DNA from: a virus
Direction: 5' to 3' (one strand)
Length of the DNA: 47,659 bases
Virus record (IMG/VR): IMGVR_UViG_3300042914_000603
Coordinates: 1-47,659 of that record
The translations under genes and the position numbers were made by a program. Positions 1 to 47,659 of the stretch are shown one piece after another. Within the stretch, counting starts at the first letter, position 1. Every line of letters starts with the position of its first letter. The notes beneath the pieces are model-generated. The model did not search any database. It had not been told where the DNA came from and worked only from the letters and a program-made list of their open reading frames with translations.

Positions 1-672
1 AGCCCAACCTTGAGCTTTAGGATCTGGATTGATTGGTTGTTCTTGTTGAATAGGTTGTTCTCTTAACCTGTCAACATAATCCTGAACGGGTTTAGCATTA
101 TCAACTTTAGTTTCTAATGCTTGTTTAGATTTAATTTCAGATAATCTAGCATCTTCATAACCTAATCTAGCTATGTCAGTTTGCGCTGCGATTTCTGCTT
201 TTAAATCACCATCAGTTCTAGCTTGTGCTAATCTAGAGGCTGCTGCTTCCATGGAAGATTTAATTCTATTTTCCATTTCATTAACATAACCTGAATCTAG
301 TTTAGTAAGTCGTCCTGCTAAAGTTTCTTTTTCACCTTGAATCTTACGTGCATACTCAATGGCAGCTTCACGCTGTCTTTCAGCTTCACGCATTTTCTTA
401 GTTAATTTAGCAATTCTCTTTTTTACGCCTTCACTGTAATCTTCTAATTCTTTCTTCGAATCTGTATCTGTTCCTTGGTCCTTTATTTCTGTTTCTTGTT
501 TGCTATCTTGAACAACAGGCTGCTCATTTGATTGCGCAGATGTGTCAATGGACTTAATACCGTCTTCAGTATTTTCATTTGATGACTCCTCTTGTTTAGA
601 TTCCAATTCAACGTCAGCACCTACTGTTTCGCCGACATCTACTAATGGATCGTTCTTTTTATCTTCTGGCAT
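1..672 (-). CDS. Scaffold-like protein, N-terminal part (cut by window edge)
   Basis: This open frame runs off the left edge and shows about 224 residues of its N-terminal part. The start ATG at 672 has a strong ribosome site (AGGAGGAG) upstream. The protein is acidic at its N-terminus (many Glu, Asp, Gln) and then becomes a long charged helix rich in Lys, Glu, Ala and Arg, a composition typical of phage scaffolding proteins. It lies downstream of terminase, portal and a co-chaperonin, which is where a scaffold gene preceding the capsid gene is expected. The family assignment is by composition and position only. No catalytic motif is visible. Confidence 0.6.
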   Translation of the reverse strand, partial: MPEDKKNDPLVDVGETVGADVELESKQEESSNENTEDGIKSIDTSAQSNEQPVVQDSKQETEIKDQGTDTDSKKELEDYSEGVKKRIAKLTKKMREAERQREAAIEYARKIQGEKETLAGRLTKLDSGYVNEMENRIKSSMEAAASRLAQARTDGDLKAEIAAQTDIARLGYEDARLSEIKSKQALETKVDNAKPVQDYVDRLREQPIQQEQPINPDPKAQGWA

Positions 673-687
673 AGTCTCCTCCTATGT

Positions 688-1149
688 TTATATATGATGT
701 AGTACGTCTTCCGGATTCTTAATCGTTCCAAGTACTTCATCGTCATTAAGCAGTCTTACTTCACCGCCTTCTATTGGTAGTCTTGAACCAGCATATCTGG
801 CAAAGATCACCCAATCCTTCTCCTTGCACCACGGACCTGTTGGATAACGCTCTTTGTCGTTATAAGCTAATGGTCCAAGTTTTAAGACATAACCACAGTT
901 TGTGGATATTCTTAATTTATCCAAAGACTCTTGTGAAAATATAATTCCACCTTTGGTTTTGTCTTTTGGTGTAAATGGTAATACTAAAATCCTCCAACCG
1001 GATGGTTGTGGTAAACTGTCAATTAAAGAGTCAGTAATATTTTCTGCTCTTACAGTTTTTTTGTCTTCTTCTTTATACTTTTCTTCAAGACCTAATACCG
1101 TTTTAGGTATCTCAGTCGAGTTTGATAACGTTTCCTTTTGCATCTGCAT
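688..1149 (-). CDS. GroES-like co-chaperonin (Cpn10 family)
   Basis: The protein has 153 residues. Roughly residues 50-153 look like a Cpn10 fold: a start of the type SGWRILVLPF, then KGGIIFSQES where the mobile loop sits, then GYVLKLGPLAY and a closing strand segment. Phage co-chaperonins (T4 gp31 is the classic case) partner the host GroEL and help fold the major capsid protein. The N-terminal 45 residues are a low-complexity charged extension that bacterial GroES lacks. The gene lies between the basic small-protein block and a scaffold-like gene, which fits a role in head assembly. Its 5' end overlaps the preceding gene by 38 bases, so a start further downstream is possible. Confidence 0.8.
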   Translation of the reverse strand: MQMQKETLSNSTEIPKTVLGLEEKYKEEDKKTVRAENITDSLIDSLPQPSGWRILVLPFTPKDKTKGGIIFSQESLDKLRISTNCGYVLKLGPLAYNDKERYPTGPWCKEKDWVIFARYAGSRLPIEGGEVRLLNDDEVLGTIKNPEDVLHHI

Positions 1150-1339
1150 TTAGCTCCTTCTTGTTAAGCAGGTTAGAGATTTCCTGTAATAAAAATTCGT
1201 ATGTACGAATTTGGCCTAAGATATACCTATAGTCTTCCATATTGTCAACGCCTCCTGAAGTAATAATAGTACTTAAATTCTTCAGTTGTTCCTTCATAAA
1301 ACGTTGCAATTTACTTGCTACATCTATTGTGTCTTCCAT
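1112..1339 (-). CDS. Small helical protein of unknown function
   Basis: The gene encodes 75 residues and has a good ribosome site (AGGAGA) upstream of its ATG. The product is mostly predicted helix (QRFMKEQLKNLS, YRYILGQIRTYEFLLQEIS) and has no recognisable motif. Its 3' end overlaps the start of the co-chaperonin gene by 38 bases, which suggests translational coupling. Length and position resemble small head-assembly accessory genes, but no function can be assigned. Confidence 0.7.
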   Translation of the reverse strand: MEDTIDVASKLQRFMKEQLKNLSTIITSGGVDNMEDYRYILGQIRTYEFLLQEISNLLNKKELNADAKGNVIKLD

Positions 1340-1361
1340 GTTCTTTCTCCTGTTGGTTATA

Positions 1362-1688
1362 TTAACAGTTCCACTTACGTAGAGACTTATTAATTCTTGA
1401 ATTCGGATCTCTTGCAGTTTTTGCAGATGTTAATCTTTTCTTCATACCTGACATTCTAGCACAAAATGATTTTCTTCTTTTAGCAGACTTTGAACCAGGC
1501 TTTAATTTAGAAGGCTTTGTAGTTACAGCCATAGATAATTTAGATCCTGGATTTGCAGCTCTATAAGATGCAATACCTTTTCTATTTAATCCACCTGATT
1601 GAGACTTACCTTCTTTTCTTTGCCAAGCTGGTGTTGAACCTCTAGCAAACATAGCACGTCCTTGTCCTCTTAATGAAATATCACCCAT
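1362..1688 (-). CDS. Basic small protein with SFCARMSGM and RKWNC motifs (DUF6321-like)
   Basis: The protein has 108 residues and is very rich in Lys, Arg and Ser. The segments GGLNRKGIASY, AKRRKSFCARMSGM and the C-terminal LRKWNC match a small-protein family I recall from marine phages, possibly DUF6321; that number is from memory. The N-terminus carries RGQGRAMF, the same RGQGR word found near the C-termini of neighbouring proteins. Two Cys residues (in FCAR and the final WNC) may bind metal. The gene follows its neighbour by one base and has no obvious ribosome site, so translation is probably coupled. A nucleic acid or structural role is inference from charge and position. Confidence 0.7.
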   Translation of the reverse strand: MGDISLRGQGRAMFARGSTPAWQRKEGKSQSGGLNRKGIASYRAANPGSKLSMAVTTKPSKLKPGSKSAKRRKSFCARMSGMKKRLTSAKTARDPNSRINKSLRKWNC

Positions 1689-1689
1689 A

Positions 1690-1935
1690 TTAATAAACTT
1701 TAGTTTTTTTAGTTTTAATAGTTCTACCTTGTCCTCTACCTACTAATCCACCATCTTTGTAATGTTCAACTGGATTGTATTCTCTAGTAGAATCCTCTGG
1801 AAATAACCTAGCATATTTTTCAGCTTCTTGTTCTTGTTCAGTTACTTTTTTATAATTCTCATTTAACTTCTTTTCAGCTTCTCTAAATTTAGCTTGTTTT
1901 GCTCTTTCAGCTTTATAATATTTATCACCAGCCAT
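1690..1935 (-). CDS. Small charged protein ending in GGLVGRGQGR tail
   Basis: The product has 81 residues. The first 45 form a charged helix (KYYKAERAKQAKFREAEKKL). The last 20 are the basic tail GGLVGRGQGR followed by a Lys/Thr-rich end. Almost the same tail closes the protein encoded at 2442-2753. The ATG shares its terminal base with the upstream gene's stop codon (TAATG). No enzyme motif is visible. The shared tail suggests that these proteins contact the same partner, perhaps DNA or a capsid component, but this is inference. Confidence 0.7.
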   Translation of the reverse strand: MAGDKYYKAERAKQAKFREAEKKLNENYKKVTEQEQEAEKYARLFPEDSTREYNPVEHYKDGGLVGRGQGRTIKTKKTKVY

Positions 1936-2210
1936 TATACTAATCCTCCTGATCTCATGTCTCTTCTTTTTGCAAAAGTTGCAACATTTTTAGGTTTAGG
2001 TCCTGTATTTCCTGCTGCTCTTTTTCTTTTTACAGCTGAACGTCTTTGACCTTCTGACATTGCTCTAGCTTTAGCTAATGGTACACATTTTGGATATCCT
2101 TTTCTTTTTTCTCCTTTTGATCTTCCACAAGGAGCATAAGAACCATCTTTTCTTTTAGATCCAATGTCTACCCATTTCTCTTGAACCCATTTTCTTAAAC
2201 CGTTTGCCAT
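1935..2210 (-). CDS. Basic small protein, DUF5872-like
   Basis: The protein has 91 residues and about a third of them are Lys or Arg. The conserved-looking core is WVQEKWVDIG, then YAPCGRSKGEKRKGYPKCVP, then MSEGQRRSAVKRKR. I associate this pattern with a small family found in phages and large DNA viruses (DUF5872; number from memory). Two cysteines about 14 residues apart might bind metal. The C-terminus ends in GGLV, the first part of the GGLVGRGQGR tail of the neighbouring genes. The function is unknown; DNA binding would fit the charge. Confidence 0.7.
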   Translation of the reverse strand: MANGLRKWVQEKWVDIGSKRKDGSYAPCGRSKGEKRKGYPKCVPLAKARAMSEGQRRSAVKRKRAAGNTGPKPKNVATFAKRRDMRSGGLV

Positions 2211-2211
2211 A

Positions 2212-2442
2212 TTAAAATTTTTTAGTTACTTTTCTTCTGTTTTCTAAAACGTCTCCACAACCTTTAGCTACTCCACCTTGTTTATAATTCGATCTTTCTT
2301 TTCTTTGTTGAGATTTATTTTTACCACCTGGAGTTACTTTACCAGAACAAACTGCAGATGCATACATATTAGCATAGGCACTTGGATATACCTTAAATTT
2401 TCTTTTTGCAGCAGCTTTTCCTCTTGGGCAAAGTTTAGCCAT
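2212..2442 (-). CDS. Basic small protein with CPRGKAAAKRKF and YPSAYANMYAS motifs
   Basis: The product has 76 residues and is highly basic. The N-terminal half (KLCPRGKAAAKRKF, then YPSAYANMYASAVCSGK) is a pattern I recall from many marine phage contigs with no known function. The C-terminus is glycine- and lysine-rich (YKQGGVAKGCG), related in style to its neighbours. Four Cys residues are present. The ATG overlaps the stop of the preceding gene. Nothing in the sequence indicates an enzyme. Confidence 0.7.
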   Translation of the reverse strand: MAKLCPRGKAAAKRKFKVYPSAYANMYASAVCSGKVTPGGKNKSQQRKERSNYKQGGVAKGCGDVLENRRKVTKKF

Positions 2443-2753
2443 TAAAACATTTTTGTTGTTTTAGATTTATATACTCTTCCTTGACCTCTACCTACTAATC
2501 CACCTGTTGCCTTTTTCTCTCTTTTCTTAACAGAGCTAGATGTTTCTAAAGGATCTATTTCAATAATATTTGGATTACTATCTTCTCCTGGCAATTCCCC
2601 TGGAGCGCCTTTTAAAGGTTTAGTCATTTCTTTTTTAAGTCTACCTAATTGTGAAAATAATTGTGACTTTTTTTCACCAGATATATTTCTATCTTTGGTA
2701 GACCTATAAAGTTCTTTAAATGCTGTTGTCCAAGCGTTTTCTTCTTTAGGCAT
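2442..2753 (-). CDS. Small charged protein ending in GGLVGRGQGR tail
   Basis: The product has 103 residues. A helical N-terminus (TAFKELYRSTKDRN) is followed by a Pro/Gly/Asp-rich linker and a basic tail containing GGLVGRGQGRVYKSKTTK, very close to the tail of the protein at 1690-1935. The bodies of the two proteins differ while the tails match, so the tail looks like a separately conserved docking or DNA-contact module. The gene sits in the tightly overlapping block between portal and co-chaperonin. Confidence 0.7.
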   Translation of the reverse strand: MPKEENAWTTAFKELYRSTKDRNISGEKKSQLFSQLGRLKKEMTKPLKGAPGELPGEDSNPNIIEIDPLETSSSVKKREKKATGGLVGRGQGRVYKSKTTKMF

Positions 2754-2754
2754 A

Positions 2755-3048
2755 TTATTTTTTCTTGTTTTTCTTTTTCTTTTTTACCATTTTACCAGAT
2801 TTAGTTTCTTCATAACCTTCATCTTCCATCTCATACTCTTTAGCTTCTTCAGCTTTAGATTCCATACCTTCATGTTCTTCAGACATATCTTCAGCATAGC
2901 CACCTTTTTTAAATCCAGGAACATTTCTTCCTTTTAAAATATCTGCTTTAGTAATCTCTCCATCTTTATTTAAATCTGGAAAAGAACCTTTTGCAAAACC
3001 AACTCTAGCAATACCTGTTCCTCTTTTTTGTTTACCAAGACCAGCCAT
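2755..3048 (-). CDS. Small protein with one EF-hand-like calcium loop
   Basis: The protein has 97 residues. Residues 25-36 read DLNKDGEITKAD, a good EF-hand loop with Asp25, Asn27, Asp29, Glu31, Thr33 and Asp36 at the usual ligand positions, although position 12 is Asp rather than the commoner Glu. The loop is preceded by SFPDL and followed by ILKG, as in marine phage proteins I recall. The middle is very acidic (EDMSEEHEGMESKAEE) and the end is a run of lysines. Calcium binding is likely from the motif; its role, for example in virion stability in seawater, is inference. Confidence 0.7.
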   Translation of the reverse strand: MAGLGKQKRGTGIARVGFAKGSFPDLNKDGEITKADILKGRNVPGFKKGGYAEDMSEEHEGMESKAEEAKEYEMEDEGYEETKSGKMVKKKKKNKKK

Positions 3049-3197
3049 TATCTTTTACCCTTCATCATTTTGCCTTTTTTCTTCATAGGCATATCTTTAG
3101 TAATCATATCTGCTTTTTTAGAGCTCATTTTTTTTGAAGAAGCTTTTCCACCCTTCATCATAGTAGCTCTTGGTCTTATACCGTAATCGTTTCTCAT
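3048..3197 (-). CDS. Tiny Lys/Met-rich basic protein
   Basis: This 49-residue gene starts at ATG 3197 and its stop (TAATG) overlaps the start of the EF-hand gene. The product is extremely basic and methionine-rich (MMKGGKASSKKMSSKK, then MPMKKKGKMMKGKR). It follows the style of the other small basic proteins in this block. The overlap at its end, the adjacent holin gene and the absence of another frame support a real gene. A DNA-contact role is only inferred from charge. Confidence 0.6.
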   Translation of the reverse strand: MRNDYGIRPRATMMKGGKASSKKMSSKKADMITKDMPMKKKGKMMKGKR

Positions 3198-3206
3198 TTT
3201 ATCTCC

Positions 3207-3638
3207 TTATCCGTTTTCTTGTTCTTTACTAGTTGTCGGTTTATTTGCCATAGTGCGTGCCACCGATTCTGCACTTCTGCCCACAACATAACCACCAAGA
3301 CCAATTTGAAGAAGTGTCCAAACATCTCCTGGAAGAGTTATAGTTATAGAAGCTTTGAAAAAAAATAGAATTACTGGTCCTAATACATAATTCCATATTA
3401 AAATAAATATTAATACATACATTAAAAGGGGCCTCCACGAGCTAGCGAACCAGCCGGCTTTAGCTTCAGCTTCAATAATTTTAGCAGCTGCAGTTAATTC
3501 TTGTGTGTGAGATTGCATTAATTGCGTTTGCAATTGTGCTTTTAATTTTTCTTGTAAATCTTTATCTGGAACTGATTTTTCTATTGTTGAAAAAAGAATT
3601 TTAGCTAATGGAGCAACAGCATTTAATACTGGTAACAT
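3207..3638 (-). CDS. Holin of the 3TM (GTA-type) family
   Basis: The protein has 143 residues. An N-terminal charged helix (about residues 10-60) is followed by the family-typical GWFASSWRPLLMYV entry into a hydrophobic segment at about 70-95 and a second near 103-123 (LLQIGLGGYVVGRSAE). This order matches the 3TM holin family described for gene transfer agents and many proteobacterial phages. It would form the inner-membrane lesion that releases endolysin. The start has a GGAG ribosome site. It sits among virion genes, far from the peptidoglycan hydrolases at 17.7-18.8 kb. Confidence 0.8.
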   Translation of the reverse strand: MLPVLNAVAPLAKILFSTIEKSVPDKDLQEKLKAQLQTQLMQSHTQELTAAAKIIEAEAKAGWFASSWRPLLMYVLIFILIWNYVLGPVILFFFKASITITLPGDVWTLLQIGLGGYVVGRSAESVARTMANKPTTSKEQENG

Positions 3639-3641
3639 TTT

Positions 3642-3881
3642 TTATCTCCATCCTTTTTTAGCTAATCTTGGTTTACCTTTTATTAAACCACCCATAGCTT
3701 TTTTCTTTCTATCACTTGGTTTTGAACTACTACCAGTAGCTTCTGAATAAGAACTTATGTCATCTCCGTAAAGATCTGCAACTGTTAATCCAGTATCATA
3801 ATCTTTTCCATCTGGACCAACCTGCATTAAAGGGGAATTAAATCCTGGATCTATTGGAACTGATTTTTTCTTTTTGCCCAT
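3642..3881 (-). CDS. Small protein with GGLIKGKPR basic tail
   Basis: The product has 79 residues. It starts with MGKKKKS, continues with an acidic Gly/Asp/Ser-rich middle and ends in MGGLIKGKPRLAKKGWR. The end resembles the GGLVGRGQGR tails downstream in the same operon. No domain is recognised. It lies between the holin and the DUF6496-like gene with 3-base gaps on each side. Confidence 0.65.
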   Translation of the reverse strand: MGKKKKSVPIDPGFNSPLMQVGPDGKDYDTGLTVADLYGDDISSYSEATGSSSKPSDRKKKAMGGLIKGKPRLAKKGWR

Positions 3882-3884
3882 GGT

Positions 3885-4247
3885 TTAGTACCACTTAGCT
3901 GATCTTTTTTTCTCCGGAAGCATTCTTCTTTGTCCACCAACTTGATCTACTTGTGTTTCTTGTGGATTAGAAGCTTGAATTTCAACTGATTGTGCATAAC
4001 CATCACTGTTTAAGAATTGTGAATGATCAACTTGTGTTCCATATGCAGATCTAGATGAACTATTATTTACTGAACCACCTGTTGCCATTTTTTTTCTAGA
4101 CATTCCTGCTTCTGACAAAGCAATGGCGATTGCTTGTTTAGGATTTTTTACTTTTTTTGAAGATCCGCCAATGTTAAGTTCACCTTTTTTGAACTCTCTC
4201 ATAACTTTGCCGATCTTTTTTTGTTTTGAATTCATTTTCATAGCCAT
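3885..4247 (-). CDS. DUF6496-like basic protein
   Basis: The protein has 120 residues. Residues 10-55 (KKIGKVMREFKKGELN, then KVKNPKQAIAIALSEAG) match a small domain of unknown function common in phages and bacteria, DUF6496 as I recall. A Gly/Ser/Gln-rich region follows, with a basic C-terminus (MLPEKKRSAKWY). The start has a strong AAGGAG ribosome site. It is the first gene after the portal and begins the small basic-protein block. Confidence 0.75.
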   Translation of the reverse strand: MAMKMNSKQKKIGKVMREFKKGELNIGGSSKKVKNPKQAIAIALSEAGMSRKKMATGGSVNNSSSRSAYGTQVDHSQFLNSDGYAQSVEIQASNPQETQVDQVGGQRRMLPEKKRSAKWY

Positions 4248-4278
4248 AATATACTCCTTTTCTGTTTTTATACAATAA

Positions 4279-6738
4279 TTATTGTATTTTCTTGTTCATA
4301 TCAGAAAATTGCTGTTTTGCAATTGAAGTTGCAGCCCTTAATTCAGCTAAATCTTCATTTTGTTGTAGTTTTTCTTGTGTATTCATCTGATTCATCATAG
4401 CTCTCATCTTATCAAGGTTGATTTTCTCTTGTCCTTCTTTTGCTTTTCTAGCATTTTCTTGAGCTACAAGGTCTAATTCTCTAGATTTAAGTTTAGCAAT
4501 TGGATCATTATCAAACTGTGATGTAATTCTTTGTTCTTCTTTCATAAATTCATCCATCATTTCAGCAATCAATATTGCTTTTCTAGATTCAATTTGCATT
4601 TGTAACTGTTGTACTTGCATTTGCACTTGAGGATTTTGTGCAGCCATTGGATCTTGAGACAATTGTTGTAGTTGTTGTAATTGAGTTGTGAATTCTATTT
4701 CAACTTGTTCTAAAGCCATCAAAGAAATATGTTCAAAAATATTTTTCTCTAATGAACCCATAATAACTGGATTGTTTCTAGCAATGTTAGTTGACATAAA
4801 ATTTAAATGCGCAGTGATGTGAGCTCTATGATCCTGTCCTCTAAATGCTTGGAAAGGTTTTCCAGATAAAGAATCAATATGTTCTAATGCTGGATCTTTT
4901 GGCATTGGTGGTTCTGGTACATTTAAAATTTTATCAATATCTCTAACTCCTAAAGCTTCATACATTTTTCTGTAAGCTTCATATAGATTATGAATTTGTG
5001 GATTAGATTGAGCAAGTTGTAATTGAGTTTGTGCTAAACTAATTCTTTGAGTTTGTGAAAATATATTTGGATCAGCAACTGGAACGATATCTACTCTATC
5101 GTCAAAGTCTGTTTGTTTAATTGTTCTTGCTCCACCCACAACATCATATGGATATTCTGGAGGTAAGTATAAAGAAAACACTCTAGATAATAATTTAAAC
5201 TCTTGCTTCATTGAAGCATATAATCGTTTATGAATAGCAGACATTGTTCTGCTTCCTCTTTCAAGTAAAGCTACTGTTGTACCAACAGCTGCTTGTTGAT
5301 TACCATCACCAATTTGTATATCAGCAATTGAAGCAAATCTTTGACCTGCTTGAACCACAACACCCATTAATTGTAATAAAGTTTGTGAAGGTTCTTTAAA
5401 TGGTAAAGGCATGAATGCATCTCTTAAGTTTCCTCCAGGAGCATCTACATCTCTAAACTCACCTGGCTGAATAGGTTGTGCATCATCTCTAACTCTAATT
5501 CCTCTTTGTTTAAATCCAGATGGTAAATTAGATAATGTTCCTGCATCTAATAATTGTCTTAATGCAGAAGTTGCAGTTCTAGATAATCCACCAATCATAT
5601 GGATTAATCCAAAGCCATAGAATCCTAGACCTGGTAAAAATTTAAAGTGAACAAAATATTGGATCTTCTGTTTTTTAGGATCTCCAATATTAAAGTTTCT
5701 ACGAATAGATAAAATTTCACGAGAGCCTTCTTCTATCGTCACAATATAAGGAAGTTTAATTCCAGTCATTTCCCCGTTGGGATCACGATCTTCAAAGCCC
5801 TCGAGATCTAAATTTACATGACATTCTATTAAAGTAAAGATATCATTATTTTTTTCTTTTCTAATTCCTTCTAATTCTCTCTCTTTTGCTTTTAATTGAT
5901 CATCTACGTTATCCATTGATGGAGATAATTCTACATCTCTATAAAAACCATTGACTTGTTGTTTTCTTAAATCATTTTCAGTTGTTTTAATTACATGCAT
6001 AACTGCATCAGCATCATCTAATGATGTTGCAGAATAAGGAACGATTAAATCATCTGCTGGTACAAATTTTGAAACGGCTCTTCCAAGTAAAGAATCATAA
6101 TAAACTTTTTTAAATGTAGATCCTGATAAAGGTAAATAGAATAACATCTGATCAAATTCAGGTTCATATTCTTTCATGACATCCATGATTTGATAATTCA
6201 TAAAGTCTTTAACTCTATTTGCTTGATCTTCTTTTTGTCTATCGTTTAATCCAACAACTTGAGTTCGCACTGGTCCATCTGCTGGAAGTAATTCTTTATA
6301 AGCTAAAGCTTGAAATTGAGTTACAGCTTCTGCAAGAACTGGATGCGTTGCACCACTAGCTCCTCTAAATGGTTCTGTTCTTCTCTCATATTTAAATCCA
6401 AGTAGATCTAAACCATCTGTGTAAGAAGTTTCCCAGTCTTGACGTGAAGATCTATATTCTTCATAGTTTTGAAAAAGCTCTGAACCCAATGGCATTAAAA
6501 CTTCTTCTGGTAATAGCTCTGCTAAATTTGCAAAATGATCTGGAGTTTGTTCTTGATTAAAAGCTGCTGGATCAAAATTAATTTCTACACCACCATCTTC
6601 CATTGGTGTAATTTCAGTATCACCTTGAGAAGGTATTTGTTCTTGAGTATCAATAGTTTGTTCTATTGAAGCTTCTGGCCCTGCGATCTCAATAGTTTTT
6701 CTAACTTCGTTTGGAAGTGCTTTGTCTATAGTTGCCAT
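4279..6738 (-). CDS. Portal protein (P22-like)
   Basis: The protein has 819 residues, the size of large P22-type portals. An acidic N-terminus of about 90 residues precedes the conserved-looking stretch EPFRGASGATHPVLAEAV. Further stretches such as LPYIVTIEEG, LLDAGTLSNLPSGF and QIGDGNQQAAVGTTVALLERG are typical of this group. The C-terminus is a long Gln/Met-rich helix (about 690-819), as expected for the barrel. The portal forms the dodecameric ring through which terminase loads DNA. It follows the terminase gene with one 46-residue gene between and is overlapped by that gene by about 38 bases. Confidence 0.9.
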   Translation of the reverse strand: MATIDKALPNEVRKTIEIAGPEASIEQTIDTQEQIPSQGDTEITPMEDGGVEINFDPAAFNQEQTPDHFANLAELLPEEVLMPLGSELFQNYEEYRSSRQDWETSYTDGLDLLGFKYERRTEPFRGASGATHPVLAEAVTQFQALAYKELLPADGPVRTQVVGLNDRQKEDQANRVKDFMNYQIMDVMKEYEPEFDQMLFYLPLSGSTFKKVYYDSLLGRAVSKFVPADDLIVPYSATSLDDADAVMHVIKTTENDLRKQQVNGFYRDVELSPSMDNVDDQLKAKERELEGIRKEKNNDIFTLIECHVNLDLEGFEDRDPNGEMTGIKLPYIVTIEEGSREILSIRRNFNIGDPKKQKIQYFVHFKFLPGLGFYGFGLIHMIGGLSRTATSALRQLLDAGTLSNLPSGFKQRGIRVRDDAQPIQPGEFRDVDAPGGNLRDAFMPLPFKEPSQTLLQLMGVVVQAGQRFASIADIQIGDGNQQAAVGTTVALLERGSRTMSAIHKRLYASMKQEFKLLSRVFSLYLPPEYPYDVVGGARTIKQTDFDDRVDIVPVADPNIFSQTQRISLAQTQLQLAQSNPQIHNLYEAYRKMYEALGVRDIDKILNVPEPPMPKDPALEHIDSLSGKPFQAFRGQDHRAHITAHLNFMSTNIARNNPVIMGSLEKNIFEHISLMALEQVEIEFTTQLQQLQQLSQDPMAAQNPQVQMQVQQLQMQIESRKAILIAEMMDEFMKEEQRITSQFDNDPIAKLKSRELDLVAQENARKAKEGQEKINLDKMRAMMNQMNTQEKLQQNEDLAELRAATSIAKQQFSDMNKKIQ

Positions 6739-6841
6739 TTAATTTTCCTGAATTTATTAGTGTAACCTTTTTATTAGGAACATTCAACCCTTGTGGATTA
6801 GGTCCTCTTAAAGGTGGCACCGTTCTTGTTAATTTTTTCAT
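6701..6841 (-). CDS. 46-residue conserved phage protein between terminase and portal
   Basis: The ATG at 6841 overlaps the terminase stop as TAATG, and the frame ends inside the portal gene. The product starts with MKKLTRTVPPLRGPNPQGLN. I recall the pattern TVPPxRGPNPQGL from small proteins at the same place in other marine phages. The conserved word and the shared stop/start support a real gene. The function is unknown. Confidence 0.7.
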   Translation of the reverse strand: MKKLTRTVPPLRGPNPQGLNVPNKKVTLINSGKLNGNYRQSTSKRS

Positions 6842-8325
6842 TAGTAATAACTTCTCTCTGTTCTTGGAAGTTCATCATCTTTATAGTCTTCTGGGTGAGA
6901 AATCAAGCCACCTTGTCTAAATCGCATAACAGCCTGTGTCATAGAATCTACTAAATCGTCATGATCTCCATATGGAAAGGCAGCACATTCTTCAATTACC
7001 TCTTGTGCAAACTGTTTAGATTTAGGAGCCCATATCATTCCAGATTCAAATAGAGGTGCAACAGCATTCACTCGTGCATGTTTATCATTACCTTTAGATG
7101 GTGAAAAATTAATAACGGGTATACCCATATTACGAAGTTCATAGGTTAATGGAAGTCCAGATGCTTTAGCCTCAACAAGAACTGTTTCAGGTTGCCAATA
7201 CATATATTGTTCGTGGGCCATGCGCCTTAATTCTGGAAACTCTAAACGTTCTTTTCTAGCATCTAGTAAAATTAATTGTGGACCAGAGTCCTCATTTAAA
7301 TGGAACACGCCCCAGGTAGTGATTGCAGAATAATCCGCAGTTTCTTTTTTCATGAATGCCGTATCATAAGATTGAATGACATGTTCAAGAGGTGGAATAT
7401 AATCTTCAGTCCAATCTCTCCACCACTCACGTTTAATAATAGCTCCTTCTTCTGCAGTTGGATCTTGCATATATTGAGCATTCCATTTTGAAATACCAGC
7501 TGAAGCTTTAACGGCTAACAAATCTTCTAACTTCCAATATTCTGGCCAGCAAGGTTTACCACTTGGCATGATCGCTGGAAACTCTACCACTTCCCATTGA
7601 TCTGCTTTTTCTTCTGCTGCTTGAGCCTTGATTAATTGTGCTGTTAAATCTTTTGTTGACCATCTAGTCATAACTAAAACAATACGTCCGCCAGGCTGCA
7701 AACGTTGACGTGGTCCTGAAGTATACCATTCGTATGCTTTATCAAAAGCTGTGGGTGAATTTACATCTTGCTCTGAATGTGGATCATCGATGATTAACAA
7801 ATCAGCACCTCTACCGGTCACCGCACCCTGGACACCGACAGCAAAGTATTCACCACCTTGATCGGTTTCCCAACGTCCAGCAGCTTTAGAATCTTCTTGT
7901 AATCTTGTATCAAATATTTCTCTATACTCAGCTGAATCAATTAAGTTCTTAGCTTTACGTCCGAATCTAATTGCAAGTTCTGCAGTATGGGTTGCTTGAA
8001 TAATTTTTAATTTAGGATTATTACCGATCATCCATGCAGGTAAAAAATAAGAAGCAAATTCTGATTTAGTATGCCTTGGTGGCATATTAATAATTAATCT
8101 TTTTAATTCACCAGTTTTTAATCTATTAAATTTATCTGCAATTTCTTTATGATGAAACCCTTCAATAAAATCTGGCCAAATATATTTTACAAAATCTAAA
8201 AAACTATTTTTTATATTATTTTTTCTAGCCTTCTCTATACGATACAAAACATTTAATTTTGTTTCCTTTCTTACTTTAGGGTCAGCTATCCTATTTAAAT
8301 TTTTTATTTTTTCTATATCAAGCAT
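6841..8325 (-). CDS. terL: Terminase large subunit (ATPase and nuclease)
   Basis: The protein has 494 residues. The ATPase half carries the adenine/Walker A region MPPRHTKSE (81-89), Walker B LLIIDDP (176-182) and the coupling segment VLVMTRWST (217-224). The RNase H-like nuclease half shows the acidic residues Asp321 (SYDTAF), Glu385 (LVEAKASG) and the late Asp cluster GDHDDLVD (453-460). It translocates DNA into the prohead through the portal and cuts concatemers. The first gene of the leftward structural operon, it is separated by about 4 kb and by strand from the small subunit at 12242-12901. Confidence 0.95.
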   Translation of the reverse strand: MLDIEKIKNLNRIADPKVRKETKLNVLYRIEKARKNNIKNSFLDFVKYIWPDFIEGFHHKEIADKFNRLKTGELKRLIINMPPRHTKSEFASYFLPAWMIGNNPKLKIIQATHTAELAIRFGRKAKNLIDSAEYREIFDTRLQEDSKAAGRWETDQGGEYFAVGVQGAVTGRGADLLIIDDPHSEQDVNSPTAFDKAYEWYTSGPRQRLQPGGRIVLVMTRWSTKDLTAQLIKAQAAEEKADQWEVVEFPAIMPSGKPCWPEYWKLEDLLAVKASAGISKWNAQYMQDPTAEEGAIIKREWWRDWTEDYIPPLEHVIQSYDTAFMKKETADYSAITTWGVFHLNEDSGPQLILLDARKERLEFPELRRMAHEQYMYWQPETVLVEAKASGLPLTYELRNMGIPVINFSPSKGNDKHARVNAVAPLFESGMIWAPKSKQFAQEVIEECAAFPYGDHDDLVDSMTQAVMRFRQGGLISHPEDYKDDELPRTERSYY

Positions 8326-8484
8326 AATGTTAATTATGGTACCTTAAAAACTTTATACCCTACCCGGGGGTGTAAATCCAGCACTAAAGGGTAAACTCTG
8401 GGACCCCTTTTTTTGTTTTACCCTCTCCCCCCTCCTTGCTTAAAAGGTATTCGCCAACCCTTTGGGACCTCTCTCTCTTTCTCC

Positions 8485-8513
8485 GGGTGGGACCCGCCCA
8501 CAGGTGTTTAGTG
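8485..8513 (+). repeat. GC-rich dyad repeat, copy 1
   Basis: The unit reads GGGTGGGACCCGCCCACA followed by GGTGTTTAGTG. GTGGG and CCCAC can pair across a five-base loop. A T-run follows it and leads into copy 2. The GC content contrasts sharply with the AT-rich surroundings. Confidence 0.85.
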
Positions 8514-8530
8514 TTTTTTTTATTTCTTCC

Positions 8531-8558
8531 GGTGGGCCCCGCCCACAGGTGTTTAGTG
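8531..8558 (+). repeat. GC-rich dyad repeat, copy 2 (variant)
   Basis: This copy reads GGTGGGCCCCGCCCACA then GGTGTTTAGTG, differing from copy 1 by one deletion and one substitution in the dyad while the GTGTTTAGTG end is intact. It is only 17 bases after copy 1, separated by a T-rich spacer. Confidence 0.8.
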
Positions 8559-8636
8559 TAGTACAACTATAAAGTTAGTTAGCCACCACTACTAATAGTA
8601 TGCAAAACTATCCACACACAAATCGAGTGCATTATT

Positions 8637-8665
8637 TTGTTTAACTATTTATTTCATTTGATAAT
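8637..8665 (+). promoter_or_regulatory. Weak sigma70-like promoter
   Basis: TTGTTT and GATAAT are separated by 17 bases, about 35 bases upstream of the ATG at 8701. The match is weaker than that of the other promoters in the window, so this is a candidate only. Confidence 0.4.
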
Positions 8666-8700
8666 CTGGTTTTAATTTAACGAAACAGAAAGGTAATAAC

Positions 8701-9042
8701 ATGGCACTAGAGTACAACTATACTGAAGTAGCTGGTATAGATAAGTTCACTGATGAACAACATGAGAACGCTAGTCAGTTAGCTTGGACAATGATGACAC
8801 TACAGCTTAGAGAAATTACTGAAAAGAATTTAGATGAAGTTCTTTTTAGAGTTAAATTTCTAAAAGAAATAAATGTTAAATTGTTTAGAGAAGAACTTGA
8901 GTGGGAAGTTATTAAGAAGTTTATAACTGACCATATCAATTATAAAACAAACGTGGGTAATGAATCGAGACATAAGTTTATTACTCACTGGGCTAAAGTT
9001 AAGGCGTCAATGGTTGCTGACAGTCTTAAAGTTAGGAATTAA
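8701..9042 (+). CDS. Early protein of unknown function (113 aa)
   Basis: The start has a GAAAGG ribosome site seven bases upstream. The product is 113 residues, mostly helical and charged (FTDEQHENASQLAWTMMTLQL, then LFRVKFLKEINVKLFREELE), and I recognise no family. It is the first rightward gene after the divergent region, opposite the terminase operon, and is followed by a small gene and a strong terminator. An early host-takeover or regulatory role is possible only by position. Confidence 0.7.
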   Translation: MALEYNYTEVAGIDKFTDEQHENASQLAWTMMTLQLREITEKNLDEVLFRVKFLKEINVKLFREELEWEVIKKFITDHINYKTNVGNESRHKFITHWAKVKASMVADSLKVRN

Positions 9043-9043
9043 T

Positions 9044-9193
9044 ATGGACATAGATATTAATTTAAATGAAACTGTTTCCTGTGCCATGGCGCAGGACACA
9101 GGAACGCCAGTCCAAGAGTGTGAGTTCCAAGCAAACTACATGACTGGAACTGACAACTCACTTGACGATTTAGAAGTAGTCTCTGAAGAATAA
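9044..9193 (+). CDS. Small acidic early protein (49 aa)
   Basis: The ATG follows the previous stop by one base and has a TTAGGA ribosome site. The 49-residue product is acidic and has two cysteines (MDIDINLNETVSCAMAQDTG, then VQECEF, then DNSLDDLEVVSEE). No family is recognised. It ends eight bases before a strong terminator, closing a two-gene operon. Confidence 0.6.
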   Translation: MDIDINLNETVSCAMAQDTGTPVQECEFQANYMTGTDNSLDDLEVVSEE

Positions 9194-9200
9194 TCTTAAG

Positions 9201-9228
9201 AACAACGCCCGGAACTCCGGGCGTTGTT
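9201..9228 (+). terminator. Rho-independent terminator between convergent genes
   Basis: AACAACGCCCGG and CCGGGCGTTGTT form a perfect 12-bp stem with a four-base loop AACT, followed by ATTCTTT. It lies between two convergent genes and could stop transcription from both sides. Confidence 0.85.
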
Positions 9229-9246
9229 ATTCTTTAACGAAAAGAA

Positions 9247-9822
9247 TTATTTAGCAATTTGTGTAAAGGACTTAGGCACACGCACCTCGATTTGTGCTTT
9301 ATTGAAAACGTCATCTAAATTTTTCCAAACGTCCTCAATGGACAAGCCAGAATATAGAATATTCTTTGCGTCCTCAATACCGTTCTCAAGGTATTTAAAG
9401 AACTTGCCCTTTTCAGAGTTCTTATATTTTTCTTCAAGTTCTACTCGACAAGCTGATTTTATTGTGGACATAATACAATCTAAATCATTATCCGATCTAG
9501 ATGATAAGTGCCATTGTCTTATCTCGTTCCAATGATTGAACTTATCTTTTAATGCTTGTTTTTTCTTATTAGCATTAACACTAAGAGCAGTCTCTTTCAT
9601 ATCTTTACTTGCTTTAAAATCAAGATATTCCTTTTCAGCTTGTTCAGCTTCTTTAATAAGTTTATCAAGTTTTAAAGTTGCTACAAATTTATTGAAGTCC
9701 TTTTCTAATTGTTTTTGAACTTCAAGTTCGCACTGTGAACGTATAGCGCTTTGCTTTTCTTGGAACTTGTTATTTATAAGTCGATCTAAATACTCAAGTT
9801 CTTGTTTTCTTATTGGTCTCAT
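9247..9822 (-). CDS. Coiled-coil protein of unknown function (191 aa)
   Basis: The protein has 191 residues and is dominated by Lys, Glu and Gln in long predicted helices (about 5-100), so coiled coil is likely. No catalytic motif is seen. It is a lone leftward gene with its own near-consensus promoter at 9853-9882, a ribosome site (AAAGGAAA) and a shared terminator at its end. Being monocistronic with a strong promoter suggests an early-expressed host-interaction protein, but this is inference. Confidence 0.7.
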   Translation of the reverse strand: MRPIRKQELEYLDRLINNKFQEKQSAIRSQCELEVQKQLEKDFNKFVATLKLDKLIKEAEQAEKEYLDFKASKDMKETALSVNANKKKQALKDKFNHWNEIRQWHLSSRSDNDLDCIMSTIKSACRVELEEKYKNSEKGKFFKYLENGIEDAKNILYSGLSIEDVWKNLDDVFNKAQIEVRVPKSFTQIAK

Positions 9823-9852
9823 TTGTTTTCCTTTCGTTGTTGTTGTCCGGGT

Positions 9853-9882
9853 ATTATATCCTACACTATCCTATATTGTCAA
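9853..9882 (-). promoter_or_regulatory. Near-perfect sigma70 promoter for the 191-aa gene
   Basis: On the minus strand TTGACA and TATAAT are separated by 18 bases. The spacer ends in GTAGGA directly before the -10 box, as in the promoters at 10211 and 10767. Confidence 0.85.
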
Positions 9883-9915
9883 GCTCTAAATTAATTATTT
9901 TTATTTTTTTTCTCC

Positions 9916-9944
9916 GGGTGGGACCCGCCCACAAGTGTTTAGTG
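9916..9944 (+). repeat. GC-rich dyad repeat, copy 3
   Basis: This copy reads GGGTGGGACCCGCCCACA then AGTGTTTAGTG, preceded by a T-rich tract. It is followed after three bases by the TGCGAC palindrome at 9948. Confidence 0.85.
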
Positions 9945-9947
9945 GGG

Positions 9948-9993
9948 TGCGACACTATGTCGCATGTACATTAATATTTAATTAATATATAGT
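9948..9993 (+). promoter_or_regulatory. Palindromic operator abutting a promoter, copy A
   Basis: TGCGAC-ACTAT-GTCGCA (9948-9964) is a perfect 6-bp inverted repeat. It touches the -35-like TGTACA (9965-9970), and TATAGT follows after 17 bases (9988-9993). A protein on the dyad would block polymerase. It would drive the structured RNA candidate downstream. Confidence 0.65.
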
Positions 9994-9999
9994 TATATT

Positions 10000-10160
10000 T
10001 GATCTCATCACTTGGGAATATCTGCAGAGTTCAGATCAATGCATTATGATCGAGATTATTAAGGGCTGGTACATCGCAACGGGGTAGACATACTCAACCT
10101 ATACGAGCAAAGTATCAGCCCTACAACTTACAGTTTAAATTTTTTAAGCGCTTTTTTTTA
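10000..10160 (+). ncRNA. Candidate structured small RNA
   Basis: No open frame with a ribosome site lies here. GGGCTGGTAC (10063-10072) pairs with GTATCAGCCC (10112-10121) over ten positions, one of them G-U, around a 39-base loop. A smaller GATCA/TGATC hairpin precedes it. An AAGCGC plus T8 tract at 10147-10159 could end the transcript, and the operator/promoter at 9948-9993 could begin it. Neither the transcript nor its function is proven. Confidence 0.4.
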
Positions 10161-10161
10161 A

Positions 10162-10189
10162 GGGTGGGACCCGCCCACAGGGGTTTAGG
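10162..10189 (+). repeat. GC-rich dyad repeat, copy 4
   Basis: This copy reads GGGTGGGACCCGCCCACA then GGGGTTTAGG, with more changes at the 3' end than other copies. It is preceded by a T8 tract and followed within five bases by the TGCGAC palindrome at 10194. Confidence 0.8.
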
Positions 10190-10193
10190 CACC

Positions 10194-10239
10194 TGCGACA
10201 ATATGTCGCATTGCTATTATTTTAAATGTAGGATAATAT
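10194..10239 (+). promoter_or_regulatory. Palindromic operator abutting a promoter, copy B
   Basis: TGCGAC-AATAT-GTCGCA (10194-10210) directly abuts the -35 box TTGCTA (10211-10216). TAATAT follows after 17 bases (10234-10239), preceded by GTAGGA. The layout matches copy A and points to a repressed promoter for the gene at 10372. Confidence 0.7.
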
Positions 10240-10245
10240 GTTATT

Positions 10246-10350
10246 GTAAAAAGGGTCGATGCTCCATTGGAGTTTGCATCCGTAGGATGCCCCTTGATCC
10301 CACCAGTGCAGCCAGTATATTTTTTTATATTGGACCACTGGAGTGGGTTG
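10246..10350 (+). ncRNA. Structured leader upstream of the 62-aa gene
   Basis: Several short stems are visible: AAGGG with CCCTT enclosing CTCC/GGAG and GCATCC/GGATGC hairpins, then CCCAC with GTGGG enclosing CAGT/ACTG and a T7 loop. The leader runs from just after the predicted start site to the ribosome site (AAAGGAA). It could be a cis-regulatory RNA. I recognise no known riboswitch class. Confidence 0.4.
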
Positions 10351-10371
10351 CTTTTAACGAAAGGAAAAATA

Positions 10372-10560
10372 ATGGCTAAAAAAACTTACTCCATTGTAGC
10401 CTACTACAAGGACTATATGTTCTATGAGGTGGAGGCTGACAGTCCAGAGGAAGCCAAGGAAATTGCCTTGGCCAACAAGGAGGACTGGAATCGTCCAGAC
10501 AAGGAAGTGGAATGGGAATACTACCTTCCACCTGTGATTGAAGAAGTTAACGAAGTATAA
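10372..10560 (+). CDS. Small DpnD/PcfM-like protein (62 aa)
   Basis: The start at 10372 is chosen because AAAGGAA lies just upstream; longer frames lack a ribosome site. The 62-residue product (KKTYSIVAYYKDYMFYEVEA, then DSPEEAKEIALANKE) has a beta-beta-alpha pattern like the DpnD/PcfM-type small domain, in which a short sheet is followed by EAxEIA. The gene at 10918 and part of the gene at 14133 share this pattern. The function is unknown. A GC-rich hairpin follows the stop. Confidence 0.65.
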   Translation: MAKKTYSIVAYYKDYMFYEVEADSPEEAKEIALANKEDWNRPDKEVEWEYYLPPVIEEVNEV

Positions 10561-10567
10561 TTCTAAC

Positions 10568-10585
10568 GGCGCCCGTAAGGGCGCC
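10568..10585 (+). terminator. GC-rich hairpin after the 62-aa gene
   Basis: GGCGCCC and GGGCGCC form a perfect 7-bp stem with loop GTAA, eight bases after the stop codon. No clear T-tract follows, so termination may be weak or the hairpin may protect the 3' end. Confidence 0.55.
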
Positions 10586-10652
10586 ACAACTCCAATAAAA
10601 ACTAAAAATTATAAGGCGCAAGCAAGCAAGCTCTAATTTTTTTTATTTTCAC

Positions 10653-10681
10653 GGGTGGGACCCGCCCACAAGTGTTTAGTG
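10653..10681 (+). repeat. GC-rich dyad repeat, copy 5
   Basis: This copy reads GGGTGGGACCCGCCCACA then AGTGTTTAGTG, preceded by a T8 tract. Its upstream flank (an AAAACTAAAAATT stretch and GGCGCAAGCAAGCAAG) recurs before copy 6, so the repeated module is longer than the dyad alone. Confidence 0.85.
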
Positions 10682-10684
10682 GGG

Positions 10685-10707
10685 TGCGACAATATGTCGC
10701 ATTGACA
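10685..10707 (+). promoter_or_regulatory. Palindromic operator with abutting -35 box, copy C
   Basis: TGCGAC-AATAT-GTCGCA (10685-10701) directly precedes a perfect TTGACA (10702-10707). No -10 box is seen at the right spacing. The strong promoter at 10767 lies 60 bases further on. Confidence 0.6.
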
Positions 10708-10766
10708 TAACCTCAGGTTGCACGGGCCATGAATCAAGGAACAGGCAACAAGGCGCAAGATTAGAG

Positions 10767-10796
10767 TTGACAAGATGGGAGATTGTAGGATATAAT
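10767..10796 (+). promoter_or_regulatory. Perfect-hexamer sigma70 promoter
   Basis: TTGACA (10767-10772) and TATAAT (10791-10796) are separated by 18 bases. The spacer ends in ATTGTAGGA, linking it to the ATTGTAG motifs at 13.3 kb. It would drive the genes at 10918 and 11091 with a leader of about 115 bases. Confidence 0.85.
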
Positions 10797-10917
10797 ACGA
10801 ATCGAATGCAGCTGGTAGCTTTGAAAAATTATAAGGCAGAACCAGGATATCGCATAACACTCGCAAAGGTGTTCGGAACTAGGCCTGGATGCATTCACTA
10901 ACGAAGGAGAAAGAAAC

Positions 10918-11094
10918 ATGAAAACATACGAAGTAGTTATGTCTGAAAGCCTTGCCAAATGGATCAAGGTAGAAGCAGACAATGAAGAAGCTGCTGTAGA
11001 AAAAGTTAAGCAGGGCTACTGGAGTGAAGACGATGTTGTTAAAGAAGACCGTCTTGATTGTTCAGTTGAAGGTGTAGAGGAGGTGATAGAATGA
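10918..11094 (+). CDS. DpnD/PcfM-like small protein (58 aa)
   Basis: The ATG at 10918 follows a GAAGGAGA ribosome site. The product (KTYEVVMSESLAKWIKVEAD, then NEEAAVEKVKQGYW) has the short-sheet plus helix layout of DpnD/PcfM-like proteins and resembles the 62-residue protein upstream. Its stop overlaps the next gene's ATG as ATGA, so the two are translated together. A role in host DNA transactions is possible for this family but is not shown here. Confidence 0.7.
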   Translation: MKTYEVVMSESLAKWIKVEADNEEAAVEKVKQGYWSEDDVVKEDRLDCSVEGVEEVIE

Positions 11095-11336
11095 GTCATT
11101 TTTATGGAAGGATATCTGAGTCTGCAAGAAAGACTCAACCTACAGCAAGAGCGCATCACTCACTGAGAGTTGAGGCGCAGAGTTGGCAGGGTAAGATAGT
11201 AACCCGTTTAAGACGGGAAAAGGATGGGGATTTCTTCGAAGTATGGAGAGAGCCCCACGGCAGCAGCGGGGGTGAATACCTTCTGTTGGTACAAGGTAGA
11301 ATAGACCTGGCAGACAAATTTTCAAAAGCTTCCTAA
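11091..11336 (+). CDS. Conserved small phage protein, MSHFYG type
   Basis: The 81-residue product begins MSHFYGRISESARKTQPTAR and ends with a short basic/acidic beta-rich half (SWQGKIVTRLRR, then DFFEVWREPHG). I recall small phage proteins with the same MSHFYG opening and a similar W-G-V strand pattern in many unrelated phages, all of unknown function. It is coupled to the preceding gene by ATGA and followed by a terminator-like hairpin. Confidence 0.75.
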   Translation: MSHFYGRISESARKTQPTARAHHSLRVEAQSWQGKIVTRLRREKDGDFFEVWREPHGSSGGEYLLLVQGRIDLADKFSKAS

Positions 11337-11346
11337 CGTTGTAAAC

Positions 11347-11369
11347 CTAGCCCCCTTCCTGGGGGCTAG
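11347..11369 (+). terminator. Terminator-like hairpin after the MSHFYG gene
   Basis: CTAGCCCCC and GGGGGCTAG form a perfect 9-bp stem with a five-base loop TTCCT. The downstream tract is only weakly T-rich (AGAATTTCC). It ends the operon driven from 10767. Confidence 0.7.
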
Positions 11370-11472
11370 AGAATTTCCCGAAAAAATAAAAACTAAAAAT
11401 TAAAAGACGCAAGCAGGCACAGGCAGCAGGCACCAAGCGACAAGGCGCAAGCAAGCAATGTTTTTTTTCTCT

Positions 11473-11501
11473 GGGTGGGACCCGCCCACAAGTGTTTAGT
11501 G
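11473..11501 (+). repeat. GC-rich dyad repeat, copy 6
   Basis: This copy reads GGGTGGGACCCGCCCACA then AGTGTTTAGTG, preceded by T8. It has the same AAAACTAAAAATT and GGCGCAAGCAAGCAA flank as copy 5, here expanded by extra GGCA-type segments. The palindrome follows after a 31-base insertion. Confidence 0.85.
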
Positions 11502-11532
11502 TGACAAAAATACAACACACTACATATAGGGG

Positions 11533-11555
11533 TGCGACGTTATGTCACATTGACA
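11533..11555 (+). promoter_or_regulatory. Degenerate palindromic operator with TTGACA, copy D
   Basis: TGCGAC-GTTAT-GTCACA (11533-11549) has one mismatch in its arms and abuts TTGACA (11550-11555). It overlaps the 3' end of a minus-strand gene and no -10 box follows, so it may be a decayed copy. Confidence 0.5.
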
Positions 11556-11902
11556 AAGGTTTCCTGAACCTTGGCCCAGGAGTCAGCAATCGGGGCACAT
11601 GGCTCACGGCCCACAAGTTTCATGATATCGGATCCTCTATAAAGTTTTATGGCACAAGGACCGAGGGCCTTTTTTAAGATAAAAGTATTGTGCGGATGTC
11701 TTATATGGAAGGCAATTTGGTGCGGTGAAAATTTTATAAAATTACCTTTGGTTACTTTAAGCTCCACCATGAAGAACTTGCCATTTTTATTGCAGCACAA
11801 TAGATCTGGAACGCCAGCTGAAGCCCAAGATTCAAGCCTTGTGAAAGAAATTTCTTTGATATTTTTTTTAACTTCAAGCCAAAATTTTGACTCTGGTTTC
11901 AT
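11540..11902 (-). CDS. VRR-NUC / PD-(D/E)XK nuclease-like protein
   Basis: The protein has 120 residues. The core reads SAGVPDLLCCNKNGKFFMVELKVTKG, giving PD, then E-x-K spaced as in PD-(D/E)XK nucleases, followed by FSPHQIAFHIRH as in VRR-NUC-type phage enzymes. Such proteins cut branched or structured DNA. The size is right for a stand-alone domain. The 3' end runs into a repeat-associated palindrome, so the last few residues may come from the repeat module. Substrate is unknown. Confidence 0.75.
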   Translation of the reverse strand: MKPESKFWLEVKKNIKEISFTRLESWASAGVPDLLCCNKNGKFFMVELKVTKGNFIKFSPHQIAFHIRHPHNTFILKKALGPCAIKLYRGSDIMKLVGREPCAPIADSWAKVQETFVNVT

Positions 11903-11918
11903 ATAGAATTCGCCGTAA

Positions 11919-12155
11919 TCAAACCACTTGTGATGAGCGAACTACTTTAGACATTTTATGCTTCTGTGGTTCAGTAACTAACACCAGTCTATGAGTTTCA
12001 AATGGACCAATCAACATATTTTCCATTAGTTTTATTTCTGCGATGTCATGTAAATCACCATTAGGCATTTGAACTTGAATGCGTGCGTTCTTTGCAACTT
12101 CTGACTTTGTAATTAATTTATCTAAAACTGAAGCTAGTGTTTGTCCATTTATCAT
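11919..12155 (-). CDS. Small conserved protein of unknown function (78 aa)
   Basis: The protein has 78 residues with a helix (MINGQTLASVLDKLITKSEV) followed by a beta-rich part (RIQVQMPNGDLHDIAEIKL, then HRLVLVTEP). I recall similar small proteins in marine phages without function. It lies 16 bases upstream of the nuclease-like gene and is likely cotranscribed with it from the minus strand. Confidence 0.65.
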   Translation of the reverse strand: MINGQTLASVLDKLITKSEVAKNARIQVQMPNGDLHDIAEIKLMENMLIGPFETHRLVLVTEPQKHKMSKVVRSSQVV

Positions 12156-12224
12156 AATTTTAAATGGGGCCCAGTATCAATAGGGAATGAAGTTTAACCT
12201 ATGTCGTAAGCCGACCCCATAAGT

Positions 12225-12239
12225 GTTATTCGGAATAAC
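12225..12239 (+). promoter_or_regulatory. Perfect 15-bp palindrome before terS
   Basis: GTTATTC-G-GAATAAC is a perfect 7-bp inverted repeat with a one-base centre. TTGACT follows two bases later, the same operator-next-to--35 layout as at 9948-10707 but with an unrelated dyad sequence. Confidence 0.55.
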
Positions 12240-12241
12240 AA

Positions 12242-12901
12242 TTGACTTATACGACATATTACGGTAGCAGTCAACCCATGAGTTTACCAAAGAAATTAAC
12301 AGAAATGCAAATTAAATTTGCTTATGAGTTAGTCACAAATGAAGGTAGAAAAACCGGAACAGAGTGTGCTATTGAAGCAGGTTATTCAAAAGATAGAGCA
12401 GTAGTTACTGCATCAGAATTACAGAACCCAAAATTATATCCATTAGTGGTTCAATACATTGGAGAATTAAGAACAGAGTATCAAAAGAAATATGACGTGA
12501 CCTTTGAAAGACATATCTCGGAACTTGCAAAGCTTAGAGATAATGCTAGAGAATCAAAAGCCTGGAGTGCTGCAGTCAATGCAGAAGTTGCTAGAGGTAA
12601 AGCTGCTGGTCTTTACGTTGAACAAAAGATTATTAGAACAGGTAAATTAGAAGATTTATCAGAGGAAGAATTAGACAAGAGACTTGCAGAAGTTTTAGAT
12701 CAATACTCACCAATACTTGAAGGAGTTGAAGTTGACGAAATCAAAGCTGACGTGAAACAAAAGCAATTAGATATTCGCCTGGGGAAACCTCAACCACCTT
12801 CAAATAAAGAAAAGATTTTAGTAGACTATTCTTCGTCTTCTTCGTCTTCATCATCTGACCAGTCTTCTGGTCCATCTTCAGATGAATCACACTCACACTG
12901 A
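12242..12901 (+). CDS. terS: Terminase small subunit
   Basis: From the upstream TTG at 12242 the protein has 219 residues; from the ATG at 12278 it has 207. The upstream start is preferred because TYTTYYG-type N-termini occur in related proteins as I recall and GGAA lies upstream, but the choice is open. The core (LTEMQIKFAYELVTNEGRK, then ECAIEAGYSKDRAVVTASEL) is the helix-turn-helix DNA-recognition domain, followed by a helical oligomerisation region. TerS selects phage DNA and stimulates TerL. The C-terminus is a run of serines created by antisense overlap with the acidic gene at 12826. Being on the opposite strand and far from terL is unusual. Confidence 0.85.
   Translation: MTYTTYYGSSQPMSLPKKLTEMQIKFAYELVTNEGRKTGTECAIEAGYSKDRAVVTASELQNPKLYPLVVQYIGELRTEYQKKYDVTFERHISELAKLRDNARESKAWSAAVNAEVARGKAAGLYVEQKIIRTGKLEDLSEEELDKRLAEVLDQYSPILEGVEVDEIKADVKQKQLDIRLGKPQPPSNKEKILVDYSSSSSSSSSDQSSGPSSDESHSH
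12246..12274 (-). promoter_or_regulatory. Candidate leftward promoter for the 78-aa and nuclease genes
   Basis: On the minus strand TTGACT and TATAAG are separated by 17 bases. It overlaps the start of terS, so leftward transcription and terS expression could interfere. Confidence 0.5.
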
Positions 12902-13002
12902 TTGTCTTCTAGATCTTGAGCCTTATCTCTAAGGATATCAATATCTTCTTGGATTCTATCCATTATATCTTGGATAGTTTCTGACTTTTTCTTTTTAGCC
13001 AT
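12826..13002 (-). CDS. Acidic small protein overlapping the end of terS antisense (58 aa)
   Basis: The ATG at 13002 overlaps the stop of the gene at 12995-13252 by eight bases. The 58-residue product starts MAKKKKSETIQDIMDRIQED, contains CEC, and ends in a long Asp/Glu tail. That tail lies opposite the Ser-rich tail of terS over 76 bases, because GAN codons read in reverse give Ser codons. The continuous operon on the minus strand supports a real gene. Confidence 0.65.
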   Translation of the reverse strand: MAKKKKSETIQDIMDRIQEDIDILRDKAQDLEDNQCECDSSEDGPEDWSDDEDEEDEE

Positions 13003-13252
13003 TGATCTTTTCCATTTTTTTGATGTTGTTTGCGGGTATTACAGTCCTATCGCCGAATGTAATTTCGCCCAAGTTGTCTATCTCATAGCTAGAAAATATC
13101 CAAACATAATCTTTAGTTTTGCGATAAATAAAACCAATTGAAATACAATGACTTACATCCATTCTATTAAATTCAAGATCTGTAGCCCAACCTGAATCTG
13201 AACATATGTCTTCCCAGGATATTTTATATAGTTCAAATGGGAATTTCTTCAT
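12995..13252 (-). CDS. Conserved small phage protein (85 aa)
   Basis: The product has 85 residues and looks like a small beta-rich domain (FELYKISWEDICSDSGWAT, then HCISIGFIYRKTKDYVWIFS, then GDRTVIPANNIKKMEKI). I recall similar proteins widely in phages, with unknown function. It is followed by the acidic gene with an 8-base overlap. Upstream lies the 480-base noncoding ATTGTAG region. Confidence 0.7.
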   Translation of the reverse strand: MKKFPFELYKISWEDICSDSGWATDLEFNRMDVSHCISIGFIYRKTKDYVWIFSSYEIDNLGEITFGDRTVIPANNIKKMEKING

Positions 13253-13735
13253 AAGAACTTTTTTATACCCTATTTAAATTCTATTCAAAAACAAAAAAGG
13301 TACGACCAGACGGCTAGAGAGTTCAAATTGTAGGAAAATTGTAGGAAAAATGACCCTTGATTTTACTAGCTTATTTGCAAAAAAGCTACAATGACCTACA
13401 ATTGTAGCCTTTTTTTTCGTCATTTTATTCATATAAATCAATGACTTACCAAGATTGTAGTGCTTTTGGGCACTTTTTTTCCCAAAAAAAAATTTCAAAA
13501 AAAAATAATTTTACCCTCCAAAAAGTCCTTACAAAGGCTACAATGGAATAAGTCATTGTTTTATATACCTTTTCTTATAATTCCCTGTTCCGTGATCCAT
13601 GTTGATTGTAGGTTGTTCCATGTTCCTTGGTCTATGGATATGGAACTTTGGAACTGTGGGTTGTGGCCAGACCCCGAGTCTCCCCGGGTAGACGTTCCTG
13701 CGAGGGTTAAGATGATATCTGGCCGTGTTTCTTGA
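13253..13735. other. Noncoding region with ATTGTAG repeats; possible origin or control hub
   Basis: No convincing gene lies here. Eight copies of ATTGTAG or its complement occur at 13327, 13338, 13386, 13396, 13401, 13454, 13538 and 13605. Two of them form the palindrome CTACAATTGTAG (13396-13407). CAATGACTTA at 13439 and its complement at 13549, each with an ATTGTAG motif next to it, make a roughly 22-bp inverted repeat about 77 bases apart, around an A/T-tract region. Iterons with an AT-rich centre fit an origin or a multi-operator switch. Which one is not decided by sequence. Confidence 0.6.
13665..13724. other. Nested 60-base stem-loop element
   Basis: GGCCAGA and TCTGGCC form a 7-bp outer stem. 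Inside, CCCCG pairs with CGAGGG (one bulge) and GTCT with AGAC. It is GC-rich in an AT-rich region and lies just past the 3' end of the leftward gene at 13736. It could be a terminator-like or RNA-protecting structure. It is too short for a tRNA. Confidence 0.5.
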
Positions 13736-13963
13736 TTACTGTAAGTTAGCTATACCTTCATCGACCCATTCTTCAAGTTGTTCAGCCACATACATAATGT
13801 CAGCTTCTTCAACTACATCTGCTTGTTTTCTAGCCTGTTCGATAAAGATCTCTTTCATTTCTCTGCCACTTAATAAAGCATCATAATCATTATAAGCTTT
13901 AGTATAAGTACCAGTTGTCCAATCATTCATTAAATCTTCACATAGTTTTTCTAAGTTATTCAT
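13736..13963 (-). CDS. Small acidic helical protein (75 aa)
   Basis: The ATG at 13963 is preferred to an upstream GTG because AAGGAG lies eight bases upstream. The 75-residue product is helical and acidic (NNLEKLCEDLMNDWTTGTYT, then IMYVAEQLEEWVDEGIA). It overlaps the previous gene as ATGA. No family is recognised. Confidence 0.65.
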   Translation of the reverse strand: MNNLEKLCEDLMNDWTTGTYTKAYNDYDALLSGREMKEIFIEQARKQADVVEEADIMYVAEQLEEWVDEGIANLQ

Positions 13964-14136
13964 CGTTTCCACTCCTTATCTTTTAAGTCTCTACTCTTTC
14001 TATATTTTTCATCAAAAGCTTCTCTTTCTTTCATGTCTCTGTATATGCAATACCATATAAAAAAAGCTGCAACAACAAAGCCGATTGAAAGACCTGACAA
14101 TATAAATCTATAAAGATCATTTAATAATTCAATCAT
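13960..14136 (-). CDS. Single-pass membrane protein (58 aa)
   Basis: The gene begins at ATG 14136 and overlaps the next gene as ATGA. Residues about 11-32 (FILSGLSIGFVVAAFFIWYC) are a clear membrane segment, followed by a charged tail (RDMKEREAFDEKYRKSRD). The layout suggests N-outside, C-inside. The function is unknown; a superinfection or lysis accessory role is possible. Confidence 0.6.
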   Translation of the reverse strand: MIELLNDLYRFILSGLSIGFVVAAFFIWYCIYRDMKEREAFDEKYRKSRDLKDKEWKR

Positions 14137-14513
14137 ACATGTCTCCCAAATGTTTTATTAAAAGGTACAACTTTACTCTCACCTTCATTTTCTGGAACTG
14201 AAGTATCACACTCCAAATCGTAAGGATCGTCTTTACTAATTGGATATATAGTTCCAACATATTCAACTTTAACATCAGGAGTATCTACATCAATAAATGA
14301 AGTCTCACATTCATTAAAACTTTCCTGAGTTAAACTCCTATTAATTTTATCATTGATGACTCCACCATTATCTAACCATATGTCAAAAGCTTCATCTCTA
14401 TTTTTAGCTTTAACATATTGTTCAACAGTTAAAGTATAGTATTGTTTTACTTTAAATACTTTCTTACCATCATCATCAGAAAATAAACTAAACGGCATTG
14501 TTTCTTTATTCAT
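14133..14513 (-). CDS. Unknown protein with DpnD/PcfM-like N-terminal part (126 aa)
   Basis: The start at 14513 (MNKETMPF) is preferred because the longer frame begins inside the upstream gene's overlap. Residues 20-55 (FKVKQYYTLTVEQYVKAKNR, then DEAFDIWLDNGG) resemble the small sheet-plus-helix domain seen at 10372 and 10918. The rest is acidic with few features. Function is unknown. Confidence 0.65.
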   Translation of the reverse strand: MNKETMPFSLFSDDDGKKVFKVKQYYTLTVEQYVKAKNRDEAFDIWLDNGGVINDKINRSLTQESFNECETSFIDVDTPDVKVEYVGTIYPISKDDPYDLECDTSVPENEGESKVVPFNKTFGRHV

Positions 14514-14745
14514 TTTTTTCTTTCTGTTGTTTCTCAGCTGCAATCTCAGCTAAAGCTTGTTGTTTTTCTTCATCACTAATGTAAGGTTCATCATTTAAAA
14601 AAGCTAAAGCTTCTTCATCATTAGCAAACACTTTACATTCATCACATCTTTCAACATGAGGTTCTAAGTAAGGATCTCCAGGCTGTAATCCTTCTGAGAT
14701 AACATCCTCAAAGTAACCTTTGCCTTCACACTCTATACATATCAT
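14506..14745 (-). CDS. Zinc-ribbon-like small protein (79 aa)
   Basis: The start at 14745 has an AAGGAG ribosome site. CIECEGKG near the N-terminus and ERCDECK about 35 residues later give two CxxC knuckles for one zinc. A helical acidic C-terminus follows. It is the first gene after the promoter at 14776-14804. A DNA- or RNA-contact role is plausible for such ribbons but is not proven. Confidence 0.7.
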   Translation of the reverse strand: MICIECEGKGYFEDVISEGLQPGDPYLEPHVERCDECKVFANDEEALAFLNDEPYISDEEKQQALAEIAAEKQQKEKNE

Positions 14746-14775
14746 ATTAGTCTCCTTTATTTCTTTCATGGCCCA

Positions 14776-14804
14776 ATTATATATTATCCTACAATATATG
14801 TCAA
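14776..14804 (-). promoter_or_regulatory. Perfect-hexamer sigma70 promoter
   Basis: On the minus strand TTGACA and TATAAT are separated by 17 bases. The spacer contains ATTGTAGGA, as in the 10767 promoter. It lies about 30 bases upstream of the zinc-ribbon gene. Confidence 0.8.
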
Positions 14805-14813
14805 TACATCAAA

Positions 14814-15509
14814 TTAATCGCTATTTTCCTTGCTTTTTTGATTGTAATACATATCTACTCTTCTTAAAAATTCATACTTGGCTTGTCTAAATTCTTCACC
14901 TTCAAAAATAAATTCTTGATAAAAATTATCTTTAGTGCAAATTAAATTTACACCTTTCATAATGTTGGTCCCATATACTTCGTTATGAGCGAGAGCATAA
15001 GCAGCCAATTGTAATTTGTAATCTTCAATCCACTCTCTACGTTTTGGCTTATTGCTTTGTTTGAAATCGACAATAGATTCTCCACCATCATAAACTCCAA
15101 CTACATCAGTTGCCCCGGCATAGAGTCCAGGGTAGTACAATGTAACTTCTAATCCCCAGAATTCTCCAAGTCTATTCTTTAAACCTTTATTGATAATCTC
15201 ATCGGCCATGGTCCGTGATTCTTGACCCTCCGTTGTTAGATCCAAGTATCCTTCACCAAGTAAAAACTTCTCCAGGTGTGTGTGCATAGCAGTTCCACGA
15301 GTCGCTGCATCATTCTTAATCTTATCTGCTGAATTAACACCTACTCTTTGTTTCCATGCTTCTAGCGCTAATCTTTTCTCTTCAGGTTGCGTTGCTTGGA
15401 GTATAGTAGTTACTGACGGAAGCTTCTCTGCATTAACATCATAGTGACGTTCTCCTTCAAAAAGAGCTCTCGAACTAGTAGGATATATAAATTTTTTATT
15501 CAGTATCAT
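14814..15509 (-). CDS. RecB-like PD-(D/E)XK exonuclease
   Basis: The protein has 231 residues. RGTAMHTHLE (71-80), GATDVVGVYDG with Asp135, IVDFKQSNK with Asp148 and Lys150, and the QLAAY motif (167-171) are the core signatures of the RecB/Cas4-like exonuclease family. Phage members process DNA ends for recombination, replication or host DNA breakdown. The gene sits between the zinc-ribbon gene and a lipoprotein and overlaps the latter as ATGA. No Cys cluster for an iron-sulfur site is seen, unlike true Cas4. Confidence 0.85.
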   Translation of the reverse strand: MILNKKFIYPTSSRALFEGERHYDVNAEKLPSVTTILQATQPEEKRLALEAWKQRVGVNSADKIKNDAATRGTAMHTHLEKFLLGEGYLDLTTEGQESRTMADEIINKGLKNRLGEFWGLEVTLYYPGLYAGATDVVGVYDGGESIVDFKQSNKPKRREWIEDYKLQLAAYALAHNEVYGTNIMKGVNLICTKDNFYQEFIFEGEEFRQAKYEFLRRVDMYYNQKSKENSD

Positions 15510-15643
15510 TCCATTACCGGTTTTTCTTTATTAGATTCATTATATAAAAATCTAATTAGTTCCTTACTAATAGTCACTGTTGGATCAAAAGAAATATCCT
15601 TTGAGCAGCTAATTAAAAATAAAAATAATATTAAATACTTCAT
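15506..15643 (-). CDS. Small predicted lipoprotein (45 aa)
   Basis: The ATG at 15643 overlaps the HNH gene's stop (ATGA), and its own stop overlaps the exonuclease start. The N-terminus MKYLILFLFLISCSKD is a lipoprotein signal with a lipobox ending LISC, so the mature protein would be about 33 residues, acylated on Cys13. Small phage lipoproteins act in superinfection exclusion or as outer-membrane spanins. No Pro-rich stretch typical of Rz1 is present, so exclusion seems likelier. That choice is inference. Confidence 0.7.
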   Translation of the reverse strand: MKYLILFLFLISCSKDISFDPTVTISKELIRFLYNESNKEKPVME

Positions 15644-16209
15644 ATAATAAATCTATTTCCCTTTTTTAAATTTTCTTCAGCCCATAATGGACGTAAATTC
15701 TTATAATTAAAACAATGCTTTTGTGCATCTACATTAGTTAAATCATAACTATAACAAGGTATAATATGATCAATATGCCATTTAGACATGTTTTCCCAAC
15801 TCATCATTTCTCCTGTTTTTGAGTTAACATAAAATTGTTTTTCTATATAAAGTCTAAATTCAGGTATAGATATACCTAAGTAATCAACTGTTCTATTTCG
15901 TTTCGTAACGTTTACAGTTTTTAAAGCTTCTCTAATTCTATTAGATAATCTAATTTTAAGATTAAAACCAGCGTCTGTGTTGTATCTTTTTTTATTATAT
16001 ATTACACCAATTCTTATTAGTTCTTTTCTGTTATTTTTGTAATAAGTATTTCTTTTATTTCTTTCTCTTTCATGACTTATATAATAATTCTTTTTTCTTG
16101 AAGAATTATCACAAGTTTTACAATAGTACTGAAATCCATTTTTATTTTTTTTACATTTATGAAATTCTTCTAATGGTTTTTCCATTTTACAAACAGGACA
16201 TTTTTTCAT
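15640..16209 (-). CDS. HNH endonuclease with zinc finger
   Basis: The protein has 189 residues. CPVCKMEKPLEEFHKC and YYCKTCDN near the N-terminus form a zinc site. The C-terminal HNH core is WHIDHIIPCYSYDL (144-157) followed by NYKNLRPLWAEENLKKG. Such enzymes are common free-standing mobile genes in phages. It is inserted in the middle of a tight operon and is very Lys/Asn-rich. A homing role is likely but the cut site is unknown. Confidence 0.85.
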   Translation of the reverse strand: MKKCPVCKMEKPLEEFHKCKKNKNGFQYYCKTCDNSSRKKNYYISHERERNKRNTYYKNNRKELIRIGVIYNKKRYNTDAGFNLKIRLSNRIREALKTVNVTKRNRTVDYLGISIPEFRLYIEKQFYVNSKTGEMMSWENMSKWHIDHIIPCYSYDLTNVDAQKHCFNYKNLRPLWAEENLKKGNRFII

Positions 16210-16439
16210 TAGTGTAATGTTTTTATAACAAAGGGTTTAATTGTCTTTGATGTCTTTATAACTACTCTTATCATATCTCTATATTCTTGTTCAGTAAGAG
16301 TTGACTTATATAATCTCAAAGCTTGAGCAATCATAGTTGAAGCAACCATCTGCGTATCTTCATACTGAAGTAATTTTCTCATTAGAAAATCAAGAAAATC
16401 ATCGTATATGTTTTTTAACTTCTGGTCCCTTTTTGCCAT
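16209..16439 (-). CDS. Small helical protein (76 aa)
   Basis: The 76-residue product is helical throughout (KLKNIYDDFLDFLMRKLLQY, then STMIAQALRLYKSTL, then YRDMIRVVIKTSK). Its stop touches the HNH gene's start. No motif is recognised. Confidence 0.65.
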   Translation of the reverse strand: MAKRDQKLKNIYDDFLDFLMRKLLQYEDTQMVASTMIAQALRLYKSTLTEQEYRDMIRVVIKTSKTIKPFVIKTLH

Positions 16440-16445
16440 AAAATT

Positions 16446-16610
16446 TTACCAATCTCTTTTTTCTATGGCTCTCGCTTGATATTCTTCACGTAAAAATGCC
16501 ATATCTTTTTTAAGCATTTCTATTTCTAATTTTAATTTATAGTTTTCCCTTTTAAGTTTTTCTATAATTAATTCTAGATCATTAGGTCCTTTATTTTGCA
16601 TCATATTCAT
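16446..16610 (-). CDS. Short coiled-coil protein (54 aa)
   Basis: This 54-residue gene starts at 16610 and overlaps its neighbour's stop as ATGA. From residue 12 on it is a continuous charged heptad-like helix (LELIIEKLKRENYKLKLEIE). The overlap supports translation. The function is unknown. Confidence 0.6.
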   Translation of the reverse strand: MNMMQNKGPNDLELIIEKLKRENYKLKLEIEMLKKDMAFLREEYQARAIEKRDW

Positions 16611-16717
16611 TTTTTTCTTTTTCTTTTTTTAGGTCTCTCTTTACCAAAAGCATTATATTTTTTATGATAAGCTTTTAATAGTTTAGCTATTGCCTTTTTA
16701 TAGTTAGTAAACGTCAT
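16607..16717 (-). CDS. Tiny basic protein (36 aa)
   Basis: The ATG at 16717 overlaps the preceding stop and the TGA overlaps the next start, both as ATGA. The product (MTFTNYKKAIAKLLKAYHKK, then a Lys/Arg run) is very basic. Perfect coupling on both sides is the main evidence for a gene. Confidence 0.55.
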   Translation of the reverse strand: MTFTNYKKAIAKLLKAYHKKYNAFGKERPKKRKRKK

Positions 16718-16878
16718 TGCTGCATCCTTTCATAGTTCATTAATCTTTTGACATCTTTTTCTTTTAGTTCACCTTGGTTATTACAATACTTACAGTCTTT
16801 ATAATGAGGTTTCTTTTCACCCTGATAATAAACTGTTACATAACCATTACCTTTACATTCCGGACATATTATTTTCAT
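16714..16878 (-). CDS. DnaJ-type zinc-finger protein (54 aa)
   Basis: The start at 16878 has AAAGG upstream. CPECKGNGYV and CKYCNNQGE reproduce the CxxCxGxG repeats of the DnaJ zinc domain, here as one pair (one zinc). Phage proteins of this size are common in early operons and their partners are unknown. Confidence 0.75.
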   Translation of the reverse strand: MKIICPECKGNGYVTVYYQGEKKPHYKDCKYCNNQGELKEKDVKRLMNYERMQQ

Positions 16879-17194
16879 ATCTAGTTTTCCTTTCATGGTT
16901 CCAAACGATACCTAATTGTTTTAATTTTTTTAGGTTAACAAGTTTTTTACATTTGCCAAGTATGTAATCAGGATCAAATCCAGCATTAGTACATACATCA
17001 ACAAAATCTTTTGTTTTATGAGTTAACCAAAACTCTGCTGCTTTTTTCTCATCTCTGTTTATGAACTTATTCTCAAAATCAGAAAGAGCATCATATAACA
17101 TTTGAGCAAGAACAGCTTTCCACAATCTTTGTTCTGGAATTGATTGCTTATCTTCCACTAAAACATTTAAATTACTTTGAAGCACTTTTACCAT
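16853..17194 (-). CDS. Conserved helical phage protein (113 aa)
   Basis: The start at 17194 (MVKVLQSN) has an AGAAGAG site; a start at 17215 is also possible. The stretch LWKAVLAQMLYDALSDFENK, then AAEFWLTHKTKDFVDVCTNA, then GFDPDYILGKCKKL resembles small phage proteins in which a DF-VC-AGxDPD motif recurs. The function is unknown. It overlaps the ribbon-helix-helix gene by 23 bases. Confidence 0.7.
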   Translation of the reverse strand: MVKVLQSNLNVLVEDKQSIPEQRLWKAVLAQMLYDALSDFENKFINRDEKKAAEFWLTHKTKDFVDVCTNAGFDPDYILGKCKKLVNLKKLKQLGIVWNHERKTRYENNMSGM

Positions 17195-17345
17195 GTAAAC
17201 TCTTCTCTTTCTCATTAATTAAAATGTCAACAGTCTTAGATTTACTCATAATTGTATTTGGTACAATTAGCTTTCGTATCCTATCTAGTTTGGCATATGC
17301 CTCTTTAGATAAGGTTACATTCTTATACTTATTTATATCAGTCAT
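17172..17345 (-). CDS. Ribbon-helix-helix transcriptional regulator (57 aa)
   Basis: The product has 57 residues. KYKNVTLSKEAYAKLDRIRK gives the N-terminal ribbon and first helix, and SKSKTVDILINEKEK the second helix, as in the Arc/MetJ/CopG fold. Such proteins bind palindromes as dimers. The ATG at 17345 has a GAAAGG site. The promoter upstream carries a perfect 21-bp palindrome over its spacer and -10 region, so the protein probably represses its own operon. This is the clearest transcription regulator in the window. Confidence 0.75.
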   Translation of the reverse strand: MTDINKYKNVTLSKEAYAKLDRIRKLIVPNTIMSKSKTVDILINEKEKSLHGKSASK

Positions 17346-17376
17346 TTATAACCTTTCTTATTTATTGATTTGTAGG

Positions 17377-17405
17377 ATTATAGTATAATTTATACTATAA
17401 GTCAA
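17377..17405 (-). promoter_or_regulatory. Promoter with 21-bp palindromic operator
   Basis: On the minus strand TTGACT and TATAAT are separated by 17 bases. The arms TATAGTATAA (17379-17388) and TTATACTATA (17390-17399) form a perfect 10-bp inverted repeat around one base, covering the spacer and most of the -10 box. It would drive the ribbon-helix-helix gene and those after it. Confidence 0.8.
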
Positions 17406-17408
17406 ATA

Positions 17409-17543
17409 TTACTTTCGACCTTGTCCTCTATACAACTTATTGGTGTTTTTCTTATTAGGACGTTTAGAATGCCTACCTTTTCTTTTAGGCTTGGTTCTTT
17501 TATGATATAGGCCCGTTCCGTAGGGATTACTTTTCTTTGCCAT
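17409..17543 (-). CDS. Tiny basic protein with RGQGR motif (44 aa)
   Basis: The 44-residue product is almost entirely basic (MAKKSNPYGTGLYHKRTKPK, then KGRHSKRPNKKN) and ends with LYRGQGRK. I recall similar proteins in marine phages. The RGQGR word links it to the head-block small proteins at 1362-2753, though it lies in the replication block. A nucleic acid-binding role is inferred from charge. Confidence 0.65.
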   Translation of the reverse strand: MAKKSNPYGTGLYHKRTKPKRKGRHSKRPNKKNTNKLYRGQGRK

Positions 17544-17733
17544 ATACTATTTTTCGTGCCTTTTTATTATTCATTGGTAAGTATTTAATAACACCATTAA
17601 CGTGTTGAATTAATTCATCTCCACAATTTGTACATTTATAAACATTATCTAAAATGGAAACTAATGCTGATAATTGTTTACAACCAGGACATATTCCATG
17701 AACTATTAATGAATCTATTGTTAAATTTTTCAT
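17527..17733 (-). CDS. Zinc-ribbon protein (68 aa)
   Basis: CPGCKQLSALVSI and YKCTNCGDELIQHV give two CxxC knuckles about 20 residues apart, a classic zinc ribbon, followed by NGVIKYLPM. I recall this pattern in marine phages with no function assigned. It overlaps the endolysin gene by four bases. Confidence 0.75.
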   Translation of the reverse strand: MKNLTIDSLIVHGICPGCKQLSALVSILDNVYKCTNCGDELIQHVNGVIKYLPMNNKKARKIVYGKEK

Positions 17734-18188
17734 ATCATTGATGAATATACAATTTTACCATTTTCTTTACTAGCTTTTAAATATTGTTTTCTATTACCTG
17801 CATCATTATAACTACAATGAACCCACCCTGAGTTAGGGTCATTGGGTGTCCAGAACTCTAATATACATTGATCGTAATCAAGATTTTTAACGATCCAATC
17901 TGCTAAATCTTTATTAGCTATACCAAATATCTCAAAATCTGCTGCTTGACCTTTGGTATGTTGACTTTTAGCAGAAGACCCTATTGCTTCACAAAGCGTT
18001 GCTGATCTATAACCTGAAGATACAGATACAACTTTACCAAAATGATTTCTAATAGGTTGTAATATATTTTTACAAAGTAAAATTAAATTTCCAACATGTT
18101 CATCACCTGGAGTATTATCTATTCCAAGTCTTGTTGCTTCTTGAGACTTTGTTAATTCATCTAAACTAAAATTTTCACTTAGTATCAT
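17730..18188 (-). CDS. Peptidase M15-type endolysin
   Basis: The protein has 152 residues. SSGYRS (57-62), SQHTKGQAADFEI with zinc ligands His77 and Asp84, and GWVHCSY with His124 are the signatures of M15 D-Ala-D-Ala carboxypeptidase-like enzymes. It would cleave peptide cross-links of the cell wall. No signal peptide is seen, so it needs the holin for export. The next gene, a glucosaminidase, overlaps its start by 14 bases, forming a two-enzyme lysis pair. Confidence 0.85.
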   Translation of the reverse strand: MILSENFSLDELTKSQEATRLGIDNTPGDEHVGNLILLCKNILQPIRNHFGKVVSVSSGYRSATLCEAIGSSAKSQHTKGQAADFEIFGIANKDLADWIVKNLDYDQCILEFWTPNDPNSGWVHCSYNDAGNRKQYLKASKENGKIVYSSMI

Positions 18189-18783
18189 TTCTTAATTTGT
18201 TTATTACTTCAATAACATGTTTTTCATACTCTTTATTTGTCGAAAAGTTATCTAAAGTTTTAGCCATTGCAATAGGATTTCTATTTAATGTAATTTCTCT
18301 AACTCTTCTAAACTCTGCATACACCTTTTTTGTATTTAGAATTTCAATATAATATCTAACAGATTCGCATTTGTTTTTAAAGACTCTTACACGCCATTCT
18401 ATATGATCTGGCTGTTTATGTGGTAACATACCATCTTTTGACCACACACGAATACCAAACAAATTATGACCTTCCCGTGCAAACCTAGATGTTCCATAAC
18501 TAGATTCAACAATAGCTTGAGCTACTATTAGTTCTGTGTTTATTTGTTTATTTGTGGGTATTTCAAAGTTTAGGTAGGCTATGCATTTTTTAAGAGATAC
18601 GATGAACTCTTGATTATTGTTATATTCAAACCTTGGAGGTCCAAACCCTAGGCTTTTAGCCCAGGCGATAATGGCGTTTTCTGTCTTCTTCTTGGCTATT
18701 GGATTCGGAAAAAAGGTACCTAGCAAGAATGCCACTAAGGCTATTATCAAATACTTCCAGATTAATATAATCTTTGTTGTCAT
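18175..18783 (-). CDS. Membrane-anchored glucosaminidase (GH73-like)
   Basis: From the ATG at 18783 the protein has 202 residues; a start at 18816 is also open. Residues 3-25 (TKIILIWKYLIIALVAFLLG) are an uncleaved-looking membrane anchor. The catalytic part has AQAIVESSYGTSRFA with the general acid Glu93, then GHNLFGIRVW, as in the beta-N-acetylglucosaminidase/Bax-like family. It would cut glycan strands. The anchor suggests a signal-arrest-type or periplasm-facing enzyme that works without the holin. Confidence 0.8.
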   Translation of the reverse strand: MTTKIILIWKYLIIALVAFLLGTFFPNPIAKKKTENAIIAWAKSLGFGPPRFEYNNNQEFIVSLKKCIAYLNFEIPTNKQINTELIVAQAIVESSYGTSRFAREGHNLFGIRVWSKDGMLPHKQPDHIEWRVRVFKNKCESVRYYIEILNTKKVYAEFRRVREITLNRNPIAMAKTLDNFSTNKEYEKHVIEVINKLRNDTK

Positions 18784-18836
18784 AACATTTACAGTGATTT
18801 GAGAGGCAGCATCCAACTGCTAGGTTGTTAATACAA

Positions 18837-19052
18837 TTAATCTTGCTTAACTTCTTTGATTCGTTTAACGCCATGTTTATCTACTTCTACCACAGCCTTA
18901 ACTTCTTTGCAACTCCATGAAGTAACACTTGGGTTACCATCACGTTCTACTTTTCTTTTTTGTTCTAAACAATCTGCAATATTAGTTTTAGGAGAGTATC
19001 CTTCTAATTTACCGTTCATATACATTAATAATGCAAATACAACTTCAACCAT
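18837..19052 (-). CDS. Small secreted-looking protein (71 aa)
   Basis: The N-terminus MVEVVFALLMYMNGK is a short hydrophobic stretch, perhaps a signal. Two Cys residues (ADCLEQ and WSCKEV) may form a disulfide outside the cytoplasm. I recall similar small proteins in marine phages. It lies between the coiled-coil membrane gene and the glucosaminidase, so a lysis role is possible. Confidence 0.6.
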   Translation of the reverse strand: MVEVVFALLMYMNGKLEGYSPKTNIADCLEQKRKVERDGNPSVTSWSCKEVKAVVEVDKHGVKRIKEVKQD

Positions 19053-19402
19053 TACTTACCTCTAACTGAATCTAATTCTTTTTCTAGTTTATCAACTTTC
19101 TTTTCTAATTGAGATATTAAAACTTTAGTATGTACGTTTTCTTCTAATTGTTTTGTATGTTTTTCTATTGTCTTTGCTTGATACTCAATCAACATAAATA
19201 ATTCTTGATTCTTAGGAGTTTGATCTGCTTTTTTTAATAGATCTTGAGACATTAACTTTTCGTTAGTTTCTAATCTATTTAATCTTTCAACAATACCAAA
19301 ATAGGTCCACACTGCTACAACAATAGCAGACACAATAGCAACTATATTTTTAATAGGTAAAGCCACACTTGTTTGGTCACTTAATTTAAATTCACTACTC
19401 AT
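19052..19402 (-). CDS. Membrane protein with coiled coil (116 aa), possible inner-membrane spanin
   Basis: Residues 18-37 (KNIVAIVSAIVVAVWTYFGI) are a membrane segment; the rest is a long charged coiled coil (QAKTIEKHTKQLEENVHTKV, then KKVDKLEKELDSVRGK). A short N-terminal anchor with a long periplasmic coil next to lysis enzymes resembles an i-spanin. No paired o-spanin is adjacent, although a small lipoprotein is encoded at 15506. The role is inference. Confidence 0.6.
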   Translation of the reverse strand: MSSEFKLSDQTSVALPIKNIVAIVSAIVVAVWTYFGIVERLNRLETNEKLMSQDLLKKADQTPKNQELFMLIEYQAKTIEKHTKQLEENVHTKVLISQLEKKVDKLEKELDSVRGK

Positions 19403-20034
19403 TTATCCTCCGTATCATAAAACATTTTATCTGAATCTTCTGTCACCCAATTTTTATTTTCAACATTCCATTCAGTAGTTTGGACTTTATAGTCTGGTAC
19501 CCTTGAATAGTTAGTGAAATTAGGCACATTCCAAAGAATGCGATTGTTAGGCTGAGCAGCGAAATTACCGTTAGTAAGTTTGAGAACATGAGCACACTTA
19601 TGTTCTGAAACCATTTCGGAATGTTCAGTATTAAGGATATTAGCATCTGGATGCGCCCAGTCAATAGTAAATAAATATTCTGCATCATAAGATTTACTTT
19701 TATTTAGATACTTACAGGATTGTCCTTTTAAAAAATCAAAGCAGATAATGTTAGGAAAATAACCAAATGAATTCCATAATTGAAGATCTTTGAGATCTTG
19801 ATCTGGGACGTTTCTGCGATCAAACCCTTTTTGAATAAAAGCGCTGATAGGTAATCTGTAATAGACTGCACCTGATTCAAGTATACAATGGAATAATATT
19901 GCACGGCCAGATATACTCGCAATACCAAAGACCACACAACTTTCAGTTTCTCCGTGATGTTGTTTAAGATCATACAAATACTCCCTTCTTATGTTACAAT
20001 AAATTGGTGGTATGTTAGCATTAAGATAAGACAT
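19399..20034 (-). CDS. Conserved marine phage protein of unknown function (211 aa)
   Basis: The ATG at 20034 (MSYLNANIPPIYCNIRREYL) is preferred over an upstream TTG. The product has 211 residues, is aromatic-rich and beta-looking, and ends acidic. I recall the opening motif from many marine phages, always next to the polymerase or lysis genes, with no function known. No signal peptide or catalytic pattern is evident. Confidence 0.75.
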   Translation of the reverse strand: MSYLNANIPPIYCNIRREYLYDLKQHHGETESCVVFGIASISGRAILFHCILESGAVYYRLPISAFIQKGFDRRNVPDQDLKDLQLWNSFGYFPNIICFDFLKGQSCKYLNKSKSYDAEYLFTIDWAHPDANILNTEHSEMVSEHKCAHVLKLTNGNFAAQPNNRILWNVPNFTNYSRVPDYKVQTTEWNVENKNWVTEDSDKMFYDTEDK

Positions 20035-20036
20035 AA

Positions 20037-21893
20037 TCAATCATATATATCGCCCCAGTTTTCACCAGATTCATAATCTACTTTATTTGGAACTTCTAAT
20101 TGAACGGCATTTTCCATAATTTCAATTATCTTTTTAGCATGTTCAGGAGATTCAACTGATAAATCTAATTCATCATGAATTTGAATATGAGCAACTATTC
20201 CTTCTTTATATAATTCAAGCATTGCTTTTTTAGTCATATCAGCAGCAGATCCTTGAATTAATTTATTTAAAGCTTTGTAAGTATATGCTCTTCTTATCCC
20301 TGGTCCGTGTTCCTGTAGTGCTTCTTCATGAGGCAATGCTTTATGCATACCAAATTGATTAGGCTCCCATAAATGAAACCTACATAATCTACCAAGTAAC
20401 GTTCTAATTTGACCACGTTCTTGTGCTCTATTAGAAGCAGCATTTGTTAATTGTTTAACAAATGGAACTTTAGCATGATACTGTTCAAATAGTTCTGCAG
20501 CTTTTTCTTTTGATACACCAAGTTCAGCTTGTAACTTTGCCTTACCCATTCCATAGAATAAACCTAAATTAATAGTCTTGGCTTGTGATCTTGGAATGTT
20601 TGCCATATCTGCAACCGCCTGGTGGAAGTCTGTATTAGGATCTTCTTTATAAGATTCAATTACATCATACACTGATGGAAATTTATATAAAGATGCATAG
20701 TGTACAACTAGTCTTGGTTCTTGTTGTGAATAGTCAAAACAACCCCACGTATGACCTTCTTCTGGTAAGAATAAAGATCTAATTAAAGGTCCTAGATCCT
20801 TGTTCCTTGCTGGTAGTTGCTGTAAATTTGGATTGTTGTAACTAAATCTTCCAGTAACAGTTCCACCTTGATCAGATCTTATTTGATTGATCTCTGCATG
20901 AATACGACCCTTGTGTTCGTATCTGATGATCGTATCAATAAAAGTTGTATGTGCTTTATTTATTTCTCTTGCTTTAGCAATCATTTGCACTATAGGGTGA
21001 GAATGTTCTTGTAAAAAATTTTTAGTAAAGGATGGTGCAGATGATTTCTCGGTTCTATCATACTCTAAGCCAAGCTTATCAAAAACTGTTGCAATACTTC
21101 TTGCGGCCCAAATCTGGGGCTCTATCCCTGTTTCTTGTTTTACTTTTAATAACAATTCATGCTCTTGTGCTGTTAGCTGCTGTTTCAGTTTGTGTGCACG
21201 TTCTATATCAACTCTTACACCTTTAAACCTCATATCAACTAGACATGGGAATAAATCAGTTTCTGTACTAAATATTGATTCTATATCTTGATGAACTATT
21301 TCTTTTTTAAATATCTGCCATAGTTCTAATGTAAGTTCAGCATCCTTTTCAGCATAAGCTCCAACTTCCATTGCTGGTAATTGCCACATATCTTCTTTAG
21401 GATCTAATCCTCTTGACTTGGCTGCTTCATTTAAAGCTGCTTCACTTTTACCATAACCAAGATAATCCCAGGACAACATATTTAAACTGTATTGAAATCT
21501 ATTTTCATCAATTAAAGATGCTGCAATCATAGTATCTACAATTAAACCATTAATTTTAATACCCATTTGTCTAATCCAACAAACGTCATACATTGCATTA
21601 TGAAATATTTTAATAGAAGGAGTTGCCATGGTATCTTTAAACCATTCTAAAACTTTTTTCTTATCCATGTTGGGCCCTGAGCCGTGGGCTATGGGAAAAT
21701 AAAAAGATCGTCCTGGCACAGCTACAGCTATACCAATTACTTCTCCATTACCTATAACAGAACCTGATCCTTTCTTTTTTAAATCAGGATCTCTTGTTTC
21801 TAAGTCTACTGCAATCTCATCATAAGATCGTAGATCTGGAAATTCTTCCGGTTCAACCCATTCCTTTTGTGCTTCAAATAGTGGTACTTTCAT
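20037..21893 (-). CDS. polA: Family A DNA polymerase with 3'-5' exonuclease domain
   Basis: The protein has 618 residues, like compact phage family A polymerases. The exonuclease domain has Asp30 and Glu32 (AVDLET), Asn99/Asp103 (FHNAMYD) and Tyr180/Asp184 (YAEKD), so proofreading looks intact. The polymerase domain has motif A DYSQQEPR (387-394), motif B R435-K439-Y447 in RSQAKTINLGLFYGMG, and motif C HDEL (573-576). The residue equivalent to E. coli Phe762 is Leu443. It overlaps both neighbours by a few bases. It replicates the phage genome. Confidence 0.95.
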   Translation of the reverse strand: MKVPLFEAQKEWVEPEEFPDLRSYDEIAVDLETRDPDLKKKGSGSVIGNGEVIGIAVAVPGRSFYFPIAHGSGPNMDKKKVLEWFKDTMATPSIKIFHNAMYDVCWIRQMGIKINGLIVDTMIAASLIDENRFQYSLNMLSWDYLGYGKSEAALNEAAKSRGLDPKEDMWQLPAMEVGAYAEKDAELTLELWQIFKKEIVHQDIESIFSTETDLFPCLVDMRFKGVRVDIERAHKLKQQLTAQEHELLLKVKQETGIEPQIWAARSIATVFDKLGLEYDRTEKSSAPSFTKNFLQEHSHPIVQMIAKAREINKAHTTFIDTIIRYEHKGRIHAEINQIRSDQGGTVTGRFSYNNPNLQQLPARNKDLGPLIRSLFLPEEGHTWGCFDYSQQEPRLVVHYASLYKFPSVYDVIESYKEDPNTDFHQAVADMANIPRSQAKTINLGLFYGMGKAKLQAELGVSKEKAAELFEQYHAKVPFVKQLTNAASNRAQERGQIRTLLGRLCRFHLWEPNQFGMHKALPHEEALQEHGPGIRRAYTYKALNKLIQGSAADMTKKAMLELYKEGIVAHIQIHDELDLSVESPEHAKKIIEIMENAVQLEVPNKVDYESGENWGDIYD

Positions 21894-22336
21894 ACTATAT
21901 AATCCTTTCCTAAAATTGATTTTCCTTTTTCTACAGGCACTTTATAAAACTTTTCATTAGAAGATACATATTTATTTGGATTTTCTTCTAATGGAGAATT
22001 TAAAATATCCTTGTCATCTATAACAAGACATCTATTTAAATTTTTATTAATACTAAAATATTTACATTTACCATTAAAAAATTTTTGTTTTCTATATGGT
22101 ATGTTAATTGTATTAAATGGAAAATCTCCATCATTACTCCAGTTATGTCTAACTTCAACTTCTGCGGTTATGAATATAGAATTATCTTTAGGATCAATTA
22201 CTTTTAAATCAACACCAAATTTATCACCCTCAACGATATTATAAGAAGGATACATTTTCTTTAATATACTGGAAGCAAATATTTTCCCCTTATGATCATT
22301 TTCTTCATAAAGTTTTTTATCAAATTTTTTAAACAT
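21890..22336 (-). CDS. PD-(D/E)XK-like nuclease candidate (148 aa)
   Basis: The start at 22336 is preferred; it overlaps the DUF3310 stop by eight bases. KFGVDLKVID followed by SIFITAEVEVRHNW gives D-(x)n-ExE, similar to the core of some PD-(D/E)XK folds, where the last Lys can be replaced. It sits directly upstream of polA. Nuclease function is a weak inference. Confidence 0.6.
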   Translation of the reverse strand: MFKKFDKKLYEENDHKGKIFASSILKKMYPSYNIVEGDKFGVDLKVIDPKDNSIFITAEVEVRHNWSNDGDFPFNTINIPYRKQKFFNGKCKYFSINKNLNRCLVIDDKDILNSPLEENPNKYVSSNEKFYKVPVEKGKSILGKDYIV

Positions 22337-22547
22337 CGCTGTAATCTCTTTCAATAATCATTTCTATATAATGGATTGCTTTTAACAAATCCTGTTTCTT
22401 TCCTTTATCTTGGTGCCTGCAAATATATTTAATTGCATTACCTTCTGCAAACAGTATCTTATTCTTATTGATAAATAAAGAAGGTTGTATTTTATATTTC
22501 TTATAATGTGCACCCCCTACCTGCCTAAAAAACGTTTTATTACTCAT
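22329..22547 (-). CDS. DUF3310 protein
   Basis: The start at 22547 (MSNKTFFRQVGG) gives 72 residues. VGGAHYKKYKIQPSLF and EGNAIKYICRHQDKGKKQDL, then KAIHYIEMIIE are the typical DUF3310 core, a short phage domain sometimes labelled as nucleotide-kinase-like. The true activity is not settled. It overlaps the helicase stop as ATGA. Confidence 0.85.
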   Translation of the reverse strand: MSNKTFFRQVGGAHYKKYKIQPSLFINKNKILFAEGNAIKYICRHQDKGKKQDLLKAIHYIEMIIERDYSDV

Positions 22548-24046
22548 AGTTGATAACCTTTCCAATCCTTTTTTGATTTTAATATATAAAGATTTTCCAT
22601 AGATCTTGTTACACCCACATACCAAACTCTATGTTCTTCATCCTGTTTATCTATGCTTGTTTCCATAGATTGTCTTATTTTTCTTGCATTATCTAAAACA
22701 AGAATAACATTCCTACATTCACCACCTTTTGCTGCATGAATGGTTGATACTTCTATTCTTGGTTCTTCAGATAATTTTTCACCATTACTTAATAATGTTC
22801 TTATATATAATTCTTTTTCTTGATCTAAATTTGTAAAGACATCAAACCAAGTTACTCCAGGAGTAAAACCAATGTCTTCTATTTTAATTGAACTTTTATT
22901 TTCAAACTTTTTCTCATTGAAATCATCCTCTAAATATTCATAGATATCCTTACAATCTGCAACAGATATTTCTTTACCAGAAGTTAATTCTGTCCATTTT
23001 AATACAGATTTATAGAGCTTATGGTCTATACTTTTTCCATATCTATTCTTAAAATATAATCTCTTTTCTTTTAATAGTTCAGATATCTCATCAGATCTAT
23101 AAGTTGTTCTAGTTAATATTAACCATTTATCTGTTGTTAAATCTAAATTATCTATGTCAAATATAGTATCCACACTACCTTGTACTACATTTCCATCTTT
23201 GTCTTTTTTAGCATGATATATTTTTTCTTTTCTTTTACCCTGTATTCTATTTAATATTGTATTAGATAGTTCTTGAACTGCTAGAGGTATACGTTCAGAT
23301 TGTTGTAATACTTCTTCATCTGCGGGTTCATCAATAAATCTATTAACATCAGCTCCAGCCCATGCAAATATAGCCTGGTCATCATCTCCTGCTAAAAACA
23401 CATCTTTAGATTTTGATTTTAAAACATCAAACATCTTCCATTGTATAGGGGATAAATCTTGTGCCTCATCAATAAATATAACTTCAAACAAAGGACACTT
23501 ATCTGAATTTAAAACAAATTTTTCTATCATATCTGTATAATCATCTAAGTTATAAGCCTTCTTATAATTATTAAGATTAAAATTTATATGGTGCAAAGTA
23601 TCTAAATCTATATCTCTACTCCATTCATTAGTATTGAACTCATCTTCGATTGAAACACATTTAACTCGTGCCTTACCAATCAATTTAAAATATTCATTAT
23701 CACAATTCATATAACAACTTTCTTCTGAATCACTTGAATAGTTAACTCTTATACTTAACTCCTTACCTATTTGTTCATAATGAACTGGTTGCATAACATT
23801 ATCTTCACTCATACCTAAAGTATGAAAAGCCAAAGAATGTAGAGTTTGAAAAAACTTAACATCTGTTTTATTAAAGTTTTTATTTATCTTTAAAAATCTT
23901 TCTCTAGCTTCATTTGCTGCCTTTCTTGTAAAAGCAAAATATCCAATCTTATTTAAAGGTACTCCTTTTTTTAAATAGTTATCTACTTCATCAAGTAATC
24001 TTCTTGTCTTACCTGTTCCAGGAGGACCCAATACCTTTTTAATCAT
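22544..24046 (-). CDS. Superfamily 1 DNA helicase (UvrD/Rep-like)
   Basis: The protein has 500 residues. Motif I GPPGTGKT (7-14), motif Ia YFAFTRKAANE, motif II FIDEAQDL (191-198), motif III AGDDDQAIFAWAGAD (219-233), and the C-terminal STIHAAKGGE and WYVGVTR motifs are all present. It is shorter than full UvrD and lacks large 1B/2B insertions. It would unwind DNA 3'-5' in replication or recombination. It lies between the primase and DUF3310 genes in the replication operon. Confidence 0.9.
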   Translation of the reverse strand: MIKKVLGPPGTGKTRRLLDEVDNYLKKGVPLNKIGYFAFTRKAANEARERFLKINKNFNKTDVKFFQTLHSLAFHTLGMSEDNVMQPVHYEQIGKELSIRVNYSSDSEESCYMNCDNEYFKLIGKARVKCVSIEDEFNTNEWSRDIDLDTLHHINFNLNNYKKAYNLDDYTDMIEKFVLNSDKCPLFEVIFIDEAQDLSPIQWKMFDVLKSKSKDVFLAGDDDQAIFAWAGADVNRFIDEPADEEVLQQSERIPLAVQELSNTILNRIQGKRKEKIYHAKKDKDGNVVQGSVDTIFDIDNLDLTTDKWLILTRTTYRSDEISELLKEKRLYFKNRYGKSIDHKLYKSVLKWTELTSGKEISVADCKDIYEYLEDDFNEKKFENKSSIKIEDIGFTPGVTWFDVFTNLDQEKELYIRTLLSNGEKLSEEPRIEVSTIHAAKGGECRNVILVLDNARKIRQSMETSIDKQDEEHRVWYVGVTRSMENLYILKSKKDWKGYQL

Positions 24047-24501
24047 TAAAAAATATCCTTTTTAGATTTAATAGGTATCACTTCAACTCTAGAACTTTTA
24101 ATTTTAAACTTATTAATAGGTAATTGTATTACATCAATTGGATCATGAGATTCTTTTTCTCCCTGTTTTTTAGGAAATCTTTTTGGTATATTAATTTTAG
24201 TTTCTTCTTTACCACCTATCTGTACAATTTTTTCAGCTGTTTTAGATTTATTTTCTTTCCAATCTTTACTTTTTAAAGAGTTATAGAAACTCTGATATTT
24301 AAAGTAAGCATAGTTATCTTCTATTAATACAGCTCCTGTTTTAAAGGATGCATTAGATTTAGCTTGTGGTCCATTAATATATTCTTTTAAATATTCTTCT
24401 AATTGTTCATCAGGAGTAGTTCCTTTAGGTGGAAGAAGTTCTTCTTTAGGAGGAAATAAACTATCTAATATGTTTAGCTTTAACACTTTTAGAATCACCA
24501 T
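24046..24501 (-). CDS. Possible C-terminal part of the primase in another frame (151 aa)
   Basis: This frame overlaps the primase gene's end by 41 bases. The ATG at 24501 has no ribosome site, and the first 13 residues only re-read primase codons. LDSLFPPKEE follows smoothly in sense from the primase's KHI if the ribosome shifts by -1 near 24466. The body (YLKEYINGPQAKSNASFKTG, then YFKYQSFYNSL, then WKENKSKTAEKI) resembles the helical tail of such primases. It may be a separate protein, a programmed frameshift product or a sequencing artefact. Confidence 0.6.
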   Translation of the reverse strand: MVILKVLKLNILDSLFPPKEELLPPKGTTPDEQLEEYLKEYINGPQAKSNASFKTGAVLIEDNYAYFKYQSFYNSLKSKDWKENKSKTAEKIVQIGGKEETKINIPKRFPKKQGEKESHDPIDVIQLPINKFKIKSSRVEVIPIKSKKDIF

Positions 24502-25582
24502 TAGGTAATTCTACGTTGAAAGTATATTCTGGTTCTGGATATTTAATTTTAACTAAACTAGATAGTTTAGGAAACAATACTTTTCTATCAGATAAGAATC
24601 CATATTTTCTTTTAGCGCATTCTGCCTTCATACAAAAATTTGCAATGGGTTCTTGAGTACATGTATAACCTTTAGTAGAGTCTTTCTTCCAGGATCTAAT
24701 TTTATCTCTTACTTTTTTCTCACTCCAATCATCAATAACTAATCCATTAGAATCTTTTAAAAAATATTTTTTAGGAGCATCTATTACCATTTCTTCCCAT
24801 TTATCTTGATATCTTTTCTTTGCAAAAACCATGTAGTTATATAACCATCTATCTCTACCATCATCTAATTGTTCTTTAGTCATCATCTGTAGACAAGGAG
24901 GACCATCATCAAACTCGGATGGGCCTCCCTGTAGTACAGTTTTCACATGGGCTAATGAAAACTCTTCTAATTCTTTTTCAGTTTTTAAATTTACTTCTAC
25001 AACTTTTATAAATTGATCAAATGAAAATGGTTTACCATCAAAATTGATAGCTACTCTTTCAGATTTATTGTAATAAGGAAGATTAATAAAATTACCATTA
25101 ATAAAATTTCCCTCCGAATCTTTACCTAATTCTGTTTGTTTAGGAAATATTTCTATTCTTAGTGGAAGGTTTAATGTAAATAATAAACTTTCTAAAAACT
25201 TTTTAATTACTAAAGCCTTAACAGGTTCTTTTAAAAATACGTAAAGGTGTAATCCACCACTTTTAGATTTAATAGGTATTAATGGAAGATCATATTTTTT
25301 AATAATATCTAAATACTTCTTAATTGAAAAATCTTTATAATCTTTAGAATCAATATCAATAGCTCCAAATCTAGCCATACCATCATCATTACATGGTTGA
25401 ATACCTATAGATTTGTTTCCATTTAAATGATCTGTATAATCTTCATCAGTTATAGGTTGTTTAGACCAACCATATTCTGGTTTTAATTTACCTGTAGTAG
25501 GATCTTTTATATTTTTTGTTAGATCTGCAAAACCGAAGTTTCTTTGCAACCCAGTAAAATACTCTATAAACTTTCTTTCCAT
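24461..25582 (-). CDS. Archaeo-eukaryotic-type primase (TOTE-like)
   Basis: The protein has 373 residues. FGAIDIDSKDY (72-82) gives the DxD metal site (Asp76, Asp78), SKSGGLHLYVFL (106-117) the SxH-like motif with His112, and RIEIFPKQTELG the third acidic motif, in the order of archaeo-eukaryotic primases. The EIFPKQ and NFINLPYYN words are like those of the TOTE-type primase domain. A Cys-rich segment near residues 310-325 may bind metal. No DnaG/T7-like primase is present, so this is the likely priming enzyme. The frame ends early compared with the possible continuation at 24046. Confidence 0.8.
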   Translation of the reverse strand: MERKFIEYFTGLQRNFGFADLTKNIKDPTTGKLKPEYGWSKQPITDEDYTDHLNGNKSIGIQPCNDDGMARFGAIDIDSKDYKDFSIKKYLDIIKKYDLPLIPIKSKSGGLHLYVFLKEPVKALVIKKFLESLLFTLNLPLRIEIFPKQTELGKDSEGNFINGNFINLPYYNKSERVAINFDGKPFSFDQFIKVVEVNLKTEKELEEFSLAHVKTVLQGGPSEFDDGPPCLQMMTKEQLDDGRDRWLYNYMVFAKKRYQDKWEEMVIDAPKKYFLKDSNGLVIDDWSEKKVRDKIRSWKKDSTKGYTCTQEPIANFCMKAECAKRKYGFLSDRKVLFPKLSSLVKIKYPEPEYTFNVELPNGDSKSVKAKHIR

Positions 25583-25604
25583 TTAGCCCCTTTGATATTT
25601 TTTA

Positions 25605-25628
25605 ATGTGGGCAATTGCTTGCCCACAT
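25605..25628 (-). other. Hairpin between primase and SSB-like gene
   Basis: ATGTGGGCAA and TTGCCCACAT form a perfect 10-bp stem with loop TTGC in the 62-base gap. It is not followed by a U-tract on the coding strand, so attenuation or RNA processing is likelier than full termination. Confidence 0.6.
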
Positions 25629-25644
25629 AATTTAACGAGAGAAA

Positions 25645-26457
25645 TTAAAAATGAGCTTCAGAACCTTTATCAGTTCCGTTAGTCTCACCATGTTTCACTT
25701 TTACATCTCCTCTTGAAACACTTTCAGCAAAAGATTTAGCTTGTTGATATAAAGCAGAATCTTCTACAGGTCCTACCTTATTAACTTCCCAACCAAACCA
25801 AGTGCCTTTATCATTTGATTGTTGAACAGTTCTTAATTTGTATATGTGACTAAAAGATGCTGGAGTAAATAATCCATTCTTACCCTTCATCTTAATACCA
25901 GCCATCATACTATTCCACTTTCTACTAATCTTTAATTGTGTAGATTTCATAGCTAGTAGAGCAGTTGTTGGAGTTTGACCACAAACAATTAAAAAGTGAC
26001 TTGCAGTTTTTTCAATATAGTTTCCATTTGGAAGTCTATCTTTAAAAGATGCATCTCTTTTTGTTTTTGTAAGTATATCACTTGATGATGAGTGAATTCC
26101 AACTGGAGCGCCAGAACCTTCACCTCTATCTTGCCATTCAATATACTCTAATTTGTAGTGACAGGGTAGAACATCTACTCCTTTTTCACCATCAAATAAC
26201 TCTCCAGTTACAGAATTGTAAATCATTCCAGGCTCTGCACCTTGAACATATTTACCATCTCTCTTATTAACTTCTGGAGATAATTGTCCTAGTATTTTAA
26301 GAAAAGGTAATGCTAGATCTTCATGACCCATATTACCTAGACCTTTATCTGCATCTTCTTCAAAAAGACTAACAGCTAAAGCTCCTGCAGTTACTTTCTC
26401 AGTTACTGCATTGGACTTTTTAGTTCCTTGGTCCATTGTACTTTGTGCTTTGTTCAT
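25645..26457 (-). CDS. Conserved phage protein, possibly ssDNA-binding (270 aa)
   Basis: The protein has 270 residues with an AAGGAAA ribosome site. The stretch ALPFLKILGQLSPEVNKRDG, then AEPGMIYNSVTGELFDGEKG, then YIEWQDRGEG is a pattern I recall from marine phage replication operons. The N- and C-terminal ends are charged and low in complexity, and the tail is partly acidic, as in single-strand binding proteins. Position before the primase supports a DNA-transaction role. No sure family is assigned. Confidence 0.65.
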   Translation of the reverse strand: MNKAQSTMDQGTKKSNAVTEKVTAGALAVSLFEEDADKGLGNMGHEDLALPFLKILGQLSPEVNKRDGKYVQGAEPGMIYNSVTGELFDGEKGVDVLPCHYKLEYIEWQDRGEGSGAPVGIHSSSSDILTKTKRDASFKDRLPNGNYIEKTASHFLIVCGQTPTTALLAMKSTQLKISRKWNSMMAGIKMKGKNGLFTPASFSHIYKLRTVQQSNDKGTWFGWEVNKVGPVEDSALYQQAKSFAESVSRGDVKVKHGETNGTDKGSEAHF

Positions 26458-26461
26458 GTTT

Positions 26462-27019
26462 TTATTTCCTTGTTATTTTGGTTCTGTTTCCTGCGAACAC
26501 GTTAAATAGATCAGAGGGCATATCTTTCCCAGCTTCGATACGCTCTCTGACCAATGCTTTGAGAGTCATGGGTTCAACCTTTAATTTCTGGGCGGGTTGA
26601 TATCCATTCTCTGCCGCAAGGTTTGCATAAGCAATTGCCTTGTTATCTTCGTTGCGACCAAAAGAAACGGTAATCTCATTTTTAATAAGATCACCTAGGT
26701 CGTTTTTACGAAGCCAGTTAAATGCTTCTTCTTTCCTTTCAGCGGAAATAGAAGCACCGTAGATGGGTTTCACTTCTACAGCGGAACCATCTGCTAATTT
26801 CAATGTTGAGATATTCATTTCTTGCATCATTGTAGGAATGACATCACCGGATAGAACATCTGCTTCTTCTTGTAATTTTTTTAAAGCTGCTTCTGTTAAA
26901 GCAATTTTATCTTCCAGATTTCTTAATTTAAGAACTTGATCTGATAAAGATTTAGCGTCATTAACTTGAGTTAATGATTCTGTTTGATCGTCTTCAAAGT
27001 TTATTATACTTTCTACCAT
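26462..27019 (-). CDS. Conserved phage protein of unknown function (185 aa)
   Basis: A coiled-coil N-terminus (LKLRNLEDKIALTEAALKKL) is followed by STLKLADGSAVEVKPIYGAS and a C-terminal part ending in FAGNRTKI. I recall this pattern in many T7-like marine phages next to recombination or replication genes. The promoter at 27074-27102 lies directly upstream, so this begins the replication operon. Function unknown. Confidence 0.7.
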   Translation of the reverse strand: MVESIINFEDDQTESLTQVNDAKSLSDQVLKLRNLEDKIALTEAALKKLQEEADVLSGDVIPTMMQEMNISTLKLADGSAVEVKPIYGASISAERKEEAFNWLRKNDLGDLIKNEITVSFGRNEDNKAIAYANLAAENGYQPAQKLKVEPMTLKALVRERIEAGKDMPSDLFNVFAGNRTKITRK

Positions 27020-27073
27020 TTTATTACTTTCTGTTTATTGTTAACTTTCTTTCTATTTTTGTCATTTGAACTA

Positions 27074-27102
27074 ATTATAATTTAAAATTATAAATATGTC
27101 AA
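27074..27102 (-). promoter_or_regulatory. Perfect-hexamer sigma70 promoter for the replication operon
   Basis: On the minus strand TTGACA and TATAAT are separated by 17 bases, about 55 bases upstream of the 185-residue gene. A GTAGGATAAA lies just outside it on the opposite strand. Confidence 0.85.
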
Positions 27103-27115
27103 GATGTAGGATAAA

Positions 27116-27472
27116 TTAATTTTCTTCAACAAGTCCTTTCTCAAATAAATTAATTTCTATTGGATAATAAACTTGTTCTTGTCTATCCCACTTTAATAAA
27201 TTATACTTACCATTTGTAATATCAGCAGCAATAGAACAAGCTACACCTATAATTGCAGGATCACCTGTAAGTAGTAAATAATCTTTTGCTGTATAGTCTT
27301 TTAATAATGATCTTAATTTAAGTATCAATGGTCCTGGACTCAATACCATTTGAGAATATTCTGGTAATAATACTTTTAATTTACCATATTTAGCTGCACC
27401 CATAATATTAAATTTAGGTTGGCCAGCTCTAGTTCCTGGTAATTCTTGTATAACGTATACTGTTGTATCCAT
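27116..27472 (-). CDS. Conserved early phage protein (118 aa)
   Basis: The protein has 118 residues. TVYVIQELPGTRAGQPKFNI, then LLPEYSQMVLSPGPLILKL, then DYLLLTGDPAIIGVACSIA are words I recall from a family found in many phages at the start of the replication block, with no known function. It is transcribed divergently from the SNF2-like gene. Confidence 0.75.
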   Translation of the reverse strand: MDTTVYVIQELPGTRAGQPKFNIMGAAKYGKLKVLLPEYSQMVLSPGPLILKLRSLLKDYTAKDYLLLTGDPAIIGVACSIAADITNGKYNLLKWDRQEQVYYPIEINLFEKGLVEEN

Positions 27473-27482
27473 CTTTCTTTAC

Positions 27483-27512
27483 TTGACAATTAAATTATGA
27501 TTATGATATAAT
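27483..27512 (+). promoter_or_regulatory. Perfect-hexamer sigma70 promoter for the SNF2-like gene
   Basis: TTGACA and TATAAT are separated by 18 bases. A ribosome site (AAAGTAAAA) and ATG 27544 follow about 30 bases later. It is divergent from the 118-residue gene. Confidence 0.85.
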
Positions 27513-27543
27513 ACATTTTTATAGAAAGATAAAGTAAAATATT

Positions 27544-28986
27544 ATGAATTACAAGTTTAAAACTAAACCATACGCACATCAAATAACTGCGTTAGAAAAG
27601 TCCTGGAATAAAGCTCATTTTGCTTATTTTATGGAGATGGGTACCGGAAAATCAAAAGTTCTTATTGATAATATAGCTATGCTATATGACAAAGGAAAGA
27701 TTAATGGTGCATTAATAGTTGCTCCAAAAGGTGTGTACCAAAACTGGTTTGATATAGAAATTCCAAATCATTTGCCAACCCACATAGAAAAAAAGATGGT
27801 ATTATGGAAAGCATCTTTTATGAAAGATAATAAAATTGTATCTAAAGAAGTAGATGCATTATTTGAAACTGGAACTGATCTTCATATTTTAGTTATGAAT
27901 GTAGAATCTTTATCTACAAAGAATGGTGTGACATTTGCAAATAAATTTTTAAGTTGTCATGAAACTTTAATGGCAATAGATGAATCTACTACTATTAAAA
28001 ATCCAGATGCTATTAGAACAAGATCTATTGTTCAATTAGGTAAATCTGCAAAGTATAGAAGAATATTAACTGGATCTCCGGTTACTAAATCTCCATTAGA
28101 TTTATATAAACAATGTGAATTTTTAAATGAAGGACTATTAGATTATACTTCTTATTATGCTTTTAAAACAAGATATTCTGTTTTAAGGACAGCAAACTTT
28201 GGTGGTCGTTCAGTTCAAATAGTAGTTGGTTATAAAAATTTAGATGAATTATCACAAAGAATAGAACAGTTTTCTTACAGAGTTTTAAAAGAAGATTGTT
28301 TAGATTTACCATCTTATTCTTTTACAAAAAGAATAATTCAATTATCAAAAGAACAAAAAAAGATTTACGATTCTATGAAACAATTAGCCTTAGCTCAATT
28401 AGATAATAAACTTATGACAACCGCTACTGCTCTTGTTCAATTAATGAGACTACATCAAATTACATGTGGTCATTTTAAATCTGATGATGGAACAGTACAA
28501 AAAATTAAAAATGAAAGATTAGATGCTTTAATGGATATATTAAGTGAAGTAGAAAACAAAGCTGTTATATGGGCTCATTATAAATATGATATTGAAGTAA
28601 TAGTTGAAGCAATCAAAAAAGAATATGGTCCTGATTCGTATGTCACTTACTATGGCGATACACCAAGCGAGATTAGACAAAATAATATAAAACTATTTCA
28701 AGATGAAAATAGTAAAGTTAGATTTTTAATTGGAACACCACAAACTGGTGGATATGGTATTACACTCACTGCAGGTAATGTAATGATATATTATTCTAAT
28801 GGTTATGATTTAGAAAAAAGAACTCAATCAGAAGCTAGAATAAATAGAGCCGGGCAAAAAAGAAAAATGACCTATATTGATATTATTGCAGAAGATACTG
28901 TAGATGAAAAAATAGTAGAAGCTCTTCGTAAAAAAGTTGATATAGCGTCTAAAGTAATGGGTGAAGAATTAAAGGAGTGGATATAA
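27544..28986 (+). CDS. SNF2-like superfamily 2 helicase
   Basis: The protein has 480 residues. KPYAHQITALEKSW (Q-like region), MGTGKS (32-37), LIVAPKGVYQNW (motif Ia), AIDEST (145-149, motif II), LTGSPVTKSP (motif III), and the C-terminal IGTPQTGGYGITLTAGNVMI and SEARINRAGQ motifs are in SNF2 order. Such phage proteins are annotated as DNA-dependent ATPases or remodellers. It is the only long rightward gene in the right half, with its own strong promoter, so it is likely expressed early and separately from the replication operon. Confidence 0.9.
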   Translation: MNYKFKTKPYAHQITALEKSWNKAHFAYFMEMGTGKSKVLIDNIAMLYDKGKINGALIVAPKGVYQNWFDIEIPNHLPTHIEKKMVLWKASFMKDNKIVSKEVDALFETGTDLHILVMNVESLSTKNGVTFANKFLSCHETLMAIDESTTIKNPDAIRTRSIVQLGKSAKYRRILTGSPVTKSPLDLYKQCEFLNEGLLDYTSYYAFKTRYSVLRTANFGGRSVQIVVGYKNLDELSQRIEQFSYRVLKEDCLDLPSYSFTKRIIQLSKEQKKIYDSMKQLALAQLDNKLMTTATALVQLMRLHQITCGHFKSDDGTVQKIKNERLDALMDILSEVENKAVIWAHYKYDIEVIVEAIKKEYGPDSYVTYYGDTPSEIRQNNIKLFQDENSKVRFLIGTPQTGGYGITLTAGNVMIYYSNGYDLEKRTQSEARINRAGQKRKMTYIDIIAEDTVDEKIVEALRKKVDIASKVMGEELKEWI

Positions 28987-28997
28987 ATTTCCACTCC
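28974..28997 (-). terminator. Hairpin overlapping the helicase stop codon
   Basis: GGAGTGGA and TCCACTCC form an 8-bp stem with an 8-base loop that includes the TAA stop of the SNF2-like gene. On the minus strand it is followed by a short T-rich tract, so it may stop leftward transcripts too. Confidence 0.5.
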
Positions 28998-29017
28998 TCA
29001 TCATTATAAGGTATCAT

Positions 29018-29125
29018 TTATTTTTTTAATGTATCTAATACATCTTTTTGCCAGTCTTTTGTAAACTGTTCTAGACTTTTGAAATAGTTATTCCAAAATT
29101 CTTTTACTTGAGCGTATGTAAACAT
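29018..29125 (-). CDS. Tiny phasin-like protein (35 aa)
   Basis: The ATG at 29125 has a good GGGAG ribosome site. The 35-residue product (MFTYAQVKEFWNNYFKSLEQ, then FTKDWQKDVLDTLKK) is one amphipathic helix with aromatic residues. Its strong ribosome site supports expression. The function is unknown. Confidence 0.6.
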   Translation of the reverse strand: MFTYAQVKEFWNNYFKSLEQFTKDWQKDVLDTLKK

Positions 29126-29169
29126 GTTTTCTCCCTTAAGTTGTTTTTATAGGATATGGGGATTAATTA

Positions 29170-29745
29170 TTAATTTTCAATGACTGCTTTTTCTCTTGTA
29201 ATATGACCTAAAACTATACCCTTATGAATACCTTCTTTAATAGTATATCCAGAAGTACCATTACCATTAATCTCAACTTCTTTACGGCTTTTCATTAATA
29301 TATTATTTTTCATTTCTATTTCTTTATTCGCATAATTTTTAGCTATTGGATCAGTATAAGTTAAAGTATGTAATTCTTTTAAATCATGTTCTCTATCAAG
29401 GAATTTATATTCAATTTTTGTAGTATTAAAATCTTTCTTTATTTTTTCACATATTGTTTCAGGATCAAATTCACCACATGAGTAAACATCAAACTGAAGC
29501 AAGGCGGGGTCGGGTTCATCCCAGACATGCATTACTATATGAGATGTTTCAATGATTGCAGCACCTGTAATTCCACGATTTCCGATCATATGAGAATACT
29601 TAACGTATGGTCCCATCATAACCTTCATACCTATTTCATCTATAAATTTTTTAAACCATTCTGTAAGAATAGTTTCATCCATTGGAGGATTTTTAGCTTC
29701 TGCTCTGATTATTAAATGTTTATGTACTAATAATTTATTATTCAT
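29170..29745 (-). CDS. AdoMet decarboxylase-like pyruvoyl enzyme
   Basis: The protein has 191 residues. Residues 66-92 carry the AdoMetDC active-site pattern ETSHIVMHVWDE and FDVYSCGEFD: Ser68 as the self-cleavage/pyruvoyl residue, His73 five residues on, and Cys90. The usual Glu before the Ser is Thr67 here, with Glu66 one earlier. The C-terminal 70 residues are an extension absent from the roughly 130-residue bacterial enzyme. It could make decarboxylated AdoMet for polyamines, or be one of the homologues known to act on ornithine or arginine. It is a likely metabolic gene carried for the infected cell. Confidence 0.75.
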   Translation of the reverse strand: MNNKLLVHKHLIIRAEAKNPPMDETILTEWFKKFIDEIGMKVMMGPYVKYSHMIGNRGITGAAIIETSHIVMHVWDEPDPALLQFDVYSCGEFDPETICEKIKKDFNTTKIEYKFLDREHDLKELHTLTYTDPIAKNYANKEIEMKNNILMKSRKEVEINGNGTSGYTIKEGIHKGIVLGHITREKAVIEN

Positions 29746-29784
29746 AATTGCGTCATATAGTTTTTTAAAACTATGTGCAACCTT

Positions 29785-30006
29785 TTATTTCATTAAATTA
29801 AAAGCCAATGTTAGTAGAATAGCGATGGTTGAACCTAGTCCTGCAATGATCCACCAAGTAAGAGCATCAAATTTTCTTTCAAACTTATCATGCATTTCAG
29901 CAGATTCTTCTCTTAATTCTTTTAAATCTCTTTTTAAACCAGTTATATGTCCATAAAGAGCTACAATGTGTTCTCCTGTTGTTTTAGGTTCTTTTCCGTT
30001 GGCCAT
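29785..30006 (-). CDS. Coiled-coil plus membrane protein (73 aa), XhlA-like layout
   Basis: A charged coiled coil (residues 12-47, GLKRDLKELREESAEMHDKF) is followed by one membrane segment (about 50-70, WWIIAGLGSTIAILLTLAFN) and a two-residue end. The layout resembles XhlA-type holin-associated proteins. The stop of the 1443-residue gene touches its start. A lysis role is possible but unproven. Confidence 0.6.
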   Translation of the reverse strand: MANGKEPKTTGEHIVALYGHITGLKRDLKELREESAEMHDKFERKFDALTWWIIAGLGSTIAILLTLAFNLMK

Positions 30007-33000
30007 TATACTATCCTATTTAAAAATTCTAATTTTTCAGCTGAAGTAGGTAATAAATTATATCTTTGACCTAAATTAGTTGAAGCAAATTGTTGTACTT
30101 GTGGAGATGTTAATATTTGAGCATTAACAGTAGTTCCTGTTATTTGAGAAGGTAATTCAGTTCTTGGCTGTACGTTAACTGGTTCAGGAGAACTTGGCGA
30201 TATTCTATCTCTAATAAGTTCTCTACTTTGTTCAACACCAGGAGTTAATAGCTGTTCAATATAACCATCTAATATATCGATTGGAGCTCCTAATGGAAAA
30301 TTAAATAATTTTCTTTGTATATCTCTAAAAATAGATTGAACAACTTTATTTTGTTCTGAAATTTTAGCTGCTTGAAGTGGATCAGTATTTTCTAAACGCT
30401 TAATAACAGATGAAAAAGCTTCTTCACTATAAGTAGGTATTTTAAATTTTTTACTTAATAAATTTTGAGTCTCCGTTTTTGTTAGTCTTTGTTCTAATAA
30501 TCCTCTTAACTTACCAGTATCCACACCTAAGGTTTTAGCATCTTCTAATACAGTGGACATTTTATTTTGAGAATTATAAGTGTTTAATATAAAGTCTTTG
30601 TAAGAAGCTAATTTTTCTTCAGGAGTTGTTGCTGCTGAATATGCAGTATCAGCAAATCTACTTCTAATACCTTGTTTATCTTTATTAAAAGATGTAACAA
30701 TAAAAGGTATACTTGCCAATGGTTTAGCCTCTTCTATTCTAACACCAGAAGCCAAAGCAACAAATTCATCCACGGCATCTCTTTGTGTTCCATAATCCGT
30801 AAACTGACCGGTAGCACCCTGCCAAATTTTTTGAGCGGAGGTAACAGCACCTGGAGTTAGTCCACCCAAAATATGATTAATTGATTTAGCTATTATAATA
30901 TCAATGGAATCTATTTTTGGATCATAAATTAATTTACCTCTAGAATCTCTTCCACCTCTAACTGTTACATCTACAGCTCTTTCAGTACCAATAGATTCAG
31001 TTACAAAAGGAGATAAAAATTCAGTGATAGCTCCTTTTCTTTGAGAAGGGTCAACTGCTCCTCCAAATAATGAATTCATAATAATACTAGTTGCATTGTC
31101 CCCTTTTAATCTACCTTCTGAAAAAGCTCCTAATACTCCATTCACTGGAGTTACTAAAGCATCATAGGGATTAGTGTAAGAAAAATTATAAAATTTAAAA
31201 TTACCATTTTCATCAGTTGATGTTACGGGTATTAGTGTAGAATTTCTTTGATATTGCGGAGCAAAAGACCTTTGGAAAGCATCCACTTCATCATCTGTTA
31301 CACCTGTTACATATTGAGCTCCTTTTTTAATTGTATAACCTGCTCCACCCAATACTGTGGATAATCCAACTAATCTACGAGCTCCCATTTGTCTTATAAA
31401 TGGATTAGTACTTGTAAGTTCTTTAACTCCAATAGCAAATATATTAGAACTAGTTCTTAATATTTCAGCTGGAAATGCTATGAAATTACCAAGAGGTAAA
31501 TTTCTAACATTATCTATTATTTTAGGAACCTTACTATAAGTAGGTATTGTATTAGTAACTAGATAAGCAGAAGCTTCTTCTACCGCTTGTAAAGGTGTTT
31601 TCACGGATCCTGTCAGAGGGTCAATACGATTAAATTTTTTACCTGCTACAGTTTGAAACCATTCTTCTACACTATTAAAAATATTTGCTTCATTTTGATT
31701 TTTAAAAGCAAGTGAAGAAGCTTTTTCTTTTGAAACTCCCTGTTTAATTAATTCATCAATACTTCTTTTATTAAACTTAGGATCTAATCCTTGTTTCATT
31801 GCAACTGAAGGAGATCCAAATGCAGTACTTAAAGCCCCTTGATAAAAATTATCTGAATAAATTTTCCAATAGTTATCAGAACCCTGATAAATATCTGTTA
31901 GTCTTTGCATTGGTTTACTATTCATTAAACGAGTAAAACTTAATTTTCCACCCTTTGCATCATCTAAAACTCTTTTTATTTCATTTAAATTTACGTTTTG
32001 ATCAATTACTCCTCTGTTTATCAAATTTTCTATTCGTCCTATTTTTTCTAAATCTGTTTTTGCTCCAAAGAAAATATCATCACCTGTTAATCTCCAAGCG
32101 TCTCTAAAACCAACTCTTCCTCCTATTAAACCACTTGCTAATGGAAACATAGCTGCCGTAGTAAAGTTTCTAATTTGAGTCATAGGAGATAAAATAGTTT
32201 TAGAAATTTGAGCCGCTGATTTTAACGTCATTAAACCTTTGTAACCCCAAATATTATATAATTTAGAAGTAACCTCTTTTACACCAGCTATTGCATTTGC
32301 AATTTCAGGGGCAGCATAATAATTCCCTGTAAATAAATCCGATGTAGCTCCAGATAAAGTAACTCCACTTTGTCTAGGTCCATCAGCTAAAGATTTTAAT
32401 GAAGAGAACCTGGTCATCTTATCAACGTTAACACCTTTTAAAGCTGCTCTTGTTGGATCAAAAATTAATCCATTTTCTAAACCTTCTTTAAGCATAGCAT
32501 CAAAAGCTTTTTTATTGTAGATTTGTTCAGATTGTTTTAAAACAACATCTAAACCAGCATTTAAAGAATTAAAAGTTGCAACATCTCTATCTATAATTTT
32601 ACCCGTTATATCTTTTGCTTCTCTTTTAATTAATTCTCCTGCTGTTCTACCTTCTTCAACTGTAAGTAATCTACGAATAGCATCCGGCATATCTTGACCA
32701 GATTTTAAACCTTGCCATTGGTATGATCTTTTTCCATCACCAGTTAATTTTTTATAAAAAGTTTCTGGAGAAAAACCACTGTTAATGGTAATTTGTTTAA
32801 AATTTAATAAATCTTTTTTTGTTTTTTCTTCAATTAAAGAGTCTAATGTTTTTCCAGAAGTTTTAGCCTGTTCTTTAAAACCGTTTATTAATTCTCTATC
32901 TGTTAAATTTATTTTTTTAAATTCTTTTATTGCAGCTTCATCAAGTAAAGGATTAAATTTAAAATCTTTATTATTAAGTGATGCAAATCTTTGTTTAGAA

Positions 33001-34337
33001 TAACTATTCCAGTCTAAAGCAGCCTCTCTTGCTACATCTACTCCTTCAGCGAATATATCAAATTTTTGTTGTGAACCATCAATTAATTTTTTATATCTTA
33101 TTACGTCTCTTCTTATTTCTTTAGGAAGAGTTCTAACTACTTCTTTTATTTCACCTATATCTTTAGATCCTAAAATTTGACCTATTTTATCATTTTCTAG
33201 TTGAAGAGATAACATAGAGTCTCTATCCTTAGTAAATTTAACTTTAAAATTATTAATAATTTTATTTTGTACATCTTGAATATTCTGACCTATTTTAGTT
33301 AACGTTCGTTGTTCACCTGCTCTTATAGTTTCAGCTCCAACTTGAATATCTCTTAGTGATCCAATACCTCTGTCTGATTTAAATTGATCTGCAAACAAGA
33401 CTATTCCTCTTTTAGCCTGACTTAAAAAAGTATCATCTACAGGATGTCTCCAATCAACGCTTTCAAAAATAGGTCTACCTTCGGCAGTTAATTCACCTGT
33501 TGCTCTTTTTGCTCCTATTTTAGTTAATGCTTTATCTTTTAATACTCCACTGGTAATAATGGCATCTTGTAAAACGCTTTTACTTTCTTTACCTACGATA
33601 GCATTTAAACCAGCTGTTAAAGGTACATCAATTACTTTTCCAACTACTCCACCAACAGTTCCAATAACTTCAGCCGCTGGAATGAGACCATATCGTGCTC
33701 CTAAAGAAAGTGCAGTCGGTGCAAGAGCAACACCAGCTCCAAGAGTAGCTCCCTCTGCTCCAAATTTTACTTTGCTTTTTATAGTTTCTAAAGCTCTTTC
33801 TTGTCCAGAAAGTCCTTCAAAATTAGTTCGTTCTGTAATACCTAACGTATCAGATAAGGTACCTAATTTTTCAGGAGTAGAAACTGCAAAATCAGTAATA
33901 CCACCAATGGTTCCAAAGTAACCAGCACGCTTAGTTAACTCTATACCTTTGCCAACATTACTTAATGAAGATAATTCAGTCATGGTGCTAATACCTTTTA
34001 ATTTAGATATTCCACTTGCAATTTTTAATGCTGCACCACCTGGAACACCAAATTGAGTAATAACAGAAGTGATTTCCCCTAATCCAGTTTTAGTCTCAGG
34101 AGTTATTTTATTAAAAATATTTTCTATTCCAGAAAGCAAATTAGTATTTGCTAAATAATCAACGGGCATTGCACCTAATTGTAATAAACCTTGAACAGCT
34201 TTACTTAGTCCAGAATATATTCCAATAGGAACATCTAGTGCATAATCAATTACACCTGCATCTCCACCTTTTGGCTTTATAATTTCTTGATCTTTATCTC
34301 TTTGGTAAATACCAAATTCTCCAAATCTTTCAACCAT
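30006..34337 (-). CDS. Giant internal virion-like protein (1443 aa)
   Basis: At 1443 residues this is the longest gene in the window. It has a hydrophobic Gly/Ala-rich N-terminal third (about 25-260), long charged helices, and a Gln/Pro-rich end. No lysozyme or transglycosylase motif was found by eye. Size, helix content and place at the end of the virion operon fit a DNA-ejection protein that crosses the cell envelope, like T7 gp16 in role. The start has AGGAGT. Exact family is not recognised. Confidence 0.7.
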   Translation of the reverse strand: MVERFGEFGIYQRDKDQEIIKPKGGDAGVIDYALDVPIGIYSGLSKAVQGLLQLGAMPVDYLANTNLLSGIENIFNKITPETKTGLGEITSVITQFGVPGGAALKIASGISKLKGISTMTELSSLSNVGKGIELTKRAGYFGTIGGITDFAVSTPEKLGTLSDTLGITERTNFEGLSGQERALETIKSKVKFGAEGATLGAGVALAPTALSLGARYGLIPAAEVIGTVGGVVGKVIDVPLTAGLNAIVGKESKSVLQDAIITSGVLKDKALTKIGAKRATGELTAEGRPIFESVDWRHPVDDTFLSQAKRGIVLFADQFKSDRGIGSLRDIQVGAETIRAGEQRTLTKIGQNIQDVQNKIINNFKVKFTKDRDSMLSLQLENDKIGQILGSKDIGEIKEVVRTLPKEIRRDVIRYKKLIDGSQQKFDIFAEGVDVAREAALDWNSYSKQRFASLNNKDFKFNPLLDEAAIKEFKKINLTDRELINGFKEQAKTSGKTLDSLIEEKTKKDLLNFKQITINSGFSPETFYKKLTGDGKRSYQWQGLKSGQDMPDAIRRLLTVEEGRTAGELIKREAKDITGKIIDRDVATFNSLNAGLDVVLKQSEQIYNKKAFDAMLKEGLENGLIFDPTRAALKGVNVDKMTRFSSLKSLADGPRQSGVTLSGATSDLFTGNYYAAPEIANAIAGVKEVTSKLYNIWGYKGLMTLKSAAQISKTILSPMTQIRNFTTAAMFPLASGLIGGRVGFRDAWRLTGDDIFFGAKTDLEKIGRIENLINRGVIDQNVNLNEIKRVLDDAKGGKLSFTRLMNSKPMQRLTDIYQGSDNYWKIYSDNFYQGALSTAFGSPSVAMKQGLDPKFNKRSIDELIKQGVSKEKASSLAFKNQNEANIFNSVEEWFQTVAGKKFNRIDPLTGSVKTPLQAVEEASAYLVTNTIPTYSKVPKIIDNVRNLPLGNFIAFPAEILRTSSNIFAIGVKELTSTNPFIRQMGARRLVGLSTVLGGAGYTIKKGAQYVTGVTDDEVDAFQRSFAPQYQRNSTLIPVTSTDENGNFKFYNFSYTNPYDALVTPVNGVLGAFSEGRLKGDNATSIIMNSLFGGAVDPSQRKGAITEFLSPFVTESIGTERAVDVTVRGGRDSRGKLIYDPKIDSIDIIIAKSINHILGGLTPGAVTSAQKIWQGATGQFTDYGTQRDAVDEFVALASGVRIEEAKPLASIPFIVTSFNKDKQGIRSRFADTAYSAATTPEEKLASYKDFILNTYNSQNKMSTVLEDAKTLGVDTGKLRGLLEQRLTKTETQNLLSKKFKIPTYSEEAFSSVIKRLENTDPLQAAKISEQNKVVQSIFRDIQRKLFNFPLGAPIDILDGYIEQLLTPGVEQSRELIRDRISPSSPEPVNVQPRTELPSQITGTTVNAQILTSPQVQQFASTNLGQRYNLLPTSAEKLEFLNRIV

Positions 34338-34347
34338 GGATGTACTC

Positions 34348-35823
34348 CTATGATGTTTGTTGAGCTGGAGGTATTATTAAATTAACTCCGTATTTCACAT
34401 TAAAATTATTTACATCGTTTTGACTAGTTATATATGCAAAATCTTGTAGAGCTTGTTCACTAGAAGCAAGTAATTGAATCACTTGATCATTTATTTCTTT
34501 TGGTAATCTATCTCTTAAAGTATCATAATCTAATTTTTGTACTGGTTTTATAGGTGTCGTTGTTCCACCAAAATTAACATTTGAAGCAACTACATCTGAT
34601 TCTGTTTCATCTTCAGTTGGTCCTCCTGCAGCTCTCATGGTTCTTGAAGTTGTTTGTGGAGCAAATATATTATAAATACCTCCGTATAATGATTTAAATT
34701 CAGGTGCAGATAAATAATCTCTTTCAAACTGTCTAAACTTTTTATCATATGATTCTTTTGTTTTGTCATACCTTGCTTTATCTTTAATAGGATCTAATTT
34801 ATCTAAGTTATTTTTATCTTGTAAAAGACTATCAGCTGCATCTCTTATAATTTGTCTATCCGCTAATAAAACTTCAGTTCTAGCTTTAGATTCTGGAGAC
34901 ATGGGTTTAGCTGCACTTATGTTTTCATTCATTATTTGTTGAATACTCATATTGGCATATCTTGGATCTCCACTTTCTTTTAAAGATTTTGCTATATATT
35001 CAGCTTCTCTAATAGAAGTTGGTAAAGTTCCTGCTCTAATTTGTTGTTGTTCTTTTTCTTTTGCAAGTTTATATGCAGCAAGTGTTACAGCTTTATCTTC
35101 TTCTTTTCTTGCTCTTGCTACAGGTAAAGCTAATTTAGTTGCTTCTTGTATTTTTTCTGAAATAGTCCCTTTTTTACCTAAAGCAGCTGATACTATTAAA
35201 GCAAGTTCTCCTCTAGAATAATCTTCATCTTTTAATAAATCTCTTAATTCTTTTGATTCTTTTTTTACTTCATCCAATAAATTAAAAGTTTCTTTGTATT
35301 CAGGTTCTTTTTTTGGTGGAGGTGGAGGTGGGGTAATTTTCTGTTCTCCTAATCCAGTTGCAAAATCTCCACTTTCCTTATCTAAACCTAAACCAAGTTT
35401 TTGATCAGTTGTACCTTGTATTCCTCTTGTTTTATATAATTCTCTGGCTTTAAGCCTCTCTGATATAGGAGTGTCTTCAGTTATAATACCTTCTTGTATT
35501 AAAAGATTATCTAAATCTATTGTTTCTTTAAATGGTATATAACTAGAACCTAAAGGACCTTCTCCAGATCTTATTTTTTCTAAAAGTCTTTGACCTCTAG
35601 TTGAATAATTAGGTGTAGATAAATTTTGAGAAATACCTACTTGTGGTATATTTTTAGGAGCAAAATATGTAAATGGATTTGATACTTGTACAGGTCCAGC
35701 TTGAGCATAACCAATTCTTCCTCCATTAAAATATTGTGGTCTTGATTCTACATGAGACATGATCCCTGTTCCTTGAGTCATGCCACCCATTTTAAACATA
35801 GGTCTTTTAAATATATTATACAT
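34348..35823 (-). CDS. Virion-associated protein with Met/Gly-rich N-terminus (491 aa)
   Basis: The N-terminus (MYNIFKRPMFKMGGMTQGTG, then PQYFNGGRIGYA) is a pattern I recall in marine phage virion proteins. A Pro6 run (PPPPPP) and charged helices (about 180-330) follow. It lies between the giant protein and a Gln-rich protein. An internal virion or ejection role fits the position. No enzyme motif. Confidence 0.6.
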   Translation of the reverse strand: MYNIFKRPMFKMGGMTQGTGIMSHVESRPQYFNGGRIGYAQAGPVQVSNPFTYFAPKNIPQVGISQNLSTPNYSTRGQRLLEKIRSGEGPLGSSYIPFKETIDLDNLLIQEGIITEDTPISERLKARELYKTRGIQGTTDQKLGLGLDKESGDFATGLGEQKITPPPPPPKKEPEYKETFNLLDEVKKESKELRDLLKDEDYSRGELALIVSAALGKKGTISEKIQEATKLALPVARARKEEDKAVTLAAYKLAKEKEQQQIRAGTLPTSIREAEYIAKSLKESGDPRYANMSIQQIMNENISAAKPMSPESKARTEVLLADRQIIRDAADSLLQDKNNLDKLDPIKDKARYDKTKESYDKKFRQFERDYLSAPEFKSLYGGIYNIFAPQTTSRTMRAAGGPTEDETESDVVASNVNFGGTTTPIKPVQKLDYDTLRDRLPKEINDQVIQLLASSEQALQDFAYITSQNDVNNFNVKYGVNLIIPPAQQTS

Positions 35824-35825
35824 TT

Positions 35826-36707
35826 TTATTTACCAAATAAACTTCCCAATCCATAAACACCTGCAGCAGCAGATAAAGCAGAACTCAATGGTCCAGCTTG
35901 TTGAGAAGGTTGAGTTGTTTGTTGGAATCCTGGTTGAGGATATCCAGATATTAATCCTGTTATACCAGCACCTAAAGATTGTAATCTTGTAAACGGTTCT
36001 TGATATTGGAATTGCGCAGCTTGTCTTTGTGCATCTATTACAGCTTGTTGATAAGCTAAATTTTGTGTTCCTGCAGCACCTAGTTGTTGAACTTGTTGTG
36101 CAGCTAATGTAGGTTGTAATGATGCAAGTTGTCCTTGTTGTGCAAAAGCTTGTGAAGCTAATTGATTAGCTTGTTGGAATCCTTGTTGTCTTAGTTGAGC
36201 TTCTAATGCTGCTCTATCTTGTAAACTTTGTGCACTAAATTCTGCTTGTTGTATTCCTTCTCTTGCTCCACCAAATGCACCAGCTCCAACAGCACCAGCT
36301 CCTATTTGTTGTTGTGCAATTTGTCTTTGTCTATCAAATTCAGAAAGAGTTGTTGAAATAACATCTTGTTGATATGGAGACATAAATTGTTGATATGCTT
36401 CGGGTCCTGTATATTCTTGAGCTTGTTCTAAGAAAGGTTGATATCCTGCAATACCTGTACCTTGACCCATTCCTGTAACTGCTCCAGTAGTAGGATCAAA
36501 TGTTAATGCGCCAAGACCTGCTTGTGTTGCAGCTTGTTGTTGTGCTTGTTGTGTAAGTACGTTTTGCCCAGCTATCTGCGGAGACATTGCTTGCAGTTCT
36601 GCAGTAGTAGGAGCTTGTCCAGTTTTCTTAGTTAATAAATCTAAATATGTTTGTCCTGCCGCTTCTAAATACGGGGCCGGTCTTGAAATCGTTGTTGTCT
36701 CTGCCAT
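35826..36707 (-). CDS. Gln/Ala-rich virion protein (293 aa)
   Basis: Glutamine and alanine dominate long helices (TQQAQQQAATQAGLGAL, then QQGFQQANQLASQAFAQQGQ). GGAREGIQQAEFSAQSLQ is a word I recall in marine phage virion proteins. The composition is like small internal ejection proteins. It sits tightly between two other virion-like genes. Function is inferred from position and composition. Confidence 0.65.
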   Translation of the reverse strand: MAETTTISRPAPYLEAAGQTYLDLLTKKTGQAPTTAELQAMSPQIAGQNVLTQQAQQQAATQAGLGALTFDPTTGAVTGMGQGTGIAGYQPFLEQAQEYTGPEAYQQFMSPYQQDVISTTLSEFDRQRQIAQQQIGAGAVGAGAFGGAREGIQQAEFSAQSLQDRAALEAQLRQQGFQQANQLASQAFAQQGQLASLQPTLAAQQVQQLGAAGTQNLAYQQAVIDAQRQAAQFQYQEPFTRLQSLGAGITGLISGYPQPGFQQTTQPSQQAGPLSSALSAAAGVYGLGSLFGK

Positions 36708-36711
36708 TTAA

Positions 36712-38259
36712 TTACCTTTGTTTTTTTACTTTTTTCTCTAAAGACTTCATTAACTTATACATCTTTTGAGCGCCTTTGTTAATACTTCCATTTCCTGCAC
36801 CCCTTACAGCATCTGCAGTAAATACGAATTCATTCTTACTTAACATAGCAGGAACATCATCTGCTTTTTCTTTAATACCTACAGGAATATAGCCACCTTT
36901 AGCTCTCATATCTAGTTCTGTAACACCAGCTTGATTCTTTCTAATAGGTAAATCTATGTTTCCACCTTTTGCTTTTCTTGTTTCTCTAAATAAATCTAGT
37001 CTTAATTCTTCAGCTTTTTCCATATCACCCATAGATTCAGCATCTCTTATTAATTGTATTATTTGAGAAACTCTATTATTCTTCATATCCACTATTTTAG
37101 TACCTTGATTAAATTGTTCTCTATCAATTTTATCTTCAGGGTATGTTATAGTAGGTGTTAACTTAATACTTAAGACACCTTCCATTTCTTCTTCCAAAGG
37201 TGTTTTTGGCATATTATATTCTTTTTCTTTTTTATCTTTTGTTCCTGATTTAAAACCCATTCTTCCACCAGTAGCAGATAAACTTCTTATTCCAAAAGAC
37301 TCTGGTCTTAATGTAGATGTTAATTTTGCTTTTTCAGGATTTATTTTTAATTGTTGATAAATTTCTTCGTTAAATTCTGTATTATCTAATCCAGCATCAT
37401 CAGCTATTTTTTTAGCTTCTGCAAAAGAAGCAGCTCCCGCTATTGAAGCAAACACAGCTGTTTTATCAATGTTACGAGCAATTATTTCTCCAGTATCTTT
37501 ATTTCTTACTGGTGTAGTATAAATATCTTCTAATGCTTTACCACCAAGTTGTTGAACTGCAGAAAACCTTTCTGATAAAGGAACGTTTTCTAAAGAACCT
37601 GCTTTCTTAATTAAATCTAAATAACCTGGTTGTGTTCCAGCTTGTGTTCCATATGTTTTTATTAATTCAGCTTGAGATCTACCTGTTTCAGTTGGACTTA
37701 ATCCTCCACCACTGACTAATGAACTTTGTAATTCTGTAGCTGTTCTTCCACCTGTTAATTCTGATGGAGCCAAATCAACTCCTCCTGTATAACCAGATGT
37801 TTCAAAAGTCGGTTTAATATAATTTTGTGTTGGTGTTGTAGCAGGAGATAAAAACTCTTTTGCTTTGTCTGTTACTAATTGAGATAAACTTGTTCCTTGA
37901 GTTCCTAATCCAACATAGTCTCCACCAAATGCTCCATATTGTGCTCCACCATATCCAGTAGGCATAAAAGATCCTAAACCAGCTTGACCAGCACCACCAA
38001 ATTGAACATAGGGTGCCATAGTTAAAGCTAAACTTAATGGATTTATTTTTCCTGTTCTTGCAGAACCTGCGATAGCAGCAATAGGTCCATATACTGGTCC
38101 TAAAAAAGGAGCAGCTATTTTTAAAACTGGATCTAATTCTTTTGGTATAATAGCTTTAGCAACACTTTTAAAAAAGCTTCCTAAACCGTATTTTTCTCTA
38201 CCTTGTGGTGTACTAATTCCGTATAATTGTCTATCCATTTGTGATCGTGCTATTGCCAT
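36712..38259 (-). CDS. Virion-associated protein with conserved basic C-terminus (515 aa)
   Basis: The last 70 residues (KAKGGYIPVGIKEKADDVPA, then SKNEFVFTADAVRGAGNGS, then GAQKMYKLMKSLEKK) are a pattern I recall at the end of marine phage virion proteins. The rest is Gly/Ala/Gln-rich with few features. It is the first of the internal-protein group after the sugar-transfer genes. A role inside the head or at the head-tail joint is likely. Confidence 0.65.
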   Translation of the reverse strand: MAIARSQMDRQLYGISTPQGREKYGLGSFFKSVAKAIIPKELDPVLKIAAPFLGPVYGPIAAIAGSARTGKINPLSLALTMAPYVQFGGAGQAGLGSFMPTGYGGAQYGAFGGDYVGLGTQGTSLSQLVTDKAKEFLSPATTPTQNYIKPTFETSGYTGGVDLAPSELTGGRTATELQSSLVSGGGLSPTETGRSQAELIKTYGTQAGTQPGYLDLIKKAGSLENVPLSERFSAVQQLGGKALEDIYTTPVRNKDTGEIIARNIDKTAVFASIAGAASFAEAKKIADDAGLDNTEFNEEIYQQLKINPEKAKLTSTLRPESFGIRSLSATGGRMGFKSGTKDKKEKEYNMPKTPLEEEMEGVLSIKLTPTITYPEDKIDREQFNQGTKIVDMKNNRVSQIIQLIRDAESMGDMEKAEELRLDLFRETRKAKGGNIDLPIRKNQAGVTELDMRAKGGYIPVGIKEKADDVPAMLSKNEFVFTADAVRGAGNGSINKGAQKMYKLMKSLEKKVKKQR

Positions 38260-38309
38260 AATTGTTAATAGTTAAGGCAGGCTTAAAATCCTGAAAAATG
38301 AATAAATTA

Positions 38310-39053
38310 CTACTCTTTTGGCTTATCGTCAATAGATTTTGGTTTAGAAAACATAGTACTTAAACTACCATGAAATGCATGTGAACCAAAATGTGTTAAT
38401 GGTGTTTGTGTATCTGCGTATATTTTACCGCCTATATTTGTCCATAATCTACAGAAAGCAATATCTTCTCCAAGGTAACCATTTTCTGGATCTTGAGCAG
38501 TTTCAAAGAAAGTATACCAACCCTTCTCCATAGTCTCTACCTTATTACCTACTAATTGTTTATTGATAGTTTTTCTCTCAGGATATTTTTCTGCAAGTTT
38601 TTCAAATACTTCTCTTTTAATCATCATGAATCCAGTTGGTCCTGCAGTGATTTCTGTAAAACCATCTTTATCTACTCTAATATTTTCCTTGTCTACAAAA
38701 TGAACTATAAATTGTAATTGATTGTCTTTACCATAACCTTTAACTGGATAAGGTGTTAATGCAAGTGGTACATCTTTATCTATCAATCTATAAATAGCTT
38801 CTGGTTCAAATCCAATATCAGCATCTATAAAAATCATATGTGTACAATCTGAATTTAAAAAATAAGCAACACAATTATTTCTAGCTTGAGTTACTAATGC
38901 CATACCTGATTGCATATGAACAGCTGAAGATACTGCTATAGATTTATGTGGTGTTGATACAAATTTTAATAAACTGTTTGCGTAGTTAGTTGTAACTTGA
39001 TGACCGAAAGCTGGTGTAGCTATAAATAGTTTAACGTGTTTTTTGTCTGGCAT
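38310..39053 (-). CDS. GT-A-type glycosyltransferase
   Basis: The protein has 247 residues. KLFIATPAFGHQV opens a GT-A fold, MIFIDADIGFEPEAI carries the DxD metal/nucleotide-sugar site, and EDIAFCRLWTNIGG is the later acidic motif. It would transfer a sugar to an unknown acceptor. It overlaps the next transferase gene by 23 bases. Acceptor could be virion, DNA or host surface; no evidence selects one. Confidence 0.8.
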   Translation of the reverse strand: MPDKKHVKLFIATPAFGHQVTTNYANSLLKFVSTPHKSIAVSSAVHMQSGMALVTQARNNCVAYFLNSDCTHMIFIDADIGFEPEAIYRLIDKDVPLALTPYPVKGYGKDNQLQFIVHFVDKENIRVDKDGFTEITAGPTGFMMIKREVFEKLAEKYPERKTINKQLVGNKVETMEKGWYTFFETAQDPENGYLGEDIAFCRLWTNIGGKIYADTQTPLTHFGSHAFHGSLSTMFSKPKSIDDKPKE

Positions 39054-39966
39054 AATTTAAAAAATTTCTCCATTCTTGTATTCTTGTATTCCAAGAATAA
39101 TATTTGTTATAGTATTTCACTTGCATCTCTAAGTCTTCTTTATACATATTTTGCTTATAATTGTCTAGTACAGAGTTTAAGGTTTCTGCATATCTCTCAA
39201 TTAAATTTGTAGCGCTAGAATCAAATTCTATCATAGTAGCAAATTCACCACATGTTTCAGGTAAAGCACCATAGTTAGTTGTTACTACATGGCAACCTGC
39301 AGACATTGCTTCTATAACAGCAAGACATGAAGTTTCTTCAAAGATAGATGGATAAGCATAAATATGAGTATCTTCTAAAGATTTTCTTATTTCACCATTA
39401 AAAGTATAACCTTTTAAATTAACATTTTTAGTATTTCTACATAATTCAAATAAAGGTTCAAACTTATCTTTTTCTAATTCTTCAAATTTAGATCCATAAA
39501 TTTTAGTAGATGAATGTATATCTACTATAAAATCATCTCTTGTTTTATTTAATATTTCAATAGCTTTAATTAATATTGCAAGTCCTCTCCAAGGAGTAGA
39601 ACTATATAGTATTTTAATCTTATCAGTTTTTTGTTTTTCAATTGGATCAAATGCATGAGTAGCATTTTTAATAACAAATGATTTATATTCTGGAATCTGA
39701 AATTGTTCTCTAAACTTATTATATTGCCAATTACTTACGTAAATAAAATAATCAATAGAATCAACATATTTACGATCACGCATATATTGAACATTAGGTT
39801 GATCATAACTTAAATGTTGCCAAACTATATTTGTTTTATCTTTTTCAACTAATGATGGGTGACAAATAGAGCCTATTAAATTTATACCATCTAGTGATTC
39901 TTTTGATAGTTGAGCAAGTAACTGTTCTTTTAAAATTTCTGTTCCGCCTTTAGGATTCATATGCAA
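39031..39966 (-). CDS. GT4-like (GT-B) glycosyltransferase
   Basis: The protein has 311 residues. KILYSSTPWRGLAILIKAIE and the C-terminal YAYPSIFEETSCLAVIEAMSAGCHVVTTNYGALPE (in two parts) are the donor-binding region of group 1 transferases, with the E-x7-E pattern. It is short for the family and starts at GGTEI, so the first strand of the GT-B fold may be missing or reduced. It acts in the same operon as the GT-A enzyme and a methyltransferase-like gene. Confidence 0.8.
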   Translation of the reverse strand: MHMNPKGGTEILKEQLLAQLSKESLDGINLIGSICHPSLVEKDKTNIVWQHLSYDQPNVQYMRDRKYVDSIDYFIYVSNWQYNKFREQFQIPEYKSFVIKNATHAFDPIEKQKTDKIKILYSSTPWRGLAILIKAIEILNKTRDDFIVDIHSSTKIYGSKFEELEKDKFEPLFELCRNTKNVNLKGYTFNGEIRKSLEDTHIYAYPSIFEETSCLAVIEAMSAGCHVVTTNYGALPETCGEFATMIEFDSSATNLIERYAETLNSVLDNYKQNMYKEDLEMQVKYYNKYYSWNTRIQEWRNFLNYARQKTR

Positions 39967-40546
39967 ATACTATTTTTCTATTACCTTTTTTAATTTCTTT
40001 GAAACCATTCCATATCAGATGTTCACCTATTTTGTCAATATCATGAGTATCTATATCATCAAATACATATACACATTGTTTAGGTTTTCTATCTAAAAAG
40101 AAGTTTACTTCTTTCATAACAGATTCTGTATCATGAGGTCCATCAAAGTGAACCATTTCATATTGTGTTAATAATTTTTTTTCATGATCATAAACAGGAT
40201 ATCCATCTGCAAACCTTTTAAAAAACTCACTATCTTCTAAATTAATAAAATTAAATTCTGAATATTCTTTTATAATATCTAATAAAGCTTCTTGCTTCAT
40301 TTTATTTGTGTAATCTAATCTTCCACCTAAATCGCTATCTGCTGTTCTGTATATAATATCTCCATAAGGATCTATTCCTAAATGTTTAAGTTTTATACCT
40401 GGATGATATTTTCTATATGCATCTATAATGCATTTAGTTCCCATACCACGGCGAACACCTATTTCAACACTTACACCAATTGGATTTTTTAATAACTTTA
40501 TAGCTTCATCAAAGAATTCATATTCTTTGCTATCTCCACTAATCAT
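39950..40546 (-). CDS. Class I methyltransferase-like protein
   Basis: The protein has 198 residues. GVSVEIGVRRGMGTKCI is a SAM-binding motif I and LKHLGIDPYGD the following acidic loop; VHFDGPHDTESV and YVFDDIDTHD are later motifs. The pattern is that of the small-molecule or sugar O-methyltransferase group (Methyltransf_24-like). It overlaps the GT4 gene. It may modify the sugar that the two transferases attach. Confidence 0.75.
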   Translation of the reverse strand: MISGDSKEYEFFDEAIKLLKNPIGVSVEIGVRRGMGTKCIIDAYRKYHPGIKLKHLGIDPYGDIIYRTADSDLGGRLDYTNKMKQEALLDIIKEYSEFNFINLEDSEFFKRFADGYPVYDHEKKLLTQYEMVHFDGPHDTESVMKEVNFFLDRKPKQCVYVFDDIDTHDIDKIGEHLIWNGFKEIKKGNRKIVFAYES

Positions 40547-40716
40547 GTTTTACTAAACATTGGAATAGTTGGAACAATGATTTGTACATCACGTCTAATG
40601 TCTTCTGGTTTAGCATTTAAGTCTGCTTTAACTTCTTCCTCATCTTTATATATGTGACCTGTCTTTATATTCTTTATAATAATTTTAGAGTCACAAATTA
40701 CTCTTATTTCTTCCAT
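40543..40716 (-). CDS. Small conserved protein (57 aa)
   Basis: The ATG at 40716 overlaps the upstream stop as TAATG and its TGA overlaps the methyltransferase start as ATGA. The 57-residue product (EEIRVICDSKIIIKNIKTGH, then DLNAKPEDIRRDVQIIVP) looks like a small sheet with one helix. Function unknown. Confidence 0.65.
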   Translation of the reverse strand: MEEIRVICDSKIIIKNIKTGHIYKDEEEVKADLNAKPEDIRRDVQIIVPTIPMFSKT

Positions 40717-41054
40717 TATGTCGTTAATGATCCTCTGTTTACTTCCATTATTGATATAGTACCACTTACACTAGTTGTCACACTGCTGTCAAGTAATAGT
40801 GAATCGTTTTCTTGTAATATGATTGGACCATTAGCTAAATTACAAGTTGTTGGTCCTGTAATAGCAGCATAAGCAACAATATAAGTTGTAGCTGCGGATG
40901 AATCATAAACATGAACTCTAACTGTTTTAGAACCTGATTCGTTTGCAATTTGTATATTTTGAATGATTGCTCTTGCCGTTGCATTACAAGTATACACAGT
41001 TGTATTAGCTGTGGTTGTCGGATCGTAGAATGCGTTTCTATAAATATTACTCAT
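40716..41054 (-). CDS. Beta-rich virion protein (112 aa)
   Basis: The product is Thr/Ser/Val-rich with short strands (NTTVYTCNATARAIIQNIQI, then KTVRVHVYDSS, then NDSLLLDSSVTTSVSGTISI). The style fits a decoration or fibre-associated domain. It follows the DAFGRIRVSNP-type protein with a 4-base overlap. Confidence 0.6.
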   Translation of the reverse strand: MSNIYRNAFYDPTTTANTTVYTCNATARAIIQNIQIANESGSKTVRVHVYDSSAATTYIVAYAAITGPTTCNLANGPIILQENDSLLLDSSVTTSVSGTISIMEVNRGSLTT

Positions 41055-42277
41055 GTTAAATCATACCATTTTAATAAACCAGAGACATCACCATTTGCTG
41101 TTCCTGGTCTTACACCTAATGTTAAAGTATCCGATGTTCCACTAATTGTTTGTCCAAGTTGATTTGCAAAAGCTATGAAATCTCCCCCTAATGCAAATGG
41201 AGCAGTTTTACCTCCTAAATATCCACCTGCTATTCTTGTACCTGTTGAAGTTAAATCAACAGTAGTTAAATCATATTCAACATTATCATTAAAAGATGTA
41301 TAACTAAAAGCAGAAGATGGAGTTGCATTAAAAAATAAACCCCATTCAAAATCACTATTAGATATATTTAAAATATCGGCCCCTGCTGGAACTATAACTG
41401 CATAAGGTCTTCCTGACTTAATTCTAATAGTTGCAATATTATAATAAGTATTTACTGTTGATAAATTTACGCCAGCATTAATTTGAGAAGTTCCAATCAT
41501 TTGTTCTAATCCTTGTGGTGAATAACCTCCTTCAGAAATACATGAAGAACATATTTGTTGTAATGTATAAGTTCCTGCAGTTAAGGTTCCAGTTCTTTGA
41601 ATTTCATAACGAATTGGAAGATTAGCTGTTTGCATATAAACAGTTGTTAAGTTATTTGCATTATAGAAAGTATGCGCTGTAATTAATTGACCATTAATAA
41701 CAAATCCAACTCTAACGGATCCAACCCCTAACCATTCAATATCTATAAATAATATATTTGATGTTGCAGCATTTAATGTAAATCCACTTGGCCCAGTTCC
41801 ATTTAATTTATCTCCATTCCAATCTGCTTGATTAATTTCAGTATCAACTGGAGATCCTGATGTGTAGGTACGTCTTACAATTTGATAACCTGTTCCTGTA
41901 TCTTGAAAAAATATTCCATTATTAGCATCAAATAAGCCAACGATTTGTTTAAGATTAGCTGTTTGAGCATTCATTACAAAGGTATTAAATATCAATAATG
42001 ATTTACCAGGTTGATATGACATCACTCTTTTAGATTGTCTTATTGTTTTTGATCCTGATGCTTCTGTGACATTTAAATTAACTGTAGATTTATTAGAAGT
42101 ATAAGTAACTGTTCCACCATTTGCAGTAGATTCATCAAATAAAGAATTCTTTGACATAATACTTTTACTGTCAAAAATTGTAAGTGGATTAGAAACTCTT
42201 ATTCTTCCAAATGCGTCTACATTATTTCCACCAACACTTACGGGTTGTGTAGCAATATTTACATTATCGCAACTCAT
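41051..42277 (-). CDS. Tail/receptor-binding-type structural protein (408 aa)
   Basis: The start at 42277 overlaps the upstream stop as TAATG. DAFGRIRVSNPLTIFDS near residue 22 and SKRVMSYQPGKSLLIFNTFV are words I recall in a protein family found in marine phages and some large viruses. The rest is beta-rich with Asn, Thr and Gly, as in fibre or receptor-contact proteins. Its neighbours are other structural genes. The exact location in the virion is unknown. Confidence 0.7.
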   Translation of the reverse strand: MSCDNVNIATQPVSVGGNNVDAFGRIRVSNPLTIFDSKSIMSKNSLFDESTANGGTVTYTSNKSTVNLNVTEASGSKTIRQSKRVMSYQPGKSLLIFNTFVMNAQTANLKQIVGLFDANNGIFFQDTGTGYQIVRRTYTSGSPVDTEINQADWNGDKLNGTGPSGFTLNAATSNILFIDIEWLGVGSVRVGFVINGQLITAHTFYNANNLTTVYMQTANLPIRYEIQRTGTLTAGTYTLQQICSSCISEGGYSPQGLEQMIGTSQINAGVNLSTVNTYYNIATIRIKSGRPYAVIVPAGADILNISNSDFEWGLFFNATPSSAFSYTSFNDNVEYDLTTVDLTSTGTRIAGGYLGGKTAPFALGGDFIAFANQLGQTISGTSDTLTLGVRPGTANGDVSGLLKWYDLT

Positions 42278-42459
42278 TAGCAGCCATTCTTTCCAGACAT
42301 AAACCAAGTTTGAGCTTCAGCTATATCTTGTGCGTCTTGTGTAAAGGTATTGTTTAATTGTAATACCATCTGCTCTAGTGTTCTAATAATCTGGTCCATC
42401 TGTTGTTGACTATATTGTGGAGTAGCGTTTGCTAATCTGGGTTGATCTAGTTTAGCCAT
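42277..42459 (-). CDS. Small helical virion-region protein (60 aa)
   Basis: The 60-residue product begins MAKLDQPRLANATPQYSQQQ and contains a heptad-like helix (MDQIIRTLEQMVLQLNNTF). It is coupled to both neighbours by single-base or TAATG junctions. I recall similar small proteins next to this tail gene in marine phages. It may be a chaperone or a stem segment for the adjacent tail protein. Confidence 0.65.
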   Translation of the reverse strand: MAKLDQPRLANATPQYSQQQMDQIIRTLEQMVLQLNNTFTQDAQDIAEAQTWFMSGKNGC

Positions 42460-44312
42460 TATCTCTTACCATCCAATTGTCCATCTATACGAAGTGTTCC
42501 AAATCTCCATGTACTATCTATATCTGAACTTACAATCTTAACTGCTGCTTGTCTACCACGAGCTCTAAAATCTACTTTAGTAGTTGTTGAATATACGACT
42601 GTGCTTGATGCAACTGTTTGAACTGATCCTGGATATTGTCTAACTAAAAACTGTACATTAAGTGCACCTTCTTGATTTTTAAAGTCAGGTATATATCTCT
42701 TCATAAATAAATTGTCATCACCATCTACAATATCTATATCTCCAGAAGTAATGAATGCAGTAATAGGATTTGTATCATCATTCACTCCTTTTTCTTGATC
42801 ATATAATGTTGATACACCAGCTGTTAAACCAATAACTGTTGGTTGTGCAAGTGTTGTAGAATTTGGCATATATTTTGTAGCTAATGGATTTGCAAAAATA
42901 TCTTTAGAAGCCCAAGTTGTTCTAGCTAAAGTTCCAACAGTCCATAATCTTTCAAGATAATTGTAAGTTACTACTTTATCAATTTCTGTAGAATTAGCTG
43001 ATGTATAGAACCAATTCACTTCTGAAAAATCTAAATTAACTCCAGCATAAATTACAGAGTGTTCATCTGGATTTAAATCTTGAAATACGTAATCCTGTAC
43101 TGAACATGGTATCTCTTTTACAACCCCGTCAAACAGATAGAAAGCTCCATCTGACATCCAGTAAACAACGTTCTCCGCTTCTACTGCTGAATGTATCCCT
43201 AAAGCTCCACAGTTTGTACCTATTTGTTTAAATGAGAATGTATAAGGAGGTCCTACGAACTGCATAGAATGAGCTGATGTATTAGTTAAGATTAATATAT
43301 CTCCTCTTGTTGGAACTGCTGTTACAATTCTATTACCTGATGATAATCTTTGAAATCCTGCTGTATTCGTTGCATTAGGTGTAAAGTCTGTTAACGATTC
43401 TTGCGATCCAAATAACACGGCCATTGGGTCATAAGTTGAAGTCGTTCCTGGTGTTGTTTGTGTACCAAAGAAAATAACATGTCTATCTCTAGGAGATACC
43501 GTCATATAGTTAGATTGCGTTGGAGCATTAGCAAGTAATGTAGCTCTTGTATTTCTTGCAACTAAAAATGCTGATGTATCAAAATAATAAGTTTTACCAC
43601 CTACGATTGTTGCTAATATATCCTCACCAAAGTTATCTATCTTCCAAATTCTAGGATTAGCTGTAATAACTCCTGATGGTCTTGGCGTGTTCCAAGTAGA
43701 AAAGCCCCAGGCTCCTGCACCCCATCCATTACCAACAGTTGTAATATCGGCACCTATGTTTATTTGAAATGCTGCACTTGATGCTGTTCCTGATGTTGTA
43801 ACTACACCTGGTGTTGCAATAGATGCAACATCAATTGTAAATGTATTAGCTGTTTTAATCTCTTGAATTTCAAATTCTTGAGACATATCAGTATTAGTAA
43901 TGTTTACAACATTGACTCCAGATACTCCTGAAAATGTAACAAAGTCTCCTGCTACTGCTCCATTAGAAGTTGCTGTAACATCTACTATTGTAGTACCTGA
44001 TGTAAAACTAAATACTGCTGGAATAGTTGTTGATAAAGGTGTGATGTCATAAAAATTGTTGTCATAGTAAAGATATAATTTTCTATCAGTTCCAATGGCT
44101 GCTAATGAGTCACCGGCTAAATCTGTATAAGTATGAATATCTCTAGCAACACCAATTAAGTTATTACCAACGGCAGGTTCCCATCCACCTATCTTTTCAG
44201 GAACACCATACCTAAACCTCACATTATCACAATCAACCCAACCGCCTTCTGCGCCGTATTGTGTGTTTTGTTTATCTATTCCTGGTCTAAATTGTAGTTT
44301 ACTTATCGGCAT
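42459..44312 (-). CDS. Large beta-rich tail protein (617 aa)
   Basis: The N-terminus LQFRPGIDKQNTQYGAEGGW, then CDNVRFRYGVPEKIGGWE is a pattern I recall from phage tail proteins of about this size. The body is a string of Thr/Val/Gly-rich strands with repeated W-x-V and Y-F-D edges, which looks like a propeller or stacked sheets. It resembles tail-closure or stabilisation proteins of short-tailed phages by size and position. No enzyme motif. Confidence 0.7.
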   Translation of the reverse strand: MPISKLQFRPGIDKQNTQYGAEGGWVDCDNVRFRYGVPEKIGGWEPAVGNNLIGVARDIHTYTDLAGDSLAAIGTDRKLYLYYDNNFYDITPLSTTIPAVFSFTSGTTIVDVTATSNGAVAGDFVTFSGVSGVNVVNITNTDMSQEFEIQEIKTANTFTIDVASIATPGVVTTSGTASSAAFQINIGADITTVGNGWGAGAWGFSTWNTPRPSGVITANPRIWKIDNFGEDILATIVGGKTYYFDTSAFLVARNTRATLLANAPTQSNYMTVSPRDRHVIFFGTQTTPGTTSTYDPMAVLFGSQESLTDFTPNATNTAGFQRLSSGNRIVTAVPTRGDILILTNTSAHSMQFVGPPYTFSFKQIGTNCGALGIHSAVEAENVVYWMSDGAFYLFDGVVKEIPCSVQDYVFQDLNPDEHSVIYAGVNLDFSEVNWFYTSANSTEIDKVVTYNYLERLWTVGTLARTTWASKDIFANPLATKYMPNSTTLAQPTVIGLTAGVSTLYDQEKGVNDDTNPITAFITSGDIDIVDGDDNLFMKRYIPDFKNQEGALNVQFLVRQYPGSVQTVASSTVVYSTTTKVDFRARGRQAAVKIVSSDIDSTWRFGTLRIDGQLDGKR

Positions 44313-44343
44313 AAGACATCCTTATACCACCAAATATATTGAT

Positions 44344-45000
44344 TTACACTATTTTAGTGAATGGTGGTAATCCTAATAGAGGTCTTTTATCATATAAATT
44401 AGATTGTGCAAACTGTCCATTTACATGGTTATAATGCAAGAAAACTTGCGCACAAATGTTACCTGTAAATTCTTCTCTCCAATGTTCTAATTCACAACCT
44501 GAATAAACTAACATATCACCAGGTTCTAGATCTACTTTAATGCCTTTTGGAGCATCTGGTTTCATTATATTCTTATATTCATCTATTACATTATTACTTC
44601 CTGTTGGATCTATAAATATTGGCCATGGATCTCCTCCTAAATTTAATGTTGTAGATATCTCACATGAAGGTCTATCTTTATGTCTTTTTAAGATAGATCC
44701 CTTTTCATAAATTCTTGCATAAGAATAGGTAGGTATTAGATTAAGATTAGTTTGTTGTTTCATTATAGGCATAACTTTCATTAATAATGTTTCCATAACA
44801 AAGTCTGCATAATGAGAATATACATTTGGAACTTGTTGATCTTTCCAAGTACCCAACATACCGTTCTCCGCTACTATGTTATTTGAATATAGATAATTAA
44901 CAGCGTCTCTTTTAAGTAGGAAATAATTAAATACAAAGTTAGCAAGATCGTATGGTATTGCTTTTTTAATTACTTGGTATTTATTCTGTTGAAAACTCAT
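44344..45000 (-). CDS. 2OG/Fe(II) oxygenase-like protein, copy 1
   Basis: The protein has 218 residues. YARIYEKGSILKRHKDRPSC carries the HxD pair (His107, Asp109), and LVYSGCELEHWREEF the distal His173 with a basic residue after it. This is the 2-His-1-carboxylate layout of 2-oxoglutarate oxygenases. It hydroxylates an unknown substrate. It is the last of four consecutive oxygenase-like genes in transcription order and overlaps the next by four bases. Confidence 0.8.
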   Translation of the reverse strand: MSFQQNKYQVIKKAIPYDLANFVFNYFLLKRDAVNYLYSNNIVAENGMLGTWKDQQVPNVYSHYADFVMETLLMKVMPIMKQQTNLNLIPTYSYARIYEKGSILKRHKDRPSCEISTTLNLGGDPWPIFIDPTGSNNVIDEYKNIMKPDAPKGIKVDLEPGDMLVYSGCELEHWREEFTGNICAQVFLHYNHVNGQFAQSNLYDKRPLLGLPPFTKIV

Positions 45001-45590
45001 GCTTGCATGCCTGCTTGTAAAAAATTAAATGATACTGATATTCTTATATCATTAGATTCATTTGGATCAACACAGTGATTAAGCCATGATGGAAACATAA
45101 TTAAACGTCCAGCAATTGGTTTATAATGAACTTCTCTCCATAAATAAGATGGAAGTTGTCCCTCTTTTCTTCTTGGATGAGTCATTGCTGCAACTGATTT
45201 AGGATCTTCACATTTTAGATGACCACAATTTTCTGGTGTCTTAACATAGTAAACTCCAGACCATAATGAATTAGGATGCATGTGTGGTCTATTATATCCA
45301 CCTTTGTAATTTATATTTGCCCACATATTACCAAGGAATGGTTCGTTATCTAATAACTCTTCTTTGTAAATATGAAACTGTGCTTTAAATAATAATTCAA
45401 CTAAATCTCTATATTCAGGAAGTGTATGCATATTTGTTTCACTATGCCATCCATTCATATTAGTTTTTTGAACACCTTTATCTTTTTTAGACCATTCAAT
45501 GATATGATGTTCTAAATGTTTATTTAATTGTTCTGATCCAACATCAGCAACATAAATAGGAGTTGCAAAGAATAATTCTCTATTCATCAT
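44997..45590 (-). CDS. 2OG/Fe(II) oxygenase-like protein, copy 2 (TIGR02466-like)
   Basis: The protein has 197 residues. LFFATPIYVADV opens the family, RPHMHPNSLWSGVYYVKTP gives His103/His105, and FPSWLNHCVDP gives His172 with Arg183 in NDIRISVSF. The HxH form in place of HxD is typical of this subgroup of putative 2OG oxygenases as I recall. Low sequence similarity to its neighbours makes recent duplication unlikely. Confidence 0.8.
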   Translation of the reverse strand: MMNRELFFATPIYVADVGSEQLNKHLEHHIIEWSKKDKGVQKTNMNGWHSETNMHTLPEYRDLVELLFKAQFHIYKEELLDNEPFLGNMWANINYKGGYNRPHMHPNSLWSGVYYVKTPENCGHLKCEDPKSVAAMTHPRRKEGQLPSYLWREVHYKPIAGRLIMFPSWLNHCVDPNESNDIRISVSFNFLQAGMQA

Positions 45591-46165
45591 TTAAATGGAG
45601 TTCCTCCAAACCACATAACAAGTGATTTTCTTGTACCTTTAGTTATTGGTATTACACGATGTCTAATAAAAGATGCAAAGAAAATAGCTTGTCCTTGTTT
45701 AGGTCTTGCAATCTTTCCATCTGACATAAGTTCAAGTCCACCACCTTCAAATTCAGATTCATGTGATAATAAACATGTCATAGATATTTTTCTAACCGGT
45801 GGTTCATTTGCACAATTAATATCTGAATCTATATGCCAATCATAAAATCCACCTGCTGGATATTCTGTATATTGAGCAGGTTCTGTTATTTGCATTCCTT
45901 CAAATCCAAAATGATTACCATTCGTTTGTTTCATTACTTTTTCAAGAGTCTTATACATTTCAGGCATTTTATTAAATGGTATCCAACTAATATGTGAAGT
46001 TCTAACCTTTGTATCTACAACACCACCTTGCCCACCACCTACTTGACCGTTCTCTTGTGGTTCAGATCGTCCTGCATTTATAATTAATTGACATTGTTCT
46101 GGTGTAAATAATGGTGAAGTTGTCTCTACAATCAACGACTTCCAACGTGGTTCTGTTATTATCAT
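45587..46165 (-). CDS. 2OG/Fe(II) oxygenase, PKHD type, copy 3
   Basis: The protein has 192 residues. YPAGGFYDWHIDSDI gives His111/Asp113, FFASFIRHRVIPI the distal His169, and GTRKSLVMWFGG the 2OG-binding Arg179. This is the most canonical of the four and matches PKHD-type hydroxylases. Phage homologues are common in marine viruses and their targets are unknown. Confidence 0.85.
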   Translation of the reverse strand: MIITEPRWKSLIVETTSPLFTPEQCQLIINAGRSEPQENGQVGGGQGGVVDTKVRTSHISWIPFNKMPEMYKTLEKVMKQTNGNHFGFEGMQITEPAQYTEYPAGGFYDWHIDSDINCANEPPVRKISMTCLLSHESEFEGGGLELMSDGKIARPKQGQAIFFASFIRHRVIPITKGTRKSLVMWFGGTPFK

Positions 46166-46812
46166 TGTGCCCCTCTGTTAGCTATTGGATCATAAAGAAC
46201 ATCGCAATTAGCTGCGAGTGTTCTTCTTGTATCATTTGTTCCATTGAATGGATAAACACAGTGTCTCATATCATATGGAAAAATATAAAAATCTCTTAAT
46301 TCCATTGGTGGTTGATAATCTACTTTAGCAAATTGACCATTAGCTGCACCTAATATTTGAAGTTTTCCATTTTGTGGAGCTTGTTCAGCTGAATATTCTA
46401 CACCATAAGTATTTGGTAATTTTAAAATCATAACTGAAGATAGACCTGTAAACAAATTACCTTGATGAACATGTACAGGATTATATTCATGAGCTTTCAT
46501 TTCATTTACCCATATTGAATTTAAATGCATTTGATATTTTCTAATATGATTAAACTCTAAATAATGTTTAAACATTTCCATAAACCATTGTTTAACATTT
46601 AATGGTAAATGGTCATGTCTTTTCATTTTAGATTCATCTTCTCCATTATAAAATAAAGAATGTTCATCTTTTATTTTACCAACTAATTGTTTATTAGCAG
46701 GAAATAATTGTTGAAATCTTTGCTCATATATTGAATTAATAGCATGAAATATATCTAAAGGAGTTTCATAACGTAAGATTGATTGACCTAAAAACGTAAA
46801 GTTAAATTTCAT
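46162..46812 (-). CDS. 2OG/Fe(II) oxygenase-like protein, copy 4
   Basis: The protein has 216 residues. NPVHVHQGNLFTGLSSVMIL gives His114/His116 and FPYDMRHCVYPF gives His184, with Arg196/Arg197 after it. The pattern is close to that of copy 2 (HxH, then HCV) but the sequences differ much elsewhere. It is first of the four in transcription order, directly after the nucleotidyltransferase gene. Confidence 0.7.
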   Translation of the reverse strand: MKFNFTFLGQSILRYETPLDIFHAINSIYEQRFQQLFPANKQLVGKIKDEHSLFYNGEDESKMKRHDHLPLNVKQWFMEMFKHYLEFNHIRKYQMHLNSIWVNEMKAHEYNPVHVHQGNLFTGLSSVMILKLPNTYGVEYSAEQAPQNGKLQILGAANGQFAKVDYQPPMELRDFYIFPYDMRHCVYPFNGTNDTRRTLAANCDVLYDPIANRGAQ

Positions 46813-47156
46813 AGTCCCATCTCTTTTCTAATCTTTGTTGCAGATATTTCTTGTATTTCTTTTGGTAATACAATTTCTTCAATCTTGTAACCAACATCTC
46901 TACCATAACATATATTGGTAATGTTAGGCACTTTTATAACATCAAATTTACCTGCGTAATCTTTTAGTTTTTCTTCAATTCTTTTCTTTATATCTTCAAA
47001 TTCAAATGGATTATTATTTGTTTGTGGCATAGTTCTAACCATAATAACAACTTGTCCAGTCTTCTTTAATATCTCTTTAAATAAAGCTAAATGTCCATCA
47101 TGGAATGGTTGCCATCTTCCTAACATTTGTGCTGTTGGTTTAGAGTAGTCTATCAT
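46809..47156 (-). CDS. Small nucleotidyltransferase (NMNAT/cytidylyltransferase-like)
   Basis: The protein has 115 residues. MLGRWQPFHDGHLALF is the HxGH nucleotide-binding motif and ISATKIRKEMG the ISxTxIR motif of the cytidylyltransferase superfamily. It is short and lacks any second domain. It would couple a small phosphate compound to a nucleotide. It overlaps the kinase gene by 17 bases, so kinase and transferase probably act in sequence. Confidence 0.85.
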   Translation of the reverse strand: MIDYSKPTAQMLGRWQPFHDGHLALFKEILKKTGQVVIMVRTMPQTNNNPFEFEDIKKRIEEKLKDYAGKFDVIKVPNITNICYGRDVGYKIEEIVLPKEIQEISATKIRKEMGL

Positions 47157-47529
47157 GTATCTCCTTTATTATGTTATCGTAATTAAAATCTTTTATCTCA
47201 AAGTTTACTTTTTTAGGTTTCTCAAATACTTTATTCGTATCTTCAAATCTTCCTTTATCAATTGTATTCATCCAAATCTTCATATCATAAAAAGATCTAT
47301 AAGATTCAAATGGACAAACAAAGTCTACAACAACATGATTAACTGCAAGATCACACATAGTCATCATACGATTCGCTTGTCGTTTACGACCATTCTCTGT
47401 AAAATCCCAATCTTCAAATAGCTTTCTAATATCATCAGCATTAAAGTGAGGTATCTTTTTACCTTCTATTAATTTTTTAGCAAATGTAGTTTTGCCTGAT
47501 CCTGGTAATCCAAATATTAATATCTTCAT
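47140..47529 (-). CDS. P-loop kinase (APS kinase-like)
   Basis: The protein has 129 residues. GLPGSGKTTFAKKL is the Walker A motif at residues 7-20, FNADDIRKLFEDWDFTENGR and VVDFVCPFESYR resemble adenylylsulfate-kinase-type small-molecule kinases. The substrate is unknown. It precedes the nucleotidyltransferase in one operon. Confidence 0.8.
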   Translation of the reverse strand: MKILIFGLPGSGKTTFAKKLIEGKKIPHFNADDIRKLFEDWDFTENGRKRQANRMMTMCDLAVNHVVVDFVCPFESYRSFYDMKIWMNTIDKGRFEDTNKVFEKPKKVNFEIKDFNYDNIIKEIHDRLL

Positions 47530-47659
47530 TAAAATTTTATATGTCCATACGCATCAACAATGCTTTTAGGCAATTGTGATCTGTAAGGATTATCTTCCTT
47601 TCTTATATCTTCTCTAATAGTATGCATTCTATTTCCAACCACTGTATCGTCGTAACCTA
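47529..47659 (-). CDS. C-terminal fragment of an unknown protein (cut by window edge)
   Basis: An open minus-strand frame enters at the right edge and ends at a TAA that overlaps the kinase ATG (TAATG). The visible 43 residues (GYDDTVVGNRMHTIREDIRK, then PYRSQLPKSIVDAYGHIKF) are soluble and match nothing I recognise. The coupling shows it belongs to the kinase operon. Confidence 0.6.
   Translation of the reverse strand, partial: GYDDTVVGNRMHTIREDIRKEDNPYRSQLPKSIVDAYGHIKF

Follow-up and report, generated by a model that had tools for sequence, protein, structure and literature searches.

In a viral DNA stretch of 47,659 nt (IMG/VR record IMGVR_UViG_3300042914_000603; hereafter the window), six consecutive genes, KIN, NT, oxA, oxB, oxC, and oxD, were found on the minus strand. 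The source virus is closely related to phages of SAR11, an abundant aquatic bacterium. KIN (47140..47529) encodes a small APS-kinase-like P-loop kinase of 129 residues, and NT (46809..47156) encodes a minimal HIGH-type nucleotidyltransferase of 115 residues, a candidate ATP sulfurylase. They are followed by oxA (46162..46812), oxB (45587..46165), oxC (44997..45590), and oxD (44344..45000). An earlier note had described four consecutive 2OG/Fe(II) oxygenase genes behind a kinase and a nucleotidyltransferase, and both this order and its coordinates proved correct. The window edge cuts a seventh gene of the operon, encoding a sulfotransferase, of which only the 3′ end (the last 43 codons; 47529..47659, minus strand) lies inside. 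From KIN through oxD, neighbouring genes overlap (17, 4, 4, 4, and 4 nt). Thus, the end-to-end overlaps indicate one tightly coupled operon.

This cassette lies within a late structural cluster, with tail-fibre-like repeat genes before it, beyond the window edge, and virion structural genes after it. On its 3′ side are two genes for virion structural proteins (42459..44312, PHROG 3287, 2.6e-81; 41051..42307, PHROG 1645, 7.9e-97). Just downstream, the same operon has genes for a methyltransferase (39950..40546; PF13578, 2.1e-8), which may be a further decorating enzyme, a group 1 glycosyltransferase (39031..39966; PF00534, 4.1e-15), and possibly a family-2 glycosyltransferase (38310..39053; weak match to PF00535, E 0.12, below the cut-off). 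All of these genes are on the minus strand.

Four dissimilar oxygenases

Three of the oxygenases fall into the 2OG-Fe(II) superfamily by Pfam: oxA and oxC match PF13759 (7.1e-8 and 4.8e-30, respectively) and oxB matches PF13640 (1.7e-14). In contrast, oxD matched no Pfam family at E values up to 1, and its superfamily assignment comes from an AlphaFold2 model (pLDDT 91), whose best Foldseek matches are P. putida P4H, Dictyostelium PHD, and human PHD2. Thus, oxD models as a prolyl-hydroxylase-type oxygenase. It also matches PHROG 2954, labelled 'ferrochelatase' (5.7e-50), but this identity was rejected because there is no Pfam family and the fold matches are 2OG hydroxylases.

The candidate metal triads (HxD or HxH, then His) pointed out in the earlier note are invariant in all four families, each residue being 100% conserved in 84 to 125 aligned relatives. 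The canonical HxD...H...R of oxB (H111, D113, H169, and R179; 113 rows) and the HxD...H of oxD (H107, D109, and H173; 121 rows) differ from the HxH...H motif of oxA (H114, H116, and H184, with R196; 84 rows) and oxC (H103, H105, and H172; 125 rows), in which the third ligand is uncertain. The note's view that the four are very different from each other was also borne out by pairwise BLAST; only oxA and oxC have a marginal match (27% over 111 aa, E 7e-6), and the other pairs have E values of at least 0.028.

Clusters of several unrelated 2OG-Fe(II) oxygenases with a 'ferrochelatase' near structural genes are known from HTVC023P-type pelagiphages (PMC9599517). As in the present cassette, oxygenases adjoin the oxD homologue in HTVC023P. 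The homologue is called 'ferrochelatase' there, while the model and the motif indicate an oxygenase here. Unlike this cassette, the HTVC023P stretch examined has no annotated set of KIN, NT, and sulfotransferase genes.

The sulfotransferase-KIN-NT trio and its gain and loss

The window closes with 131 bases from the 3′ end of a PAPS-type sulfotransferase gene. They encode GYDDTVVGNRMHTIREDIRKEDNPYRSQLPKSIVDAYGHIKF followed by the stop codon, which overlaps with the KIN start codon as TAATG. The translation is colinear with the C-terminus of the homologue L001:8601-9419, which matches Sulfotransfer_3 (9.4e-12) and Sulfotransfer_1 (1.6e-10) above the Pfam cut-offs; the sulfotransferases of L028, L033, and L134 also exceed Pfam sulfotransferase cut-offs. 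In most relatives, KIN is immediately preceded by the sulfotransferase gene, usually with an overlap of 1 or 4 nt. In related loci, whose sequences represent the gene part falling outside the window, a PRSGNT-type 5′ phosphosulfate-binding loop is kept in 51 of 56 distinct phage sulfotransferases, and an R..(L/V)..S 3′ phosphate-binding motif in 48.

By sequence, KIN is APS-kinase-like. It carries a GLPGSGKT P-loop and exceeds the Pfam cut-off for PF01583 APS_kinase (24.4 versus 21.1 bits), while its score for NCBIfam apsK is 22.5 against a cut-off of 138.7. When a profile of eight relatives was compared with the PDB, the APS kinases 2yvu, 3cr7, and 1d6j led after two repeat-rich multi-domain proteins matching in the P-loop only. 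Fused KIN-NT homologues match APS_kinase at 5e-14 and score best with models of APS kinase and bifunctional Sat/APS kinase. PHROG 10255 also joins the two, its N-terminal half corresponding to KIN and its C-terminal half to NT.

Which of these genes travel together? Contigs were sampled by criteria other than the trio, through either the neutral structural gene (42459..44312) or oxD. Among the neutral-gene contigs, the sulfotransferase, KIN, and NT genes were all present in seven and all missing from 14, with no mixed case. Among the contigs fetched by oxD, seven have the complete trio, eight have none of it, and one has the sulfotransferase gene only. The pooled counts (14, 22, and 1) give a Fisher p of 2.5e-9, which is nominal since the contigs are related. 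No Pfam sulfotransferase was found anywhere in nine contigs lacking KIN-NT. The association has exceptions: a Pfam sulfotransferase was not found in five of 45 KIN-NT contigs, nor in the complete isolate phages DLP_6, Clavibacter 33, and AhaSv, which have a fused KIN-NT.

The expectation that the six genes travel together failed in related contigs, eight of which retain oxA-D without the trio; conversely, KIN-NT occurs with quite different oxygenase sets in many contigs. Since the trio is gained and lost jointly and the oxygenases persist without it, KIN and NT probably belong to sulfation rather than to the oxygenases.

NT and its bacterial homes

NT matches PF01467 (1.5e-7) and has the conserved motifs GRWQPFHDGH, NPF, YGR(D/G)VGY, and ISATKIR. 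Its closest solved relative is the archaeal NMN adenylyltransferase (NMNAT) MJ0541, with which it aligns well over the first 60–75 residues only. In NCBIfam, NMNAT families score highest, far below their cut-offs (TIGR01527, 29.8 versus 181.2 bits; NF002243, 35.4 versus 127). The AlphaFold model is mediocre (pLDDT 70; below 50 in segment 80–96) and too weak for judging the active site, and Foldseek returned only partial NMNAT/PPAT-like matches with E values above 0.001. In sequence and fold, NT is closer to NMNAT than to any ATP sulfurylase. The HIGH-type core GR(W/F)QPFH.GH and the C-terminal IS(A/G)T..R are shared with the archaeal NadM-type enzymes, from which NT differs in being about 55 residues shorter, in its conserved YGR(D/G)VGY, and in its company of sulfur genes.

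Judged by sequence, NT resembles no known enzyme of sulfate activation. A Pfam search gave no match to PF01747 (Sat-type ATP sulfurylase), and a profile comparison with a Sat reached no more than 48% probability, with an implausible register; neither Sat nor CysD homology was found by Pfam, NCBIfam, or profile comparison. Equating the GRD of YGRDVGY with the GRDHAG motif known from ATP sulfurylases was also rejected, because the D is replaced by G in some phage copies and in the SAR11 copies examined, and no alignment supports it.

The bacterial contexts suggest a function in sulfur metabolism. In a marine alphaproteobacterial family, KIN-NT lies just after the PAPS/APS reductase gene (cysH) in five of six genomes, and the three operons read have the order CbiX-CysG-CysI-CysH-DUF2061-KIN-NT, with NT as the last gene. 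This family is represented by incomplete genomes of 0.6–1.1 Mb; Sat was found in only one of the six, in a separate polysaccharide-type locus, and CysD in none, apart from one weak match below the cut-off in a 532-aa frame. Since KIN-NT lies in a cys operon without CysD and Sat is rare, another APS-producing enzyme is needed, and NT is the obvious candidate. An alphaproteobacterial fused KIN-NT has a Sulfotransfer_3 gene 3 kb away. In SAR11 genomes, the neighbours of KIN-NT are betaine/CoA-type genes, and no sulfur gene adjoins it. A phylum-wide sample yielded no new genome with a further NT context. In the NT tree, the viral, SAR11, and Sat-less-family copies form separate groups, and no recent host-to-phage transfer is visible in this poorly resolved tree.

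A putative sulfation module and its alternatives

I consider it rather probable (about 0.6) that the operon combines a sulfotransferase-KIN-NT sulfation module with a separable four-oxygenase module beside the tail genes, both most likely acting on the virion. NT would adenylylate sulfate with ATP to give APS, KIN would phosphorylate APS to PAPS, and the sulfotransferase would transfer the sulfuryl group of PAPS to a hydroxyl group of the target. Gene context suggests PAPS production by the KIN and NT pair, with NT as a minimal, unrecognised ATP sulfurylase. The four unrelated oxygenases may each hydroxylate a separate site. Judging from gene position only, virion proteins or their glycans would be the most likely targets, because the cassette lies between tail-fibre-like and virion structural genes and is followed by glycosyltransferase and methyltransferase genes. 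Against the whole reading weigh the NMNAT likeness of NT and its mediocre model, the KIN-NT loci in which no Pfam sulfotransferase was found, the SAR11 neighbourhoods devoid of sulfur genes next to KIN-NT, and the incompleteness of the genomes in which Sat and CysD were sought.

The predicted chemistry resembles that of a bifunctional PAPS synthase such as human PAPSS acting with a PAPS-dependent sulfotransferase. The kinase precedes the nucleotidyltransferase in both, and some KIN-NT homologues are likewise fused. Unlike PAPSS, the present pair is phage-borne, its NT is no Sat homologue by sequence, and its KIN, of about 129 residues, is diverged.

The earlier note had proposed a single pathway of kinase action, activation, and stepwise oxidation that yields a modified metabolite, sugar, or base; DNA hypermodification would be one example. 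The common operon and a faint, sub-cut-off Tet_JBP match of oxB (E 0.022) agree with this. It is nevertheless very improbable, since relatives carry the modules apart from each other, oxD looks like a protein prolyl hydroxylase, and the genes sit among virion genes rather than replication genes. That the kinase and nucleotidyltransferase make an activated donor, beside oxygenases with probably different targets, is supported, while the tie to the sulfotransferase makes PAPS, rather than a nucleotide sugar or base, the most likely product. NAD salvage seems slightly less implausible, though still improbable. Phages with NAD salvage genes exist, and the NMNAT-like features of NT would fit an NMN adenylyltransferase, with KIN as a nicotinamide riboside kinase; the pair would regenerate NAD+ in the course of infection or in response to defences that deplete it. 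However, the KIN profile retrieves APS kinases, the fused homologues score best with APS kinase and bifunctional Sat/APS kinase models, NT is shorter (115 residues) than archaeal NMNAT (about 170), and neither the sulfotransferase tie nor the cys-operon position is accounted for.

A different alternative accepts the PAPS module and changes the target: the sulfotransferase may modify a host surface glycan or lipid, for instance blocking other phages. Sulfotransferases have many kinds of substrate, and glycosyltransferases and a methyltransferase share the operon. I regard this as unlikely, the least so of the three, because the cassette is inside the late structural cluster and late expression would be poor timing for host remodelling.

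Both cysDNCHIJ and sat are reportedly missing from SAR11 (PMC5069961), and hence the PAPS source for a SAR11 phage is puzzling. Sulfotransferase genes of cyanophages and OM43 phages have a function that 'remains unclear' (PMC10580990). Their products are of the Sulfotransfer_3 type, and those of S-SKS1 and S-SRM01 are 26–27% identical to the sulfotransferase of the present module. No KIN or NT match was found in these sulfotransferase-bearing isolates, whereas the present sulfotransferase comes with a putative PAPS supply of its own. In the literature searched, no phage PAPS/sulfotransferase pair or non-orthologous ATP sulfurylase was found.

A further-reaching proposal, which I hold at a little below even odds, is that NT represents a third, NMNAT-derived class of ATP sulfurylase of only 115 residues. 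With KIN, it would form a minimal PAPS synthase serving sulfate assimilation in the marine alphaproteobacterial family, present also in SAR11 and acquired by phages of the SAR11 type, which would use it to sulfate proteins of their own virions. In SAR11, it could also run backwards and complete sulfite oxidation by the AprBA route, for which no sulfurylase is known.

Once 'ferrochelatase' is relabelled as an oxygenase, many phage annotations lose their supposed link to heme. With a PAPS supply coupled to it, phage-driven sulfation would become a concrete idea open to testing. Should NT be an ATP sulfurylase, genomes are missed when sulfate assimilation is annotated from Sat or CysDN alone, and a key step in sulfur metabolism has escaped notice in a bacterial group that ranks among the most abundant.

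The operon and the upstream sulfotransferase

The six genes described in the earlier note are real and lie on the minus strand: KIN, a small APS-kinase-like gene (47140-47529); NT, encoding a 115-aa nucleotidyltransferase (46809-47156); and the oxygenase-like genes oxA (46162-46812), oxB (45587-46165), oxC (44997-45590), and oxD (44344-45000). KIN and NT overlap by 17 nt, followed by four overlaps of 4 nt each. The record is a linear virus sequence of 47,659 bases. A SAR11-type host is likely, given that short stretches of its DNA are 68-74% identical to those of Pelagibacter phages HTVC033P and HTVC023P.

The final 131 bases, read on the minus strand, translate to GYDDTVVGNRMHTIREDIRKEDNPYRSQLPKSIVDAYGHIKF-stop, and this stop overlaps the KIN ATG. 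In relatives, the peptide is the C-terminus of a gene of about 250-276 aa with Sulfotransfer_3 and Sulfotransfer_1 matches above cut-off and mostly conserved PAPS-binding motifs. In the related contig L001, two repeat proteins of about 600 aa with weak Kelch similarity, read as tail fibres, precede the sulfotransferase. Where the usual sulfotransferase is absent, L027 (8945-9631) and L075 (5171-5857) have an unrelated 228-aa gene before KIN; it has a P-loop-like start (HTSFCGSTYLA), found no match in a Pfam search, and could be an undescribed sulfotransferase type.

KIN and NT each correspond to one half of PHROG 10255, and the two are joined into one protein in phages of Stenotrophomonas, Xanthomonas, and Clavibacter and in some alphaproteobacteria. 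KIN lies above the Pfam APS-kinase cut-off, a KIN profile search returns APS kinases, and the fused copies from bacteria reach 5e-14 against APS kinase. NT is NMNAT-like by sequence.

Which genes travel together

Viral contigs were gathered via three separate queries (the virion structural gene at 42459-44312 on the minus strand, oxD, and NT), and genes were labelled in the 4.5-kb span that precedes the structural gene. Among the structural-gene contigs, the trio of sulfotransferase, KIN, and NT is complete in seven and wholly absent in 14, with no mixed case. The oxD query gave seven complete, eight wholly absent, and one with the sulfotransferase alone. All eight trio-less contigs from the oxD query retain oxA-D; thus, the expectation that the six genes travel as one pathway was not borne out. 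The NT query gave 45 contigs: the span includes a sulfotransferase in 39, and in L033 the gene sits a little beyond its upstream limit. When entire records were searched with Pfam, the remaining five yielded no sulfotransferase, and the same held for nine contigs lacking KIN-NT and for three complete isolate phages whose KIN and NT are fused. Fisher's p for the trio association is 2.5e-9, which merely ranks the effect since the contigs share ancestry. The sulfotransferases linked to KIN-NT are diverse, which makes the repeated association more telling.

In the complete Clavibacter phage 33 (L149) and Xanthomonas phage AhaSv (L150), a gene annotated as cysteine dioxygenase lies upstream of a fused KIN-NT at a distance of a few genes, and no sulfotransferase was recognised. 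In L008 and L051, homologues of the window gene 15640-16209, HNH-endonuclease-like as judged by eye, are apparently inserted directly after the structural gene.

The oxygenases and the ferrochelatase label

In a Pfam profile search, oxA and oxC matched PF13759 and oxB matched PF13640, while oxD matched no model. OxD is placed in PHROG 2954, labelled 'ferrochelatase'. Its confident AlphaFold2 model (pLDDT 91) best matches the solved structures of Pseudomonas putida prolyl-4-hydroxylase, Dictyostelium PHD, and human PHD2. Among aligned relatives, the metal motif is invariant (HxD...H in oxB and oxD; HxH...H in oxA and oxC). Judging from the modelled fold and the invariant HxD...H, oxD is a predicted 2OG-type oxygenase, and the label very probably misnames a prolyl-hydroxylase-type enzyme. 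The label was used to infer an iron/heme link (PMC9599517). Homologues of oxD occur in 154 phage records, and many cyanophage and pelagiphage genes of the family bear the label.

Short unannotated genes with HxD...H-like motifs lie between KIN and NT or nearby (L028:7786-8259 and L028:6114-6650), and related cassettes have many further ORFs of this kind (160-200 aa). This suggests that many more oxygenases are swapped in and out of the cassette.

Proposed sulfation and its bacterial counterparts

Gene identities, operon, motif conservation, and joint presence are established at the sequence level; from here I infer the chemistry. NT would convert sulfate to APS, perhaps by passing the adenylyl group of ATP to an oxyanion, the type of reaction that NMNAT performs, here on sulfate in place of the phosphate monoester. 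KIN would convert APS to PAPS, the sulfotransferase would transfer the sulfuryl group, and the oxygenases would perform independent hydroxylations. Because the cassette sits inside the structural cluster, accompanied there by glycosyltransferase and methyltransferase genes, the virion is the preferred candidate target; sulfation may instead act on the host surface. Pelagiphage oxygenase clusters, phage sulfotransferases, and phage cysC have each been reported (PMC9599517, PMC10580990, PMC8190135). A search of open-licence papers turned up neither a phage sulfotransferase linked to a PAPS-making pair nor an NMNAT-like ATP sulfurylase.

In one marine alphaproteobacterial family, the three genomes examined closely (L157, L167, and L317) have an operon of CbiX, a CysG-type methylase, sulfite reductase, CysH, and DUF2061, with KIN-NT last. 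Their CysH has the CC...CxxC motif of APS-reducing forms. In two further genomes, NT lies about 0.9 kb past CysH on the same strand. NT fits as the APS source that this family needs because CysH is present in all six genomes, CysD in none, and Sat in one, the main weakness being that these are incomplete MAGs and single-cell assemblies. This genomic context speaks against an NMNAT role despite the NMNAT-like sequence. The family's sole Sat, a canonical one at L297/L303 (contig 19 of genome G002), lies outside the cys operon among sugar-type genes, with a pyruvate-kinase-like and a glycosyl/glycerophosphotransferase-like gene beside it.

Many SAR11 genomes have NT relatives at about 70% identity, with KIN one to three genes away at 69 of 80 loci, in a neighbourhood of betaine/CoA-type genes. 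Sat was absent from the six SAR11 genomes tested, AprA was present in five of seven, and several have sulfotransferases. KIN-NT without Sat, and often with AprA, was seen at loci L153-L232 and in genomes G003-G008 and G203. SAR11 is reported to lack cysDNCHIJ and sat, with sulfite detoxification as the presumed role of its AprBA (PMC5069961). It is speculated that KIN-NT supplies PAPS in SAR11 or completes the AprBA route, where NT might run in reverse as the missing sulfurylase.
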